From Thiobacillus sp. (GTDB lineage: Bacteria; Pseudomonadota; Gammaproteobacteria; Burkholderiales; Thiobacillaceae), in contig WGNC01000007.1 in NCBI GenBank assembly GCA_016124745.1, forward strand, positions 62,001-126,000: a DNA stretch of 64,000 nt, in the 5' to 3' direction. Under the pieces are notes generated by a model. That model did no database searches. It was not told the DNA's origin and saw only the letters and a list, made by a program, of their open reading frames with translations. Every line of letters starts with the position of its first letter. Within the stretch, counting starts at the first letter, position 1. A program made the position numbers and the translations under genes. Of this stretch, positions 1 to 64,000 are shown piece after piece.

Positions 1-408
1 CGTTTGCGTCAGCGTCAGCACAAGGTTTGCCCGGGCGGAAACCGGATCCACATGCGGGGCGCGGCTGCGACGCCAGTTGCGGTAATCCGCGCCGTCGAGC
101 ATCACCTGCGGCGTATACACCCAGCCCAGCCCGCTGTTGCGGGCACGCTGGCGCTGGCTGAAGGCCGCCTGGCCGAAGGGGTCGCGCCAGCCGAGCCGAT
201 CCCAGTAATCCACGTGGAAGGCCAGCGGCACCACGTTGCTATCGGGTGGCAGTTGCGACAGCCAGCGGTCCGCAGCCGGGCATGAACTGCAGCCTTCAGA
301 GGTATAGAGCTCCAGCAGGCTGTTGCGGGAGAGTCCGCTGGTGGCGCTGCAGGTGGCGGCGTGCGCGGCGGGGACGAGAAGGGCACAGAGCAACGGAAAG
401 GCGCGCAT
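1..408 (-). CDS. DUF1223 family secreted thioredoxin-like protein (3' end cut by window edge)
   Basis: The reading frame starts at the ATG ending at 408 and runs 136 codons to the left edge without a stop, so the C-terminus is missing. Residues 1-19 form a short hydrophobic signal peptide ending in an AHA-A type cleavage region. Residues 33-44 (ELYTSEGCSSCP) carry the CxxC of the DUF1223 family, and HVDYWDRLGW and YTPQVMLDG follow, both typical of that family. Members have a thioredoxin-like N-terminal fold and are exported; their function is not established. The gene stands alone: 172 bases without a gene separate it from the ferritin-like gene on the same strand. Confidence 0.88.
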   Translation of the reverse strand, partial: MRAFPLLCALLVPAAHAATCSATSGLSRNSLLELYTSEGCSSCPAADRWLSQLPPDSNVVPLAFHVDYWDRLGWRDPFGQAAFSQRQRARNSGLGWVYTPQVMLDGADYRNWRRSRAPHVDPVSARANLVLTLTQT

Positions 409-580
409 GGCAGACTCCGGTCAAGAGTCTTTCAGTCGCACCTGTCCCGACATCCTTACAAGCCGGTGGCTACATCAGGTGAAGCCGACTCGAAAGGACC
501 GCCTCGCACCGGGTCTCCCAGCGAGTGTTCGAAAACCGCTTCGGCCGCAGGAAGTCTACGGCACGACCGCCCGGGCCCGC

Positions 581-868
581 CTACTTGTGGGCAATCGGCT
601 TTTCGGTGAACAGGTAGTCCCTGAGCTCTTTCGAGAAGCTTGGATCCTTGCGGCGAATCCACTCCAGCACCATGGACGCGTGCTCCTTCTCTTCGTCACG
701 ATTGTGCTCAAGAATCGCTTTCAGTTCATGGTCTTTGCATGCATCAGCGCGCTGGTTATACCAGTCAACGGCCTCCAGCTCTTCCATCAATGAAACGATG
801 GCGCGGTGCATATCGCGCGTTTCATCAGAAAGCTCTTCCATGGGTTCGTGGTAACCGACACTCGACAT
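581..868 (-). CDS. Encapsulated-ferritin-like (EncFtn) iron-binding protein without targeting tail
   Basis: This 95-residue all-helical protein resembles encapsulated ferritin, which oxidises and binds iron as a decamer. The motifs EELEAVDWY (29-37) and RDEEKEH (57-63) place Glu30, Glu60, His63, Tyr37 and Trp36 where the family has its ferroxidase-centre residues. The ATG ending at 868 is chosen because AAGGAG lies six bases upstream; a TTG one codon earlier is too close to it. Known EncFtn proteins carry a C-terminal encapsulin-targeting peptide after the helical domain. This one stops at KPIAHK, right after the domain, and no encapsulin shell gene is in the window. It probably acts as free cytosolic iron storage, which is an inference. 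Confidence 0.85.
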   Translation of the reverse strand: MSSVGYHEPMEELSDETRDMHRAIVSLMEELEAVDWYNQRADACKDHELKAILEHNRDEEKEHASMVLEWIRRKDPSFSKELRDYLFTEKPIAHK

Positions 869-1004
869 CAATTTCTCCTTCGGGTTGAAACAAAAAGCAG
901 GGCTGCCCCCATTTGCTGCACGTGCACGCCCTGAAAACGAGCCTTAACTGGAGTGTACCTGCTCGAAGCAAGGCGCTGTCAGCGGGGTATGGCCGCGCAT
1001 AAGA

Positions 1005-1796
1005 TCACAATCCTAATTCAGCATCGGTCGCACTGTGTTCGTATTTGTTCTTCGGCGGCCATGGACGGACATGCCAGTCGGGTTCGAAAGCCATGGACGA
1101 TTTGCTGCGCCCCGGAAGCAAGGCGCCGTTTCCCGCTCCTTTGGCGTAGTCGTAATACAGTTTCACCACCTGTTCCTGCGTAGTTTGTTGCGCCGCAGGA
1201 TGTGAGGTGGAGGCTGTAATCCATTCGCGCACGCGCGCGTAACGCGCATCCATGGGCAGCGCGAAGTCTTCGTAATATTCCAGGAACCAGAAGCGCTGGA
1301 AGAACGGCGTGAACACCGTTTCCGCCCAGCCGAATTCTTCGAACAGGAATGGGCCGGCAGGCGAATGCGCCAGCAGGAAATCGTTCAGCTGCGCATACTG
1401 ATTGAGCATGCCTTCGCGCAGCGCTTCGCGACGCGCGGGATCCTGGTTCATCAGCCACCCATAGCCCTGGCTGAAGAAATCACCATCCATGCGCGTCAGC
1501 ATGTTCTCCACCGCTCGCCGCCACGGGTCGCGCTGTGCGACCGGCCGCTCCGGGTAGATGTCCTCGAGGTACTGCAGGATGACCAGGCTTTCCTTGATGA
1601 TGTGCCCGTCCGCGGTCTCCAGGATGGGTAGCGCCGTGGTGCCGCGCGTTTTTTTTAGCAGCCAGTCCGGCCGGGGCTGGGTGATGTCGATCACCTTGAA
1701 GTCGACTTCGTCGCGTCGGCCCTTCAGCGTCAGCAGGATTTCCAATCGCTGGCAGAAAGGACAGGCGGGGATGTGGTAGAGGGTCGGATGCGGCAT
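1005..1796 (-). CDS. Glutathione S-transferase family protein (SspA/omega-like)
   Basis: A 263-residue protein. The N-terminal thioredoxin fold holds the active-site-like motif PACPFCQRLE (residues 8-17), then TALPILET and IKESLVILQYLEDIYPERP, the glutathione-binding betabeta-alpha unit of GST_N_3 proteins. A helical GST_C domain follows (DPWRRAVENMLTRMDGDFF onward). Family members conjugate or reduce substrates with glutathione; the CPFC motif suggests thiol transfer rather than classical conjugation. The ATG ending at 1796 begins directly before the beta-strand PTLYHIPACPF. An open frame extends 39 codons further upstream but has no family similarity. The upstream neighbour is an unknown protein on the same strand. 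Confidence 0.88.
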   Translation of the reverse strand: MPHPTLYHIPACPFCQRLEILLTLKGRRDEVDFKVIDITQPRPDWLLKKTRGTTALPILETADGHIIKESLVILQYLEDIYPERPVAQRDPWRRAVENMLTRMDGDFFSQGYGWLMNQDPARREALREGMLNQYAQLNDFLLAHSPAGPFLFEEFGWAETVFTPFFQRFWFLEYYEDFALPMDARYARVREWITASTSHPAAQQTTQEQVVKLYYDYAKGAGNGALLPGRSKSSMAFEPDWHVRPWPPKNKYEHSATDAELGL

Positions 1797-1851
1797 GAGT
1801 GTGGTGGAGTGAAAAAACGGCTTGCAGTTAGAAAATATTGCGACGACGGTG

Positions 1852-2271
1852 CTATTCGTCGGATGGCTTGCGGCAGATCGGCCCGTCGATCGGATTCTCC
1901 ATGCTTTGCGCAATCGCAGTCACGATCTCGTGGATCTCGTCGGCCCTGAAATGCTCGAACAGGCGGCGCGCGATCGGCGGCGGGATGCGAATGGTGCGGG
2001 TGGTGCCATCGGTCAGCGTCACCGTCGTGCCGGCAGCGTGGTGGCTCACCAGTTCATTATCCGACTCCGCGAGCAACATCTGTTCGTCCATGAGCACGTC
2101 GTACTTGGCCTCGACGGCTTCCTGCAGTTCATCGACGAGTCCGTCCGGCAGTTCGACCACGAAGCCCGCGATCTCGTCCGGCCGCACCGTGCTGGCGATG
2201 CCGTGCGCGGACGCGAACGCCAGGAAACGGTCGCGCAGCGCCTCGTCGAAGAACATGTATTCGAATCCCAC
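1852..2271 (-). CDS. Conserved hypothetical protein, acidic, about 139 aa
   Basis: I do not recognise a named family. The protein is acidic and mostly helical, with FVVELPDGLVDELQEAVEAKYD in the middle (cut at 20 residues or fewer when compared) and a C-terminal part rich in Ile/Arg/Glu (IRIPPPIARRLFEHF). It has no membrane segment or signal peptide. The start shown is a GTG ending at 2271; an ATG ending at 2256 is an alternative, and no clear ribosome binding site separates them. It lies 15 bases downstream of the methyltransferase gene on the same strand, so the two are probably co-transcribed. It probably acts in the cytoplasm. Confidence 0.7.
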   Translation of the reverse strand: MGFEYMFFDEALRDRFLAFASAHGIASTVRPDEIAGFVVELPDGLVDELQEAVEAKYDVLMDEQMLLAESDNELVSHHAAGTTVTLTDGTTRTIRIPPPIARRLFEHFRADEIHEIVTAIAQSMENPIDGPICRKPSDE

Positions 2272-2286
2272 GCTGTCGCCCCCGCG

Positions 2287-2934
2287 CTAGGCGGCCGCGC
2301 GGCGCGCGTTCATCAGGAATACCGGGTAGTCCCGCGTTCCGTTCTCAAACTGCTTGGCAATGCTGAACACGGTCTGGAAGCTGGGATCGGAGAAGCCGGC
2401 ATCGGCAGTGCGCCGACCCAGTTCGTCCCGGTCGAAGCCGTGGTGCACGTCGACCTCGATGCCGTGGAACGAGCCGTCCTCCTGGTCCAAGTCTGCGATG
2501 CACAGATACCCGCCGGGATTCAGCAGGTCATGGAAGACGCGCAGGATGTGGTCGGTGTCGGGCACGTGGTGCAGCGTCATCGAGGTCACGATGAGGTCGA
2601 ATGTCCGGGTCGGGGTCGGGTCACTGAGCAGGTCGAGTTGAAGCGTCGTCATGTTGGCGACATCCTGCGAGGCGATTTTCTCGTTCACGACTTCGAGCAT
2701 GCCGCCCGAACTGTCGGCCAGCAGGATTGCGCCGACTTCATCCTTGAGCGGGAACGACAACAGACCGGTACCGCAGCCATAGTCGAGGGCGCTCATTTCA
2801 CGATGCAGGGGCACGGCCTGCCGGATGGCCTGCGCGATCTTGAGACCACGCTCCCGGAATACCGGGTTGTCGTCCCATTGGCGGGCCTTGCTGTCGAAGT
2901 GGGCGGCGTCGAGCTGGGTGGTGGGTTTGGTCAT
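2287..2934 (-). CDS. Class I SAM-dependent methyltransferase
   Basis: A 215-residue Rossmann-fold methyltransferase. Motif I is ALDYGCGTGLLSFPL near residue 50, followed by an acidic strand (ILLADSSGGML), motif IV (FDLIVTSMTLHHV) and the LLNPGGYLCIADLD strand. This layout is typical of Methyltransf_11/25 enzymes acting on small molecules. The substrate cannot be told from sequence. The ATG ending at 2934 starts just before the family-like N-terminus; the frame is open upstream to 3012 but overlaps the cold-shock gene's 3' end, which argues against a longer form. It is followed by the unknown 139-aa gene after 15 bases. Confidence 0.88.
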   Translation of the reverse strand: MTKPTTQLDAAHFDSKARQWDDNPVFRERGLKIAQAIRQAVPLHREMSALDYGCGTGLLSFPLKDEVGAILLADSSGGMLEVVNEKIASQDVANMTTLQLDLLSDPTPTRTFDLIVTSMTLHHVPDTDHILRVFHDLLNPGGYLCIADLDQEDGSFHGIEVDVHHGFDRDELGRRTADAGFSDPSFQTVFSIAKQFENGTRDYPVFLMNARRAAA

Positions 2935-2968
2935 GATGGTTTGAGGGGATCGGAGGTTGTTTGAGAAC

Positions 2969-3571
2969 CTAATTACACCATTGTTGTTCACACGGTTCGC
3001 CATCGCCGTCACCGTCCATCGCGACGCTCGGGCAATTTCTCAGAAAAAACTTTGCCTCGGCGCAGGAAGTCATTTCCGAGCAACGGGTTCTGCCATCGCA
3101 TTGAAAGGTCACGGAGGCAACGGGATCACTGGTTTCAACCGGGGCAGCCAAATCACTGAATCGGTCTGTTGTGGCAGTCGGTGGGGACAGACGGCGTGTG
3201 AACTCGCCATAACCATAAGCGCCCAGGGCAACCAGCAGGGCGATTGGAAGGATGCGCCCCAGCAGACCTGGTTTGTTGGGGCGCCTGGAGGGTTTGCTTA
3301 GGCGATAAGGTCTTTCGGTCGGGCGGATGGGTTCGCTTAAGCGATAAGGTTTTTCTGTCGGGCGGGTAGCACACAAGATGTGACTGGCCTGCTTCTTCCC
3401 GTTCTTGCCGACTTCAATCTCGAACGTCAGGCGTTCACCGAGCCGTGGGCGCTGAGCGTCCCTTGGAAAGGAAGAGATGTGGGCAAATACCTCTTGTCCG
3501 CCTTGAGAGGGCGTGATGAAACCAAAGCCGCGATCATCGTTCCATTTTGAGAGCTTGCCTTCGATACGCAT
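2969..3571 (-). CDS. Cold-shock domain / Excalibur domain fusion protein with one membrane segment
   Basis: A 200-residue protein in four parts. Residues 1-68 are a cold-shock domain with the RNA-binding signatures DRGFGFITP and EVFAHISSF. A linker of two imperfect repeats follows (RPTEKPYRLSEPI, then RPTERPYRLSKPS). Next is a hydrophobic segment (LLGRILPIALLVALGAYGYG). The C-terminal 45 residues form an Excalibur-type domain with conserved cysteines and the calcium-loop-like DGDGDGEPCEQQW. Cold-shock domains bind single-stranded nucleic acid; Excalibur domains are thought to bind Ca2+ outside the cytoplasm. The arrangement suggests a cytoplasmic RNA-binding head and an external tail, as in known CSD-Excalibur proteins. 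Confidence 0.9.
   Translation of the reverse strand: MRIEGKLSKWNDDRGFGFITPSQGGQEVFAHISSFPRDAQRPRLGERLTFEIEVGKNGKKQASHILCATRPTEKPYRLSEPIRPTERPYRLSKPSRRPNKPGLLGRILPIALLVALGAYGYGEFTRRLSPPTATTDRFSDLAAPVETSDPVASVTFQCDGRTRCSEMTSCAEAKFFLRNCPSVAMDGDGDGEPCEQQWCN
3297..3367 (-). repeat. Two in-frame repeats in the CSD-Excalibur linker
   Basis: Two near-identical units of roughly 36-39 bases, each containing GCGATAAGG and a GTCGGGCGG-like end on the plus strand, encode RPTExPYRLSxP twice. They lie between the cold-shock domain and the membrane segment. Confidence 0.75.
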
Positions 3572-3646
3572 ATGAGTGGGCTAACGTTGAGTTTGAGTTG
3601 GATGCAGAAAATGGGGCTGGCCCCGTTTTTGGTCCGCCTGTCTACA

Positions 3647-3910
3647 CTAGTCTCCGCCACCTCCGCCATCGCCCCCGCCACAGTCTCCGTTGTCGTGGCA
3701 ACTGAAATCCGGGCTTGAGCCCGACCAGGCATCGCCGGCGTGGCTCGTCGCGCGTTTCGTATCGCCACCCAAGGCATTCAGCCAGTTCAAAAAGCCGAGC
3801 ACGAGTATGGCGCCGCCAGCAAGACTCGCCCACATTGCGAATGGCCATTGCCAATATTTCAGAAGCGCGCCGAGACCGCCCAAAAGACAGCCTGACAAGA
3901 GCCACAGCAT
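3647..3910 (-). CDS. Small membrane protein with Gly/Asp/Cys-rich tail
   Basis: An 87-residue protein. Two hydrophobic segments (MLWLLSGCLLGGLGALLKYW and FAMWASLAGGAILVLGFLNW) are followed by a polar stretch and a tail that ends in SCHDNGDCGGGDGGGGGD. I recognise no named family; similar small two-helix proteins with glycine-rich ends are annotated only as hypothetical. The start at 3910 puts the first helix at the N-terminus. The frame is open upstream to 4063, but that region lies partly inside the neighbouring glycosylase gene and looks random. The tail could bind metal (inference only). Confidence 0.6.
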   Translation of the reverse strand: MLWLLSGCLLGGLGALLKYWQWPFAMWASLAGGAILVLGFLNWLNALGGDTKRATSHAGDAWSGSSPDFSCHDNGDCGGGDGGGGGD

Positions 3911-4019
3911 TTCGAAGCCTGGATGAATGAGGAACAAGCAGAATGATAGGGTGGCAGCCCACTTTTTTGCATGTATGCCAGAGAAAATAGTGGTTTGTTC
4001 CCCGTGGTCTGTTGCGCTT

Positions 4020-4571
4020 TCAGTTCTGCAGCACAGCCGTCCAGCGTGCCAGCTTCTCTTCAAAGGTCATGGCTGCATGGGCTGGGCTGGTGGAGGGCAG
4101 GGTCTTGGTGCGGACGGCGCATTCGGTCGCCGGCAGGCCGGGCAGCACGAGCCGCCGGTAGAGGTCGGCAGCCTTGCCGCCGTTGAAGCAGATCAAGCCG
4201 ATTTCCGGATGGGATGCGATGAACGCGGGGAGGTCGTTCGGCACCACGCTCGAATGCACGATGGCGGTATCGAGACTGCCCGGCCGTTGGGCGGCGGCAC
4301 AGACGTCCCACAGCGCGATCCTGTTCTGGATCAGACGTTGTGCACGTTCTGCGTACGACAATTCCGGGCTTGCGCCAAACAGCTGCCCCATGATCTTCCA
4401 GAACGCATTCTGAGGGTGGGCGTAGTACTGCTGCTGTCGGAGCGACGCCTGCCCAGGAAGGCTGCCGAGTATCAGCACCCGCGCGTGCACATCGGCGATG
4501 GGCGGGAAGCCGTTGTCATGCGTCGGCAATATTCTCCGGTGCGGGATGTCCTGCAGTTTCGCGCCTTTCAA
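4020..4571 (-). CDS. DNA-deoxyinosine (hypoxanthine) glycosylase, UDG superfamily family 6
   Basis: A 183-residue enzyme that should remove hypoxanthine (deaminated adenine) from DNA. The motif VLILGSLPGQASLRQQQYY (about residues 32-50) followed by HPQNAFWKIMG is the signature of the hypoxanthine-DNA glycosylase branch of the uracil-DNA glycosylase superfamily. LICFNGGKAADLY and TLPSTSPAHA form the C-terminal half of the active-site cleft. No ATG is available. The start shown is a TTG eight bases after the tag stop codon; a TTG ending at 4529, with GGAG four bases upstream, is an alternative. It sits directly downstream of tag, pairing two base-excision repair enzymes. Confidence 0.87.
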   Translation of the reverse strand: MKGAKLQDIPHRRILPTHDNGFPPIADVHARVLILGSLPGQASLRQQQYYAHPQNAFWKIMGQLFGASPELSYAERAQRLIQNRIALWDVCAAAQRPGSLDTAIVHSSVVPNDLPAFIASHPEIGLICFNGGKAADLYRRLVLPGLPATECAVRTKTLPSTSPAHAAMTFEEKLARWTAVLQN

Positions 4572-4577
4572 AACACG

Positions 4578-5189
4578 TCAGTCCCCCGGCCGTGCGAAAT
4601 GCCCGCGTGCGCGTTCGACCTGGGACCGGATGACGCAATGCTCGACATGATCGTTGATCAGCCCCACAGCCTGCATGAAGGCATAGACAGTCGTCGGGCC
4701 GACGAATTTCCAGCCTTGCTTCTTCAAATCCTTGGACAGCGCCAGCGATTCCGCGGAAGTCGACGCAGTCTGCGGTTCAGCGAGCTGTGCGGCGTCGCGC
4801 TCGTAACGCCAGACAAAGGCCGCCAGCGAGCCTTCGCGCTTAACGAGCTCCTGGGTCCGTTGTGCATTATTGATGACGGCCTCGATCTTGCCCCGATGCC
4901 GGACAATCCCTTCGTCCTTGAGCAGGCGCTCGACGTCGCGCTGGGTGAAGCGGGCGATCCGGTCGAAATCGAACCCGTGGAACGCGGCGCGAAAATTCTC
5001 CCGCTTGGCAAGAATGGTGCGCCAGCTCAGGCCGGACTGGAAGCCTTCCAGGCTCAGCTTCTCGAACAGCCGATGATCGTCGTCGACGGGAAAGCCCCAT
5101 TCGCTATCGTGATAGGCGAGAAACTCCGGCGCCGCGCCGCACCAGCCGCAGCGTGGCCGGCCATCCGGACCTGCAATCGTCGTGCTCAT
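4578..5189 (-). CDS. tag: DNA-3-methyladenine glycosylase I
   Basis: This 203-residue enzyme excises 3-methyladenine from alkylated DNA. PRCGWCG at the N-terminus, YHDSEWGFP, FEKLSLEGFQSGLSW and the C-terminal NDHVEHC match the Tag family. The zinc ligands are seen as Cys near residue 14, His of YHDSEWG, and the His/Cys of HVEHC. The ATG ending at 5189 is preferred over an upstream start because AAGGAGG lies at the right distance. The hypoxanthine glycosylase gene follows after six bases, so both probably share one transcript for repair of damaged bases. Confidence 0.95.
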   Translation of the reverse strand: MSTTIAGPDGRPRCGWCGAAPEFLAYHDSEWGFPVDDDHRLFEKLSLEGFQSGLSWRTILAKRENFRAAFHGFDFDRIARFTQRDVERLLKDEGIVRHRGKIEAVINNAQRTQELVKREGSLAAFVWRYERDAAQLAEPQTASTSAESLALSKDLKKQGWKFVGPTTVYAFMQAVGLINDHVEHCVIRSQVERARGHFARPGD

Positions 5190-5255
5190 GCGTCTGGCCT
5201 CCTTCAATCTGAAATGGATAATCGTAATGGATTAGTCGGGCAGAGTTTCATCCTT

Positions 5256-6104
5256 TCAGCGTCTGCTTCGTTCAAAGCACGTCAGCCGCACCTCCACACC
5301 GAGCGACAGGGCCGTCAATCCAGCGGCTGCCGCGCGGCCTTCGGCACTGGCGCGGTGGAGGTGCGGCGTCATCGCCAGCAGATCGGCGATTTGTTCGGCA
5401 GAGTTCAGTTCGATCGGGAAGCGCAGCGTTTCCGTTCGAAGCCGACCAAACGCTTCGGGCGTCTGTATCTCCGTCGTGCGCTCCGGCTTCAGGCTGGGGT
5501 AGATGATCTCGCGCAGTTCGCGCAGATGATCGGGCCCGGCATCGATCTGCACCAGGCGGCCACCCGGCTTCAGCACTCGCGCAAACTCCGCATAGACGGG
5601 AAAGCCGAACATGCAAAGCACGCGATCGAGCGTGCCCGGCAGCACCGGCAGCCGGGCGTTGGTTCCCACGACCCAGGTGGGCCGCTTGTCCTGCTTCGCG
5701 GCCGACAGCACGGCCCACTTGGAAATGTCCAGCCCAAGCAGCGCCAGCGTGGGCCCATCGCCTGCGGCGGCGGCCAGCTGGCGCAGGTAGTAGCCCTCGC
5801 CGCAACCGGCATCGAGGCAGCTGATCGTCTCATCCGCAGGCAGGCTGGCAAGCAAGGCCAGGCTGACCGCCGCGGCAATCGGCTCGTAAAAGCCTGCCGC
5901 AAGAAAACGCCGACGCGCCGCGACCATCTCCTTGCTGTCCCCCGGATCGAGCGAGCGCTTGTGCTGCACCGGCAACAGATTCGTGTATCCCTGGCTGGCG
6001 ATGTCAAAATTGTGGCCGGACGCGCAGCGCCAGGCGGAACCGTTGGGCTGCAAGGGCAGGCCGTCCAGCGGGCAGGCCAGTGCCAGGAATGGGGTGATGC
6101 TCAT
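5256..6104 (-). CDS. rlmA: 23S rRNA (guanine-N1)-methyltransferase, RlmA-type
   Basis: A 282-residue enzyme expected to methylate N1 of a guanine in helix 35 of 23S rRNA. An N-terminal zinc-finger-like region (ACPLDGLPL then WRCASGHNFD), the very conserved GYTNLLPVQHKRSLDPGDS segment and the SAM-binding LDAGCGEGYYL match RlmA/RrmA. The second cysteine of the finger is replaced by Asp (CPLD instead of CPLC), which occurs in some homologues and may weaken zinc binding. The ATG ending at 6104 begins the finger directly. It is 41 bases downstream of the DUF389 gene on the same strand. Confidence 0.9.
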   Translation of the reverse strand: MSITPFLALACPLDGLPLQPNGSAWRCASGHNFDIASQGYTNLLPVQHKRSLDPGDSKEMVAARRRFLAAGFYEPIAAAVSLALLASLPADETISCLDAGCGEGYYLRQLAAAAGDGPTLALLGLDISKWAVLSAAKQDKRPTWVVGTNARLPVLPGTLDRVLCMFGFPVYAEFARVLKPGGRLVQIDAGPDHLRELREIIYPSLKPERTTEIQTPEAFGRLRTETLRFPIELNSAEQIADLLAMTPHLHRASAEGRAAAAGLTALSLGVEVRLTCFERSRR

Positions 6105-6145
6105 TTTGTTCCGATGCCGACGACCCTTGGGCTCTTTCCCTGTCG

Positions 6146-7129
6146 CTACCTGATCAATGCCCCGCGGCCGTAAATGAAAAATATCAGGAATATCAGCGTC
6201 ACGATCCACCCCACTATGTAAACGACCATGGCGTGCTTCGCCTTTTCCTTTTCCACCCACGTGCGCGGGTGAATGCCCTTTATCAAGAAAACCAGCTTGC
6301 ATGCCAGGTTGACACACACCAGGTTGACGGCCAACAGCAAGCCTGCTCCCATTGCGAGGTTGTATTCCCCATGGCCCAGCATCAGGCCGAATGTGACTGC
6401 AGGCGGCAACAGGGCCACCGCCACCATCACGCCTACCAGCACGCTCGGCAGACCGGTAGTCAGCGAAAGCGCCGCCGCAGCGCCCGAGGCCAATGCCAGC
6501 GCAACCGAATCCATCCCTACGTCGGTGCGTGCAGCGATCTCCGGGCTTGAAAGATCAAATGGCCACACAACGGCGATTCCGACCGCCAATGCGATGGCCA
6601 GTGCAATGCCTGCCGAGCCGGTCAGAATCGATTTCCGCATCAGGGAGCCGTCACCCAGCGCGGTGGCCAGTCCAAAGGCCAGATTGGGGCCGAGCAGCGG
6701 GGCAATCACCATGGCGCCAATCACCACGGCCACGTTGTTTTCGATGAGGCCGATCGCAGCCACCACGGTTGAAAGGAACACCAGCACAATGAAATTCAGG
6801 TCCAGCCGTGCATTCTTTTCAACGCCGTTATAGAGCGACTCTCGTGCGGCGATCGCCGCGTCCTCTTCCTTGCGCTCTTCTTCAGAGGGCTTGGGCAGCG
6901 CGATTTCAACCGGCAAGACCGCTATCCGGACTGGGGTCTGGACGCCGAGCAGCGTCTGCAAGGAATCCAGCACAGCTTGGAGCTTGTCGTCAGCCACCAG
7001 CAGGCGCATCGGCGGCATCCCGTCTTCGCCCACGACGCCCACGCGGCAGTCGGAAACCTCGTGCTTTTCGGCGATGGCCGAAACCGTGACTGCATTGCCC
7101 GCGTCGGCGACGACTTCAACGTATTTCAT
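6146..7129 (-). CDS. DUF389 / TIGR00341 family integral membrane protein
   Basis: A 327-residue protein. The first about 85 residues are a soluble alpha/beta domain (MKYVEVVADAGNAVTVSAIA). A charged linker (PSEEERKEEDAAIAARESLY) leads to about six membrane helices. The signature RLDLNFIVLVFLSTVVAAIG plus AVVIGAMVIAPLLGPNLAFG is diagnostic for the DUF389 family. No biochemical function is established; a transport or stress role is only a guess. The gene is followed by rlmA on the same strand. Confidence 0.92.
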   Translation of the reverse strand: MKYVEVVADAGNAVTVSAIAEKHEVSDCRVGVVGEDGMPPMRLLVADDKLQAVLDSLQTLLGVQTPVRIAVLPVEIALPKPSEEERKEEDAAIAARESLYNGVEKNARLDLNFIVLVFLSTVVAAIGLIENNVAVVIGAMVIAPLLGPNLAFGLATALGDGSLMRKSILTGSAGIALAIALAVGIAVVWPFDLSSPEIAARTDVGMDSVALALASGAAAALSLTTGLPSVLVGVMVAVALLPPAVTFGLMLGHGEYNLAMGAGLLLAVNLVCVNLACKLVFLIKGIHPRTWVEKEKAKHAMVVYIVGWIVTLIFLIFFIYGRGALIR

Positions 7130-7225
7130 GGTCGGTCTCTTTCTGTCCGCGCAGCCAAATCTGGGTGCAGGTCTTGCAGTGCAATGCAGCCATGAAGGAC
7201 CAAAAATGCACGGTTGATAACGGGT

Positions 7226-7606
7226 TCACGCCGGGCCTTGCAATGCTGCCTGCATCGCCTGCTCCGACACCTGGTAGCTCAGCACCGCATGGACGGGAAA
7301 CAGCTCCAGCAGCTTGCCGATATGGTCTTCCTCGCGCGGATGCATGAACACGATCACCTTCGCCTGCGGCGCAAAGCGTTGCAGGGTGCGGATCGTCACG
7401 TCCAGATTCGAGACGTTCGCGCCAGCGTAATTGTTGCCCCAGCCGTAGACGAACTCCCCGACGAAGAAATCCGGCGGCTGCTTCTGCAGCGCCCGGTGCA
7501 GATTGCGGGCCGCGTCGAAGTGCTGCGCCTCGATGCCCAGCTTCCGGTACAGGGCGCTGAAATCGGGCGGGAAGGGGGATTCGATCAGGGAGAACAGGGT
7601 TTGCAT
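7226..7606 (-). CDS. Conserved hypothetical protein with a receiver-like layout
   Basis: A 126-residue cytosolic protein that I cannot assign to a named family. The order of elements (FDAARNLHRALQ, PPDFFVGEFVYG, APQAKVIVFMHPREEDH, FPVHAVLSYQVSEQAMQAAL) looks like a response-regulator-type alpha/beta sandwich, but I see no clear phosphoacceptor Asp, so this is only an impression of fold. A decayed copy of its first half lies at 8555-8782, beyond the GST gene. The bases 7607-7867 upstream hold no gene. Confidence 0.75.
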   Translation of the reverse strand: MQTLFSLIESPFPPDFSALYRKLGIEAQHFDAARNLHRALQKQPPDFFVGEFVYGWGNNYAGANVSNLDVTIRTLQRFAPQAKVIVFMHPREEDHIGKLLELFPVHAVLSYQVSEQAMQAALQGPA

Positions 7607-7867
7607 GTGGCGTCCGGTGTCATTTGCGCTGATGGATTATCGTGCCAATAGCCCGAGATACGCGCTAAAGGAAGGTGAAGCGCGTGGAATGGAAACCGTG
7701 GGATGTCGCCTGGTGTCGCGGTCAATGATCCTGAAGACGCCAAGGTCTGATGCGGTGTCTTCCAGTCGTTGTTGTTGCAGGTTTCGTCAAGGCTGGCATG
7801 AGTTGATTCGTGGGAGGGGTCTTCAGCGGAAATATTTCATTGCGTATCCAGCAACATCATCTTGAAA

Positions 7868-8515
7868 TCAACCGCCTGATTTTTGAGCCAGCCGGGCCTC
7901 GCGCACTGCAGCAATGTTGTTGCGCCACTTCACCACATTCTTGAAATCGTCAATCAGGGATTTCGGAATGCCATCGAGAATACCCATGGTCAGCCAGTCG
8001 ATGATCCAGTACAGCTTGAGATCGGCAATGGTCAGATTGTTACCGACGATAAAACCGTTACTGCCGTTCGCGGCCAGCACGCGATCGAAGCAATTCATCC
8101 AGAACGGCAAGGTCTCTTCTGCCAGCACCTTGCGCATGTCCATCTTCCTGTCCGTGTCCTGTTCGTGAAGACTGGGCGCCATCAAGCTGTTGATGTCCTC
8201 GCCCACGCCCAGCGCCTCATCCACCTTCAGCGCTTGCAGCGGATCATCCACCGGGTAAAGACCGGCCAGTCGCCCGGCAAAACGCAATATCGCGTTGCTT
8301 TGCGCCACGCACAGCTTGCCATCGGGTGTCTCGATCACCAGCACCGGGATGCCCCCAAAAGGAAACTCGCCGGCCGCGCGACCATCACGGAACTGGTCAT
8401 ATGTCAGGCGCTCATCGACGAAGTCAACGCGGCCGATTCGCAGCGTGTCACGGATTGCCTGTGCGCGACCGGGGAATTCCAGGTAACGCAGGCGAAGGGA
8501 AGTGAATGTGCTCAC
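7868..8515 (-). CDS. Glutathione S-transferase (sigma/alpha-like, GST_N/GST_C)
   Basis: A 215-residue two-domain GST. The N-terminal part reads LRLRYLEFPGRAQAIRDTLR, like eukaryote-type GSTs, then FGGIPVLVIETPDGKLCVAQ and QSNAILRFAGRLAGLYP, the glutathione-binding strand-loop-helix with the conserved SNAI. The C-terminal helical domain includes NNLTIADLKLYWIIDWL, the GST_C signature (LTxAD). The start is a GTG ending at 8515 preceded by AAGGAATC at good spacing. It lies between the intact and the truncated copy of the 126-aa unknown gene. Confidence 0.92.
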   Translation of the reverse strand: MSTFTSLRLRYLEFPGRAQAIRDTLRIGRVDFVDERLTYDQFRDGRAAGEFPFGGIPVLVIETPDGKLCVAQSNAILRFAGRLAGLYPVDDPLQALKVDEALGVGEDINSLMAPSLHEQDTDRKMDMRKVLAEETLPFWMNCFDRVLAANGSNGFIVGNNLTIADLKLYWIIDWLTMGILDGIPKSLIDDFKNVVKWRNNIAAVREARLAQKSGG

Positions 8516-8554
8516 AGCTGATTCCTTGATGGGGCGGGTTGATGAGGCAAAAGT

Positions 8555-8782
8555 CTAGGCCAGAACCGGCGGAAAATTTGTCTGCCCCTGAAGTTTCCTT
8601 GCGTAATTATGGCCCTGGCCGCAAATGAACTCACCGACAAAGAAGTCGGGCGGCTGTTTCTGCAACGCCCGGTGGGTATTGCGGGCCGTGTCGAAACGCT
8701 GCGCCGCAATGTCCAGCTTCCGGAACAGGGCGCTGAAATCGGGGTGGAAGGGGGATTGGATCGGGGAAAAAAGTGTCGTCAT
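8555..8782 (-). pseudogene. Truncated, diverged copy of the 126-aa unknown gene at 7226-7606
   Basis: From the ATG ending at 8782 the frame reads MTTLFSPIQSPFHPDF..., clearly the same as the first about 60 residues of the intact gene (MQTLFSLIESPFPPDF...), including RALQKQPPDFFVGEF in both. After GHNYA the similarity stops and a stop codon follows at 8555, so the second half of the fold is missing. DNA similarity extends over about 180 bases. This is a remnant of a duplication whose copies flank a GST gene. A short product could still be made, but it is unlikely to fold like the intact protein. Confidence 0.8.
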
Positions 8783-8828
8783 GCTGTGTCGGTTGCACTG
8801 GCACCTATATCGCGTCGCCTGTTTCCCG

Positions 8829-9346
8829 CTATTGTCCATCCGCCTTGAATGCTTCATGGAATGCGACGGTTCCTTTCGGAATGGTTCCGTCAAGAGAGAG
8901 CGCGAAGAAAACCTCCGGGGGCACGCCCTCGAGAACGAGTCCAGGCACGTTCCTGAACCCGAATTTTATGTAGTAGTCCGGATCCCCCCCACAAGACAGA
9001 CGCCTCGCGCGCCGAGGCTTGTCAGGCGCGCCAGGCCGGCCTCGATCAGGGCCTTGCCGATGCCCTGCCGCTGGTACGCCGGCAATACGGACACGGGCCC
9101 AAGCCCATACCAGTCCTGGGTGCCGTCCGAAAGGGTCACCGGTGAGAAGGCGATGTGGCCCACCACCCGGCCCTCCGCCTCGGCGACCAGCGACACCGTC
9201 AACGCCCTGGCCGCGCGCAAGGCGGCGACGATGAACTGCTCGGTGTGACCGCTGATCGCCAGGGTCTTGAACGCGGAGACGGTCACCTCCGTGATCGCGT
9301 CAACATCAGCGTCTGTCTCGGGCCTGATGAGAATCGCGGGGTTCAT
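8829..9346 (-). pseudogene. GNAT-family N-acetyltransferase, frameshifted in a G7 tract
   Basis: From the ATG ending at 9346 the frame encodes a GNAT domain: ILIRPETDADVDAITEV, then LVAEAEGRVVGHIAFSPVTL and the acetyl-CoA loop VLPAYQRQGIGKALIEAGL. After GARGVCLVGG it hits a stop at 8966. On the minus strand seven G residues follow CTTGT. Removing two Gs (or adding one) restores the expected LVGDPDYYIKFGFRNVPGL and opens the frame to a TAG at 8829-8831, giving the normal C-terminus of YhbS-like acetyltransferases. The gene is therefore broken, phase-variable, or hit by a sequencing error. About 46 bases separate it from the truncated gene downstream. Confidence 0.85.
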
Positions 9347-9460
9347 GGGGGTCTCGATTCTGAGGTGTGTGCTAAAGGGAGGGGGTGAAAGTGAGGCGCG
9401 AAAGCCTGGTCTGTCCCCCAACCATTATCAGTAAACTGCTTCCTGGCGTAGCGACCACCG

Positions 9461-10933
9461 CTATTTCACCTCGACGATATTCCCCATCTTCCAGGAGCGG
9501 TCGAAGAAGGCCTTGGTGGGCGAGTACCAGCGGAAGTAGGCGAAGAAGCCCTTTTCCGGGTTGGTCTGGATCCAGTTGGCCTCGGGCACGCCGCCGGGCT
9601 TCTTCGGGGAGAACACGAGGCGCACGGAGCCGTCGGCGTTCTTGACGAGCGCCTGGCGGCTGTTGACCTCGGTCTTGCCCTGCGGATTCACGATCATGCA
9701 GCGCGTGTCGTTGTCGTAGAGCACGACCGACCAGAAGTTCAGCATCGGCACGTCTTTCGGCACGATCAGCTCGTAGGTCCTGGCGCCGTCCAACCAGCGG
9801 CCGGCGTCGTCCTTGTACGCAGCGAGATACTGGATGCCGGCGTCGACGAGGTTCTGCGTGCTGGCCTCGGTCACCGTGATGGCCTCGTAGGTGTAGGCGG
9901 TCCGCGCATCGATCTCCATGTGGGTCTTCGCCATCTGGTCGAGCGGGCTCTGCATGAACAGGATGTACTGCCACTGCGACTTCGGATCGTCCGTCCAGTG
10001 CTTGACGGGATCGGGCTTGAGGAAGCTGTTGCCCATCGCCCAGGTTTCGCCGACGAGCGCTGCTTCCTCCAGGATCTTCTTCTGCACGTCGGTGGGATTG
10101 AACGGCTTGCCCTTTTCGATGCCGAGGTTCTTCAGCCCCTGCATCACGGCCATGTCGCGTTCTTCGATCGGATTGAGCTGGATCGCCTGGTGGACCACCT
10201 TCCAGTATTCCAGCCCGCGGGGCTGGTGGCCTTCCCAGTCATGGTTCGGCGCCTCGAAGATCCGGATCCTGGACTCCTGGCCGAGGCCGTGGATCTTGTG
10301 GGCGTTGAGAATGCGCTGCCCTTCGACCGGATCCGGCGTCAGGATGCGGGTGCCGATCAGGACCGTGCTGGTCTTCGACGTGATCACGAAGTCGGCGCCG
10401 TGATTCTCCGGAACCTTCGTACCCTCCAGCACGATCAGGAATTTGCCGCCCTTGCCGCGGTCCGGGCCGACCATGCCGGTATCCGAGACCGGCCGCTGCC
10501 AGAGATCGATGACACCGCCGCCGGTCGGCCCGGGCGGCACCTCGTACATCAGCAGGCCGCCGGTGTCGCTCAGGTCCGCGAAGCTGATGACGTAGGTCGT
10601 CGTGTCGTTCGCGGTGATGATCGGCAGCTTCTGCTCGGTGGTCCGGTAGACGATCAGGTCGCCCGGCTTGCCGCCGAGCGGGCCCAGGTGAGCGTTGCGC
10701 CACTGCATCATGCCGACGGCCGGGATGAAGTGGATGTAGGCCTGCACCGCGCGCTGGTAGTCGATCTCCTCGCGCACGCGTGCGACGGTCTGGTCGGTCG
10801 GATAGCCGTTGGCCTCGAACTCGAGGACCCCGGAGCGGGTCTCCTGGCGGCCGTGCAACTGGGCGTTGGCAACGGGCATCCAAGCGGCGAGCGCGCAAAC
10901 CGACGCAATGACGAGATGATTCCTGGTTTTCAT
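9461..10933 (-). CDS. DUF1254/DUF1214 family exported protein (copy 2)
   Basis: A 490-residue protein with an N-terminal signal peptide (HLVIASVCALAAWMPVANA). Both family domains are seen: an N-terminal DUF1254 region (RAVQAYIHFIPAVGMMQWRN ... ANDTTTYVISFADL) and a C-terminal DUF1214 region (YELIVPKDVPMLNFWSVVLY, then EANWIQTNPEKGFFAYFRWY). Members are exported proteins of unknown function. The start follows its operon partner's stop by 19 bases, so the two DUF1254 genes are co-transcribed. Identity between the copies is low, so the pair is old or was acquired together. Confidence 0.92.
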   Translation of the reverse strand: MKTRNHLVIASVCALAAWMPVANAQLHGRQETRSGVLEFEANGYPTDQTVARVREEIDYQRAVQAYIHFIPAVGMMQWRNAHLGPLGGKPGDLIVYRTTEQKLPIITANDTTTYVISFADLSDTGGLLMYEVPPGPTGGGVIDLWQRPVSDTGMVGPDRGKGGKFLIVLEGTKVPENHGADFVITSKTSTVLIGTRILTPDPVEGQRILNAHKIHGLGQESRIRIFEAPNHDWEGHQPRGLEYWKVVHQAIQLNPIEERDMAVMQGLKNLGIEKGKPFNPTDVQKKILEEAALVGETWAMGNSFLKPDPVKHWTDDPKSQWQYILFMQSPLDQMAKTHMEIDARTAYTYEAITVTEASTQNLVDAGIQYLAAYKDDAGRWLDGARTYELIVPKDVPMLNFWSVVLYDNDTRCMIVNPQGKTEVNSRQALVKNADGSVRLVFSPKKPGGVPEANWIQTNPEKGFFAYFRWYSPTKAFFDRSWKMGNIVEVK

Positions 10934-10952
10934 GGGTCGAGTTCCGTTGGAT

Positions 10953-12353
10953 TCAGCGTTTGGTTACAGGTGGCGGCAGCCAGTCGCCGGTCAGGATCGG
11001 GGCCTGCGGCGAGTAGTGCCGCGTGACGAGGTAGAAGGGACCCTTGGGCGCGGGGAGCCAGTTCGCCCGCTCCTTCGGATGGGTCGGTTCCTCATGCTGG
11101 AGGAAGACCTCGAGCGATCCGTCTTCTCCGTATACGACGCCCTTCGTGCGATCCCCGAACGAGTAGCGGTTAATGGGGTTGGGCACGAAGAGCTGGTTCT
11201 CGGCCGAATACATCGTGACCGACCAAAAGCCATCGACCGGCGGCGGCGGGGCGAAGCGGAGGACGTAGCGGTTGTTGCCGTCGAGCGGCGCGCCGGCACC
11301 GTCGAGGAAAGCAACGTCGTAGGTGCTGATCTCGGCCGGGTTCCACAGCAGCCCTAGCATCGCAGCGCCAGCCGCGAACACTGGATCGCTGCTGATGCGC
11401 TTATCGAGACGGGCGAGTTGCCAGTTGTTGACGATCGGCACGAGGCGCGGCATGCGCTCCGCAATGACCCGGTGCGCATCCGCCGCCGCCCGTTCGAGGC
11501 CGCGCCGCGACTGCGGCGAGAGCTTGTCCCAGTCGAACCCGGTCGCCGGGTCCATGCCGATCTCGCGCAGCCAGCCCGCCATCGCGTCGTCCATCGGGTT
11601 GCCGATGCGCGGCGAGAGCCGCAGCAGCGTGTTCAGGGTCGTGAAGTAGGCCTTTGCGTCGGTCAGTTCGGCGCGGGTGAAGCGCGGGAAGTCGGCCGGG
11701 TTGGGCTTGGGCCGGGTCACTGTGGTCGCGCCCCACTGGCTCAGCGGGACGAGACGGATCTGCTTCTGCAACGCGACTGCCGCCGGCAGATCCGCGTCGC
11801 CGTCCACGGCGATGCGGGGAAGCATCCAGCCGATCGGCGTGCCCATGTCGATCCGCTGCACGCCCTCCGGCAGCACGCCCTGCCATCCCGGCGGACACAG
11901 GGCGAAGGCGCCGCCGCGGGCGCCGACGGTGTCCCACGACAGGTTGGCATCGAAGTCGTGCCGCATGTCGCTGACGGGAACCCAGTACTGCCGGTCACCC
12001 ATCGGCGGGATCACGAGGACGATCGGCTCCGCGCGCAGGTCCAGGAAGGCCCGCAGGTAGATCGTGTCGTTGTTGGGTGTGATGACCCAGTCGTCTTCGC
12101 TCGTGATCAGACGGTCGAAGAGGAAGAACTCGTTCAGCGTCCGGTCGTGGCCGCGCTTCGGGTCGAACGACGTTTCCCAGAGCGTCCGGTAGAGGTCCAT
12201 CAGCGGAAATCCGTTGATGTAGGTCTGAACCCCGATCGCGTAGGCGAGCGCCTCGTCCTGCGCGGGCTCCGTTGCGCGTGCGGGCGCCAACGCGGTGGTC
12301 GCGAGCAACAGGCTGGCAACGAACCAGGCCGCGAATCGATGCAATCTTGACAT
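10953..12353 (-). CDS. DUF1254/DUF1214 family exported protein (copy 1)
   Basis: From the ATG ending at 12353 this is a 466-residue protein with a clear signal peptide (LHRFAAWFVASLLLATTALA ... ARA). The DUF1254 part holds VQTYINGFPLMDLYRTLW and PNNDTIYLRAFLDLR. The DUF1214 part holds APPPPVDGFWSVTMYSAENQ and the typical end GPFYLVTRHYSPQAP. Two ATGs (ending at 12371 and 12353) each follow the same AAGGAGTCA sequence, an 18-base tandem duplication of the start region. The downstream one places the signal peptide best. First gene of a two-gene unit; function unknown. Confidence 0.9.
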   Translation of the reverse strand: MSRLHRFAAWFVASLLLATTALAPARATEPAQDEALAYAIGVQTYINGFPLMDLYRTLWETSFDPKRGHDRTLNEFFLFDRLITSEDDWVITPNNDTIYLRAFLDLRAEPIVLVIPPMGDRQYWVPVSDMRHDFDANLSWDTVGARGGAFALCPPGWQGVLPEGVQRIDMGTPIGWMLPRIAVDGDADLPAAVALQKQIRLVPLSQWGATTVTRPKPNPADFPRFTRAELTDAKAYFTTLNTLLRLSPRIGNPMDDAMAGWLREIGMDPATGFDWDKLSPQSRRGLERAAADAHRVIAERMPRLVPIVNNWQLARLDKRISSDPVFAAGAAMLGLLWNPAEISTYDVAFLDGAGAPLDGNNRYVLRFAPPPPVDGFWSVTMYSAENQLFVPNPINRYSFGDRTKGVVYGEDGSLEVFLQHEEPTHPKERANWLPAPKGPFYLVTRHYSPQAPILTGDWLPPPVTKR

Positions 12354-12371
12354 GACTGACTCCTTCGACAT

Positions 12372-12723
12372 GAATGACTCCTTGCTCAGCTTGCGGCGAT
12401 GCACGAAGCGCACGCTCGCGATTCCCCACCTGGCAGCTCGGTCCCACGACACGACCACTCAGTGCTTTCCAGCCGGCAGGCGTATCCACGTGGTCGAGCA
12501 GGCCACCGCGCGGGTACGATGCGCCGGACGACGCGGTAGACCTGCCGTCGCGGGCAGCTTCCACCGCGCTTCAGCGTCGTGATCATACCGCCATAAGGCA
12601 ATGGCCTGATGCGGCGGCGCAAAAAAAGCGCGACCGATAGCTCGGTCGCGCTCAATCAAAAAAGTCGGTGGCCATTCGTGGGACGAGAAGCCCAACAAGA
12701 AAGGCCTTTTCCCATATCAACTA
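12372..12723. other. Gene-free stretch between DUF1254 operon and htpG
   Basis: About 350 bases without a supportable gene. It holds the 5' leader of the DUF1254 operon on the right-to-left strand and the htpG terminator at 12620-12653. I see no further repeat or regulatory motif. Confidence 0.7.
12620..12653 (-). terminator. Rho-independent terminator of htpG
   Basis: An 11-base perfect stem (AGCGCGACCGA / TCGGTCGCGCT) with a four-base loop is followed on the minus strand by a run of seven T. It lies about 70 bases after the htpG stop codon. Confidence 0.92.
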
Positions 12724-14619
12724 TCAACCAGGCAGCATCGCCAGTAACCCGTTCAACCGCCGCACGAAGCTCGCCGGATCGTCGAGCTGGCCGCCTTCTG
12801 CCAGCAGGGCCTGCTCGAACAGCAGGTTGGCCCAATCCTTAAATCGATCTTCGTCGGATTCGCTGTCGAGCCGCGTGACCAGGGCGTGTGACGGGTTGAT
12901 CTCCAGCGTGGGCTTGACGGTGGGCGCGGCCTGGCCGGCGGCCTTCAAGAGCCGTTCGAGGTTGGCGCTCATGTCGCCTTCTCCGGTGACCAGACAGGCC
13001 GGCGAGTCGGTCAGACGGTGGGTGACGCGGACGTCCTTGACGCGCTCGCCAAGCGTGGTCTTGATGCGCTCGAGCAGCGGCTTCATCGATTCCTCAGCTT
13101 CCTTCTGCGCGGTCTTCTCGGCTTCGTCTTCCAGCGCGCCGAGGTCGAGGCCGCCCTTGGCGACGGACTTGATCGGCTTGCCGTCGAACTCGGTAAGGTT
13201 GCTCATCAGCCATTCGTCGACGCGGTCGGACAGCAGCAGAACTTCGATGCCTTTCTTGCGGAAGATTTCGAGGTGCGGGCTGTGCTGGGCGGCGGCGAAG
13301 CTGTCGGCGGTGATGGTGTAGATGGCTTCCTGGCCTTCTTTCATGCGGCCGATGTAGTCCTTCAGCGACACCACTTGCGCGTTGGTGTCGGTGTGGGTGG
13401 AGGCGAAGCGCAGCAGGGCAGCGATGCGTTCCCTGTTCGCGTAGTCCTCGCCCGGACCTTCCTTCAGCACCTTGCCGAAGGCGTTCCAGAACGTGGCGTA
13501 TTGCTCGGGCTGGTTCTCGGCCAGGTCTTCCAGCAGGCCCAGCACCTTTTTCACCGAGCCGGCCTTGATGGCATCGATGTCGCGGCTCGACTGCAGGATT
13601 TCGCGCGACACATTCAGCGGCAGGTCGGCCGAGTCGATCACGCCGCGCACGAAGCGCAGGTATTGCGGCATCAGCTGCTCGGCGTCGTCCATGATGAAGA
13701 CGCGGCGCACATAGAGCTTGATGCCGTGACGCTTCTCGCGGTCGTAGAGGTCGAACGGCGCGTGCGACGGCACATAAAGGAGCGAGATGTATTCCTGCTT
13801 GCCTTCGACGCGGTTGTGCGACCAGGCCAGCGGCGGCTCGAAGTCGTGGGCGACGTGCTTGTAGAACTCCTGGTATTCCTCGTCGGTGACGTCCTTCTTG
13901 GCACGCGCCCACAGGGCGGAGGCCTTGTTGACGGTTTCGTCATCAATGGTGGGCGTCTCGACGCCGTCCTTCCATTCCGTCTTTTTCATCACGATGGGCA
14001 GGGTGATGTGGTCGGAATAGGTTCGGATGACCGACTTGATTTTCCAGTCGGAGAGGAATTCGTCCTCGCCTTCGCGCAGATGCAGCACGATCTCGGTGCC
14101 GCGGCCGGGCTTGGCCACGGTTTCCAGCGTGTAGTCGCCAGCGCCTGCGGATTCCCAGCGCACGCCGTGCTCGGACGTGAGGCCGGCGCGGCGCGTGGTG
14201 AGCGTGACGCGGTCGGCGACGATGAAGGCGGAGTAGAAGCCGACGCCGAACTGGCCGATCAGCGCGGCGTCCTTCTTCTGGTCGCCGGACAGCTGGCTGA
14301 AGAATTCGCGGGTGCCGGATTTTGCAATGGTGCCGATGTGCTCGATGACTTCCTGGCGGCTCATGCCGATGCCGTTGTCGCTGATCGTCAGCGTGCGCGC
14401 ATCACGGTCGACGGCGACGCGGATCTTGAGCTCGGGGTCGTTCTCGAACAGCGCGCCGTCACTCAGTCCTTCGAAGCGCAGCTTGTCGGCGGCGTCGGAT
14501 GCGTTGGAAATCAGTTCGCGCAGGAAAATGTCCTTGTTGGAATACAAGGAATGGATCATCAGCTGCAGCAGCTGCTTGACTTCTGCCTGGAAGCCCAGGG
14601 TTTCTTTGGTGGCGGACAT
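12724..14619 (-). CDS. htpG: Molecular chaperone HtpG (bacterial Hsp90)
   Basis: A 631-residue ATP-dependent chaperone. The GHKL nucleotide-binding domain shows [36 protein letters not shown] and [15 protein letters not shown]; the middle domain has [20 protein letters not shown] and [18 protein letters not shown]. The C-terminal dimer region ends near [10 protein letters not shown]. The ATG ending at 14619 is followed by the canonical N-terminus ([20 protein letters not shown]) and preceded by GGGAGATCAAGG. A sigma-32-type promoter lies at 14652-14679 and a strong terminator follows the gene, so it is a single-gene heat-shock unit. Confidence 0.98.
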
Positions 14620-14651
14620 GCCTTGATCTCCCTTAAAACAAACACAACCCG

Positions 14652-14679
14652 AAATTGGGGCGGGGGGAAGGTTTTCAAG
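14652..14679 (-). promoter_or_regulatory. Sigma-32 (heat-shock) type promoter of htpG
   Basis: On the minus strand CTTGAAA is followed after 12 bases by CCCCAATTT, close to the RpoH consensus (CTTGAAA and CCCCATnT), about 33 bases upstream of the htpG start codon. The match and the chaperone target support each other; transcription was not measured. Confidence 0.72.
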
Positions 14680-14702
14680 GCCTGGCCCTGTCATTCTGGT
14701 AC

Positions 14703-14976
14703 ACGCCTGAATGAGTGGCTGTCCTTCAACAAGCTCAGGACGAACGGGCTAAGCGGGCAGGTTCCGGCATGCACTTTCATCCTGGTGCACGCCTGACTGA
14801 GTGGCTGTCCTTCAACAAGCTCAGGACGAACGGACTAAGCGGGCAGGGTCCGGCGTGCACTTTCATCTAGCCACTGCAAGCCTAGGACGAACGGACCAAA
14901 TGGGCGGGCTCTGGCATGCGCCTTTGTCCAACCACCGTTCGGGCTCAGCTTGTCGAAGCCCCTTGTGCACGAAGGG
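14703..14976. repeat. Tandem 86-bp repeats carrying REP-like motifs, about 2.7 copies
   Basis: Two nearly identical 86-base units begin at 14703 and 14789 (both ACGCCTGA...). Each contains CTTCAACAAGCTCAGGACGA and then ACGG. A third, degraded unit follows from about 14875, and the block ends with the same motif inverted (CCGTTCGGGCTCAGCTTGTC at 14935-14954). The whole stretch between htpG and ppk1 (14680-15001) holds no gene. The motif recurs near 36.9, 48.3 and 62.2 kb. Confidence 0.9.
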
Positions 14977-15001
14977 CAAATCAGGCCCAGTCCAGGCAGG
15001 C

Positions 15002-17068
15002 CTATTTCTGCTTGCTCAGCAAGGCCAGCAGTTCGGCCTGGGCGCTGTAGGGCTTGGCGCGGCGCAAGCTGCGGCGCCGGTAGCTGCCGTCGGCATGCAT
15101 GTCCCATGCCTGCACGTTGTCGCGCAGGTATGGCTTGAGGCCCTCGGCGATGACGCGTTTCTTCAACTTGGGGTTGAGGACAGGAAAGCCGGTTTCGATG
15201 CGACGGAAGAAGTTGCGATCCATCCAGTCCGCCGACGACAGATAGACGTTATCCTCGCCGTCGCTCTTGAAATAGAAGATCCGGGTGTGTTCGAGGAAAC
15301 GTCCGACGACCGAGCGCACCCGAATGTTCTCGGACAATCCCGGGATGCCGGGGCGCAGCGCACAGACGCCGCGGATGATAAGGCTAATCTTAACGCCGGC
15401 CTGCGAGGCGGCATAGAGCGCCGCGATGACCTGCGGCTCCAGTAGCGCGTTCATCTTGGCGACGATGGCGGCGGGCCTGCCGGCCGCTGCCAGTTCGGCT
15501 TCATGGTTGATTGCGGCGACGACTTCGCTGTGCAGCGTGAACGGCGACTGCCACAGGCGCTTGAGCTTGCCTGCTTTGCCGAGGCCTGTGATCTGGGTGA
15601 ACAGGCTGCCGACATCGGCGGTGATGGTCTCGTCGCAGGTCAACAGCCCGAAATCGGTGTACAGGCGCGCGGTTCGCGCGTGGTAGTTGCCGGTGCCGAG
15701 ATGGGCATAGCGCTTGAGTTCGCCATCCTCGCGTCGGATCACGAGTGCGAGCTTCGCATGCGTCTTGTGGCCCACCACGCCGTACACGACATGCGCGCCG
15801 ACTTCTTCGAGCCTGGCCGCCCAGTTGATATTGGCTTCCTCGTCGAAGCGCGCCATCAGTTCGACTACCACGGTAATTTCCTTGCCCGACTGCGCGGCGC
15901 GGATCAGTGCCATCATCAGCTTGGAGTCGGTTCCGGTGCGGTAGACGGTCTGGCGGATGGCTACCACGTTGGGGTCGGCAGCCGCCTGCTCGATGAAATC
16001 GATCACCGGCTGGAAGGACTCGAACGGATGATGCAGCAGGATGTCGCCCTTCCTGATCTGAAGAAAGATGTCTTCCTTGTTGGAAAGCCGCGTGGGCAGC
16101 GCAGGAGTGAACGGCGTGAACTTGAGTTCCGGCCGGTCGACCCAGTCGGGTACCTGCATCAGGCGTACCAGATTGACCGGGCCATGCACCTGGTAAAGAT
16201 CGTCGCGCTCAAGCTCGAACTGTTCGAGCAGGAAAGTCATCATCGATTCGGAACAGTTGTCGGCGACCTCCAGCCGCACTGCGGCCCCGAAGTTGCGCTG
16301 CGGCAGTTCGCCCTGCAATGCTTCGCGCAGGTTCTTGTTCTCCTCGTCGTCGACGAACAGGTCCGAGTTGCGGGTGACCCGAAACTGGTAGCATCCTTCC
16401 ACCGTCATCCCCGCAAAGAGTTCGCCGACATGGGCGTGCAGGATCGACGACAGGAACACGAAGCCGTATTCGCAGCCGGCGATTTCTTCCGGCATGCGGA
16501 TCACGCGCGGCAGTGCGCGCGGTGCCTGCACCACGGCGGCGCCTGAATTGCGGCCGAAGGCGTCGCGTCCGGACAGCTCGATCGCGAAGTTGAGGCTCTT
16601 GTTGAGCACGCGCGGGAAGGGATGCGAGGGATCGAGCCCGACCGGTGTCAGAACCGGCATCAACTCGCGCAGGAAATAGTTTCGGATCCATGCAGCCTGG
16701 GCTTCGTTCCACTGCGTGCGGCGAATGAAATGGATCCCGCGCTCGGCCAGTTCGGGGATGATGTCCTTGTTGAAGAGTTCGTATTGCCGGGCTACCAGTG
16801 CATGCGCGGTTTCCGAGACGGCATGGTATTGCTGGCCCGGCGTCATGCCGTCCGCCGAGCACTGGGTCGAGTCGGCGCGGATCTGTTCCTTCAGGCCCGC
16901 GACCCGTACCTCGAAGAACTCGTCCATGTTGCTGGAGACGATGCAGAGGAACTTCAGGCGCTCCAGCAAGGGCATGTCGGGATCGTCTGCCTGCGCCAGC
17001 ACGCGGCGCTGAAAGGCGAGGATGCCGAGTTCGCGATTGATAAGGGTGTCGGGGCTGGGGAGGTTCAT
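15002..17068 (-). CDS. ppk1: Polyphosphate kinase 1
   Basis: This 688-residue enzyme makes polyphosphate from ATP. Domain order is N-terminal (INRELGILAFQRRVLAQADD, SSNMDEFFEVRVAGLKEQI), middle PPK domain, then two phospholipase-D-like catalytic domains. The autophosphorylated histidine lies in VVGHKTHAKLALVIRRE, and HLGTGNYHARTARLYTDFG and GRFLEHTRIFYFKSDG complete the active site. The start codon at 17068 opens with the family-typical N-terminus. It is divergent from the CYTH-CHAD gene across a 62-base gap, suggesting shared regulation of polyphosphate metabolism. Confidence 0.97.
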   Translation of the reverse strand: MNLPSPDTLINRELGILAFQRRVLAQADDPDMPLLERLKFLCIVSSNMDEFFEVRVAGLKEQIRADSTQCSADGMTPGQQYHAVSETAHALVARQYELFNKDIIPELAERGIHFIRRTQWNEAQAAWIRNYFLRELMPVLTPVGLDPSHPFPRVLNKSLNFAIELSGRDAFGRNSGAAVVQAPRALPRVIRMPEEIAGCEYGFVFLSSILHAHVGELFAGMTVEGCYQFRVTRNSDLFVDDEENKNLREALQGELPQRNFGAAVRLEVADNCSESMMTFLLEQFELERDDLYQVHGPVNLVRLMQVPDWVDRPELKFTPFTPALPTRLSNKEDIFLQIRKGDILLHHPFESFQPVIDFIEQAAADPNVVAIRQTVYRTGTDSKLMMALIRAAQSGKEITVVVELMARFDEEANINWAARLEEVGAHVVYGVVGHKTHAKLALVIRREDGELKRYAHLGTGNYHARTARLYTDFGLLTCDETITADVGSLFTQITGLGKAGKLKRLWQSPFTLHSEVVAAINHEAELAAAGRPAAIVAKMNALLEPQVIAALYAASQAGVKISLIIRGVCALRPGIPGLSENIRVRSVVGRFLEHTRIFYFKSDGEDNVYLSSADWMDRNFFRRIETGFPVLNPKLKKRVIAEGLKPYLRDNVQAWDMHADGSYRRRSLRRAKPYSAQAELLALLSKQK

Positions 17069-17130
17069 GGTCTAGTATCTGTGTAGATTGTAATGATAAG
17101 GGTCTGGCCTGATCCTGACATGACAGACAT

Positions 17131-18717
17131 ATGACAGTTTCCTATCCAGTCGAAGTCGAACTCAAGCTGGCGCTGCCACGGCAGCAGGCCACGGCGTTTC
17201 TGAGGCTGATGGCCCGGCGACGTAGCGTACCGGTGCGGCACGCCATGCGCACGCTGTATTTCGACACGCCGGACTTCGCCTTGAGCGCGCTGGGGGTCGC
17301 ACTCAGGGTGCGGCGAATCGGACGGCGCTGGCTGCAGACGATCAAGACCGAAGGCGAGCGGCACGGCGGCCTGTCGCAACGTGCCGAATTCGAGATGCCG
17401 GTCACGCGCGGCATGCCGGACTGGAACCGTTTCCCGGCCGAGGCACTGGCACTGGTACCCGAAGCGCTGCGCGCGCAACTGGAGCCGGTGTTCGAAACCC
17501 GCTTTGAGCGCACTGCCTGGCTGATCGGCGGCGATGGCGGCGCAAGTATCGAAGTGGCGCTGGACGTGGGCGAGGTTCACGCCGGCGCGCGCCGCCTGCC
17601 AATCTGCGAAATCGAGCTCGAACTCAAGTCCGGCCAGCAGGATGCGCTGTTCGAACTGGCGCATGGCTGGGCGCAGCGGCTCGACTGCCTGCCGTTCGAT
17701 GTTAGCAAGGCCGAGCGCGTCGTGCGCCTGGCACGCGGGCAGGTCGTCGTTCCGTTCAAATCGGTGCCATTGACCCTGGACAGTGGCATGAGCGTGGAAG
17801 CTGGCTTTGCCGCGATCGTCCAGGCATGTCTGGACCAGTTTCAGGCCAATCTGCCGGGGGTGCTTTCCCCTCTCCCCAGCCCTCCCCCCGGGGCGGGGGA
17901 GGGAGCAAAGGCTGGGCCCAAACCGATTGACGACATCGAATACGTGCACCAGGCGCGGGTGTCATTGCGGCGCCTGCGAGCGGCGCTACGTCTCTATCGC
18001 AAGGTGTGCGTGCTGCCGGCTGGATTGATGGACGGCCTGCGGTCCCTGGCTGCTGCACTCGGCCCGGCGCGCGACTGGGACGTGCTGTGTGGCGAAACCC
18101 TGCCGGCGATTGCGCCCCATTATCAGAACGAAGCGGGTTGGCAACAGGGCGCTGCCGTGCTGGAGGCACATCGCGTCGAGGTGCGTGCTGCCATGCAGGC
18201 GGCACTGCGGCTGGCACGTCCGGGGGCATGGCTGCTGGCGTTTCAGCGCTGGCTGCTGCAGCGTGGTTGGCGAATGTCCCCGTCAGGGGGCACGGTTTCG
18301 GAGGCGCAGCGCTTCACCCAATTGTCGCCGCTGAAGAAATGGGCGCGCGGATCGCTGCAGAAGGGGCATCGCCCGATCGCGCGCGGTGCGCGTGTGTTTG
18401 CCGGGCTGCAACCCTTGCAACGCCATGCCTTGCGCATCGCCATCAAGCGTCAGCGTTATGCGGCCGAGTTTTTCCAGACGCTGTTGGCGGGCCGCCGACA
18501 GGCGCAATACCTGGACATGCTGCGGGAGGCCCAGGACAGCCTGGGCCGCAGCAACGATGCACGTGTGGCCTGGGAACTCTTGAAGAATGCCCCCGTGGAC
18601 ACGGGGCCGGTGGGACAATTCGCGCTCGGCTGGCTGGCGGCGCAACAGGTGCAGGGGCCGACAGAGGACATTGCAGGGCATTTGCAGGGTTTCGTGAAAT
18701 TTGCGCCCTACTGGTAG
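17131..18717 (+). CDS. CYTH-CHAD domain protein (probable inorganic triphosphatase / polyphosphate-binding)
   Basis: A 528-residue protein. Residues 1-210 form a CYTH domain: VEVELKLALP is the ExExK signature, with LYFDTPDFAL and the lysine/arginine-rich tunnel strands. Residues about 270-520 form a CHAD domain with the basic helix VHQARVSLRRLRAALRLYR and HALRIAIKRQRYAAEFF. CYTH enzymes hydrolyse triphosphate groups and CHAD domains bind polyphosphate. The linker between them contains LSPLPSPPPGAGEG, encoded by a G/C palindromic repeat (17866-17905) inserted in frame. Divergent from ppk1, which supports a role in polyphosphate metabolism. Confidence 0.92.
   Translation: MTVSYPVEVELKLALPRQQATAFLRLMARRRSVPVRHAMRTLYFDTPDFALSALGVALRVRRIGRRWLQTIKTEGERHGGLSQRAEFEMPVTRGMPDWNRFPAEALALVPEALRAQLEPVFETRFERTAWLIGGDGGASIEVALDVGEVHAGARRLPICEIELELKSGQQDALFELAHGWAQRLDCLPFDVSKAERVVRLARGQVVVPFKSVPLTLDSGMSVEAGFAAIVQACLDQFQANLPGVLSPLPSPPPGAGEGAKAGPKPIDDIEYVHQARVSLRRLRAALRLYRKVCVLPAGLMDGLRSLAAALGPARDWDVLCGETLPAIAPHYQNEAGWQQGAAVLEAHRVEVRAAMQAALRLARPGAWLLAFQRWLLQRGWRMSPSGGTVSEAQRFTQLSPLKKWARGSLQKGHRPIARGARVFAGLQPLQRHALRIAIKRQRYAAEFFQTLLAGRRQAQYLDMLREAQDSLGRSNDARVAWELLKNAPVDTGPVGQFALGWLAAQQVQGPTEDIAGHLQGFVKFAPYW
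17866..17905 (+). repeat. In-frame palindromic repeat between CYTH and CHAD domains
   Basis: A C-rich arm (CCCCTCTCCCC...CCCTCCCCCC) and a G-rich arm (GGGGCGGGGGAGGGAG) form an imperfect palindrome. It is read as Pro/Ser/Gly-rich linker residues. Similar C-run/G-run palindromes are dispersed repeats in many proteobacteria. Confidence 0.75.
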
Positions 18718-18941
18718 CTCGCATGCGGCTGCCTTCGTCTTTCGTTGCATTGTCCATTTGCCCATGGGATTGCGTCACCCAGGAGAGGGCCGGTGAAGCT
18801 GGGGAAGGGGGGCACCATCTTGCATCGCGGCGCCGCCGAGTCCTGCATACTGAAGACAGGTGTCTGTCATATTTCGTTCTTTGATCTGACTCACAATGGT
18901 CATGTGCTGCGCTGTGGCAGCGAGTTTCTTCGAGGAAAAAA

Positions 18942-19394
18942 ATGGAACTAATTTTGTGGCGGCACGCCGAGGCTGAAGACGGGACACCCGATCTCGAACG
19001 CAAACTGACCGGCAAGGGCCGCAAGCAGGCGGCGCGAATGGCAGACTGGCTCAACCCGCGCTTGCCGCCGGATATTCGCATTCTGAGCAGCCCGGCGGTC
19101 CGCACGCTGCAGACCGCGCAGGCGCTGGGGCGGGACTATGAGGTGGCACCCGGACTGGCACCCGGGGCAAGCGCCGAAGAGGTGCTGGCCATCGCCGGAT
19201 GGCCAGCCGCGACCTCTCCGATGCTGATCGTCGGACACCAGCCCACGCTGGGGCAAGTGGCGATGCAACTGCTGGCCGGACAGGCCGGCGACCTGACGCT
19301 CAAGAAGGGCGGCTTGTGGTGGTTCCAGGGACGCGAGCGCATGGGCCAATTGCAGGTGGTGTTGCGCGCGGTGGCGGTGCCCGACTGGTTATAA
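18942..19394 (+). CDS. sixA: Phosphohistidine phosphatase SixA
   Basis: A 150-residue histidine-phosphatase-superfamily enzyme that removes phosphate from phosphohistidine of phosphorelay proteins. The catalytic RHG-like motif is WRHAEAEDG at residues 6-14, the second arginine is in LSSPAVRTLQTAQ, and the second histidine in MLIVGHQPTLGQVAMQLL. CGAGGAAA lies just before the ATG. The 220 bases upstream, after the CYTH-CHAD gene, hold nothing I recognise. SixA next to a flagellar-like cluster could modulate a phosphorelay, but this is speculation. Confidence 0.93.
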   Translation: MELILWRHAEAEDGTPDLERKLTGKGRKQAARMADWLNPRLPPDIRILSSPAVRTLQTAQALGRDYEVAPGLAPGASAEEVLAIAGWPAATSPMLIVGHQPTLGQVAMQLLAGQAGDLTLKKGGLWWFQGRERMGQLQVVLRAVAVPDWL

Positions 19395-19460
19395 TCGCCG
19401 GGTGATGATCCAATCGACCAGGCTTGAGGCGATTCCGCCGAACCCGACCATGCCGACGAG

Positions 19461-20834
19461 GTGCGTGCAGTGCCGGGTTGGCTGAGCGGCCTGCGCGAGC
19501 TGATCGCGGAAGCGAGCCCGCTGCGCCGCTTCATGCTTGCCCTGTTGGCGCTGCTGCCGCTGGCTGCGCTGGCCGCCGCCTATATCTGGTTCAACCCGCC
19601 AGTCTATCGCGTGCTGTTCACGCATCTGTCGGACCGCGCGGGCGGTGAGGTCATCGCCGCACTGGAGCAGATCGACATTCCCTACCGCCTGTCTGCCACC
19701 GACGGCACGATCGAAGTCCCGGCCGACCAGCTGCATGCCGCGCGTTATCGCCTGGCAGCGCGGGGACTGCCCAAGTCCGATGACGAGGTCCAGGATGAAG
19801 CCGACCGCAGCCCCGGTTTTGGCGCGTCATCGCTGCAGGAGCAGCAGCGTTTCCAGCGCGCGCTCGAAATTGATCTGGCCCGATCGATCCAGAAACTCGA
19901 CGCGGTCGACCTTGCCCGTGTGCACCTCGCCCTGCCCAAGGTCTCGCCCTTCCTGCGCGATGCGCCGCCTGCGACTGCTGCGGTCCTGGTGCGACTGCAC
20001 GACGGCGCGCAACTTTCGGCAGAGCAGGTTGCGACGATACAGACCTTGGTCGCTGCCAGCGTGCCGCGCCTGAAGCGGGCCGACGTGCAGGTGTTCGTCC
20101 CGAGCGGGGTCTTGCTGGGCGTCGCGCCACCCGAGGTGGCGCAGTCGCAGCGCCTGGCGATTGAACAGGATCTTGCAGAGCGGGCGCTGGCCGTGCTGAC
20201 GCCCTGGCTGGGCAAGGATCGCGTCAGCGTGCAGGTGACGGCGACGCTGGAGGACGGCGAAACCCGGCAGACCGTCGAGCGGGTCAGCAATGTCGTGGGG
20301 GCGGGGCAGACACGCCCGCTGGAGAAAGTGGTGCGCACCACGCGTGTGCCGGAAGGACATGTCCGGCGCGTCCAGGCCGTCGTGATCCTGAACTTCAACG
20401 CCAGCGCCAACGAGCGCTGGCGCGCCGGGCAACTCGCTCGCCAGGCGCTGGGCTTGCAGAAGGAGCGGGGCGACAGTCTGACTGTGTTTGCCCTGCCCAC
20501 CACTTCCCGGGAACAGGAACAGACCGAAGCAGAAACCCCTGCCGTCGGGGCAGAGCCACCGCTTCCCGCATCCGTTTCGATTCCGCGGGTTCAGCCGCAC
20601 GCCCCGCCGCCCCAACAGGTGGAAACCTCAGCCGAATATATGCCATGGGCGATTGCTGCGGGTGCGGCTGTGCTGCTGCTCGGCTGGATCGGGTGGCGGC
20701 GCGCGCATCGGGCCGAACCCGAACCTGAAGAAGTCGTGGAAGGCTTCGATGCCGAGCTCGAGTCGGCACGCCGTCAGGCACTGGCCGATCCGCGCGTGAC
20801 GGCGGACGTCATCAAGCTCTGGATGCGCGCATGA
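19461..20834 (+). CDS. fliF: Flagellar MS-ring protein FliF (short form)
   Basis: A 457-residue protein; typical FliF is about 550. It has two membrane segments (about 24-44 and 394-412). Between them are the ring-building motifs: NPPVYRVLFTHLSDRAGGEV and GLPKSDDEVQDEADRSPGFG (RBM1), RALEIDLARSIQKLDAVDLA with HLALPKVSPFLRD (RBM2), and a shortened RBM3 (RVSVQVTATLEDGETRQTV ... VRRVQAVVILNF) whose beta-collar insertion is small. The C-terminal tail (ELESARRQALADPRVTADV) matches the FliG-binding tail. The start is a GTG; a second GTG three codons on is possible. It overlaps fliG by four bases. The usual upstream partner fliE is absent. Confidence 0.93.
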   Translation: MRAVPGWLSGLRELIAEASPLRRFMLALLALLPLAALAAAYIWFNPPVYRVLFTHLSDRAGGEVIAALEQIDIPYRLSATDGTIEVPADQLHAARYRLAARGLPKSDDEVQDEADRSPGFGASSLQEQQRFQRALEIDLARSIQKLDAVDLARVHLALPKVSPFLRDAPPATAAVLVRLHDGAQLSAEQVATIQTLVAASVPRLKRADVQVFVPSGVLLGVAPPEVAQSQRLAIEQDLAERALAVLTPWLGKDRVSVQVTATLEDGETRQTVERVSNVVGAGQTRPLEKVVRTTRVPEGHVRRVQAVVILNFNASANERWRAGQLARQALGLQKERGDSLTVFALPTTSREQEQTEAETPAVGAEPPLPASVSIPRVQPHAPPPQQVETSAEYMPWAIAAGAAVLLLGWIGWRRAHRAEPEPEEVVEGFDAELESARRQALADPRVTADVIKLWMRA

Positions 20835-21799
20835 GCCAGCCCGGAATCGAAAAATCCGCAGCACTTCTGCTCACGCTGGGCGAGGAGGCGACCGCGGCCG
20901 TGTTCCGTTACCTGAGCCCGCTCGAAGTCAGCCGCCTGGGGGGCGCCATGCGCGAACTGGGGGTGCTGCCGCGCGAGCGCGTGCGCGGGATCCTTCACGA
21001 TTACGTCGCCGAAGCGGCCGAACAGACTGGATTTGCCGCGGATGCCGGGCGCTTCCTCGACGAAACACTGAAGCGGGCACTGAGCCCGGAACGCGCCCAG
21101 GCCGTGCTGCAGCGCCTCGGTGCATCGGCGGCGCAGCTGCCGGAAAAGCTGGCGTGGCGCGAACCCGCCGAGATTGCCGGTCTGCTGGAGGCGCAGCCGC
21201 CGCAACTGATTGCCGCCGTCCTGTCGCAGTTGCCGCGCGACGTTGCCGCTGCGGTGCTCGACGTGCTGCCGGCAACGACGCGTGCGGATACCTTGCAGAG
21301 TCTGGCCCGCAGCGATGCCCCGCACCCGGACATGCTGCGCGACCTGGACGACTGGCTGGCGAGTTTCGAACCCGCTGCCTCGCTGCATGGCGAAGCCGCA
21401 GTCGTCAATATTCTTGGGCAGATGAGCGAGGGAAGCGCTGCGGCCGCGCTGAACCAGCTCGACCACAACGATGCAGAACTGGCTGCCCGCCTGCGCGTGC
21501 GCAGTCTCGTATTCGAGGATCTGGCACGCCTGCCCGAGGCGAGCCGCAAGACCTTTTTGCGCAACGTCGGTGCGCGTATCCTGCTGCATGCGCTGAAGGG
21601 CAGCGATGGACAGGTGCTCGACGCGCTGACAACCGTCATGAGCCCGACCGCGGCGCGGCGCATGCGTGACGATCTCGATACCCTGGGCGCGCTGCCGGTG
21701 GCGATGATCCAGTCCGCGCAGGACGAAGCCGGCGCCACCCTGCGTCGACTGGCGTCGGAGGGCGCGATCCCGTTCCCGGAAGAAGAGGAAACCGCATGA
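20831..21799 (+). CDS. fliG: Flagellar motor switch protein FliG (atypical)
   Basis: A 322-residue protein with all three FliG domains. The N-terminal FliF-binding part is GIEKSAALLLTLGEEATAAV. The middle domain contains AQPPQLIAAVLSQLP at 121-135, where E. coli FliG has the FliM-binding EHPQ motif; here it reads QPPQ. The C-terminal torque domain shows LLHALKGSDG and RRMRDDLDTLG. Lys256, Asp280 and Asp281 match E. coli K264, D288 and D289, but Thr273 and Pro289 stand where R281 and R297 are expected. These are alignments by eye. The gene overlaps fliF and fliH by four bases each. Either torque is made differently or this FliG serves a non-rotating export apparatus. Confidence 0.88.
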   Translation: MSQPGIEKSAALLLTLGEEATAAVFRYLSPLEVSRLGGAMRELGVLPRERVRGILHDYVAEAAEQTGFAADAGRFLDETLKRALSPERAQAVLQRLGASAAQLPEKLAWREPAEIAGLLEAQPPQLIAAVLSQLPRDVAAAVLDVLPATTRADTLQSLARSDAPHPDMLRDLDDWLASFEPAASLHGEAAVVNILGQMSEGSAAAALNQLDHNDAELAARLRVRSLVFEDLARLPEASRKTFLRNVGARILLHALKGSDGQVLDALTTVMSPTAARRMRDDLDTLGALPVAMIQSAQDEAGATLRRLASEGAIPFPEEEETA

Positions 21800-22395
21800 G
21801 CATGCAGGACGACACTACGGCATTCGAACACTGGGAAGTGGTGGAACTGGCGGCCTCGTCAAACGGGCAGACGTTATCCCCTGTCGATATCGAAGCCGAA
21901 CTGGCCGCTTTGCGCGAAGCCGCACATGCCGAAGGTTATGCCGAAGGGCTGACAGCCGGAAGAGTGGAAGGGGAGCAGGCCTGCGGCCGCATGAAGCAGC
22001 TGGCCGACAGCTTTTCATCGACCCTGGACAATCTCGATTTCCGACTCGCCGACATGGTGCTCGAGCTGGCGCTCGATGTGGCGCGCCAGGTGGTGGCCGG
22101 CGAACTGGCGGCACGTCCCGAACGCATTCTCGACGTGGTCAACCTGGCACTGAAACAGATGGCCGAGACCAGCCGCGAGGCGCGTCTGCTGCTGAACCCG
22201 GACGACGCGGCGCTGGTGCGTCCGCATCTCGACCAGGTACTGGACAAGAATCGCCTGCGCATCGTGGAAGACGCGCGCATCGTGCGCGGCGGCTGCCTGA
22301 TCGAAACCACCCAGGGTGACCTCGACGCCACGCTGCCCGCGCGCTGGCGGCAGGTGGTGCAGGTGCTCGGCTCGAACCGGAACTGGATCGACTAA
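21796..22395 (+). CDS. fliH: Flagellar export ATPase regulator FliH
   Basis: A 199-residue protein. FliH is the stator-like partner that holds the FliI ATPase. Residues 30-60 carry the family's alanine/glutamate/glycine-spaced helix (HAEGYAEGLTAGRVEGEQA), and LADMVLELALDVARQVVAGE, RLLLNPDDAALVRPHL and RIVEDARIVRGGCLIETTQG are the C-terminal FliH domain. Start codon overlaps the end of fliG (ATGA). A 232-bp repeat element lies between its stop and fliI. Confidence 0.92.
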   Translation: MSMQDDTTAFEHWEVVELAASSNGQTLSPVDIEAELAALREAAHAEGYAEGLTAGRVEGEQACGRMKQLADSFSSTLDNLDFRLADMVLELALDVARQVVAGELAARPERILDVVNLALKQMAETSREARLLLNPDDAALVRPHLDQVLDKNRLRIVEDARIVRGGCLIETTQGDLDATLPARWRQVVQVLGSNRNWID

Positions 22396-22396
22396 T

Positions 22397-22628
22397 CCTT
22401 GGAACCCCGGTCGACCGCTCCCGCCATGCAATCGTTATCATCATTTTTACGTAATTACAGCCGGGACATTTCATTGCAAGCAAAAATCGCTACGCATCCG
22501 ATTGCACGACTGTCGAGCCATCTGGCTGCGTTGCGCCTCGTTGCATGGAATGGCCATGCTGCCTCGTTGCGCCTTGCCAGCCGACTCGGCAGTCGCGCAC
22601 TCGAACGCGTCCAACCGAGGTTTCAAGG
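22397..22628. repeat. Dispersed element with terminal inverted repeats, copy 1 (inside the fli cluster)
   Basis: The ends are imperfect inverted repeats: CCTTGGAACCCCGGTCGACC at the left and, read on the other strand, CCTTGAAACCTCGGTTGGAC at the right (about 17 of 22 bases match). The interior contains CGCTACGCATCCG (from about 22488) and two copies of GCCTCGTTGC. The same motifs occur at the same distances from the right end in copy 2 (31682-31919). It carries no supportable gene. Its right end supplies the AAGGAT that precedes the fliI GTG start. See the findings for arm-to-arm covariation. Confidence 0.88.
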
Positions 22629-22632
22629 ATAA

Positions 22633-24027
22633 GTGGACCGCACCGTCCGCCTGCGTGAATACCTGGCCGACTGCCGACGCGCGGTCAGCTGGGCAGCGCC
22701 AATCGCGGCCAGCGGACGGCTCACCCGGGTATCCGGCCTGGTCATGGAAGCGGTGGGGCTGCGCCTGCCGGTGGGTAGCCAGTGCCATGTTCAGGTGCCG
22801 GGCGGGCAGAGCATCGAGGCCGAGGTGGCCGGGTTCTCCGGCGACCGCCTGTTCATCATGCCTGCCACCGACATTTACGGCGTGATGCCGGGCGCCAGGG
22901 TGGTGCCCGACAACCCGATGGCTGCGCAGCCGCCGCGCCTCGGAATGCGCTACGTGCCGCGCCGTCGCGCGCAGGACCGGGTGCGCCAGGTGCCGGTGGG
23001 CGAGCGCCTGCTGGGGCGCGTGCTCGACGGCGCTGGCAGGCCGCTCGACGGCATGGGCGCGCTGTCGCTGGAACGCCGGGTGCCGCTCTACAGTCGTCCG
23101 ATCAATCCGCTGGAACGCGAGCCGATCCGGCAGACGCTGGACGTGGGGGTGCGCGCGATCAACGGCCTGTTGACCGTGGGGCGTGGGCAGCGGCTCGGCC
23201 TGTTCGCCGGCAGCGGCGTCGGCAAGAGCATCCTGCTCGGCATGATGGCGCGTTTCACCGAAGCGGATGTGGTGGTGGTGGGGCTGATCGGCGAACGCGG
23301 CCGCGAGGTCAAGGAATTCATCGACCGCATCCTGGGTGCCGAAGGCATGGCGCGCGCCGTGGTGGTGGCCGCGCCGGCCGACCATCCGCCGCTGATGCGG
23401 CTTAACGGCGCGGCGTACGCGATGTCGATCGCCGAATATTTCCGCGACCAGGGCAAGCATGTGTTGCTCATCATGGATTCGCTGACCCGCTATGCGATGG
23501 CGCAGCGCGAAGTGGCGCTGGCGATCGGCGAGCCGCCCGCCACCAAGGGCTATCCGCCCTCCGTCTTTGCCAAGCTGCCGCAACTGGCGGAGCGCGCCGG
23601 CAATGGCCGTAGCGGCAGCGGGTCAATCACCGCGTTCTTCACCGTGCTGATGGAGGGCGACGACCAGCAGGACCCGATCGCCGATGCGGCACGTGCAATT
23701 CTCGACGGCCACATCGTGCTCTCCCGCGATCTTGCCGATGCCGGGCATTATCCAGCCATCGACATCGAGGCCTCGATCAGCCGTGCCCAGCCCGACCTGT
23801 TGAGCGAGGATGAACTGGAGCGGACGCGTCGCTTCAAATATCTCTATTCGCGCTACATGCGCAGCCGCGACCTGCTCGCCGTCGGCGCCTATGTGCCGGG
23901 GGCCGATCTGGTGCTGGACGAGGGCGTGCGGCTTTATCCACGCATGCAGGGGTATCTGATGCAGGGAATGGCAGAGCGCGCACCGCTGGAATCCGCACGC
24001 AGCGGACTCGATGAGGTGCTCGGATGA
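22633..24027 (+). CDS. fliI: Flagellum-specific export ATPase FliI
   Basis: This 464-residue F1-beta-like ATPase energises the type III export gate. Walker A is AGSGVGKS (192-199), Walker B is [19 protein letters not shown], and [20 protein letters not shown] plus [16 protein letters not shown] are family signatures of FliI/SctN. The start is a GTG with AAGGA five bases before it, inside the terminal repeat of the preceding element. It overlaps fliJ by four bases. All catalytic motifs are intact, so the export function should be retained. Confidence 0.95.
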
Positions 24028-24476
24028 AGCCCTTCACCCTGGCGCGGGTGCTGCAACTGGCCGAGCGGCGCAGCGAAACCCTGGCGCGTGGCGTCAAGCA
24101 TGCGCATGGCATCTGGTTGCGCGCACGCGGGCGACAGGTCCAGTTGACTGCCTTGCGCGATGCACATATCGCGCGGCTGGCGGACGAATTGCGCAGCGGC
24201 GTATCCGCCGAGCAACTGCTGGAGAAAAATCGTTTGCAGCGCGCACAGGCGGCCGAGTTGCAGGCGGCGCAGACCGCCATCGAAGATGCCTACCGAGACT
24301 GGCAGGCGCGCCTTGCCGAATGGATGCGCGAGGAGCATCGGGTGAAGGCGCTGCGTCTGCTGGAGCAGCGCCATCTGGCGCAGGTCGCCATCCAGCAGCG
24401 ACGTCTGGAGCAACGCCAGCACGACGAACTGGCGGAACTGGCATTTCACCGCGGTACGGGTCATCGGGCTCGTTGA
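24024..24476 (+). CDS. fliJ: Flagellar export chaperone FliJ
   Basis: A 150-residue, almost wholly helical, Arg/Gln/Ala-rich coiled-coil protein. FliJ binds the FliI hexamer like the gamma stalk of F1 ATPase. [20 protein letters not shown] at the N-terminus and a long coiled coil to about residue 140 fit the family, which is weakly conserved in sequence. The assignment rests on position after fliI, size and heptad-like helices. The next gene starts nine bases after its stop. Confidence 0.82.
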
Positions 24477-24485
24477 GGACTTGCC

Positions 24486-24950
24486 ATGAAGCTGCTTGAA
24501 CTCACGCCTGCAGAAATCGCCTTCCTGTCGTGGCCACCGTCCGTGCCCGCTGACTTGCCCGCCCGGCTGACCCGGCGTCTCGGCGCCATGCTGACCGCAC
24601 GCCTGCACCGGCCGGTGCAGGTGCAGGTGCAATCCGGGCTTGCATTGGCGGATTCATTGCTAAAGCCGTGTTGGCAGCCCGATCCTGCGCTCGCCACCTT
24701 GTGGCTGACGCGCCGCCTCGGCGGGAAGCGTGTGGCGGGGGTCGCATCCTTCGTACCCTGTTCGCTGATCCAGAACCTGGATGGACTGTTGGCGGAATGC
24801 TGGCTGGATGCGGCGTCACCGGCCACGTTTCCGCTGGCTCTGGCATGGTGCATCGAGGCCGATCCCACGCAGGCAATGCTCTCCGTGCAGTTGCCGCGCA
24901 ATTCGAACGACATGACGCGCTGGGCGCGAGAGGTCATCCGGCATGGCTAG
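24486..24950 (+). CDS. Orphan protein between fliJ and fliO, no family recognised
   Basis: A 154-residue protein (start MKLLELTPAEIAFLSWPP) in the place where fliK, fliL, fliM and fliN normally lie. It has an N-terminal helical part, VQVQVQSGLALADSLLKP, ATLWLTRRLGGKRVAGVASF and a C-terminal strand-rich part (AMLSVQLPRNSNDMTRW). I see no SpoA (FliN/FliM C-terminal) signature and no FliK hook-length domain. It has no membrane helix or signal peptide. It is translationally coupled to fliO (eight-base overlap), so it is an integral part of the operon. A cytosolic export-gate partner or a switch substitute is possible but unproven. Confidence 0.85.
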   Translation: MKLLELTPAEIAFLSWPPSVPADLPARLTRRLGAMLTARLHRPVQVQVQSGLALADSLLKPCWQPDPALATLWLTRRLGGKRVAGVASFVPCSLIQNLDGLLAECWLDAASPATFPLALAWCIEADPTQAMLSVQLPRNSNDMTRWAREVIRHG

Positions 24951-25284
24951 ATTGATTGCGACAGCGGGGTTGCTGCTGCTCCCGTCCTGGGCGTTTGCCG
25001 CACCCGACACGACAAGCAGCCTGCTTACGGTGTTGCTGAGTTTGGCGCTGATCCTGGGCGGATTCGTCGCCGTGGCCTGGTTCGCTCGTCGCTACCTTCC
25101 GGGCATGGGCACGCAGGGGGCGGTCAAGGTGGTGGGGGCGACTGCGGTGGGAACACGCGAGCGCGTGGTGGTGGTCGAGGTCGACGGCACCTGGTTGTTG
25201 CTGGGAGTGGGCGGCGGCAATGTGCGGCTGCTGCATAGCTTGCCGAAGCCGGCCGAAGCCCGGGAACGGGAGCAGGGGCAATGA
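24943..25284 (+). CDS. fliO: Flagellar biosynthesis protein FliO
   Basis: A 113-residue membrane protein that helps assemble the FliP ring. A signal-peptide-like start (LIATAGLLLLPSWAFAAP), a single membrane helix (LLTVLLSLALILGGFVAVAW), FARRYLPG and a cytosolic beta domain (VKVVGATAVGTRERVVVVEV) match FliO. It overlaps the preceding orphan gene and, by four bases, fliP. Confidence 0.88.
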   Translation: MARLIATAGLLLLPSWAFAAPDTTSSLLTVLLSLALILGGFVAVAWFARRYLPGMGTQGAVKVVGATAVGTRERVVVVEVDGTWLLLGVGGGNVRLLHSLPKPAEAREREQGQ

Positions 25285-26012
25285 GGCGGCTTCTAGCGTG
25301 TGGCGCGCTGATGGCTTTTTCGGTCGTTGCCTTGGGCGCCGACAGCAACGTGCCGTTGCTGAGCGTGACGCCCGGTGCGGGCGGGCAGGTGATCGGGGTG
25401 CCGGGCGCGAGCCTGCCCTGGCTACTGCTGTTTCCTTTCCTGCCTGCCCTGCTGCTGGCGTTCACCGCCTTCACGCGCATTGCCGTGGTGCTGTTCCTGC
25501 TGCGGCAGGGGCTGGGCAGTCCGACCGCGCCGCCAAACCTGGTGTTGATGGGACTGGCGGTGTTGCTGACCCTATTCGTGATGTCGCCCGCGTTGAAGAC
25601 CATCGACGCCGAAGCCTATGAGCCTTTTCTTGCCGGAACGCTGAGCGTCAATGCCGCGGCCGAGAAAGCCGCCACGCCGCTCAAAGCCTTCATGCTGCGG
25701 CAAACCCGGGCCGAGGACCTGGGCCTGTTTGCAGCCGATGACAAGGCCATCGACCCCAAACAGATCGACAGCGTGCCGCTGGCCACGCTGGCGCCGGCGT
25801 TTCTCACGAGCGAACTCAAGACCGCGTTCCAGATCGGCTTCATGGTCATATTGCCTTTCCTGGTCATCGACCTGGTGGTCTCTGCCGTGTTGACCGCACT
25901 GGGCATGATCATGCTGCCGCCGCAACTGGTGTCGCTGCCGCTCAAACTGTTGCTGTTCGTCACGGTGGACGGCTGGCACCTGCTGGTCGGCTCCTTGATC
26001 GGCAGTTTCTGA
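25281..26012 (+). CDS. fliP: Flagellar export gate protein FliP
   Basis: A 243-residue integral membrane protein forming the core of the export gate. It has a cleavable signal peptide (LLACGALMAFSVVALGA), the conserved AFTRIAVVLFLLRQGLGSPT and PPNLVLMGLAVLLTLFVMSP, and the C-terminal FQIGFMVILPFLVIDLVVSA and LGMIMLPPQLVSLPLKLLLF helices. All are diagnostic of FliP/SctR. It starts inside the fliO stop (four-base overlap). fliQ follows after 19 bases. Confidence 0.96.
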   Translation: MRRLLACGALMAFSVVALGADSNVPLLSVTPGAGGQVIGVPGASLPWLLLFPFLPALLLAFTAFTRIAVVLFLLRQGLGSPTAPPNLVLMGLAVLLTLFVMSPALKTIDAEAYEPFLAGTLSVNAAAEKAATPLKAFMLRQTRAEDLGLFAADDKAIDPKQIDSVPLATLAPAFLTSELKTAFQIGFMVILPFLVIDLVVSAVLTALGMIMLPPQLVSLPLKLLLFVTVDGWHLLVGSLIGSF

Positions 26013-26031
26013 TGGAAGCCGGAATACTTTA

Positions 26032-26286
26032 ATGGAGGGCTTGGCGCGCGACGCACTCTGGCTGGTAGTGACGCTGGCCGCACCAATATTGCTGGCGGGC
26101 TTGCTGACCGCCTTCGCCATCAGCCTGTTCCAGGCCGCCACGCAAATCCTCGAGCCGACGCTGTCTTTCGTCCCCAAGCTCATCGTCATGCTGCTCGTGC
26201 TGGCGTTGCTGGGCGGCTGGATGGGCGGGCAACTGGTCGACTTCGCGCGCACGCTGCTGAGCGATTTCCCGGGTCTCCTGGAATGA
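26032..26286 (+). CDS. fliQ: Flagellar export gate protein FliQ
   Basis: An 84-residue protein with two membrane helices, ALWLVVTLAAPILLAGLLTA and KLIVMLLVLALLGGWMGGQL, joined by FQAATQILEPTLSFVPK, the FliQ/SctS signature loop. Part of the FliPQR export gate. Length and position between fliP and fliR fit exactly. Confidence 0.95.
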   Translation: MEGLARDALWLVVTLAAPILLAGLLTAFAISLFQAATQILEPTLSFVPKLIVMLLVLALLGGWMGGQLVDFARTLLSDFPGLLE

Positions 26287-26293
26287 GCGAGCC

Positions 26294-27034
26294 ATGCCTG
26301 TGAGCGAAGCGAATATGGCCGCGTGGCTGTTCGCGTTCGCCCGCCTTGCGGGATGGTCCCTGTTCGATCCGCTGGCCGGACGGTTGCCCATAGCGATGCG
26401 CCTCCTCATTGCTGCCGTTCTGGCCGTCGTGCTGGCACCGGGTTTGTCGATCGCGGCCGTCGATCCTTTCACGCTGCAGGGCATGCTGGCGATGAGCATG
26501 GAAGCCGCCTGGGGCGCGGCGCTGGCGCTTTGCGTGTGGCTGGTCTTTGGCATGGTTTCGGCCGTGCTTGTGTGGACCGGCCACACGGCCACTGGCGGCC
26601 TGCTGGCGCTGACCGAGGAACAGGCCGCGTCGGCCGACAGCCCCTGGCAGGCCCTGGCATGGTGGCTTGCAGCGCTCGCTTTTCTGGGCGCCAACGGTCA
26701 CCTGCTGATCGTCGATGCGTTGCGTCATGGCTTCGCCGTCATGCCGGTGGCCGTTCTGCCCGCGGCCGGCGACCTGCGCCAACTGGCCGAGGGCGCCGGC
26801 TGGCTGTTCGCCACCGGTCTGCAACTGGCCTTGCCCCTGCTGGCGCTGGCCTTGCTGATCCAACTGGCATTCGGCATCGTTGCACGCACCACGCCTGGGC
26901 TCGACATGTCTTCGGCGGGGCTGGGGATTGCCGCCCTGGGACTGACGGCCGCGTGGGTGTGGGCAGTGCCGCTGGTGACGCGCGGCATCGCCCTGGGACT
27001 CGAACAACTGGCGGTATGGATGGACAGGCTCTGA
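26294..27034 (+). CDS. fliR: Flagellar export gate protein FliR
   Basis: A 246-residue protein with about six membrane helices. FARLAGWSLFDPLAGRLPIA, the helix pair around VFGMVSAVLVWTGHTATGGL, and IQLAFGIVARTTPGLDMSS (the FliR/SctT signature region, usually FG(V/I)xxR..PQ(M/L)N) are visible. The last gene of the cluster; flhA and flhB are not next to it. It begins seven bases after fliQ and is followed by a 100-base gap to dapA. Confidence 0.92.
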   Translation: MPVSEANMAAWLFAFARLAGWSLFDPLAGRLPIAMRLLIAAVLAVVLAPGLSIAAVDPFTLQGMLAMSMEAAWGAALALCVWLVFGMVSAVLVWTGHTATGGLLALTEEQAASADSPWQALAWWLAALAFLGANGHLLIVDALRHGFAVMPVAVLPAAGDLRQLAEGAGWLFATGLQLALPLLALALLIQLAFGIVARTTPGLDMSSAGLGIAALGLTAAWVWAVPLVTRGIALGLEQLAVWMDRL

Positions 27035-27134
27035 GTTTTAGCTTGTCCGGCATGCTCTTGGGGACGCGGAGATGGATTAAAATAGCCGGATTTATCCATT
27101 TGCCGCCACAACCAGGGCGCAGCGCGGGAACACC

Positions 27135-28025
27135 ATGGCAGAAACAAGCATGATCAGGGGCAGCCTGGTCGCGGTCGTCACCCCGATGTCGGACGATGGG
27201 GCGCTCGACCTCGACGCACTGCGGCGTCTGGTCGAATGGCACATCAACGAGGGAACGGACGGCATCGTCATCGTCGGCACCACCGGCGAATCGCCCACCG
27301 TGAGTTTTGAAGAACACTGCCTGCTGATCAGCACCACGGTCGAGCAGGCTGCAGGACGTGTGCCGGTGATAGCCGGCACCGGTGCAAATTCGACGGCCGA
27401 AGCGATCGAACTCACAACCTGTGCAAAAAACGCGGGTGCCCAGGCCGGGCTGTCGGTGGTGCCGTACTACAACAAGCCGACGCAGGAAGGCCTCTATCAG
27501 CACTACAGGAAAATTGCGGAAGCGGTCGACTTGCCACTGATGCTTTATAACGTGCCCGGGCGCACCGTCGCCGACCTGTCCAACGACACCACCTTGCGGC
27601 TGGCCGAAGTACCCGGCATCGTAGGCCTGAAGGACGCCACCGGCAGCATGGAGCGCGCAGCCGACCTGTTGCGCCGTGCACCGAAGGACTTCGCGCTCTA
27701 CAGCGGCGACGATGCGTCGGCGATGCCCTTCATGCTGCTGGGCGGGCATGGCGTGATTTCGGTCACCGCCAACGTCGCGCCCAAACTGATGCACGAGATG
27801 TGCGTGGCCGCGCGCGAAGGGAACCTGCCGCGCGCGCGCGAACTCAATAACGCGTTGCTGCCCCTGCACAGCAAATTGTTTGTCGAAGCCAACCCCATTC
27901 CGGTCAAGTGGGCGTGTACCGAACTGGGGCTGATCCCATCCGGCATGCGGTTGCCGCTGACGCCCTTGTCGGCCGGGCTGCACGACACCTTGCGTGACGC
28001 CATGCGCCACGCCGGCTTGATGTAA
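27135..28025 (+). CDS. dapA: 4-hydroxy-tetrahydrodipicolinate synthase
   Basis: A 296-residue TIM-barrel aldolase that condenses pyruvate with aspartate semialdehyde in lysine and peptidoglycan synthesis. Motifs: [16 protein letters not shown], the tyrosine loop [14 protein letters not shown], and the Schiff-base lysine in [12 protein letters not shown]. The start at 27135 is preceded by GGGAACACC; an ATG five codons later fits the usual family N-terminus ([13 protein letters not shown]) and is an alternative. bamC follows after 22 bases, the order also seen in E. coli (dapA-bamC). Confidence 0.97.
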
Positions 28026-28047
28026 GCACACTGAATTAGGACACCTT

Positions 28048-29154
28048 ATGCGTTTATTGCTCGTGTTTTTGATGACTGCTCTGGCCGTTTCGGCTTGCAG
28101 CATGCCCGAAAGCAAGAAAATCGATTACAAGTCGGCACAGAAACAGCCGACGCTGGAAGTTCCGCCCGATCTGGTCGCGCCGGCATCGGATAACCGGTAT
28201 GCCATTCCTGATACGCAGGGCAAGGGGACAGCGACCTTGTCGACCTATAACCAGGAGCGCAAGACTTCGCCGACTACTTCGGCAACTGCCCTGCTGCCTC
28301 AGCAGGACAAGGTACGCATCGAGCGTGCCGGGTCCCAGCGCTGGCTGGTGGTGCAGGCGACGCCGCAGCAGGTGTGGCCGGTGATCAAGGATTTCTGGCA
28401 GGAGAACGGTTTCATCATCAACATAGATTCCCCTGAAACCGGCGTAATGGAAACCGACTGGGCGGAGAACCGTGCGAAGATTCCGCAGGATGGCATTCGA
28501 AACCTGCTCGGCAAGGTAATCGACAGCGCCTATTCGACGGCAGAGCGCGACAAGTTCCGTACGCGCGTTGAAGCGGGCAAGGACGGCACCACCGAAATCT
28601 ACGTCAGCCAGCGTGGCATGGAGGAGGTCTATGCCACCGAGGGCAAGGACCAGACGAAGTGGCAGCCGCGTCCGCCCGACCCCGAGCTCGAGGCTGAAAT
28701 GCTGCGTCGTCTGATGTTGCGTTTCGGCGTTGAACAGAATCGGGCCGAATCGCTGCTGGCCAACCAGCAGACACCGGACCAGGCGCGCGTCGTCAAGGAA
28801 GCCGGCATGCCCGTTCTCGAAATGGACGAGAGCTTCGACCGGGCCTGGCGTCGTGTCGGCCTGGCACTGGATCGCGTCGGGTTCGCGGTGGAAGATCGCG
28901 ACCGTTCCAAGGGCGTGTATTTCGTGCGCTACATCGATCCCGGGATTGACAACAACAGCAAGGCTGACGAGGGTTTCTTTTCCAAGTTGGCCTTCTGGCG
29001 CAGCAATGAGCGCCAGGACTCGCCGCAATTGAAGATCTCGGTGAGCGGTGCGGACGAGAAGAGCCGGGTCAGCGTGACCGGCGTGGACGACAAGGCGGTC
29101 GATGTGAGCACGCAGACCCGCATCATCAACCTGCTGTACAAGGAACTGAAGTGA
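28048..29154 (+). CDS. bamC: Outer membrane protein assembly lipoprotein BamC
   Basis: A 368-residue lipoprotein of the BAM complex. The signal sequence ends in the lipobox AVSACS (Cys17). The N-terminal unstructured part, KIDYKSAQKQPTLEVPPDLV, is the segment that contacts BamD, and two helix-grip domains follow (WLVVQATPQQVWPVIKDFW and EMDESFDRAWRRVGLALDRV). Co-transcribed with dapA. Confidence 0.93.
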   Translation: MRLLLVFLMTALAVSACSMPESKKIDYKSAQKQPTLEVPPDLVAPASDNRYAIPDTQGKGTATLSTYNQERKTSPTTSATALLPQQDKVRIERAGSQRWLVVQATPQQVWPVIKDFWQENGFIINIDSPETGVMETDWAENRAKIPQDGIRNLLGKVIDSAYSTAERDKFRTRVEAGKDGTTEIYVSQRGMEEVYATEGKDQTKWQPRPPDPELEAEMLRRLMLRFGVEQNRAESLLANQQTPDQARVVKEAGMPVLEMDESFDRAWRRVGLALDRVGFAVEDRDRSKGVYFVRYIDPGIDNNSKADEGFFSKLAFWRSNERQDSPQLKISVSGADEKSRVSVTGVDDKAVDVSTQTRIINLLYKELK

Positions 29155-29170
29155 TGCGGGCGCGGACGTG

Positions 29171-29925
29171 ATGCGTTTCGCCAGTCTTGGCAGCGGCAGC
29201 GAAGGCAACGGCCTGGTGATCGAGACCGGGTCCACGCGGGTACTGATGGACTGTGGCTTTGGACTGGCAGACAGCATTGCGCGATTGGCCAGACTGGACC
29301 TGCAGGCATCCGACCTGGCAGGCATCGTCGTAACGCATGAACATGGCGACCATATCGGCGGAGTGGGGCGCCTCGCGCGCAAGTTCAAGTTGCCCGTGTG
29401 GCTGACTGCAGGCACGCTGGCGATGGCGCAGGACCTCGATGGCGTGGCGATCCAGGTGATCGACAGCCATGCTGGTTTTGCAGTGGACGGGCTGGAAATA
29501 CAGCCGTTTCCGGTGCCGCACGACGCACGGGAGCCGGTACAGTACGTGTTTGGCGACGGCAACCGCCGCCTCGGGGTGTTGACCGATACCGGGTGCAGTA
29601 CATCGCACATCGAGGCCGTCCTGGATGGCGTCGACGCGCTGGTACTGGAATGCAACCACGATGCGGCGATGCTGGAAAACGGACCTTACCCGACGAGCCT
29701 CAAGCGCCGGGTGAGCGGCCGCTTCGGCCACCTGGAAAACGGCCAGTCGGCGGCCCTGCTGGACAAGTTGAGGCACGACAAGCTGCAATGCGTGATGGCG
29801 GCCCACGTCTCGCGCAAGAACAACACATCTGCGCTGGCGCAGCGCGCGCTCGCCGAGGTGCTCGATTGTGCAGACGATGATGTGCGCGTGGCCTGTCAGA
29901 CGACAGGTTTTGACTGGATCCGCAT

Positions 29926-29929
<4 letters not shown>
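29171..29929 (+). CDS. MBL-fold metallohydrolase, WalJ/YycJ-like
   Basis: A 252-residue metallo-beta-lactamase-fold enzyme. The metal motif is IVVTHEHGDHIGGVGRLA. The early SLGSGSEGNGLVIETGSTRV and the late VMAAHVSRKNNTSALAQRAL are typical of the YycJ/WalJ subgroup, which has nuclease-like members. Substrate not known here. The ATG at 29171 is preferred over the GTG three bases earlier. Placed between bamC (gap 16 bases) and the DEAD-box gene, which overlaps its stop. Confidence 0.9.
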
Positions 29930-31337
<1,408 letters not shown>

Positions 31338-31341
<4 letters not shown>

Positions 31342-31682
31342 GTTGGGAAATCATCCTGCTGGGACTGTTCGGGGCGGGGGGCTGGTACTGGTACGTCGGC
31401 ATGCAGGTGCGCGAACAGGCGATTGCTGTGGGCCGCCGTGCCTGTGGCAATGCCGGGCTGCAATTCCTCGACGAGAGTGTGGCCCTGAGCAGAATGCGCT
31501 TTGCGCGCAACAGCAACGGCCAACTGCAATTTCAGCGCGATTACCGCTTCGAGTTTTCGGACACCGGCAACAACCGTCGTCCGGGTGTCGTCCGCATGCT
31601 CGGCGAGCGGGTCGAATGGGTCAATCTGGATGGCGAGTGGCAGCCGGGTCCGACAGCCAGCGTGAGCCGGCTGGCGGATTGA
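31338..31682 (+). CDS. DUF3301 domain protein
   Basis: A 114-residue protein beginning with a single N-terminal membrane helix (IILLGLFGAGGWYWYVGM) and then QVREQAIAVGRRACGNAGLQ and QRDYRFEFSDTGNNRRPG, the DUF3301 signatures. It is an inner-membrane-anchored cytosolic protein of unknown function. The GTG start overlaps the helicase stop by four bases, so it is co-translated. The gene ends at the edge of repeat copy 2. Confidence 0.85.
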
Positions 31683-31919
31683 ACCTAGAAACCGCAGTTG
31701 ACCGCTTGCCACCGCAAGGGAAGCCGCATGAATACTGAGTTTTCGCCGTTCGATTGGGTTCACCTGTCGGGTTACACCGCTACGCACCCGCTGGCACGCC
31801 CGGTCGTGCGCCTGCCTTTGTCGCGCCTCGTTGCAGGCCCCGGCCTGCCGCCTCGTTGCTTCGCGGCAGCCACCCGCCCAGACGCACCATCGGGCGCGTC
31901 CAACTGCGGTTTCTAGGTT
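31682..31919. repeat. Dispersed element with terminal inverted repeats, copy 2
   Basis: The left end AACCTAGAAACCGCAGTTGA and the right end, read on the other strand, AACCTAGAAACCGCAGTTGG form a 22-of-24 inverted repeat. The interior carries CGCTACGCACCCG (from about 31778), GCGCCTCGTTGCA and CGCCTCGTTGC, the same motifs as copy 1 at 22397-22628, and the distance from the first motif to the right end is nearly the same (about 140 bases). No convincing gene lies inside. It sits in the gap between convergent genes and could fold into one long hairpin. Confidence 0.9.
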
Positions 31920-31942
31920 GAGCGCGCCCAGGACCTGTTGAT

Positions 31943-32881
31943 CTATTCCTGTTCGATTTCCAGAATCGCCAGGCTGATCATCGGGCCCAGGTTTGCATCC
32001 CATTCCGCCCAGTCCTTGTAGGCCTTGAGCTTTTCGACGAGGACAGGCTTCATTTCGTAATCGCTCTTGCCTGCGTCATACATGCGACGCACTTCGGCCA
32101 TCAGCGTACTGAAAAAGGCTTTCTGCTCCTCTACGAATTTGTGGTCCCCGCTCTTGCCATGGCCGGGCACATACAGCCTGGCCTTGACCGACAGCGCCCG
32201 ATCAGTTTCCTGCAGCACGCCCTTGAAAGTACCATCGCGCAGATTCATCACCTGGCGTCCCAGCACGTTGTCGCCCGTGAACAGAGTACGGTCCTCGACG
32301 ATCTCGATCATCAGGTCGGTCTTGCTGTGGGCATCGGTGGACGAGTGGATCCGGAAGGTCTTGCCGCCGATCTTGAATTCCTGGCCGTCGGCTGCCTCGA
32401 CGGTGGGAATCTCGGCGCGCGTGCCTTCAGTGTAGCCCTTGGTCATGTCCGACATGAGTTGGATCCAGAATGCGTCAGCACCTTCTCTGGCCTTCTTGAT
32501 CATGTCGGGATGGCCGATGAGCGTGGCCTTCGGCCACACCTCCAGAACGGCCTGGTTGCCGAGCCAGTGGTCGCCATGCACGTGGGTGTTGAATACATGG
32601 GTGACCGGTTTCTTGGTCGTTTTGCGTAGTTGGGCCACCACCATGCGGCCCGCCTGCACGCTGGAGCCGGGGTCGATCACCACGACGCCGTCGGCGGTAA
32701 TGACCCAGGCCGGGTTGTTCATGAAACTCTGGTTTTCAACTGATGGCACACCCTGTGGTCCATGGATCACATAGGTGTCGGCGCTGATTTTCTGCGCCGG
32801 GTAGGTGCGTACGACGTCATTGGGGCCGGCCAGCACGGGGCTGCAGAAGGCGAGGGTGGCGAGCAGGGGAACAATGCGCAT
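31943..32881 (-). CDS. Exported MBL-fold metallohydrolase
   Basis: A 312-residue protein. A signal peptide (RIVPLLATLAFCSPVLAG) targets the periplasm. The zinc motif is VFNTHVHGDHWLGNQAVLE, with later ligands in SSTDAHSKTDLMI (His), LFTGDNVLGRQ (Asp) and YVPGHGKSGDH (His). The ATG ending at 32881 has GGAG seven bases upstream. Such periplasmic MBL hydrolases accompany sulfur or quinoprotein systems, but the substrate cannot be told. It follows the flavin reductase gene by 70 bases on the same strand. Confidence 0.9.
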   Translation of the reverse strand: MRIVPLLATLAFCSPVLAGPNDVVRTYPAQKISADTYVIHGPQGVPSVENQSFMNNPAWVITADGVVVIDPGSSVQAGRMVVAQLRKTTKKPVTHVFNTHVHGDHWLGNQAVLEVWPKATLIGHPDMIKKAREGADAFWIQLMSDMTKGYTEGTRAEIPTVEAADGQEFKIGGKTFRIHSSTDAHSKTDLMIEIVEDRTLFTGDNVLGRQVMNLRDGTFKGVLQETDRALSVKARLYVPGHGKSGDHKFVEEQKAFFSTLMAEVRRMYDAGKSDYEMKPVLVEKLKAYKDWAEWDANLGPMISLAILEIEQE

Positions 32882-32951
32882 GGGAGATCTCCGTTCAGGT
32901 TGATGCGTAAACATACACAGGCCAGACGATGGATTTAATGGTCGAAAAGAC

Positions 32952-33656
32952 CTACCACCACTTTTCAAAAATGATGCGGCTCATCGGCACGCCAAGATCA
33001 TGCAGCAAGGTACTCATGTCCTCGACCATGCCCTTCGGCCCGCACAGGTAATAAAGCGTGTCGTCCGGCACATCGAGCGCATGCAGCTTGACCGGGTCGA
33101 CGCGACCGGTGAGACCATGCCAGTGGACATCGGGCTGGGTCACTGTAAAGCTCACGTGCAGGTTGTCATGCATGCGGGCGGCGGTCTCGAGTTCGTCGCG
33201 AAACAGGATCTCGCGGCTGTCCGACACGCTGTAGAGCAGGTGCGTGCGGGTCGGCAGGGCGGCGTCGCGCACATGGCGGAAGATGGACAGCAGCGGCGTG
33301 ACGCCGACGCCGCCACCGATCAGCACCACGTTGTCACTCATCTCGGGCAGGTAGACGAAGGGGCCCTGACCCTGGGAGACGCGTACGCGATCGCCCACCC
33401 GTGCACGCTCGTGAACCCAGCGCGCCACCGGGTGCCGCGCGCTGGCCTTGATCGCCAGTTCGATCTGCCCCTGATGGATGGGCGAGGTGGTGATGGAATA
33501 GCCAGAAGTATGGGTTGTACCGTCGACCTCGACGCTGAGGTCAACCCACTGGCCCGGCAGAAAGCGGAAACCCGCGTCGGCGATGTCAAGACGCAGGACG
33601 TGGATGCTGGGCGTGGCAGGGGTGATCGCAGCGACCTGCGCATCGAAGAGTTGCAA
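32952..33656 (-). CDS. Ferredoxin-NAD(P)H reductase-family flavoprotein
   Basis: A 234-residue oxidoreductase. The FAD-binding barrel shows RFLPGQWVDLSVEVDGT and the RxYS-like SGYSITTSP. The NAD(P) domain shows VVLIGGGVGVTPLLSIFRHV and the C-terminal TLYYLCGPKGMVEDM. It probably moves electrons from NAD(P)H to an unidentified partner; it has no FeS domain. Only a TTG start is available (33656), three bases after the msrB stop codon, so the two are translationally linked. Confidence 0.88.
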   Translation of the reverse strand: MQLFDAQVAAITPATPSIHVLRLDIADAGFRFLPGQWVDLSVEVDGTTHTSGYSITTSPIHQGQIELAIKASARHPVARWVHERARVGDRVRVSQGQGPFVYLPEMSDNVVLIGGGVGVTPLLSIFRHVRDAALPTRTHLLYSVSDSREILFRDELETAARMHDNLHVSFTVTQPDVHWHGLTGRVDPVKLHALDVPDDTLYYLCGPKGMVEDMSTLLHDLGVPMSRIIFEKWW

Positions 33657-33659
33657 GGT

Positions 33660-34067
33660 TCAGTCCCGGTCTTCTTCTTTTTGGAAACTCAGCGAGGCCG
33701 AATTGATGCAGTAGCGCAAGCCGGTCGGAGCGGGGCCGTCGGGAAAAACGTGTCCCAGGTGCGAACCGCAGTGGTGGCACAGTGCCTCGACGCGCTCCAT
33801 GCCGTGGCTGACGTCACGCTTTTCAGCAACCGCGTCGGGGTTGATCGCCTGATGGAAGCTCGGCCATCCGGTGCCGGAATCGAACTTGGTGGCGGAGGCG
33901 AACAGGGGTTCGCCGCATGCCGCGCAGCGGTATTCGCCCGCTTCATGATGGTCCCAGTACTGCCCGGTGAACGCTCGCTCAGTGCCGCGCTCGCGCAGGA
34001 TGCGATACTGTTCCGGGCTCAGTTCGGCACGCCATTCGGCGTCAGATTTGGTTTTGTCGTTGCTCAT
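33660..34067 (-). CDS. msrB: Peptide-methionine (R)-S-oxide reductase
   Basis: A 135-residue enzyme that repairs oxidised methionine. Two CxxC zinc pairs ([11 protein letters not shown] and [12 protein letters not shown]), [11 protein letters not shown] and the catalytic cysteine in RYCINSASL (Cys120) are all present. It has no signal peptide, so it acts in the cytoplasm. First gene of a likely three-gene unit with the reductase and the exported MBL hydrolase. The reductase could supply its electrons (inference). Confidence 0.97.
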
Positions 34068-34211
34068 GTCGGGTCTCCGTCGAGCGAGAGTTTACCTGCC
34101 GTACGGTGTTTGTAGCGGGAAAGACCCTGTAATCATCAAGGAAACCGGGATGCAGGGGCTTCGAATTTCGTGCTGAATCATGGGCGCATATGCGGGAGAT
34201 CCCCCTCGCGG

Positions 34212-34239
34212 TTGACAGCGTCATCGCAGCGGGTTTAAT
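34212..34239 (+). promoter_or_regulatory. Sigma-70 type promoter of the rubrerythrin operon
   Basis: A perfect -35 (TTGACA, 34212-34217) and TTTAAT (34234-34239) are separated by 16 bases, 141 bases upstream of the rubrerythrin start codon. Confidence 0.65.
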
Positions 34240-34252
34240 CTTCGTGCAGGTA

Positions 34253-34267
34253 TTAGACTAAGTCTAA
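34253..34267 (+). promoter_or_regulatory. 15-bp perfect palindrome, candidate operator
   Basis: TTAGACTAAGTCTAA is perfectly symmetrical around its central base. It begins 13 bases after the -10 box, at about the transcription start, where a repressor would block initiation. I cannot assign it to a known regulator. Confidence 0.55.
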
Positions 34268-34379
34268 AAACCAGATTTCAGCCACCGTCCCGTCTGCCTT
34301 GAATTTGGAGCAGGGTGCTGGATGGAGATGAAAAATCAATGCTGCAAAGCATGTCAATGTCAACCAAGGAGAATAGGTT

Positions 34380-34799
34380 ATGCAACTCAAAGGTTCTAAA
34401 ACCGAAGATCATCTGAAAGCCGCTTTCGCCGGCGAATCGCAGGCCAACCGCCGCTACCTCTACTTCGCAGCGAAGGCCGACGTCGAAGGCTACAACGACG
34501 TCGCTGCCGTGTTCCGCTCCACCGCCGAAGGTGAAACCGGCCACGCACACGGCCACCTGGAGTACCTGGAAAAGTGCGGCGACCCCGCCACCGGCATGGC
34601 GTTCGGCCCCACCGCCGACAACCTGAAGACCGCGATTGCAGGCGAAACCCACGAGTACACCGACATGTATCCCGGCATGGCCAAGGATGCGCGTTCGGAA
34701 GGCTTCGACGAAATCGCCGACTGGTTCGAGACGCTGGCCAAGGCCGAGCGCTCGCACGCCAACAAGTTCCAGAAGACGCTGGACACGCTGGGCGCCTGA
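34380..34799 (+). CDS. Rubrerythrin (diiron domain only)
   Basis: A 139-residue ferritin-like diiron protein. AFAGESQANRRYLYFAAKAD and STAEGETGHAHGHLEYLEKC give the first half-site, IAGETHEYTDMYPGMAKDAR and TLAKAERSHANKFQKTLDTL the second, with the ExxH motifs EGETGHA and AERSHA. Classical rubrerythrins end in a rubredoxin FeS4 domain; this one lacks it. It should reduce peroxide in the cytoplasm using an external electron donor. First gene of the rubrerythrin / FeS / DUF3501 unit, with its own promoter and terminator-like hairpin after it. Confidence 0.95.
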   Translation: MQLKGSKTEDHLKAAFAGESQANRRYLYFAAKADVEGYNDVAAVFRSTAEGETGHAHGHLEYLEKCGDPATGMAFGPTADNLKTAIAGETHEYTDMYPGMAKDARSEGFDEIADWFETLAKAERSHANKFQKTLDTLGA

Positions 34800-34810
34800 T
34801 TTGGCACAGA

Positions 34811-34842
34811 CAAAAGCGGGTCGGGTCCGGCCCGCTTTTTTT
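34811..34842 (+). terminator. Rho-independent terminator after rubrerythrin
   Basis: GCGGGTCGG and CCGGCCCGC form a G+C-rich stem with a very small loop, preceded by AAAA and followed by seven T. It may only attenuate, since the next two genes belong to the same functional unit. Confidence 0.8.
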
Positions 34843-34850
34843 GTCCGCAC

Positions 34851-34898
34851 GTTTCATCCATTCGCGTGGATCGCGTGGATCGCGTGAATCGATGAAAC
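34851..34898 (+). repeat. Hairpin enclosing three tandem 9-mers
   Basis: GTTTCATC at 34851 and GATGAAAC ending at 34898 pair perfectly. Between them GCGTGGATC, GCGTGGATC and GCGTGAATC stand in tandem (34864-34890). It lies in the leader of the FeS protein gene, 47 bases before its start codon. Confidence 0.75.
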
Positions 34899-34945
34899 GC
34901 CCGCGCAACGCGGATCTATCTTCATCAAGAATAACTGGAGTTCGC

Positions 34946-36274
34946 ATGAGCACACGCGAAGGCAATCTCGAAGCCCCCACCCGTCACCCGCTTGACTGGA
35001 AAAACCCGGATTTCTACAACGAGGACAAGCTCAACCACGAGCTGGAGCGCGTTTTCGACGCCTGCCACGGCTGTCGCCGCTGCGTGTCGCTATGCACCGC
35101 GTTTCCGACCTTGTTCGATCTGGTGGACGAGTCCTCGACGATGGAAGTCGATGGCGTCGCGAAGTCGGACTACATGAAGGTGGTGGACGAGTGCTACCTG
35201 TGCGATCTCTGCTACATGACCAAATGCCCCTATGTGCCGCCGCATCCGTGGAACATCGATTTTCCGCACCTGATGCTGCGCGCCAAGGCTGTCAAATTCA
35301 AGAAGGGCGGCGCGACGTTCCGCGACAAGCTGCTGTCGTCGACCGATGCGATGGGCAAGCTCGCATCGATTCCGGTGGTGGTGCAGGCCGTGAACGCGAG
35401 CCTGAAGAGCAAGCCGGTGCGCAAACTGGTCGGCAATGTGCTGCGGATCCATCCGGACTGCGAGTTGCCCGATTACGACAGCGCGAAATTCCGCGCGACC
35501 GCGAGGCCGCGCAGCGACTTCGCGGTCACGGCCGGCGAGCGCACGCCGGGCAAGGTGGCGATCTATTCGACCTGCTACGTCAACTACAACGAGCCCGGCA
35601 TCGGCCACGACCTGCTGAAGCTGCTGGCGCACAACGAAATCCCCGCCGTGCTGGTGGAGAAGGAAGCCTGCTGCGGCATGCCCAAGCTCGAGCTGGGCGA
35701 CCTCGATGCGGTGGAAAGACTCAAGGAAGTGAACATTCCGTATCTGGCGAAGCTGGCGCGCGAAGGCTATGCCATCCTCACCGCGGTGCCGTCATGCACG
35801 CTGATGTACAAGCAGGAACTGCCGCTGATGTTCCCGCACGATGCCGAGGTGCAGGCCGTCAAGGAGGCGATGTGGGACCCGTTCGAATACCTGATGGCGC
35901 GCAACGCCGACGGCCTGCTGAAGACCGACTTCAAGTCGGCACTCGGCAAGGTCGCCTACCACGTGCCGTGCCACCAGCGCGTGCAGAACATCGGCAACAA
36001 GACGCGCGATGCTCTGCAGCTGGCCGGCGCCACGGTGACGATGGTCGAGCGCTGCTCCGGCCATGACGGTACCTGGGGCGTGAAGAGCGAATACTTCGAC
36101 AAGTCGATGAAGATCGGCAAGCCGGTGTTCCGCCAGATGGCCGAACCGCAGCCCGATTACGTGAGTTCCGACTGCGCGATGGCCGCGCGCCGCATTCTGC
36201 AGGGCATGGGAGATTCCACCGCGCAGAAGCAGCACCCGATCACGCTGCTGCGCATCGCCTACGGTCTCAAGTAA
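34946..36274 (+). CDS. FeS-binding protein with two CCG domains (heterodisulfide reductase/GlpC-like)
   Basis: A 442-residue electron-transfer protein. Two [4Fe-4S] motifs lie near the N-terminus: ACHGCRRCVSLC (about 39-50) and CYLCDLCYMTKCP (about 90-102). Two cysteine-rich CCG domains follow, YSTCYVNYNEPG with EKEACCGMPKLELGD, and YHVPCHQRVQNIG with VERCSGHDGTWG. The family is seen next to rubrerythrin and DUF3501 genes in many bacteria and is thought to deliver electrons to rubrerythrin. The ATG has CTGGAG five bases before it. DUF3501 follows after 23 bases. Confidence 0.93.
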   Translation: MSTREGNLEAPTRHPLDWKNPDFYNEDKLNHELERVFDACHGCRRCVSLCTAFPTLFDLVDESSTMEVDGVAKSDYMKVVDECYLCDLCYMTKCPYVPPHPWNIDFPHLMLRAKAVKFKKGGATFRDKLLSSTDAMGKLASIPVVVQAVNASLKSKPVRKLVGNVLRIHPDCELPDYDSAKFRATARPRSDFAVTAGERTPGKVAIYSTCYVNYNEPGIGHDLLKLLAHNEIPAVLVEKEACCGMPKLELGDLDAVERLKEVNIPYLAKLAREGYAILTAVPSCTLMYKQELPLMFPHDAEVQAVKEAMWDPFEYLMARNADGLLKTDFKSALGKVAYHVPCHQRVQNIGNKTRDALQLAGATVTMVERCSGHDGTWGVKSEYFDKSMKIGKPVFRQMAEPQPDYVSSDCAMAARRILQGMGDSTAQKQHPITLLRIAYGLK

Positions 36275-36297
36275 TCGAAATCAGCAAGGAGAACACC

Positions 36298-36882
36298 ATG
36301 CCGCATATTACCCGTGACAGTCTGATGACCCTGGAAGGCTATGCCAAGGTGCGCACCGCGCTGCGTGCCGAAATCATGGCGCACAAGAAGAACCGCATGG
36401 TCGAACTGGGCGACCATGTCACGCTGATTTTCGAGGACGAGAAGACCATGCGTTACCAGATCCAGGAAATGCTGCGCGCCGAGCGCACGTTCGAGGAATC
36501 CGGCATCCAGGACGAGCTCGACGCCTACAACCCGCTGGTGCCCGACGGAACCAACTGGAAGGCCACCATGATGATCCAGTATTCCGACCCCGATGCGCGC
36601 AAGGTGGCACTGGAAAAACTCAAGGGTATCGAGAACAGGGTGTGGGTGCAGGTGGCAGACCAGCCCAGGGTCCTTGCCATCGCCGACGAGGACATGGAGC
36701 GCGAGAACGCCGAAAAAACCTCGGCCGTGCATTTCCTGCGCTTCGAACTCGACGCCACCTCGATCGCCGCCGCCAAGGCCGGCAGCCAGATTCGCATGGG
36801 GATCGATCTCGATGCCTACCGGGTCGATTCCATGACCCTGGCTGAAAACACCCGCGCTGCGCTGGTGGTGGATTTGGCCTAA
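36298..36882 (+). CDS. DUF3501 family protein
   Basis: A 194-residue cytosolic protein. MTLEGYAKVRTALRAEIMAH, VTLIFEDEKTMRYQIQEMLR and ELDAYNPLVPDGTNWKATMM match DUF3501, a family of unknown function that almost always sits next to a rubrerythrin and a CCG-domain FeS protein, as here. AAGGAG lies before the start. The operon seems to end here, in front of a nested palindrome. Confidence 0.92.
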   Translation: MPHITRDSLMTLEGYAKVRTALRAEIMAHKKNRMVELGDHVTLIFEDEKTMRYQIQEMLRAERTFEESGIQDELDAYNPLVPDGTNWKATMMIQYSDPDARKVALEKLKGIENRVWVQVADQPRVLAIADEDMERENAEKTSAVHFLRFELDATSIAAAKAGSQIRMGIDLDAYRVDSMTLAENTRAALVVDLA

Positions 36883-36890
36883 AGTGAGTT

Positions 36891-37063
36891 CGGGCGGCAT
36901 TATTGATCCGGCACGAGTTAAACATGAGTACCGTTCGCCCTGAGCCTGTCGAAGCCTGTCCTGAGCCCGCCGAATGGGGGCTGTGCTTCGACAGGGTCAG
37001 CACGAACGAACTCACGCATATATCTGGCCGGATCAATAACTAACCATGACATCATGCCGCCCG
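36891..37063. repeat. Nested palindrome with a REP-like core
   Basis: An outer pair CGGGCGGCAT (36891-36900) and ATGCCGCCCG (37054-37063) and an inner pair TATTGATCCGGC (36901-36912) and GCCGGATCAATA (37027-37038) are perfect inverted repeats. Between them lies a REP-like unit with CCGTTCGCCCTGAGCCTGTC and, inverted, CTTCGACAGGGTCAGCACGA. The whole block could fold into one long hairpin between DUF3501 and cfa. Confidence 0.88.
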
Positions 37064-37079
37064 GATGAGGGGGGCGTAA

Positions 37080-38291
37080 GTGCTCAATAAACTGCTGGTG
37101 GAACAGGTAAGGCAGCGCCTGGAAGCTTCCGGTCTGCCGCTCGTCGTTGAATTGTGGAATGGTCAACAGGTCGGGTCGGACGCCTTCGCCTCCGTGCGGG
37201 TGCGGCTGCACCAGTTGTCGAGTCTCAGGGCCATGGCGGACCCCAGCCTGGGCGCGCTGGCGCGAGCCTATGTGGAAGGGTCGCTCGACCTGGAGGGTGA
37301 TATCCGCGACATCCTCGCGCTGGGCGATCGCTTATGCAATGCGGGTGACTGCACCCCGAAAACCGGGTCGGATGGCTGGAAATGGTGGCGACACACGCGC
37401 ACCCGCGACCGCAGGAACATCCAGTATCACTACGACGTTTCGAACGATTTCTACGGCCTGTGGCTGGATGGTCGCCGGGTCTATTCCTGCGCCTATTTCA
37501 GGACGCCGGACATGAGCCTGGACGCCGCCCAGGAAGCGAAGCTCGATCACATTTGCCGCAAACTCGTGCTGCAACCGGATGAGCGCTTTCTCGACATCGG
37601 CTGCGGCTGGGGCGGCCTGCTCCTGCATGCGGCTGAGCGCTATGGTGTGCACGCCACCGGCATCACGCTGTCGGAAGACCAGCATGCCTGGGTCAGGCGG
37701 CAAATCGAGACGCGGGGTCTGGAGGGCCGGGTCGAAGTCCGCCGGATGGATTACCGCGATGTGCCGGAACGGGAAGGCTACGACAAGATCGCCAGCGTAG
37801 GCATGTTCGAACATGTCGGGCGCGGCAATCTGGGGGCCTATTTCGACACGATCGCCTCGTTGCTGAAGCCTGGCGGTCTCGTGCTCAATCATGGCATCAC
37901 CACGGCCGAGCCCGAGGCCAGCGGCCTCGGCAGCGGCATCGCCGAGTTCATCGAGGATTATGTGTTCCCCGGAGGCGAACTGGTGCACGCGTCCGACGTG
38001 CTGCGTGCCGCAGCAAAGAGCGGTCTCGAATGCCTGGACGCCGAAAATCTGCGTCGCCATTACGGAACAACCCTGTGGCACTGGGTCACCCGTCTGGAAC
38101 AGCATGCAGACGAGGCGCAGCGCCTGATCGGCGAACAGAAATACCGCATCTGGCGGATCTACATGGCGGGTTCCGCCTATGCCTTCGATCATGGCTGGAT
38201 GGAACTGTGGCAGGTGCTGGCAGGCAAGGGCATCGACGGCAGCCAGCCGAACTATCCGTTCCGTCGGGATTACATCTATCGTGATGCGTGA
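37080..38291 (+). CDS. cfa: Cyclopropane-fatty-acyl-phospholipid synthase
   Basis: A 403-residue enzyme that adds a methylene group from SAM to membrane phospholipid double bonds. The SAM motif is FLDIGCGWGGLLLHAAERYG, and HYDVSNDFYGLWLDGRRVYS, GITLSEDQHAWVRRQI, SVGMFEHVGRGNLGAYF and FIEDYVFPGGELV are typical of the family. The start is a GTG at 37080, 17 bases after the nested palindrome. Cyclopropane lipids are a stationary-phase and acid response. The 234 bases after it hold no gene. Confidence 0.95.
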   Translation: MLNKLLVEQVRQRLEASGLPLVVELWNGQQVGSDAFASVRVRLHQLSSLRAMADPSLGALARAYVEGSLDLEGDIRDILALGDRLCNAGDCTPKTGSDGWKWWRHTRTRDRRNIQYHYDVSNDFYGLWLDGRRVYSCAYFRTPDMSLDAAQEAKLDHICRKLVLQPDERFLDIGCGWGGLLLHAAERYGVHATGITLSEDQHAWVRRQIETRGLEGRVEVRRMDYRDVPEREGYDKIASVGMFEHVGRGNLGAYFDTIASLLKPGGLVLNHGITTAEPEASGLGSGIAEFIEDYVFPGGELVHASDVLRAAAKSGLECLDAENLRRHYGTTLWHWVTRLEQHADEAQRLIGEQKYRIWRIYMAGSAYAFDHGWMELWQVLAGKGIDGSQPNYPFRRDYIYRDA

Positions 38292-38525
38292 ATTCGGTTG
38301 CGGGTCAAAGACAGGGCTCCCGCCTTGGGCCACGTTTTCCGGTGGGCGGGCACTTCCATTTGGCGCGTGATGTTGATGGTTCGACGTTCGGCCATATCGA
38401 GAGCGTTCGGGGAGAGGAGACGCAAGCCCGAAATTCAGCAAAGCCCCGAAAAATCATTCGCCGCTGGTTTTGGAATGATAATTGCCGTTATTGAACTATC
38501 TCCCTACATCGACTGAACCTTCGAT

Positions 38526-39947
38526 ATGACGACTATCCATCCCGTAATCCTTTCCGGCGGCACCGGCACTCGCCTGTGGCCGTTGTCGCGCGCGGCGCTG
38601 CCCAAGCAGTTGTTGCCACTCGCCAGCGACAAGAGTCTGTTGCAGGACACTGTCAGCCGATTGACAGACATGCCGGAAATGGCAGCACCGCTGATGGTCT
38701 GCAATGTCGAACACCGCTTCATGATTGCCGAGCAGATGCGCCAGATCGGCTCGATTCCGCACGCCATCGTGCTCGAACCGGTGGGGCGCAACACGGCCCC
38801 GGCAATTGCCGTCGCCGCCCTGATGCTGTCGCGCGACGACCCCGACGCCCTGATGCTGGTGCTGCCCGCGGACCATCTGATCGACGATGTCGCAGCTTTT
38901 CATGCGGCGATTCGGACTGCCGCTGATGCAGCAAATGGCGGCCATCTCGCCACGTTCGGCATCGTGGCGGCCAAGCCGGAGACCGGGTATGGCTACATTC
39001 GCAAAGGATCGCCGCTGCCGGATGCCGCGGGCGCATTCCAGGTCGCGGCGTTCGTCGAAAAGCCCGATCTGGCGACCGCGCAGCAGTACGTGGCGTCCGG
39101 CGACTATTTCTGGAACAGCGGCATGTTCCTGTTCCGCGCCGCTGACTTTCTGGATGAACTTCAGACACTGCGTCCCGACATCCTCGATGCCAGCCGAGCC
39201 GCGCTCGATGCCGCGACGCCGGACCTCGATTTCGTGCGCCTCGACCCTGCTGCGTTCGAGGCCTGTCCTTCGGAATCGGTCGACTATGCCGTGATGGAGC
39301 ATACGCGGCGGGCGGCGGTGGTGCCGGCCGACATGGCCTGGAACGACATCGGCGCCTGGTCGGCGTTGTGGGACGTGGCGGAGAAGGATTGTCAGGGCAA
39401 TGCCATCCGCGGCGATGTCATGCTGGAAAACGCCCGCAACAATTTTGTCCGGGCGGAGACGCGCATGGTGGCAATGCTCGGGGTCTCCGACCTGGTGGTG
39501 GTCGAAACTGCCGACGTGGTGCTGGTGGCGCAAAAGGACCAGGTGCAGGACGTCAAGAAACTGGTCGATCGCCTGAAGGCCGAAAGACGCTGCGAACACC
39601 TGATCCACAAGCAGGTTTTCCGTCCCTGGGGCTGGTACGAGGGCATCGACGCGGGGGACCGTTTCCAGGTCAAACGCATCATGGTCAAACCCGGCGAAAA
39701 ACTCAGCCTGCAAAAGCACCATCACCGCGCCGAGCACTGGGTCGTCGTGTCCGGTACCGCCAGTGTCACTTGCGGGGATGCGGTCATGCTGCTGACCGAA
39801 AACCAGTCGACCTACATCCCGCTGGGTACCGTCCACCGGCTGGAGAATCCGGGCAAGGTCGACCTGCACATTATTGAGGTGCAGTCGGGTTCCTATCTGG
39901 GCGAGGACGATATCGTGCGCTTCGAGGATGTCTACAAGCGGAACTGA
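38526..39947 (+). CDS. manC: Mannose-1-phosphate guanylyltransferase / mannose-6-phosphate isomerase
   Basis: A 473-residue bifunctional enzyme that makes GDP-mannose for polysaccharides. The nucleotidyltransferase part holds VILSGGTGTRLWPLSRAALP, VLPADHLIDDVAAFHAAIR and FVEKPDLATAQQYVASGDYF; the C-terminal cupin isomerase part holds RPWGWYEGIDAGDRFQVKRI and LQKHHHRAEHWVVVSGTA. It stands alone, without a polysaccharide cluster. AlgA/CpsB is an equivalent name. Confidence 0.95.
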   Translation: MTTIHPVILSGGTGTRLWPLSRAALPKQLLPLASDKSLLQDTVSRLTDMPEMAAPLMVCNVEHRFMIAEQMRQIGSIPHAIVLEPVGRNTAPAIAVAALMLSRDDPDALMLVLPADHLIDDVAAFHAAIRTAADAANGGHLATFGIVAAKPETGYGYIRKGSPLPDAAGAFQVAAFVEKPDLATAQQYVASGDYFWNSGMFLFRAADFLDELQTLRPDILDASRAALDAATPDLDFVRLDPAAFEACPSESVDYAVMEHTRRAAVVPADMAWNDIGAWSALWDVAEKDCQGNAIRGDVMLENARNNFVRAETRMVAMLGVSDLVVVETADVVLVAQKDQVQDVKKLVDRLKAERRCEHLIHKQVFRPWGWYEGIDAGDRFQVKRIMVKPGEKLSLQKHHHRAEHWVVVSGTASVTCGDAVMLLTENQSTYIPLGTVHRLENPGKVDLHIIEVQSGSYLGEDDIVRFEDVYKRN

Positions 39948-40086
39948 CGCCCCATTCTGCGCGGACCAGTGGAATGGACGCCGCTGTGCCGGGCAGATGC
40001 GCGGCGGGTCGACCCCACCGCGCATCCGGAAACTGTCCGCGACAACTTGGGGGCATGCCGGCAGCCTGTGTTCTCGTCCGGCCGGG

Positions 40087-40114
40087 CTTGAAAACGGGCT
40101 TATCGGCCCGATAC
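40087..40114 (+). promoter_or_regulatory. Sigma-32 type promoter of lon
   Basis: CTTGAAA (40087-40093) is followed after 13 bases by CCCGATAC (40107-40114), an approximate match to the RpoH -10, 40 bases upstream of the lon start codon. Known heat-shock control of lon supports the call. Confidence 0.65.
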
Positions 40115-40154
40115 TTCATTATCCGGATTGACCGGATAGATTGAAGAACCCGAC

Positions 40155-42536
40155 ATGCCCAACGAACCCTCCCTGGAAGGCGAACTCCTGCCCGACAACC
40201 GCCAGTTGCCCGCCGCTCCGGTGTGGCCGGACGAACTGTATCTGCTGCCGCTGACCGAGAAGCCGTTTTTCCCGGCGCAAACCCTGCCGCTGCTGATGAA
40301 CGAGGCGCCCTGGCTGTCGACGGTCGAAGCGATTGGCGAAACCGCGCATCACATGGTGGGACTGGTCGTGGTCAGGCCCGACAATACCGACGATGTGAAT
40401 CGGGCCGATTTTCACAGCGTCGGCACAGCCGTGCGCATCCATCACCCGGTGCGCACCGACGGCAAGATGCAGTTCATTGCCGAGGGCGTGCGGCGCTTCC
40501 GCATTGTCGAATGGCTGTCGGAAACCCCGCCGTACAAGGTCAGGGTCGACTACCCGGGCGAGACCGGCAAACCGGAATCCGAGGAAATCCGCGCCTATTC
40601 CATCGCCATCATCAACACCATCAAGGAGCTGTTGCCGCTCAATCCCCTGTACTCGGAGGAGCTCAAGTTCTTCCTCAACCGCTTCGGCCCGAACGAGCCG
40701 TCGCAGTTGACCGACTTTGCCGCCAGCCTCACCACTGCATCCAAGCAGGCCTTGCAGGAGGTGCTGGAAGCCTTCGGTCTGAAGAAGCGCATGGAAAAGG
40801 TGCTCGTGCTGCTGAAAAAGGAGCTCGACGTGGCGCGGCTGCAATCGGACATCCGCGAAAAGGTCGACGAGAAGATGAGCGAGCAGCAGCGCGAATTCTT
40901 CCTGCGCCAGCAGTTGAAGGCGATCCAGAAGGAACTCGGGCTGGCCAAGGACGACAAGACCGCCGAACTCGACACCTTTGCCGAACGTCTCGCCGGACTG
41001 ACGCTGCCCGAGCAGGCCAAAAAGCGTATCGACGAGGAGATGCACAAGCTGTCCCTGCTGGAAACCGGCTCGCCAGAATACACGGTCACCCGCAATTACC
41101 TGGACTGGCTGACCGTTCTGCCCTGGGGCGTGTACACGCAGGACAAGGTCGACCTCGAGCGCGCGCGCCGCATTCTCGACCGCGACCACGACGGGCTGGA
41201 CGACGTGAAGGACCGCATCATCGAATTCCTCGCTGTCGGCGCCATGAAAGGCGAAATGGCGGGCTCGATCCTGCTGCTGATCGGGCCGCCCGGCGTTGGC
41301 AAGACCTCCATCGGCAAATCGGTCGCCGAAGCGCTGGGGCGCAAGTTCTACCGTTTTTCTGTCGGCGGCATGCGCGACGAAGCCGAGATCAAGGGCCACC
41401 GCCGCACCTACATCGGCGCCATGCCGGGCAAGTTCGTGCAGGCGCTGAAGGAAGTCGAATCGGCCAACCCCGTCATCATGCTCGACGAAGTCGACAAGAT
41501 CGGCGCCAGCTACCAGGGCGACCCGGCCTCGGCGCTGCTGGAAGTGCTCGACCCCGAGCAGAACGTCGATTTCCTCGATCATTATCTCGACGTGCGCTTC
41601 GATTTGTCGAAGGCGCTGTTCATCTGCACCGCCAACGATTATTCGATCCCGTCGGCGCTCTTGGACCGCATGGAAGTCATCCGCCTGTCGGGCTACATTA
41701 CCGAAGAGAAAATCGCCATCGCCAAGCACCACCTGTGGCCGCGCGTGCTCGCCAAGTCCGGGCTGAGGAAGAACCAGCTCGCCATCAGCGAAGGCGCACT
41801 GCGCCACGTCATTGAGGGCTACGCCCGCGAAGCCGGCGTGCGCAACCTGGAAAAACAGCTGGGCCGCGTCGCGCGCAAGGCCGTGGTGAAGATCCTCGGC
41901 GGCGCCGCCACACCGATCAGGATCGGCGTCAAGGAAGTCGAGGCCTACCTGGACAAGCCGGTGTTCAACCGTGAAAAGCCAATGAGCGGCGTGGGCGTGG
42001 TCACCGGCCTGGCGTGGACGGCGATGGGCGGTGCCACGCTGCCGGTCGAAGCGAGCCGCGTCCACACTCTAAACCGCGGCTTCAAGCTCACCGGCAAGCT
42101 GGGCGAGGTGATGAAGGAATCGGCCGAAATCGCTTACAGCTATGTCTCCTCGCACCTGAAAGCCTATGGTGCGGACACCACCTTCTTCGACAAGGGCTTC
42201 GTCCATCTGCATGTGCCCGAAGGCGCTACTCCCAAGGATGGCCCCAGCGCGGGTGTCACCATGGCAACCGCGCTGTTGTCGCTGGCGAAAAGCCGGAAAG
42301 TTCCGCGCCCGCTGGCGATGACGGGCGAACTGACCCTGACCGGCCAGGTGCTGCCGGTGGGCGGCATTCGCGAGAAAGTCATCGCCGCGCGCCGCATCGG
42401 CATCAGCGAACTGATCCTGCCTGACGCCAACCGGCGCGATTTCGACAAACTGCCTGACCATATCCGCGCCGGCATGACGGTGCATTTCGCCAAGCGCTAT
42501 CAGGATGTGGCGGCGGTGGTGTTCGGTGCGGGTTGA
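40155..42536 (+). CDS. lon: ATP-dependent protease Lon
   Basis: A 793-residue cytosolic AAA+ protease that degrades misfolded and regulatory proteins. The N-terminal substrate-binding LAN domain begins LYLLPLTEKPFFPAQTLPLL. Walker A is GPPGVGKT (376-383), Walker B lies in VIMLDEVDKIG. The protease domain has the catalytic dyad Ser698 (DGPSAG) and Lys741 (GGIREK), both intact. It is slightly variant at the N-terminus (an extension of about 25 residues before the LAN domain). Heat-shock promoter upstream; no hupB after it, but an IS remnant. Confidence 0.97.
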   Translation: MPNEPSLEGELLPDNRQLPAAPVWPDELYLLPLTEKPFFPAQTLPLLMNEAPWLSTVEAIGETAHHMVGLVVVRPDNTDDVNRADFHSVGTAVRIHHPVRTDGKMQFIAEGVRRFRIVEWLSETPPYKVRVDYPGETGKPESEEIRAYSIAIINTIKELLPLNPLYSEELKFFLNRFGPNEPSQLTDFAASLTTASKQALQEVLEAFGLKKRMEKVLVLLKKELDVARLQSDIREKVDEKMSEQQREFFLRQQLKAIQKELGLAKDDKTAELDTFAERLAGLTLPEQAKKRIDEEMHKLSLLETGSPEYTVTRNYLDWLTVLPWGVYTQDKVDLERARRILDRDHDGLDDVKDRIIEFLAVGAMKGEMAGSILLLIGPPGVGKTSIGKSVAEALGRKFYRFSVGGMRDEAEIKGHRRTYIGAMPGKFVQALKEVESANPVIMLDEVDKIGASYQGDPASALLEVLDPEQNVDFLDHYLDVRFDLSKALFICTANDYSIPSALLDRMEVIRLSGYITEEKIAIAKHHLWPRVLAKSGLRKNQLAISEGALRHVIEGYAREAGVRNLEKQLGRVARKAVVKILGGAATPIRIGVKEVEAYLDKPVFNREKPMSGVGVVTGLAWTAMGGATLPVEASRVHTLNRGFKLTGKLGEVMKESAEIAYSYVSSHLKAYGADTTFFDKGFVHLHVPEGATPKDGPSAGVTMATALLSLAKSRKVPRPLAMTGELTLTGQVLPVGGIREKVIAARRIGISELILPDANRRDFDKLPDHIRAGMTVHFAKRYQDVAAVVFGAG

Positions 42537-43134
42537 TCGGGCGTGAACATCGGGAGAAGGGCGGGGATGCGTGCGCGCTCAGTCAGGAAAAATTCCAGAG
42601 AAGCGGAAGTTCAGATAGAGGGGGCGGCTGTCTCAAAGTCGGCGCGGCTGTGTGAAAACCGCCGCATATTTTCTACACCGATTCCAATTGTGTCGGTGGG
42701 AAGGGGACATGAAGCGATTCATCGAAGGCGAAGACCGGGCTTAGCTGGCGCAGCGCCAGCGGTTACCGGGCGCCGCTCTTACCACCCCTCGGTACTGCTC
42801 AAGCTTCACCTGTACGGGTATCTCGATCGCGTTCAGTCCAGCCGGCGGCTAGAGCGGGAGTTTCAGCGCAGCGTCGAGTTGATTTGGCTCACCGGCAAGC
42901 TCTCGCCCGACTTCAGGACCATTGCCGACTTCCGTCACGACAACGGTCAGGCGAAGAGCGAGATCGTGCGTGCCGCCGTTGCTAAGCTTGCTGAGCTAAG
43001 TGACGCCCGGCTACTTGCCGCGGTTCGCCGACTTGATGTCATCAAGACAGGGCGGCCGGCCAAGGGCTCAAATTAAGTTGCCAAGAAATGGTGGCAGATC
43101 AGACGCTGTCCCCGCGCCTGTCTGTCGCCGACGG
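42537..43134. other. Gene-free stretch with the IS remnant
   Basis: About 600 bases between lon and glgP. Apart from the transposase remnant at 42709-43075 and probable left-end sequence (GGCTGTGTGAAAACCGCC around 42640-42665) I see no gene or complete inverted repeat pair. Confidence 0.7.
42709..43075 (+). pseudogene. Decayed IS1182-family transposase fragment
   Basis: The ATG at 42709 (AAGGGGAC before it) reads MKRFIEGEDRA and then a stop, the normal N-terminus of IS1182-family transposases. About 40 codons are deleted, and a shifted frame continues with SYHPSVLLKLHLYGYLDRVQ, SSRRLEREFQRSVELIWLTG and SPDFRTIADFRHDNG, the conserved N-terminal block of the same family. The DDE catalytic half is missing and the tail is unrelated. 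The element cannot move by itself. Confidence 0.87.
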
Positions 43135-45609
43135 TCAAGCCTTGATACGCACGGGCTGAACCCGCCAGATTTCCTCGGCGTACTCGCGTATGGCGCGGTC
43201 CGATGAGAATCGTCCGATGCGCGCCACGTTGAGGATGGACATCCGCGTCCAGGGTTCGACGTCGCGATAGTGGGCATCCACGCTGTCCTGGCAATCCAGA
43301 TAGGCACGGTAATCGGCACAGACCAGATAAGGATCGTGCCCGCGCAAGTTTCCGGTGAGCGGAGCAAACAGCTGCCGGTCGCCGTGCGAGAACAGACCGG
43401 AGTCAATCAGGTCCATGGAATGCCGTAATTCGGGGTCGTTGTCCACGACCTGCCAGGGTTGATAACCGGTGTTCAGCCGCTCCTGGACCTGCGAGGCAGT
43501 TAGGCCGAACAGAAAAAAGTTTTCCCCACCCACTGCTTCGCGTATTTCCACATTCGCGCCGTCCAGGGTACCGATGGTGAGCGCGCCATTCATCGAAAAT
43601 TTCATGTTGCCGGTGCCCGAGGCTTCCTTGCCAGCGGTCGAGATCTGTTCGGACAGGTCGGCTGCCGGATAAATGCGCTGGGCATTGGTGACGTTGAAAT
43701 CGGGTATGAACACCACTTTGATCTTCTGGTTGACCTGCGGATCACGGTTGACCACTTCGGCCACGGAGTGGATCAGCTTGATGATCAGCTTGGCCATGTG
43801 GTAGCTGGGCGCGGCCTTGCCGCCGAAGATGAAAGTGCGTGGCGCGACCTCGAGATCTGGGCTGTTCTTCAGGCGCCAATATAGACTGACGATATGTAGC
43901 AGGTTGAGGTGCGGGCGCTTGTATTCGTGGATGCGCTTGGCCTGGATATCGAAAAGCGAAGCTGGATCGACGGCGATACCGGTAGCATGGCCAATGTAAG
44001 CCGCCAGTTTCTGCTTGGCTGCTTGTTTGACCTCGCGCCAGCGCGCCCGAAAGCTGGCGTCATCCGCCCAGGGTTCCAGGCGGCGCAAGGAGTCCAGGTT
44101 ACGCAACCAGTCGCCATCAATGGTGTCCGCGATCAAACGGGCCAGGGGCGGATTGGCCAGTGCGATGAAGCGGCGCGGCGTGACGCCGTTGGTCTTGTTG
44201 CTGAATTTCCCGGGCCAGAGATCGTGGAAGTCGCGCAGGATGGTGGTCTTCAACAGGTTTGTATGAAGCGCCGCGACCCCATTGATGGCGAAGCTGCCTG
44301 CGGCCGCGAGATGGGCCATGCGTAGCCGTCGGACGGGCTCCTCGGCGATCAGCGACATGCGCATGACACGTTGCTCATCGTCGAGAAAGTTCATACGCAC
44401 TTCGTCGAGAAAGCGACGGTTGATTTCGTAAATGATCTCAAGATGTCGTGGCAGGGTGCGCTGGAACAGGTCAATCGGCCAGGTTTCCAACGCTTCGGGC
44501 AACAGCGTGTGGTTGGTGTAGGCAAAGCTTCGGCGGGTGATGTCCCATGCCTGCTCCCAGAGCATTTCGTGCTCATCCACCAGCAGGCGCATCAACTCCG
44601 GGATCGCGATGGCCGGATGGGTATCGTTGAGCTGGGCAACAAACTTGTCCGGGAAGCCGGACAGGTCGCCCAGATCACGCAACGTCATGCGCACCATGTC
44701 CTGCAGGGAACAGGAAACGAAGAAATACTGCTGTTTCAGGCGCAGTTCCTTGCCGACTTCCGGCTCGTCGTTGGGATAGAGCACCTTGGTGAGGTTCTCG
44801 GCCACCACCATCTCTTCGACCGCGCCGTAGTAATCGCCCAGGTTAAAGGCCTGGAAGTCGAAGGAGTCATGCGCCTCCGCTTTCCAAAGCCGCAGCAGGT
44901 TGGCGTTGATGACGCCGTAGCCAAGGATGGGCGTGTCGTAGGCGACGCCATACACCGTGCAGCCGGACTTCCATCTGACGCGCAAGCGGCCATGCTCATC
45001 ATGGTATTGCTCGGTGTGACCACCCAATTTGACGGGAAAGCGCCGTTGCCGGTTCGGCAGTTCCCACGGATTGCCGTCGCGCAGCCAGGCATCGGTCACC
45101 TCCATTTGCCAGCCGTCCTTGATGACCTGGTCGAATAGGCCGAACTCGTAGCGGATGCCGTAGCCAATTGCGGGAATTTCGAGGGTGGCAAGGGAATCCA
45201 GGCAACAGGCGGCGAGGCGTCCGAGACCGCCATTGCCTAGACCGGGTTCCTGCTCCTGTTGCAGGACGGTTTCGAGATCCAGCCCCATTTTGCTCAAGGC
45301 TTCGTCGAGATTGTCTCGCAATCCCAGATTGAGAATGTTGTTTCCCAGATGCGGCCCCAGCAGGAATTCCGCCGAGAGATAGCAGACCGTCCTGGCGTTG
45401 CTCCGCTTGTAGTTCTCGCCAGTTGTGATGAAGCGTTCCAGAATGCGGTCGCGCACGGTGAAGGCAAGCGCGGTATAGAAATCGAACGGCGTTGCCTTCT
45501 CAAACGAACGCGCGGTAAGGTAAAAAAGGTTATCGATGAATGAGCGGCGCAAGGCATCGACGGAACGTGCGGCGCGGGTACGCAGGGATCTTTCGGCGAC
45601 ATCCGACAT
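43135..45609 (-). CDS. glgP: Glycogen phosphorylase
   Basis: An 824-residue PLP-dependent enzyme that releases glucose-1-phosphate from glycogen. Motifs: GNGGLGRLAACCLDSLATLE, FKVVFIPDFNVTNAQRIYPA-like segment (KVVFIPDFNVTNAQRIYPAA) and the PLP-lysine site EASGTGNMKFSMNGALTIGT. The length fits the family. AAAGGAAACC precedes the start codon. Upstream lies a fragment of a phosphoketolase gene, so an intact glycogen-to-phosphoketolase unit may once have existed here. Confidence 0.97.
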   Translation of the reverse strand: MSDVAERSLRTRAARSVDALRRSFIDNLFYLTARSFEKATPFDFYTALAFTVRDRILERFITTGENYKRSNARTVCYLSAEFLLGPHLGNNILNLGLRDNLDEALSKMGLDLETVLQQEQEPGLGNGGLGRLAACCLDSLATLEIPAIGYGIRYEFGLFDQVIKDGWQMEVTDAWLRDGNPWELPNRQRRFPVKLGGHTEQYHDEHGRLRVRWKSGCTVYGVAYDTPILGYGVINANLLRLWKAEAHDSFDFQAFNLGDYYGAVEEMVVAENLTKVLYPNDEPEVGKELRLKQQYFFVSCSLQDMVRMTLRDLGDLSGFPDKFVAQLNDTHPAIAIPELMRLLVDEHEMLWEQAWDITRRSFAYTNHTLLPEALETWPIDLFQRTLPRHLEIIYEINRRFLDEVRMNFLDDEQRVMRMSLIAEEPVRRLRMAHLAAAGSFAINGVAALHTNLLKTTILRDFHDLWPGKFSNKTNGVTPRRFIALANPPLARLIADTIDGDWLRNLDSLRRLEPWADDASFRARWREVKQAAKQKLAAYIGHATGIAVDPASLFDIQAKRIHEYKRPHLNLLHIVSLYWRLKNSPDLEVAPRTFIFGGKAAPSYHMAKLIIKLIHSVAEVVNRDPQVNQKIKVVFIPDFNVTNAQRIYPAADLSEQISTAGKEASGTGNMKFSMNGALTIGTLDGANVEIREAVGGENFFLFGLTASQVQERLNTGYQPWQVVDNDPELRHSMDLIDSGLFSHGDRQLFAPLTGNLRGHDPYLVCADYRAYLDCQDSVDAHYRDVEPWTRMSILNVARIGRFSSDRAIREYAEEIWRVQPVRIKA

Positions 45610-45700
45610 GGCGGGTTTCCTTTGAAGCAGGGAAGAATCTAATCGTCACACTTCGCCTGCGCGAGCGTGACGGTCTGCGCGGTCTGCCCTCTACAGGTAC

Positions 45701-46021
45701 TCAATATGGCCACACCCACGCATCCGCCTCTGGCAGATCGACGCCATTTTCCCAGGCGTAATTACGGCACTCGATCTGCATGTGACGCAGCTTCTGCCTG
45801 ACGTGGGCGCGAGCCACGCGCAGGGCGGGAATTCCGTCGATCACGTCGATGGCCAGGCTGAAGCGGTCGATCTCGTTCTGGATCGCCAGTTCCAGCGGGG
45901 TATTGATGCCGCCTTTCTCCTTGTAGCCGCGCACAGGCATGTTGTCGTGGTTGTGGCGACGGGAGGCATGGCGAACGGTGCCCGTCCAGTTCGCATTCTG
46001 GATGCCTATCCTTCGACGCAT
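45701..46021 (-). pseudogene. Phosphoketolase C-terminal remnant
   Basis: Reading from the ATG ending at 46021, the last about 90 residues (HNHDNMPVRGYKEKGGINTP, LELAIQNEIDRFSLAIDVID ... GVDLPEADAWVWPY) match the C-terminal end of xylulose-5-phosphate / fructose-6-phosphate phosphoketolase (family: NHDNxHVRGYKEEGxxxTP ... DLPEIRxWxW). The about 700 residues that hold the thiamine-diphosphate sites are absent. The first 18 residues before RHASRRH look unrelated. A fragment of this size cannot be active. It lies 91 bases upstream of glgP on the same strand. Confidence 0.85.
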
Positions 46022-46312
46022 CAAAAAACAACGGCGCTGGAGTGCGCCGTCAAGTCACCTCGGAGGAGTCCTTAGAAAACGCATGAAGAGTGCGCAAGAG
46101 AAACTCTACGCGCAGTTCATTGCATCCTCATGACAAATCCAGATGCTGATGTCTGACAGCCGTTCCGGTCGTGAAATGCAGGAAATCGGTCACGGGGCAA
46201 GTTGGCGATAGACGCTTGGGGCTTCCTCTTCGGACTTGCTGGAACCATGGCCCCTCCGGTGACGGAGGAGCGGCAGCCTTGACCCGCCCTATAGATCGCA
46301 CGGGGGGTGCGC
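45971..46312. other. Stretch upstream of the phosphoketolase remnant
   Basis: About 290 bases without a supportable gene between ppk2 and the phosphoketolase fragment. No further phosphoketolase similarity is seen in any frame. A 16-codon frame at 46083 on the plus strand has no support. Confidence 0.6.
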
Positions 46313-47236
46313 TCAATACACTGCGGGGACGATCATTTCCTCGGGCGTTGGCAGGCGCAGGTAATCCGGGTTGAACACCCGCGCGGGCAGTTCGACCGGC
46401 TCGTGCTCGATCTCGCCATAGGGGACCTGGCTGAGCAGGTGGCGGATGCAGTTCAGGCGAGCCTTCTTCTTGTCCACGCCCTCGACCACCCACCAAGGCG
46501 CCTCGGGGATGTGGGTGCGCTCAATCATCTCCTCCTTGGCCTTGGTATAGGCCTCCCAGCGGCGGCGAGACTCCATATCCATGGGTGACAGTTTCCATTG
46601 CTTGAGCGGGTCGTGGATGCGCATGAGGAAGCGGCGATGCTGTTCGTCATCGGTGATCGAGAACCAGTACTTGATCAGGATGATGCCGGAGCGGATCAGC
46701 ATCTTTTCGAATTCAGGCACGCTGCGGAAGAACTCTTCCAGCTCTTCGTCGTTGCAGAAACCCATGACCCGCTCTACACCGGCCCGGTTGTACCAGCTGC
46801 GGTCAAACAGGACCATTTCGCCGGCGGCCGGCAGGTGCGAAACGTAGCGCTGGAAATACCACTGGCTCCGTTCACGCTGACCTGGAGCGGGGAGCGCTGC
46901 GACGCGGCAGACGCGCGGGTTCAGGCGCTGAGTGATGCGCTTGATGACACCCCCCTTTCCAGCTGCATCGCGCCCCTCGAAAAGGACCACGACCTTGAGC
47001 TTCTTATCGACCACCCAGTCCTGCAGTTTGACCAGCTCTCCCTGCAGGCGGAACAGTTCCTTGAAGTAGAAACGGCGGTCGCCGTCTAGTTGGGCGGTGG
47101 CTGCATCGGTGGCCTCACGGATAAGATTATCCATGCGGTCATCGTCAATCTCCATCTCCAGTTCTTCGTCAAGGCTGTCGAGCACGTCATCGTGCAAACG
47201 ACGTTCATATTCGCTTTTTGCGTCGGATTTTTCCAT
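46313..47236 (-). CDS. ppk2: Polyphosphate kinase 2 (PPK2 family)
   Basis: A 307-residue P-loop enzyme that transfers phosphate between polyphosphate and nucleotides. Walker A-like VVLFEGRDAAGKGGVIKRIT, the lid VAALPAPGQRERSQWYFQRY and Walker B VLFDRSWYNRAGVERVMGF are the PPK2 signature. The N-terminal about 60 residues are acidic and helical. The ATG ending at 47236 is used; an open frame reaches 47353 but that part lacks similarity. The window also encodes PPK1, so the cell can both make and use polyphosphate. No ribosome binding site is obvious; a possible leader peptide lies upstream. Confidence 0.94.
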   Translation of the reverse strand: MEKSDAKSEYERRLHDDVLDSLDEELEMEIDDDRMDNLIREATDAATAQLDGDRRFYFKELFRLQGELVKLQDWVVDKKLKVVVLFEGRDAAGKGGVIKRITQRLNPRVCRVAALPAPGQRERSQWYFQRYVSHLPAAGEMVLFDRSWYNRAGVERVMGFCNDEELEEFFRSVPEFEKMLIRSGIILIKYWFSITDDEQHRRFLMRIHDPLKQWKLSPMDMESRRRWEAYTKAKEEMIERTHIPEAPWWVVEGVDKKKARLNCIRHLLSQVPYGEIEHEPVELPARVFNPDYLRLPTPEEMIVPAVY

Positions 47237-47595
47237 GTCGATTGGCTTGGTGGATGACTCGGCAGCCCGGGCATGCCTGGGTTGGAAGCTTCGTTCAGAA
47301 CAGATCTCGCAAAGCGACGAACGCGAATGGGCCTTCACTGGGAGCAAAAGCATGATTGTTCATCGCGTACTCCTTTTTCTTGGCTGAAAGGGTTTGCTTG
47401 TTATCGCCGACCCGTTCGGAAGATTATTCATCAAGGGTTACAGAACTGTGACAACGCAGCCCGCGCACGTCCCGCCTTAAAATTTGTCGGGTAAGCGGCC
47501 TGTCATCGCCTTGTCTTGCAAGACGCCTAGCATCAACGATAGGTGCTGAGCCACCTGCAAGAACGTCAACGCTGAGTAATGGAAGGAGATACGTC
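47237..47595. other. Intergenic region between ppk2 and the DUF2934 gene
   Basis: About 360 bases between divergent genes. It contains the leader-peptide candidate (47295-47363) and the ribosome binding site of the DUF2934 gene (AAGGAG at its right end). TTAAAATTTG around 47476 is a plausible -10 area. No other gene. Confidence 0.6.
47295..47363 (-). CDS. Possible 22-aa leader peptide upstream of ppk2
   Basis: MNNHAFAPSEGPFAFVALRD plus LF is preceded by AAGGAG at the ideal six-base spacing from the ATG ending at 47363, while ppk2 itself has no clear ribosome binding site. The stop is 59 bases before the ppk2 ATG. No homologue is recognised. Ribosome entry here could govern ppk2 expression, or the start could belong to a longer upstream region; support is limited to the Shine-Dalgarno. 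Confidence 0.35.
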   Translation of the reverse strand: MNNHAFAPSEGPFAFVALRDLF

Positions 47596-47811
47596 ATGAA
47601 TGAAGAGAACATGCATGCAGATGTTGCTGATGAAGCCGGTCATCAACACCATGCGGAACAAGAGCACCCAATGCGCCACGGCTGGATTGCCACCTATGCA
47701 TACTTTCTGGCAGAAGCAAGAGGCTTTACTCCCGCGAATGCTATTGACGATTGGCTGGCCGCTGAGCGCGCATACATGGAAGAAGGTTTGGCCAAGGGTG
47801 AGTCGGATTAA
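47596..47811 (+). CDS. DUF2934 family small protein
   Basis: A 71-residue protein with a His/Glu-rich N-terminus (EAGHQHHAEQEHPMRHG) and the DUF2934 signature WIATYAYFLAEARGFTPANA, then DDWLAAERAYMEEGL. Members are small soluble proteins often linked to stress or nearby glycogen and polyphosphate genes; function unknown. The ATG has AAGGAG at ideal distance. Confidence 0.85.
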   Translation: MNEENMHADVADEAGHQHHAEQEHPMRHGWIATYAYFLAEARGFTPANAIDDWLAAERAYMEEGLAKGESD

Positions 47812-48103
47812 TCAGGTTTGCGCGGCCACTGGCTGCCAGAATTCAACCCGATGGCCCCTGTCAGGGACTGCGCGCCGAGCGTTCGTCCAGCACTGGAAAC
47901 CTGACCAGCATGCCTATAATTTAGGCGCCATGATGAATCATATATACCGTTTATATTTATGGCACTTATAGGCAAGGTTATCCACAGTATTTGTGGATAG
48001 TTCAATCGCGAGGATCGGCTGCCGCTTGTTGTCATTCACGAACTTGTAACATTAGGTTCGTTTCGGCACTGGTCAGGCCCACCAGTTAATGAGGCTATTT
48101 CAA
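47812..48103. other. A+T-richer intergenic stretch with paired DnaA-box-like sites
   Basis: About 290 bases without a gene. The part 47916-47975 is unusually A+T-rich for the window. It ends in a TTATCCACA site and an inverted near-match (listed separately). Confidence 0.65.
47978..48000. promoter_or_regulatory. Inverted DnaA-box-like pair
   Basis: TTATCCACA (47978-47986) is a perfect consensus DnaA box. TGTGGATAG (47992-48000) is a one-mismatch box in the opposite direction. Together they form TATCCACA-5 bases-TGTGGATA. Chance occurrence cannot be excluded. Confidence 0.4.
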
Positions 48104-48367
48104 TCAGCTTGTTTCGGTCTTTGATTCTTTGCTTATTTCGGCCGCTTTTTCTCGCCATTCATGCAGGTCTTCATCCTCAATCTCAAGCTGAATCGCCACA
48201 ATTGTTAAGTCACTTAACTTCTTGTCCTCCAGTCTGCGCATGAGCTGATTCAACATGCGGATTGAATTGAGTTCGACAGGCTCACCACGAACGGAATGAA
48301 TCAGCGCTTCCCAAATTCTTCCATTGAGTGGACGCCTTCCAGCCTGCGGACTCCAGTCGCTGCTCAT
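48104..48367 (-). CDS. Hypothetical 87-aa protein containing a REP-like segment
   Basis: The frame from the ATG ending at 48367 encodes a small, charged, helical protein (NQLMRRLEDKKLSDLTIVAI, EIEDEDLHEWREKAAEISKE). I recognise no family. Its codons are less G+C-rich than those of neighbours. Residues about 25-37 (HSVRGEPVELNSI) are encoded by a REP-like motif (48271-48295), which suggests the gene was hit by or built around a repeat. No clear ribosome binding site. It may be a real small gene or a chance frame. Confidence 0.45.
   Translation of the reverse strand: MSSDWSPQAGRRPLNGRIWEALIHSVRGEPVELNSIRMLNQLMRRLEDKKLSDLTIVAIQLEIEDEDLHEWREKAAEISKESKTETS
48271..48295. repeat. REP-like motif inside a small ORF
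   Basis: GTTCGACAGGCTCACCACGA followed by ACGG matches the motif seen near 14.7, 36.9 and 62.2 kb. Confidence 0.75.
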
Positions 48368-48566
48368 GTCAATTGAGCGGTGCTATGAATGCTTAGGGGC
48401 CGAAGAACGGCCCTATTGAGCGGCAAGTCTTGTTGGCCGACAATCAGCATGGGACAAGCGCAACGACCGAAAAGGGGGCCAAGACTCGGGGGGCGTTGCG
48501 CGTCGTTCAGCAGGCCCGAGCCTGCCGGGATTAAGCCATCCAGGCTGGCTCGGGTAAAATGCCGTC

Positions 48567-49379
48567 ATGAATGCTCCCGCGCTCCTCGACACGCCACCCG
48601 CACCCGTCATCAAGGTGATGGGCGAGCCGTTCACCGAACTGCCGCAGGATCTCTACATCCCGCCGGACGCCCTCGAGGTGTTTCTCGAGGCTTTCGAAGG
48701 CCCGCTCGATCTCCTGCTCTACCTGATCCGGCGCCAGAACCTCGACGTGCTGGACATCCCGATGGCGGCGCTGACCCGGCAGTACATGGCCTACGTCGAG
48801 GCGGCACGCGCGACGCGGCTGGAACTCGCGGCGGAATACCTGCTGATGGCGGCGATGCTGATCGACATCAAGTCGCGCATGTTGCTGCCACGCAGGGAGC
48901 AGGCCGAGGAAGCAGGCGAGGGCGACGATCCGCGCGCCGAACTGGTGCGCCGGCTGCTGGAGTACGAACAGATGAAACTGGCGGGCCAGCATCTCGATGC
49001 CGTGCCGCAGGCAGGGCGCGACTTCGACACCGTCAGCGTGTTCCTGCCCGCGGCGGCGAAGCGTTTGCCGAGCCTGCATCCGGAAGAACTGGCGGCGGCC
49101 TGGCTGGCGATCCTGTCGCGCGCGAAAAACCGCACGCATCACCGCATCGGTCGCCAGGATCTTTCGATTCGCGAGTTCATGAGCCGGATCCTGAAGCAGT
49201 TGACGCCAGGGGAATTCATTGAATTCAAAGAGTTGTTTCCTGAGTCTTCTACGGTACATGAACTCGTGGTCACGTTCCTGGCGGTGCTCGAACTGACCAA
49301 GGAAACCCTGCTCGACGTGACACAGGCCGAGCCGTTTGCTCCCATTTACGTAAAACTCCATGAATCTGCAACCGAGTGA
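48567..49379 (+). CDS. scpA: Segregation and condensation protein A
   Basis: This 270-residue kleisin bridges the SMC heads in the condensin-like complex that compacts chromosomes. [39 protein letters not shown] and the C-terminal winged-helix end ([20 protein letters not shown]) are diagnostic. It overlaps scpB by 20 bases and probably uses the same transcript. The 199 bases upstream hold no gene. Confidence 0.95.
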
Positions 49380-50037
49380 CCAACCCGAGGATTTGAAGGT
49401 CGTGCTGGAAGCCGCGCTGCTGGCAGCCGTCGAGCCGCTGTCGCCAGCCGACCTCAAGCGCATGTTCGAAAAGGACCTGTCCAACGACGTGCTGCGCCGT
49501 GCCCTCGACGAATTGCGCGCGCAATGGCATGGACGCGGCGTCGAACTGGTGCAGGTGGCCGATGGCTGGCGCTTCCAGACGCGCGCCGAGATGCAGCCCT
49601 GGCTGTCGCGACTGAAGAACGAGAAACCGCCGCGTTATTCGCGCGCGGTGCTGGAAACGCTGGCCATCATCGCCTATCGGCAGCCGGTGACGCGCGGCGA
49701 TATCGAGGACATTCGCGGCGTGTCCGTCAATCCCAACATCATCAAGACGCTGGAGGAGCGCGGCTGGATCGAGGCCATCGGCCACCGCGATGTGCCCGGT
49801 CGCCCCGCGCTTTTCGGCACGACCGGGCATTTTCTCAGCGACCTGGGACTGCGCACGCTGTCCGAGTTGCCGCCGCTGGAAGAGCTTGGCAATCTCGTCA
49901 CCCCCGATGAAACCGCATTGATACCTGAATTGCGCGAGGAATTGCAGGACAATGATGTCTCTCTAACGTTTGGCGCGGTGATCGAAACCGCCCGCGTCCT
50001 TACCGCACCCGACAGTGCAGACACCGAGATTGTTTGA
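49360..50037 (+). CDS. scpB: Segregation and condensation protein B
   Basis: A 225-residue protein with two winged-helix domains that dimerises and binds Scp[61 protein letters not shown] and [20 protein letters not shown] are the ScpB signatures. It overlaps scpA and is followed by rluB, whose start lies within the last bases. Confidence 0.96.
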
Positions 50038-50039
50038 CT

Positions 50040-50930
50040 ATGGCCCGTCCCGCATCGCCCATCCGCCGTTCGCCTAACGCCCCCATGGGACGCGCGGCGA
50101 GCCGCCTGCAGCAGGCTCTCGCGCCGGAGGCTCCCAGCGAACGCTTGCAAAAGGCGCTGGCTTCAGCCGGCATCGGCTCGCGCCGCGAGATGGAGGAATG
50201 GATCGCCGAAGGCCGGGTGCAGGTCAATGGCGAGACGGCCACGATCGGCAGCAAGGTCGGCCCGCGTGACGTGGTCAAGGTCAGCGGCCGTCGCGTCTAC
50301 CTGCGCTTCGAAGACAAGCGCACGCGCATCCTGATCTATCACAAGTCGGAAGGCGAGATCGTCAGCCGCGACGACCCCAAGGGTCGCGCGACCGTGTTCG
50401 ACGCGCTGCCCCGGCTGCGCGGCGCCAAGTGGATTTCCATCGGCCGGCTCGACTACAACACCGACGGCCTGATGATCTTCACCACCTCGGGTGAACTCGC
50501 CAACAATCTGATGCATCCGCGTTTCGAAGTCGAGCGCGAATACGCGGTGCGGGTGCTGGGCGAGTTGACGGAAGACATGATTGCGCAACTGCTGGCCGGG
50601 GTCGAACTCGACGACGGTCTGGCGCAATTGCAAAGCTGCTTCGCGGCAGGCGGAGAAGGCGCCAATAAATGGTATCGCGTGGTCATCAAGGAGGGCCGCA
50701 AGCGCGAAGTGCGGCGGCTGTTCGAGCATTTCAACCTGACGGTGTCGCGCCTGACGCGTATCCGTTTTGGCCCGATTGCGCTGCCGCCGCAATTGCGCCG
50801 TGGCCAGAAAATGGAACTCGACGACGACCTGGTCGCGCGCGTGCTGGAGTGGGCAGGCATGGCCGCCTCGCCGCGCCGGCAAAAACGTGGGGTGCCGGAC
50901 AAGCACACGCGCAAGCCGCGCATCCGCTGA
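50040..50930 (+). CDS. rluB: 23S rRNA pseudouridine synthase RluB-type
   Basis: A 296-residue enzyme. An S4 RNA-binding domain (ERLQKALASAGIGSRREMEE, RVQVNGETATIGSKV) precedes the RsuA-type catalytic domain, with the catalytic aspartate in SIGRLDYNTDGLMIFTTSGE. GRKREVRRLFEHF marks the C-terminal core. RluB modifies U2605 of 23S rRNA. The scpA-scpB-rluB order is common in proteobacteria. The ATG at 50040 is preferred to a TTG six bases earlier. Confidence 0.95.
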   Translation: MARPASPIRRSPNAPMGRAASRLQQALAPEAPSERLQKALASAGIGSRREMEEWIAEGRVQVNGETATIGSKVGPRDVVKVSGRRVYLRFEDKRTRILIYHKSEGEIVSRDDPKGRATVFDALPRLRGAKWISIGRLDYNTDGLMIFTTSGELANNLMHPRFEVEREYAVRVLGELTEDMIAQLLAGVELDDGLAQLQSCFAAGGEGANKWYRVVIKEGRKREVRRLFEHFNLTVSRLTRIRFGPIALPPQLRRGQKMELDDDLVARVLEWAGMAASPRRQKRGVPDKHTRKPRIR

Positions 50931-51031
50931 GAACGTACTCAACAAGCCGTCACTGGCCCTGTCGTTCATCCGAGTGTCGTTTAGCCAGATTCAGACGACA
51001 TAGGCCATGGTGATTCTCGGGATCGGCGTGG

Positions 51032-52603
51032 TCACGCGAACGTCGCGGCGGCACCGATGATGAGCGTCGACACGATGAGCAGGGCCAGCAACAGCGGCCA
51101 GACGAAGCGGACGTATTTGTCGTAACCGACCTTCGCGATCGCCAGCCCGGCGACGACGACGACGCTGGTGGGCGTCACGATCAGCGCGAGCCCGTGGCCC
51201 ATGGCCCAGGCGGTGATCGTGGTGGCACGGCTTACCTGGGCGAAGTCGGCCAGCGGCGCCAGTAGCGGCATCGCCAGCGCCCCATGCCCCGAACTGGAGG
51301 GCAGTAGGACGGCCAGCGGAATGTTCACCAGGATCGTCAGGAAGGTGAAGACGCCAGCCGACGCGCCGCTCACAAGCTGTTCCATCGAGTGAAGGATGGT
51401 ATCCAGCGTCTGGGTGTTGTTGAGGATCGCCGACACGCCGCCGGCCAGCAACACCACCATCGCCGGGCCCATCATGTCCGATGCGCCGGCGGCAATCAGC
51501 CGTACCGTTTCCTTCTCCCCCAGGTTCGCCACAAAGCCCACCAGCACAGAGGCCAGGATGAACAGCATGGCCAGCTGCGGGAACCACCAGTTGAGTTCGA
51601 ACCAAAAGGCTTGCGCACCCACTACCTCGTGGAGCAGGAGATCTTCGGCGGGAGCGGTGCCGCCGCCGATCACGCTGGACCAGGGAATGACGGAGAAGAT
51701 CATCAGTCCGAAGGCAAAGGCGGTAATCGCCAACACCCACTTCTGGGTTGCCGTCAGCCGGTTCTGCACGCCGGCCTCCGCGTCCTTGCTGTCGGTCACG
51801 GCTGCTGTCGAGTCCTCCGCGTCGTCCCAGCCGACCAGCGACGCGCCAGGGTCCTTGCGGATTCGGGCTGCGTAGCGCAGCACCCAGGCGACGGCCATCG
51901 CGGTCAGCACGACCCACAGGATGCTTCGCAAGACGATGCCGTCGCCGATGGTGACGCCCGCTTCGCCTGCGGCGACGCCGATGGAAAAGGGGTTCACGGT
52001 CGAGGCCATGACGCCGATCTGCGCGCCGATGATGATCATCGACGCGGTGACCAGTCGGTCATAGCCCAGCGCCGTCATCAAGGGAATGAAGAGGGCGTAA
52101 AAGCCTAGCGTCTCGACCGAGAAGCCCATGGTCGAGCCGAGCAGCGAGAACAGCACCATCACGGAGGCGATCAATAGCCAGCCCTTGTCGCGCAGGCGGT
52201 TGGCCAGCTCCGCGACGGCCACTTCGAGGCTGCGCGTAGCGAAGCTGACCGAGATGAAGGCACCGATCGACATGATGAAGACGATGACCCCAATCTGGCC
52301 GAAGATCCGGCCGATCGTTTCGGTATCGACGACTTCCGTATTGACGCTGCGCAAGCCGTAGACGCCGTTGATGGGCGCCAGAATCAGTTGCTGTACCATT
52401 TCGCCGAACGACAGCGGCGATGGAATTTGCGTGTAGGTGCCGGGGATCGGCGAGCCATCCATATCCGCCAGATAGCGGCCAGCCGGGACGAATAGCACCG
52501 CAATCCAGACCAGGAGGGTCACGATCGCCAGCGTGGTGACCGCGCCCGGAAATCTGGAGGCGCTGCGCTTGGGCGCCGCTGTCCCGGTTTCGCTCGTGTC
52601 CAT
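51032..52603 (-). CDS. YfcC/DcuC-family secondary carrier
   Basis: A 523-residue membrane protein with about 12 helices. AIVTLLVWIAVLFVPAGRYL, GFSVETLGFYALFIPLMTAL, SMIIIGAQIGVMASTVNPFS and LLPSSSGHGALAMPLLAPLA place it in the YfcC (C4-dicarboxylate carrier-like, DUF and Pfam DcuC clan) group, many of which move arginine, ornithine, citrulline or dicarboxylates. The fourth gene of the arginine deiminase unit, 28 bases after the barrel gene, so it may carry a pathway product. Specificity is inferred only. Confidence 0.9.
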   Translation of the reverse strand: MDTSETGTAAPKRSASRFPGAVTTLAIVTLLVWIAVLFVPAGRYLADMDGSPIPGTYTQIPSPLSFGEMVQQLILAPINGVYGLRSVNTEVVDTETIGRIFGQIGVIVFIMSIGAFISVSFATRSLEVAVAELANRLRDKGWLLIASVMVLFSLLGSTMGFSVETLGFYALFIPLMTALGYDRLVTASMIIIGAQIGVMASTVNPFSIGVAAGEAGVTIGDGIVLRSILWVVLTAMAVAWVLRYAARIRKDPGASLVGWDDAEDSTAAVTDSKDAEAGVQNRLTATQKWVLAITAFAFGLMIFSVIPWSSVIGGGTAPAEDLLLHEVVGAQAFWFELNWWFPQLAMLFILASVLVGFVANLGEKETVRLIAAGASDMMGPAMVVLLAGGVSAILNNTQTLDTILHSMEQLVSGASAGVFTFLTILVNIPLAVLLPSSSGHGALAMPLLAPLADFAQVSRATTITAWAMGHGLALIVTPTSVVVVAGLAIAKVGYDKYVRFVWPLLLALLIVSTLIIGAAATFA

Positions 52604-52631
52604 ATTGTTGTTTCTGCTGGTTGTATTGGTT

Positions 52632-53795
52632 TCAGAAGGAACGGCGCACCATGACCCAGGTTTCGGTCGAGCTGTAGGCGCCCCAGAACGTGTTGCTGGA
52701 GTCGTGTATGTAGAGCACGGTGGGCCGCAGCGACCACTTCGGGGCGAAGCGCCAGGTCAGGCCAGCCTCCAGTTCGTAGTTGTCGTCGTTGCGGGTGTAG
52801 AGCGTCGGCGGGATCGATTCGCTATGAATTTCCTGGCGGTCGTCGTGATAGCCGTTGTGTTCCCAAAAGGCGAACAGAAAGGTATCCACGGTGTCGCTGA
52901 TCTGCATGAACCAGTCGGCGGTGAGTCCGTAAAAGGTATTGTCTCCATCCGGCCGGTCGTGGGTCGCCCATTCGTGACCGGCACTGGCGGACAGCGTGAT
53001 CGCGCCCCGGCCGTCGTAGAGGCTGCGGGTCCAGCGTAGCCACAACTGTCCGATATCCCTGCTGCGGGAGCGCAGTTCGCCCGACGGGTACAGACGGCGG
53101 CGCAGTTCTCCCTCAACGGTGACGCTCTCCAGCGGATTGAGGTTGAAGGCCTGGTTGGCAAAGATGCCGTAGTCCTGGCGGTAGCCTTCCGATCCGCGGT
53201 AGCTCGCACGGCCGCGCAATCCCACTGCGCGGCTGCCGCTTTCGAGCGTCTGGTTGACGACGCCGCTCCAGCGCAGATCCCTGTCGTCACGGCGATCGCT
53301 GTCGTCATACTCGCGGTAGCGATAGTCCAGCGTGCCGTCGAGCGTCAGATTATCCCCGAGCATATAACCCAGCCCGCCGCCGGCCCTCGCCTTGCCAAAC
53401 CAGGCGCGGCGTTCTGCGCCGGGCTCGGTCGTACGGGTCGTGTTCTCGCGGTAATAGCCGCCACCGATCTCCGCATAGCCAAACGAGCTGAACGGATTGC
53501 CGGCACTGTAGTTGCGGGCGGCTTCGGCATAGATTTCGGCCTGTTCCTGCAGGCTCGGCGGCAAATTGTCGTATCGCAGAACCTGCTCGAACTCCAGGAC
53601 TGCCTGGGCATATTCCCCTTGGCTCAGATAGGCCTGACCACGATCGAGATGGGTTGCGATGAGATCCGGTCCTGCTTCGGATGCTGCATGCGCCGCGCCG
53701 GATGTGATCAGCGTGGTACCCACTGCCCAGACCACGAGGAAGGCATGAAAAAGCCCGGAGAACTCCCGGGCTTGATGCTGGCGCGACTGCTGCAT
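52632..53795 (-). CDS. Outer-membrane beta-barrel protein with N-terminal TPR-like helices
   Basis: A 387-residue protein. Residues 1-37 are a signal peptide with an Arg/Gln-rich start (FHAFLVVWAVGTTLITSGAA), then helices like a TPR repeat (HLDRGQAYLSQGEYAQAVLE), then about 14 alternating-hydrophobic strands typical of an outer-membrane barrel (GGLGYMLGDNLTLDGTLDYR, RWSGVVNQTLESGSRAVGLR), ending in the aromatic terminal strand TWVMVRRSF. The start is an ATG two bases after the arcA stop. A terminator-like hairpin (53748-53773) lies inside the signal-peptide region. Operon position suggests an arginine or ornithine channel; no biochemical evidence. Confidence 0.82.
   Translation of the reverse strand: MQQSRQHQAREFSGLFHAFLVVWAVGTTLITSGAAHAASEAGPDLIATHLDRGQAYLSQGEYAQAVLEFEQVLRYDNLPPSLQEQAEIYAEAARNYSAGNPFSSFGYAEIGGGYYRENTTRTTEPGAERRAWFGKARAGGGLGYMLGDNLTLDGTLDYRYREYDDSDRRDDRDLRWSGVVNQTLESGSRAVGLRGRASYRGSEGYRQDYGIFANQAFNLNPLESVTVEGELRRRLYPSGELRSRSRDIGQLWLRWTRSLYDGRGAITLSASAGHEWATHDRPDGDNTFYGLTADWFMQISDTVDTFLFAFWEHNGYHDDRQEIHSESIPPTLYTRNDDNYELEAGLTWRFAPKWSLRPTVLYIHDSSNTFWGAYSSTETWVMVRRSF
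53748..53773 (-). terminator. Terminator/attenuator-like hairpin after arcA
   Basis: On the minus strand AAGCCCGG and CCGGGCTT form an eight-base stem around GAGTTCT and are followed by five T. It lies 25-50 bases after the arcA stop codon, within the first codons of the outer-membrane barrel gene. Confidence 0.75.
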
Positions 53796-53797
53796 AT

Positions 53798-55051
53798 TTA
53801 GAAATCGACTGCGTCGCGGATGATCGGGCAGGTCATGCAGTGGCCGCCGCCGCGACCACGACCCAGTTCGGCGCCGACGATGGTGATGACTTCGATGCCT
53901 TCCTTGCGCAGCAGGGTGTTGGTGTAGGTGTTGCGGTCGTAGGCGTAGACCACGCCCGGCGAGGCGCAGACGAGGTTCGCGCCGCTGTCCCATTGCGTGC
54001 GCTCGCGCTGGTAATCGGTGCCACCGGCTTCGACCACGCGCAGTTTCTTGTAACCCAGCGCCTCCGCCACGACATCCACGAAGGGCTTGTTCTCGGCATG
54101 CAGCTCGACCCCGCTCGGGTGGCTGCTCGGGCGATAGGAAAAGGTCCGCGTCTGATTCATGAAGTCGGGTGCGACCAGCACGCAGTCGCGGTCGGCAAAG
54201 GTGAACACCGTGTCCAGGTGCATCGCGGCGCGAATCTTCGGCATTGCCGCGACGATGACGCGCTCGGCCGCGCCCTTCTTGAACAAGGTGGCCGCGAGCT
54301 GGCTGATTGCCTGGCGCGAGGTGCGCTCGCTCATTCCGATCAGCACGACACCCTTGCCGATTGGCATGACGTCGCCGCCTTCCAGGGTGGCCATACCGTG
54401 ATCTTCGGTCGGATCGCCCCACCAGACGTTCACCTTGCCGGCGAAATCCGGGTGAAATTTGTAAATCGCGGTGGTCAGGACGGTCTCTTCATGCCGTGCC
54501 GGCCAGTACAGTGCATTCAGCGTCACTCCACCGTAGATCCAACAGGTGGTGTCCCGCGTGTACAGGGTGTTCGGTAGTGGCGGCAGCAAGTACTCGGTGA
54601 CCCCAGCAGCTTCGCGCACGACCGTGAAGGCCGCACCCCCGACCGATTCCGGAAATTCGTTGGTGGACAAGCCTCCAATCAGGGTCTCGGCAAGTTCGCG
54701 GCTGTCCAGGCCTTCGAGGTAGCTGCGCAACTCGTCAACAAAACCCAGCCCCACCTGGTTAGGAACCACCTGGTTGTCCAGAATCCATTTCTTGCCTTCA
54801 GGGACGGCGACGGTCTCGGCCAGCAAGTTGTGCATTTCGACCACGTCGACACCGCGGTCGCGCATCTTGGAGACGAAATCGAAATGGTCACGCTTGGCGT
54901 TTTCGACCCACAGCACGTCGTCGAACAGCAGGGCGTCGCAGTTGGAAGGCGTCAGGCGCGCATGCGCCCGGCCCGGCGCGCAGACCATGACCTTGCGCAG
55001 GGTACCGACTTCGGAGTGCACACCAAACTTCACTTCATTTGCATTTGCCAT
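53798..55051 (-). CDS. arcA: Arginine deiminase
   Basis: This 417-residue enzyme hydrolyses arginine to citrulline and ammonia. The fold is a pentein propeller. [18 protein letters not shown], the His/Asp/Glu loops ([35 protein letters not shown]) and the nucleophile Cys405 in [10 protein letters not shown] are intact. The ATG ending at 55051 is preceded by AAGGGGC. arcB (ornithine carbamoyltransferase) and arcC (carbamate kinase) are not adjacent, so the energy-yielding steps must be encoded elsewhere or be absent. Confidence 0.97.
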
Positions 55052-55079
55052 ATTGAGCCCCTTGGTTGAGTGATGGAAT

Positions 55080-56504
55080 TCAGATCGCGATGGAACCTGT
55101 CGCCAGGCCGAAGACACCATAGACGGCGGCGGCGCAAATGACGCCGAACGTGACCCAGTCGGAGGTTTTGGTGAAAACGGGTTTGCCCTGCTCGCGTCGC
55201 GCCCATAAGTAAAGCGCGGTTCCGGGTGCGAACAGGATGGCGGACAGAAGGATGAATTTCAGGCCGCCCGCATAAATCATGAAGATCGTATAGGCCACGG
55301 CGAGCGCTGCCAGGATCAGGTCGCGCTGGCGTTCCTGCGGCCGCTTGTCGTAAGTTTCGCCGCGCTTGGCAATCATCAGGCCATAGGCAGCGACGAACAG
55401 ATACGGAATCAGTGTCGTCGCGCTGGTGAGGTTGAGCATCAGCGAAAATGCGTCGTTTGACCAGTAAGTGCTGATTACGACGAGTTGGACGAGGGAGCTG
55501 GTCGCCCACACGGCCGAAACGGGCGTGTTGTTCTTGTTCACCCTGGAAAAAAACGCCGGCATGTCTTTTGACTTCGCCGCCGCGAACATCACTTCGGCGC
55601 AGATCAGCGACCAGGCCAGGTAGGCACCGAGCACGGACACAATCAAGCCCCCGCTAACGAAGACCGCACCCCACGGGCCGACCACCGACTCGAGCACTCC
55701 CGCCATGGACGGCTGGCGCATGCCGGCGATGTCGGCCCGCTGAAGCACGGCGTAGGGCAGCAGGGTCACCAGTACCATGATGCCTGTAACGCCGATGAAG
55801 CCGAGGATCGTTGCCTTGCCGACGTCCTCCCGCTCCTTGGCGAAGCGCGAATATACGCTCGCACCTTCGATACCGATGAAGACGAACACCGTCACCAGCA
55901 TCGTCGCCTTGACCTGTTCGAACAAGCCCACCGTCAGGTCGCCGCCATAGAGATTGAAACGGAACAGATCCATCTTGAAGGCGAAGAACAGGATCACGAG
56001 GAAGACCAGGATCGGAATGACTTTCGCCACGGTGACAATGCTGTTGATGAAGGCAGCCTGCTGCACGCCGCGCAGGATCATGAAATGGAAGGCCCAGATG
56101 CCGACCGAGGCCACGGCGATCGCGATCACCGTGTTGCCGTCGCCGAACACCGGGAAGAACGCTCCCAGCGTCGACTTGATGAGCACCCAGTACGAAACGT
56201 TGCCAATGACGCTGCCGATCCAGTAGCCAAAAGCGGACAGGAATCCCGGATAGTCGCCGAAACCCGCCTTGGCATAGGCAAAGACGCCGGCATCGATATC
56301 GGGCCTGCGTTCGGCCAGCGCCTGGAATACCCGTGCCAGCATGTACATGCCGGTACCGGCGATGAGCCACGCGATGACGGCACCCATCGGGCCGGTGGCG
56401 CCGGCGAAGGTGCGCGGCAGCGAGAAAATGCCCGCGCCGATCATGCCGCCCACCACCATCGCGGTGAGTTGCATCCGCGACATCTTGTTTTCGTTTGCGG
56501 CCAT
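55080..56504 (-). CDS. arcD: APC-superfamily arginine/ornithine antiporter
   Basis: A 474-residue carrier with about 12 helices. [40 protein letters not shown] and [20 protein letters not shown] are typical of the arginine/ornithine group of the APC family. First gene of the operon, 28 bases upstream of arcA, which supports arginine import in exchange for ornithine. The start is the ATG ending at 56504 with GGGGG nearby. The 214 bases upstream hold no gene. Confidence 0.93.
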
Positions 56505-56718
56505 GTTGCCCCCTGATGTGTTTTTATAAATGGCGCTGGCGGTCCTTGCCGCGCCGCCGCCAACCAACTTTCAGCTTGAAATAAATTGAACGGTACATGA
56601 AGAAAATAACATGGAACTGATTACATTTGTCTGTCGGAATCGTGCCGCCCCCGGCTCTTCTTGGCTGCTCCGTATCGACATCAACCCATGCAGGTGCGTG
56701 CACTGCCTGCCATTCAGT

Positions 56719-57384
56719 TCATTTTTCCGTCAGCTTCCTGATCACGCCTGCCGCCCACTCGCGACCGCCCAGGCCGAACGCCAGCGCGAACGCCAGGCCG
56801 ATTGCACCGAAGCCGATCTGGAACGCTGCCGTAAGGAGGTTGGTGCCAATCTGGAGCTGTTCCAGTGCCACGAACACCACAAAGATGATGGTGGCATATT
56901 CGGATAGCGTACTGATGGTGAGCGCACCCTGAACGCCCATATTGTTCAGATAGGCGAACACCATGCGGTTGATGAAGCGCGCCACCAGTACGCCGAACAC
57001 CAGCACCAGAATGGCGACGATAATGTTCGGGATATAGAAGACAACCTTGTTGAACAGTTCGGCCACCATCTGCAGACCCAGACTGTTGGAAACAGTAACG
57101 ATCACGATGAAGATGACGACCCAGTAGGCCAGCCGGGCGAGCATCCGCGATAAGGAAATATCGAGGTTGCCCTGCTTGAGGAAAGCTTCGATGCCGGTTT
57201 TCTCGGCAAGGCTGTCGAAGTGCAGCAGGTCGAGCAGTTTCATGACGCCCGTGCGTATCAGGTTGGCGAACAGCCAGCCGACGAACAGCAGTACCAGGGC
57301 TGCCAGCAACTGCGGCACAAAGCCGGCAAGCTGCGTCCAGAACGAAGTCAGAGAGGCGACGAAAACATCCAGTTGTTGCTGCAT
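56719..57384 (-). CDS. Mechanosensitive-channel-like TM-helix protein
   Basis: A 221-residue protein with about five hydrophobic helices. The repeated TM-helix motif (PQLLAALVLLFVGWLFANLI, NIIVAILVLVFGVLVARFIN) is followed by IGFGAIGLAFALAFGLGGRE, the signature of MscS-like TM-helix proteins. No soluble MscS beta domain follows, so it is a minimal, probably non-mechanosensitive or auxiliary, member. It lies between the arcD gene and the hydrogenase operon. Confidence 0.88.
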   Translation of the reverse strand: MQQQLDVFVASLTSFWTQLAGFVPQLLAALVLLFVGWLFANLIRTGVMKLLDLLHFDSLAEKTGIEAFLKQGNLDISLSRMLARLAYWVVIFIVIVTVSNSLGLQMVAELFNKVVFYIPNIIVAILVLVFGVLVARFINRMVFAYLNNMGVQGALTISTLSEYATIIFVVFVALEQLQIGTNLLTAAFQIGFGAIGLAFALAFGLGGREWAAGVIRKLTEK

Positions 57385-57519
57385 GACACAGTCCTCCTAC
57401 CAGCTTAAAAGTGCATTATAACGAAGCGCAGGATCTGCCATTCAGCGGAAGCGTTGCGGCCTTGATGTCAAAAAGGACTGTCGTGTCCGGAATTTTGTGC
57501 ATAAACTGTACTAAAGGCC

Positions 57520-58755
57520 GTGCACTATCTGAATATGTTCTCCCATCCCGATCAAGCCGGTTTCCTCCCTTCCGCCGAACTGAGTTCGCTGGTGGCGAAA
57601 CTCCTGTCGTTGGGCTATCAGTGTTTGGGGCCGGCGGAGGAGGGAGGCGCCATCGTCATGCGCGAACTTGCTGCGCCTGATGCCCTGCCACGAGGCCTGC
57701 AGGCGGAGCAGGCGCCGGGGCATTACCGACTGACGCGGGATTCCGACAATCGCTTTTTCGCCTGGGCCAACGGGCCGCAGGCAATCAAGCCACTGGCGTT
57801 TGCGCCGCAGGAATCCCTGTGGCGCGTGGAGCGGGACGCGGCGGGCGCCCTGCAGTTCGCCGCAGTGCTGCCGGCCGTTTCTCCCCAGGCCATCATCGGC
57901 GTGCGCGCCTGCGATCTCGCTGCGCTGGCCGTGCAGGAAGCGCATTTCCTGCGCGACGGTCGGCGTGACGCCCATTACGCGCAGCGGCGCGAGCAGCTTT
58001 TTCTGGTTGCCGTGCAGTGCGCGGTGCCGGCCTCGACATGTTTCTGTGCCTCCACCGGCGACGGCCCGACCCCGACCGCGGGGTTCGACATCGCGCTGGC
58101 GGAACTGGCGGATGGCTTTGTCGCAGTGGCAGGCAGCGAGAAGGGGGCAGCGGTCCTGGCTGCACTCGCTCTGTCTCCGGCCACCCCCCTGCAGCTCGCG
58201 GCGGCCCGGCAGCAGGCACAGGATGCCGCGACGCGTCAGACCCGCAGCCTGCCGAGTCCCAACTTGCGCGACGCCTTGATGGGGCAGTTGGAACATCCGC
58301 GCTGGGACGATGTGGCCGCTCGCTGCCTCGCCTGCGGCAATTGCAGCGCCGTGTGCCCAACCTGCTTTTGCCACGCCGAACAGGACTTGCCCAGCCTCGA
58401 CGGGCATGCCAGCGAGCATGTCCGGGTCTGGGATTCCTGCTTTGGCGAGTCGCACGGGTACCTGCACGGTTTCAGCGTGCGGCCCGACATCCGCAGCCGC
58501 TACCGGCAATGGCTGACCCACAAGCTGGCCACCTGGCACGACCAGTTCGGCCGCAGCGGCTGTGTCGGCTGTGGCCGCTGCATCGCCTGGTGCCCGGTCG
58601 GCATCGACCTGACCGAGGAAGTCGCCGCGCTTGTTCGTCATTCCGATCAACCCTCTGATGAATCCTCTAAGCGATCGACTAAGCCCGCAGGCGGGCAAGT
58701 CGCCGCTTATCCGGCTCGCGGGCGAGGAGGCCAAGGTCATGCCCAAACCGATTGA
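57520..58755 (+). CDS. hydB: NiFe hydrogenase (group 3b type) beta subunit, FeS
   Basis: A 411-residue electron-transfer subunit. The N-terminal part resembles anaerobic sulfite reductase subunit A. Cysteine motifs [16 protein letters not shown] (about 269-284) and [12 protein letters not shown] (about 348-359) bind [4Fe-4S] clusters, and [20 protein letters not shown] is a conserved block. The start shown is a GTG with AAAGG before it; an ATG five codons on is possible. The last bases overlap the gamma-subunit start. First gene of the order beta-gamma-delta-alpha seen in Pyrococcus hydBGDA. Confidence 0.93.
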
Positions 58756-59581
58756 TGCCGGCCCGCCGCATGCCGCGACGGTGCTGGAACGCACCCTGGA
58801 ATCGCCCACCATCTTCACCCTAAAGCTGCGTCTTGACGACGATGCCGAACAGGCGGCCTACCGTTTTGCGCCCGGTCAATTCAACATGCTGTATCTGTAC
58901 GGTGTGGGAGAAGTGCCGATTTCCATCATGTCCGACCCGGAAGAGCGCGACGGCATCGGCCACACCCTTCGTGCTGTGGGGCGCGTCACCCAGGGGCTGG
59001 CGGCGCTGCAACCGGGTGACAAGCTGGGGTTGCGCGGGCCATTCGGGCGCGGCTGGCCACTGCAGGAAGTCAGCGGCTGCGACATCGTGCTGGTGACCGG
59101 CGGACTCGGCTGCGCACCGGTGGTGTCGGTCATCCATTACCTGATGCGGCGACGCGAACGCTACGGCAAGCTCGTCATCATCCAGGGCGTGAGGCACGCC
59201 GAGGATCTGATCTGGCGCGAGCATTACGATCGCTGGGCGAAGCTGCCGGATACCCAGGTACTGGTGTCGGCAAGCGAGGGGGCGGCATTCTGGCCCTGGC
59301 ATGTCGGTCGCGTGACCGAACTGTTCGAACTCGCCAACTTCGAACCCGAATGCGCCGTGGCAATGATGTGCGGGCCCGAAGGCATGATGCATGCTGCGGC
59401 TGACAGCCTGCTGGCGCGCGGTCTGCCCGAGTCCCGTTTGTTCCTAAGCATGGAACGCAACATGCAATGCGCAGTGGGGCGCTGCGGTCATTGCCAGTTC
59501 GGCGGCGCCTTCGTCTGCCGCGATGGCCCGGTATTCAACTGGGGCGAGGTGAAAGCCTTGCTTGCACACAGGGGATTCTGA
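58739..59581 (+). CDS. hydG: NiFe hydrogenase (group 3b type) gamma subunit, FAD/NAD(P)
   Basis: A 280-residue flavoprotein. The FAD part has APGQFNMLYLYGVGEVPISI; the nucleotide part has DIVLVTGGLGCAPVVSVIHY; the C-terminus has the [2Fe-2S] cysteines MQCAVGRCGHCQFGGAFVCR. It links NAD(P)H to the FeS chain. The ATG at 58739 has GAGGAGG upstream at a good distance and sits inside the end of hydB. Its stop overlaps the ATG of the delta gene (TGATG), so translation is coupled. Confidence 0.94.
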   Translation: MPKPIDAGPPHAATVLERTLESPTIFTLKLRLDDDAEQAAYRFAPGQFNMLYLYGVGEVPISIMSDPEERDGIGHTLRAVGRVTQGLAALQPGDKLGLRGPFGRGWPLQEVSGCDIVLVTGGLGCAPVVSVIHYLMRRRERYGKLVIIQGVRHAEDLIWREHYDRWAKLPDTQVLVSASEGAAFWPWHVGRVTELFELANFEPECAVAMMCGPEGMMHAAADSLLARGLPESRLFLSMERNMQCAVGRCGHCQFGGAFVCRDGPVFNWGEVKALLAHRGF

Positions 59582-60387
59582 TGAACGCATCCGCAAGCCC
59601 GCCCGCTGCAGCGAAACCCCGCGTGGCGGTGCACAAGTTCAGCTCCTGCGATGGCTGCCAGCTGGCCTTTCTCAATCTGGGCGAGGATCTGCTGACGCTC
59701 GCCGACCGCGTCGATCTCGTGCATTTCGCCGAGGCCGGGCCGCTCGATCCGGATACCGAAGTGGACGTCGCCTTCATCGAAGGCAGTGTCTACACCCCGG
59801 AAGACATGGAGCGTATTCAGCGCATCCGCCGCCACAGTCGATTGCTGATCGCCATCGGCGCCTGCGCCGTATCGGGCGGTATCCAGGCCTTGCGCAACAG
59901 TGCGGACGGCGGCGACTGGGTGGCGCAGATTTACGCCCATCCAGAAGCCATCGACAGCCTGGAGCATTCGACGCCGATCGCGCAGCACGTGAAAGTGGAC
60001 TTCGAATTGTGGGGCTGCCCGGTCAATGGCCCGCAGATGCTGGCGGTAGTGAATTCCCTGCTGCTCGGCGTCACGCCCAGCGACAACGCGGACAAGGTCT
60101 GCACCGAATGCAAGCGGCGCAGTCTCACCTGTGTCATGGTCAGCCGGGGCGTGGCCTGCATGGGTCCGGTCACCCGCGCCGCCTGCGGTGCCTTGTGCCC
60201 CAGCCTCGGCCGCGACTGTTACGGCTGTTACGGGCCGGCCGCGCAGGCCAATACCGATGCGCTGGCTGCGCGATTCACTCATTTGGGACTTGACCCTCGG
60301 GCGATCGTGCAGCGTTTCCGGTCGATCAACAGCCAGGCGCCCGTCTTTCTGGCAGCGGCCGACAAGTTGAGGAAGCACAATGACTGA
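59581..60387 (+). CDS. hydD: NiFe hydrogenase (group 3b type) delta (small) subunit
   Basis: A 268-residue FeS subunit. VHKFSSCDGCQLAFLNLGED (the proximal-cluster motif), IGACAVSGGIQALRNS and the end cluster CMGPVTRAACGALCPSLGRD with CYGCYGP carry the cysteines that relay electrons to the active site. Small-subunit length fits this soluble group, which has no signal peptide, so the enzyme is cytoplasmic. It overlaps the gamma stop by one base and hydA by eight. Confidence 0.95.
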   Translation: MNASASPPAAAKPRVAVHKFSSCDGCQLAFLNLGEDLLTLADRVDLVHFAEAGPLDPDTEVDVAFIEGSVYTPEDMERIQRIRRHSRLLIAIGACAVSGGIQALRNSADGGDWVAQIYAHPEAIDSLEHSTPIAQHVKVDFELWGCPVNGPQMLAVVNSLLLGVTPSDNADKVCTECKRRSLTCVMVSRGVACMGPVTRAACGALCPSLGRDCYGCYGPAAQANTDALAARFTHLGLDPRAIVQRFRSINSQAPVFLAAADKLRKHND

Positions 60388-61681
60388 ATCCCTTCGCAGC
60401 GTGTCCATCCATGTTCCCGTGCTGGCACGGGTGGAAGGCGAGGGCGCGCTCGACCTGCGCATCGACAACGGCGAGATCGCCGAACTGCGTCTGCGCATCT
60501 TCGAACCGCCCCGCTTCTTCGAGAAGTTCCTGGAAGGCCACCTCTACAGCGAAATCCCCGACATGGTGGCGCGCATCTGCGGCATCTGCCCGGTGGCTTA
60601 TCAGGCCACGGCCGCGCAGGCGCTGGAAAAGCTGTTCGGCGTCGAACTCGACCCGTGGGCGCGCGACATGCGGCGGGTGTTCTACTGCGGCGAATGGATC
60701 CAGAGCCACAGCCTGCACATCCATCTGCTTGCCGCCCCCGATTTCTTCGGCTGCAGCAACGCCATCGAACTGGCGCGCATAGCGCCCGAGGAAGTGCGTC
60801 GGGGCTTGAGGATCCAGGCGCTGGGCAACGAATTGATGGACCTGTTCGGCGCGCGCTCGGTGCATCCGGTCGGCGTGCGCATCGGCGGTTTCCATGCGGC
60901 GCCTGCGCTGTCCCGCATCAAGGAGATGCGCGACAAGCTGCGTGCCGCTTTGCCGGAAGCCGAAGCTCTGGTGCGCTGGGCGGCCCGCATCCCGGTGCCG
61001 CAGGATGACCAGGGATTCGTATCGGTCGCGATGCGCCACCCGGACGGCTATGCCATCGAGCAGGGACGGATCGGCGTCAGCGATGGCGCCCGCATCGAGG
61101 CGGAAGCCTTCGACGACCACTTCGCCGAGCACCATGAACCTTTCTCCACGGCGCTGTTCTGTACCTACCACAAGCGGCCCTACCTGGTCGGGCCGCTGGC
61201 ACGACTCAACCTGAATCACGCGCAACTGCCCGAAGCGATCAAGGCGCTGCTGGCCGAAACGGGGCTGGAGCTGCCCAGCCGCAACCTGTTCCACAGCCTG
61301 GCGGCGCGTGCCGTCGAAATCCTGCTGGCCCTGCACGAGGCGCTGCGTCTGCTCGAAAATTATCGCCCGCCGGACTCGCCCTGGGTTCCCGTGACCCCGC
61401 GCGCCGGCGTCGCGATCGGCTGCACCGAAGCGCCGCGCGGCCTGCTGTGGCATCGCTATGAGATGGACGACGACGGCCGCGTGGTCAGCGCGCGCATCGT
61501 GCCCCCGACCAGCCAGAACCAGGGACGCATCGAGGAAGACCTGCGGCTGTCGCTGCTGAATTTCGGCCTCGACCAGCCGGACGACGCATTGCGGTTGCAC
61601 TGTGAAAAAGTCATCCGCAACTACGATCCCTGCATATCCTGCGCCACGCATTTCCTGCGCATGCGCGTGGCCCGGACGTGA
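60380..61681 (+). CDS. hydA: NiFe hydrogenase (group 3b type) alpha (catalytic large) subunit
   Basis: A 433-residue subunit with the NiFe site. L1 is ARICGIC (Cys67, Cys70) and L2 is DPCISCATHF (Cys418, Cys421, His424). The residues after His424 form a nine-residue tail, removed by the maturation protease encoded next. VARVEGEGALDLRI and NLNHAQLPEAIKALLAE are family-typical. Group 3b enzymes couple H2 to NADP and can reduce sulfur in some organisms (sulfhydrogenase). hyp maturation genes are not in the window. Confidence 0.97.
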   Translation: MTESLRSVSIHVPVLARVEGEGALDLRIDNGEIAELRLRIFEPPRFFEKFLEGHLYSEIPDMVARICGICPVAYQATAAQALEKLFGVELDPWARDMRRVFYCGEWIQSHSLHIHLLAAPDFFGCSNAIELARIAPEEVRRGLRIQALGNELMDLFGARSVHPVGVRIGGFHAAPALSRIKEMRDKLRAALPEAEALVRWAARIPVPQDDQGFVSVAMRHPDGYAIEQGRIGVSDGARIEAEAFDDHFAEHHEPFSTALFCTYHKRPYLVGPLARLNLNHAQLPEAIKALLAETGLELPSRNLFHSLAARAVEILLALHEALRLLENYRPPDSPWVPVTPRAGVAIGCTEAPRGLLWHRYEMDDDGRVVSARIVPPTSQNQGRIEEDLRLSLLNFGLDQPDDALRLHCEKVIRNYDPCISCATHFLRMRVART

Positions 61682-62169
61682 ACCGGGTGTGCATTGTCGG
61701 CGTCGGCTCGCCATCGGGCGACGACCAGGCCGGCTGGCTGACGGTCGATGCCTTGCTGGATCTGGGCATTCGTAGCGGCGATGGAGTTGTCATCGAAAAG
61801 CTCGATCGCCCCGGGAGTGCCCTGATTCCCCTGCTGAGGAGCACCGCCTGGCTCATTGTGGTCGACGCCATGCAAGGCGAAGGCGAAGCCGGGCAAATCC
61901 AGCGCTTCGATGAGACCGGTTGGCCGCACTATGGCCATGGACTCTCCAGCCATGGTCTGGGCGTGATCGACGCGTTGATGCTGGCAGGGGAGCTCGGGAG
62001 CCTGCCGCCCAGGTTGGATCTCTATGGCATCGAGATCGCCGGGACGACACCGGGAAGCAGCCCTGGCAGGGCGATTCGTGCTGCCGCAACGCGACTGGCC
62101 GCAATGATTTCGGATCAACTGGCCAGCGGCTTTTCGATCCCCCCAGGAACGCAGCCTGGTTACGGTTGA
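61678..62169 (+). CDS. Hydrogenase maturation protease
   Basis: A 163-residue peptidase. CIVGVGSPSGDDQAGWLTVD and LIVVDAMQGEGEAGQIQRFD contain the nickel-sensing aspartates (here the usual GNxxxxDD begins GSPSGDD), and SSHGLGVIDALMLAGEL and LDLYGIEIAGTTPGSSP complete the HyaD/HycI fold. The GTG start overlaps the hydA stop, so the enzyme is made with its substrate. The C-terminus ends before a REP block. Confidence 0.92.
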   Translation: MNRVCIVGVGSPSGDDQAGWLTVDALLDLGIRSGDGVVIEKLDRPGSALIPLLRSTAWLIVVDAMQGEGEAGQIQRFDETGWPHYGHGLSSHGLGVIDALMLAGELGSLPPRLDLYGIEIAGTTPGSSPGRAIRAAATRLAAMISDQLASGFSIPPGTQPGYG

Positions 62170-62192
62170 GGTTTCCATTACGCCCGACAAGG

Positions 62193-62334
62193 CTACCGTT
62201 CGCCCTGATCGTGAGCCTGTCGAACGATCGAAGGGCGGGTCGGAGTCGGCACGGGGCCGCTTCGGCAGATCAGGACAGGCTTCGACAGGGCTCTCCTGAG
62301 CGAAGTCGAAGGGCTCAGCCCGAACGGCAGTAGG
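62193..62334. repeat. REP-like palindromic block
   Basis: CTACCGTTCGCCCTGATCGT at the left and CGAACGGCAGTAG at the right are inverted. Inside are GAGCCTGTCGAACGATCGAA and CAGGCTTCGACAGGGCTCTC, variants of the same REP motif. It fills the gap between convergent hydrogenase protease and prmB genes. Confidence 0.85.
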
Positions 62335-62358
62335 GCGCGCTCATGATGTACGGAAACC

Positions 62359-63261
62359 TCAATAGATCGGCAGATCCTCGCGACGCAGCAGGAAGACGAA
62401 CTGGTCGCCGGCGGCGGTATCGAGCCAGACGAAGGGCAGGATGGGGTAGGCGGCTTCGAGGGCGTCGCGGTTGTGGCCGATCTCGACCACCAGCAGGCCG
62501 CCGGGATTGAGATGCGCTTTGGCCTGGGCCAGAATCTGTCGCGTTGCATCCAGGCCGTCCTCGCCAGAACCCAGCGCCAGCGCCGGCTCCGCCTGGTATT
62601 CGGCCGGCAGCGCGGCGACCGATTCGGCGTTTACGTACGGCGGGTTGCTGAGGATAAGGTCGTAGGTCCGGCCTTGCAGCGCCGCGAACAGGTCCGACTT
62701 GATCAGTCCGATCCGGTCCTGCAGGCCGTAGTCGGCGACGTTGCGAGCGGCCACCTCGAGCGCCTCCCTTGAAAGGTCCACGGCATCGACTTGCGCCTGG
62801 GGAAAGGCCTCGGCCGCGAGAATCGCCAGGCAGCCGGAGCCGGTGCAGAGGTCGAGTACGTGTTCGACGTCATCCGGGCTTTCGATCCATGGCGCCAGCT
62901 GCTCGTGCAGCAGTTCGGCGATGAAGGAGCGCGGCACGATCACGCGCTCGTCCACATAGAATCGGTGTTCGCCCAGCCACGCCTCGTGCGTGAGATAGGC
63001 GGCGGGCAGGCGCTCGCGCACGCGGCGCTCGATCACCGCCTGCACCTGCTCCGATTCGCCGTGGGTGAGGCTGGCGTCGAGGAAGGGATCGAGCCGGTCG
63101 AGCGGCAGGTGCAGCGTGTGCAGGATCAGGTAGGCCGCCTCGTCGAACGCGTTGTCGGAGCCGTGGCCGAAAAACAGCTGCGCCTCGTTGAAGCGCGACA
63201 CCGCGAAGCGCAGCCAGTCGCGCACGGTGACGAGGGATTCGGTGTTGTCGAAGTGTTTCAT
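62359..63261 (-). CDS. prmB: 50S ribosomal protein L3 N5-glutamine methyltransferase
   Basis: A 300-residue methyltransferase modifying a glutamine of ribosomal protein L3. SAM motif VLDLCTGSGCLAILAAEAFP; catalytic NPPY (ILSNPPYVNAESVAALP). The N-terminal helical domain (WLRFAVSRFNEAQLFFGHGS) is PrmB-type and distinguishes it from PrmC. The ATG ending at 63261 has GAGATTGAC before it. The open frame upstream reaches 63465 but overlaps a REP block and has no similarity. Confidence 0.94.
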   Translation of the reverse strand: MKHFDNTESLVTVRDWLRFAVSRFNEAQLFFGHGSDNAFDEAAYLILHTLHLPLDRLDPFLDASLTHGESEQVQAVIERRVRERLPAAYLTHEAWLGEHRFYVDERVIVPRSFIAELLHEQLAPWIESPDDVEHVLDLCTGSGCLAILAAEAFPQAQVDAVDLSREALEVAARNVADYGLQDRIGLIKSDLFAALQGRTYDLILSNPPYVNAESVAALPAEYQAEPALALGSGEDGLDATRQILAQAKAHLNPGGLLVVEIGHNRDALEAAYPILPFVWLDTAAGDQFVFLLRREDLPIY

Positions 63262-63299
63262 GTCAATCTCGATGCTTGTCTGTGAATACCCGAAGGCGA

Positions 63300-63367
63300 C
63301 ATGTGGTCGCGAAGGCGCATTGGGGGAGGCCCGCCCTCGGGCCGAATGCGGGCGCCGCTCCCACATG
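63300..63367. repeat. REP-like palindrome between prmB and dapE
   Basis: CATGTGG (63300-63306) and CCACATG (63361-63367) are inverted. Inside, GGCCCGCCCTCGGGCC is a second palindrome. The block resembles the GTGGGAGCGG-type REP of other proteobacteria. Confidence 0.8.
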
Positions 63368-63394
63368 CGTTTCTCGCGTCCTTCCCGGACAAAG

Positions 63395-64000
<606 letters not shown>

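Follow-up and report, generated by a model that had tools for sequence, protein, structure and literature searches.

Sulfur-oxidising Thiobacillus has a second, stripped-down flagellar export base of the inner membrane, beside or instead of a normal flagellum. One part of it, a ten-gene fli cluster, lies in the 64,000-nucleotide stretch of a Thiobacillus sp. contig that we analysed (the window). The cluster pairs with a second locus, flhB-flhA-flhF-flhG-fliA, and judged by gene content the two are a separate reduced flagellum-type export system. This base looks like a working machine in a new role. Its parts list is well supported at the sequence level, and we consider it most likely (probability about 0.55) that the parts would make a type III exporter of the inner membrane that does not rotate and that handles non-flagellar substrates.

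The fli cluster and its partner locus

The first-pass annotation had read the order fliF-G-H-I-J-orphan-O-P-Q-R at 19461-27034, flanked by sixA and dapA; the ten genes, all on the + strand, and both flanks were confirmed (Table 1). Order and strand were identical in 45/45 loci in which all ten genes were found, so the arrangement exceeds chance. Because some contigs had been entered twice, these loci count as only 38 distinct sequences. L042, L043 and L057 have additional sequence coding between fliR and dapA; considered as part of the system, it turned out to be zwf, which is unrelated. The orphan was not found in viral contigs, and FliG matched plasmids only at <60% identity.

Table 1. Features of the fli cluster and its flanks, in positions of the window
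Feature	Position	Strand	Evidence and remarks
sixA	upstream of fliF		TIGR00249, 68.0 bits, just below the 74.5 cut-off
TATAAT box	19390..19395	+	71 bp 5' of fliF, overlapping the sixA stop codon
fliF, 457 aa, short MS-ring protein	19461..20834	+	PF01514, TIGR00206 above cut-off; collar gap
fliG, 322 aa, N + M + C domains	20831..21799	+	PF14842, PF14841, PF01706
fliH, 199 aa, N-terminal AFEHWE motif	21796..22395	+	PF02108
fliI, 464 aa, export ATPase	22633..24027	+	TIGR03496 above cut-off
fliJ, 150 aa	24024..24476	+	PF02050 above cut-off
orphan, 154 aa, predicted lone FliM middle domain	24486..24950	+	AlphaFold, Foldseek, VIA
fliO, 113 aa	24943..25284	+	PF04347, TIGR03500 above cut-off
fliP, 243 aa	25281..26012	+	TIGR01103 above cut-off
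fliQ, 84 aa	26032..26286	+	TIGR01402 above cut-off
fliR, 246 aa	26294..27034	+	PF01311 above cut-off
dapA	downstream of fliR		TIGR00674, 370.6 bits, above cut-off
BamC-like gene	beyond dapA		54 bits, far below cut-off

FliF, FliI, FliO, FliP, FliQ, FlhA and FlhF scored above NCBIfam flagellar cut-offs, and of these FliF, FliI, FliP, FliQ and FlhA belong to the flagellar-type III export core; FliG, FliH, FliJ, FliR and FlhB did not, or matched Pfam only. The AFEHWE motif of FliH was present in 56/56 rows and the GERGRE and LLIMDS motifs of FliI in 9/9 rows listed. FliF is without most of the beta-collar. The FliM-contact residues and two torque residues of FliG are changed, and Glu-125 and His-126 were kept in 0/55 Thiobacillus rows (48 distinct). 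Loss of the FliG EHPQ motif was considered as a mark of FliM loss and rejected: the motif is retained in G060 and G070, so that its absence is no defining mark of the system.

As had been noted, the window contains no flhA or flhB; the sole FlhA match and the sole FlhB match of its genome (G000) are both on another contig, C38. FlhB stopped short of the NPTH autocleavage C-domain in 12/12 sequences (the Pfam match ends at 239-248 of 335). We found no separate FlhB C-domain paralogue in G000, G015, G035, G053, G041 or G060, and in G039 there was no FlhB match at all. FlhA kept Arg-94, Lys-203, Asp-208 and Asp-249 in 11/11 sequences; in Salmonella, proton-coupled export depends critically on these ion-pathway charges (PMC9114704). 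Of three named residues of the chaperone dimple, it has lost Phe-459 and Thr-490, each retained in 0/11. In the FlhA tree, where the SctV and lateral labels on rows were assigned in the present analysis, the 11 reduced-system rows formed one clade (100/100) inside the flagellar rows and apart from the SctV-like ones. With 597 bits against TIGR01399 (SctV type), below the cut-off of 692, this FlhA is not the SctV-type homologue expected of an injectisome. FlhG is fast-evolving (52.7% median identity).

The gaps claimed for the cluster were confirmed, with one correction on FliM. The cluster indeed has no fliE, fliK, fliL, fliN or full-length fliM, but the orphan appears to have the FliM middle-domain fold, and this resemblance suggests that FliM is not wholly missing. 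The AlphaFold model of the orphan (pLDDT 82.5) looks like a FliM middle domain alone, with neither the CheY-binding N-terminus nor the SpoA domain, and it has the CheC-like fold of that domain. All of its top 13 Foldseek rows were FliM (best E 1.4e-3, none ≤0.001), and the VIA Z score was 9.9 against FliM (118 aligned, rmsd 3.6), followed by 7.5 for CheC/CheX and ≤2.9 for unrelated folds. The evidence for FliM is this single AlphaFold model together with the structural matches to it. At the level of sequence, the orphan was not supported as FliM: it had no Pfam hit and no NCBIfam match to FliM, hhalign against 18 FliM gave Prob 0.1, and no FliM was returned when PDB sequences were searched with a profile. 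The orphan is fast-evolving, with 57.8% median identity and dN/dS of 0.18-0.60.

Missing flagellar parts and distribution

The window's genome (97.8% complete) holds the reduced system only, and G015, G035 and G053 (97, 99 and 91% complete) agree. In these four genomes there was no match to the FliM/FliN C-domain (PF01052), rod/hook proteins (PF00460), flagellin (PF00669), the stator MotA (PF20560) or the FliE rod adaptor (PF02049). Rod/hook and flagellin were likewise unmatched in G039, G041, G003 and G060, and MotA and FliE in G041 and G060. Across the genus, PF01052 had exactly 2 matches in 41/54 genomes and never more, and both matches in G011 were within the conventional cluster. The five genomes with both systems (G011, G024, G048, G016 and G051) had 6 PF00460 and 2 PF00669 matches each; for PF20560 and PF02049, the other eight of 14 genomes had 2 and 1 matches each. 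We rejected contamination or gaps as the source of the absences, given the completeness of G000 and the agreement of the three other genomes; G003, with 8% contamination, and several genomes of 75-85% completeness gave mixed sets and were left out of this argument. It had been proposed that absence of fliM and fliN from the whole genome would point to a non-rotating device, and the genome of the window fits this.

The reduced system is spread across the whole of Thiobacillus, and three genomes from two related genera have it as well. Most Thiobacillus species also retain a complete conventional flagellum: among 27 good genomes, the reduced FliF was found in 26 and the flagellar FliF in 23. G011 and G024 (one contig each) carry, besides the reduced set, both a full fliE-R cluster and an flhB-A-F-G-fliA locus of the conventional type. 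The first-pass annotation had taken a conventional set elsewhere as the sign of a separate machine, and this is the situation in such congeners. Its suggestion, that the cluster may serve non-motile export or may be a second flagellum of minimal form, is supported by both outcomes, in different genomes, as far as function may be read from genes. The contrary arrangement, fliM, fliN and fliE elsewhere with no second fliF or fliG, was not found.

In five pairs, dN/dS was 0.017-0.079 for fliI, 0.062-0.090 for fliP and 0.045-0.164 for fliG; values so far below 1 argue against decay. TATAAT was present 5' of fliF in 52/56 loci (0.34 expected from shuffles), at a spacing of 61-86 bp in 50/52, and is the putative fliF promoter. 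The upstream boxes, TATAAT and TGCTA(A/G)ACT, are of the sigma70 type, and no sigma28 or sigma54 box was found upstream of sixA, of fliF or of the reduced system's flhB. Housekeeping-type promoters seem to drive both operons, which would place the system outside the flagellar gene hierarchy. The FliA-type pattern TAAAN{14,16}GCCGATA had 1 match in G000 versus 3 in the reversed control and was not enriched in four further genomes. A FliA regulon by this pattern was accordingly rejected for the five genomes; other FliA specificities are possible.

Proposed machine and alternatives

In our model the fli cluster would encode half of a free-standing, non-rotating, flagellum-derived inner-membrane export machine (FliF, FliG, FliH, FliI, FliJ, the FliM-middle-domain-like protein, FliO, FliP, FliQ and FliR), and the second locus adds a shortened FlhB, FlhA, FlhF, an FlhG without its ATP-binding motif and an own FliA-type sigma factor. 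FliF would form a ring without the usual collar, with FliG and the FliM-like domain as a thin ring beneath it, and the FliHIJ ATPase would dock via FliH onto this thin ring or onto FlhA. The FliPQR/FlhB/FlhA gate would then pass proteins across the inner membrane, with the proton gradient as energy, and deliver them to the periplasm at least, while FlhF would position the machine. With neither the switch domain of FlhB nor the usual chaperone pocket of FlhA left, one would expect the cargo to be one class of non-flagellar protein. The occurrence of a single pair of loci in genomes without flagellar distal or motor genes argues for such an exporter, as do the conservation of both loci beyond the genus, the low dN/dS, the retained FlhA charges and the FliI and FliH motifs. 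Against it, flagellar-type export would be expected to stop once the C-domain of FlhB is lost, the usual FliH dock is missing because there are no SpoA domains (FliM/FliN C), and no gene of unknown function consistently adjoins either locus as a substrate candidate.

A less probable alternative, though one to be taken seriously, is a scaffold or pole organiser without export, in which FlhF would place a FliF-FliG-FlhA assembly that would either mark a site or signal to the system's own FliA. The alteration of both substrate-docking sites would suit this, as would the FlhF P-loop, retained in 10/10 sequences. The set of kept parts also corresponds to the FliF/FliG ring plus gate, the first checkpoint in the assembly of polar flagella (see also PMC7064773). 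However, the best conserved parts are those that use energy (fliI, fliP and the FlhA ion-pathway charges), for which a scaffold has no need. A helper of type IV pili is doubtful. Its model is non-flagellated Lysobacter enzymogenes OH11, where, according to PMC7277350, FT3SS-like genes export heterologous flagellin and affect twitching; the Lysobacter genes form no operon, whereas those of Thiobacillus do. Both organisms retain flagellar export genes without flagella, but the Thiobacillus system is distinct from a usually coexisting flagellum.

We regard it as highly improbable that a second flagellum was lost and that this system is its decaying remnant. The reduced fliF of the closed genome G011 is split by a frame change over two ORFs, the Walker A motif of FlhG is lost in 9/9 sequences and none of the 55 Thiobacillus rows retains Arg-281 or Arg-297, the torque residues of FliG. 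Yet dN/dS is low, gene order is constant in every complete locus, and the system survives in three genera and is retained where the conventional flagellum was lost. We give next to no credence to a role in building the conventional flagellum or sharing subunits with it: the two occur together in most Thiobacillus, but the reduced system is alone in G000, G015, G035 and G053 and, by the genes searched, in G060, which contradicts this role unless the assemblies miss a whole conventional set. A role as the membrane-nanotube gate (CORE) claimed for Bacillus subtilis is equally remote; FliPQR, FlhB and FlhA are present, but CORE is not known to need FliF, FliG or the export ATPase, all conserved here. 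The nanotube role is mentioned in PMC9380563 and PMC7277350.

Comparison with known systems

In gene content and order, the reduced system and the flagellar type III secretion system with its MS ring (fT3SS) are alike. The difference is that the window's genome has none of the rod, hook, flagellin, FliE, MotA and SpoA proteins, and that in the reduced system FlhB and FliF are short, the FlhA chaperone pocket is changed and FliM is apparently one-domain. The Myxococcales-type non-flagellar T3SS is also flagellum-derived, without an outer-membrane channel or needle, and was argued, as here, to be functional from conservation, moving proteins (Abby and Rocha 2012, PMC3459982, partial text). Unlike in that system, the Thiobacillus FlhA falls among flagellar and not SctV-like rows, and FliG, FliO, FlhF and FliA are kept, so the system derives separately from a flagellum. 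Reduced flagellar sets without a filament are also represented by the hook-basal bodies of Buchnera and the flagellar homologues of Chlamydia. Buchnera keeps hook-basal-body proteins (see also PMC8109811), whereas the Thiobacillus rod/hook models were unmatched. Like our system, the hat-shaped fT3SS-related complex of PMC9380563 is an inner-membrane structure linked to FlhA; in the portion of that paper available, it persists without FliF, its encoding genes are not known and Table 1 lists no Thiobacillus species. A literature search, with subscription journals mostly outside its scope, found no description of such a system.

We lean towards a third kind of machine derived from the flagellum, alongside the flagellum itself and the injectisome. 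It would be a type III device, inner-membrane and proton-driven, that has discarded its rod, its switch, its motor and the two classical docking sites for substrates, has its own FlhF and FliA, and has a job kept more faithfully than swimming. The half motor would here be a machine of its own, under selection, and would exist alongside a complete flagellum in motile species that can be cultivated. An example is T. thioparus DSM 505, which moves by one polar flagellum (PMC5248467, partial text), so each system could be knocked out separately. The system would also reveal that a flagellum can become a secretion device by a second route, and the losses of the collar, the FlhB switch, the FlhA pocket and SpoA would all be on view within one family.

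Gene content and distribution of the reduced system

In the window, fliF, fliG, fliH, fliI, fliJ, a 154-aa orphan gene, fliO, fliP, fliQ and fliR form a single run on the + strand, flanked by sixA and dapA. FliF, FliI, FliO, FliP and FliQ were of the flagellar type by NCBIfam cut-offs; FliG, FliH, FliJ and FliR fell below these cut-offs and above those of Pfam. A genome-wide search of the assembly (48 contigs totalling 3.35 Mb, completeness 97.8%) returned a single FlhA and a single FlhB, whose genes adjoin each other on contig C38 and are followed by flhF, an FlhG-like gene and the gene for a FliA-type sigma factor. The same genome gave no match to models of the FliM/N C-domain, rod/hook, flagellin, MotA or FliE, each of which matched in its four flagellated control genomes.

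We then searched relatives for FlhA (120 genomes) and FliF (90, of which 54 belong to the genus). Among the matches listed, most genus members had two FlhA, scoring ∼900 and ∼830 bits, and the present genome had the ∼830-bit one only. A short FliF (about 115-182 bits) was found in 50 of the 54 genus genomes, in two of these split over two ORFs or contigs, and in most genomes a conventional FliF (∼245 bits) accompanied it. Completeness of 90% or more and contamination of 5% or less defined 27 good genus genomes. Of these, 26 had the short FliF, the exception (G026) having the matching FlhA, and 23 had the conventional one, which was missing from the present genome (G000), G015, G035 and G053. 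FliM/N C-domains numbered exactly two in 41/54 genus genomes and none in 13/54, these four included; the pair in the closed genome G011, which carries both systems, consists of the conventional cluster's FliM and FliN. A GTDB genome scan returned 48 loci, T. thioparus DSM 505 among them; 29 were titled Thiobacillus and the others Hydrogenophilales, Thiobacillaceae or loosely named MAGs.

In a tree of 49 FlhA rows, the 11 from the reduced system formed a single clade (100/100) nested among flagellar FlhA from Burkholderiales and separate from the rows that we labelled lateral and SctV-like; its nearest neighbour is uncertain because of long branches. We regard the composition of the reduced system and its independence from the flagellum as practically certain.

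Organisation and selection of the two loci

We compared 19 stretches from 11 genomes. As far as these reach, the reduced set always lay in two loci, sixA-fliF...fliR-dapA-bamC and flhB-flhA-flhF-flhG-fliA-maeB, with maeB seen in neither of the sister-genus stretches. Both loci were also present in two genomes of the sister genus and one of a third genus, where the fli-side neighbours were the same as in Thiobacillus. Genomes with both systems had an additional conventional flhB-flhA-flhF-flhG-fliA locus, whose FliA was 55-56% identical to that of the reduced locus. Gene order and strand were identical in 45/45 loci (38 distinct) in which all ten genes were found. One locus apparently without the orphan (L095) was an artefact, as a run of N joins the orphan to fliJ.

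Several local features are listed in the table. The FliF-FliG fusion is a natural counterpart of laboratory-made ones. By eye, the inserted flavoprotein and cytochrome c pair resembles flavocytochrome c sulfide dehydrogenase. No CheY-like receiver gene was seen upstream of fliF in Thiobacillus. In some species zwf (glucose-6-phosphate dehydrogenase) is inserted between fliR and dapA (L042, L043, L057). The fliH-fliI gap measures 233 bp in L045 and L055; in other loci, e.g. L050, the two genes overlap or nearly adjoin.

Coordinates of local features in the reduced loci
Feature	Genome	Position
237-bp gap, fliH to fliI	G000	window:22396-22632
flhB tail, PLPNPLPLAGEGANA, resembling a translated interspersed repeat	G000	L001:1330-1420
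fliF broken within its proline-rich linker into two ORFs that overlap out of frame with each other	G011 (closed)	L045:3681-4969
Flavoprotein and cytochrome c genes between fliQ and fliR	G060 (sister genus)	L143:5299-6978
CheY-like receiver gene, divergent, directly upstream of fliF	G070 (sister genus)	L144:4373-4867
CheY-like receiver gene, divergent, directly upstream of fliF-fliG	G066 (third genus)	L178:8188-8619
FliF and FliG fused in one 721-aa open frame	G066 (third genus)	L178:8674-10839

For five close pairs, dN/dS was low for every gene (fliI 0.017-0.079, fliP 0.062-0.090, fliG 0.045-0.164, fliF 0.216-0.243), highest for the orphan (0.184-0.601) and fliO (0.150-0.373), and 0.014-0.116 for the neighbours dapA and bamC. 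A TATAAT box stood upstream of fliF in 52/56 loci versus 0.34 expected from shuffling, a count possibly confounded by coding constraint because the box overlaps the sixA stop codon; TGCTA(A/G)ACT lay 30-32 bp upstream of flhB in 12/12. The reduced system is very probably functional, not decaying.

Parts lost, altered and retained

The orphan lies at the usual position of fliM, and its likeness to FliM was undetected by sequence methods. When an AlphaFold model built from 39 orthologues (pLDDT 82.5, pTM 0.74) was compared with the PDB by Foldseek, ranks 1-13 were FliM middle domains, followed by CheX, FliY and CheC (best E 1.4e-3, no rows at or below 0.001). VIA-align gave Z 9.9 with FliM of 4fhr (118 residues, rmsd 3.6), at least 8.2 for 15 FliM rows, 7.5 for FliY/CheC and at most 2.9 for unrelated folds. 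From this predicted fold, we read the orphan as a putative FliM trimmed to its FliG-binding domain, at fliM's place in the operon.

FlhB of the reduced system has 249-301 aa in 12 sequences, with NPTH present in 0/12, and its Pfam match stops at 239-248 of 335 positions. No separate FlhB C-domain protein was found in six genomes with the reduced system only; genomes with both systems had a full FlhB plus a small paralogue. Repeat-like units as in the G000 tail occur two or three times in that of L041. Reduced FliF is without two blocks, residues 286-327 and 337-357 of conventional FliF; the Salmonella collar is placed at residues 271-381 in PMC8270960. The split fliF of G011 may reflect a frameshift, a sequencing error or recoding.

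Reduced FlhA has lost Pro-442 at the pocket rim, and Phe-459 and Thr-490 are retained in 0/11 rows. Conventional FlhA has Phe/Tyr-459 in 32/32 rows and Thr-490 in 31/32, pocket residues that bind chaperone-substrate complexes according to PMC8166844. Conservation reached 90% or more in 283 FlhA columns of the conventional rows; all 11 reduced rows were unchanged at 198 of these and changed at 23, including 442 and 490. The N-terminal AF[ED]xWE motif of FliH was present in 56/56; the corresponding Salmonella region binds FliN and FlhA, as stated in PMC9114704. The Walker A motif of reduced-system FlhG was found in 0/9, and the FlhF P-loop was retained in 10/10. In Thiobacillus FliG, Arg-281 and Arg-297 were gone in 55/55 rows, Lys-264 was kept in 55/55 and Asp-289 in 50/55.

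Export or scaffold

Everything outside the inner membrane and everything that rotates is gone from the reduced system; the ring, gate and ATPase are retained and selected. That the set serves as a scaffold stays the main rival to export because no cargo was found and both classical docking sites are altered, and these same two points count against export. Among the readings, export of non-flagellar cargo nevertheless makes the best use of what is conserved, and we give export a probability of about 0.55.
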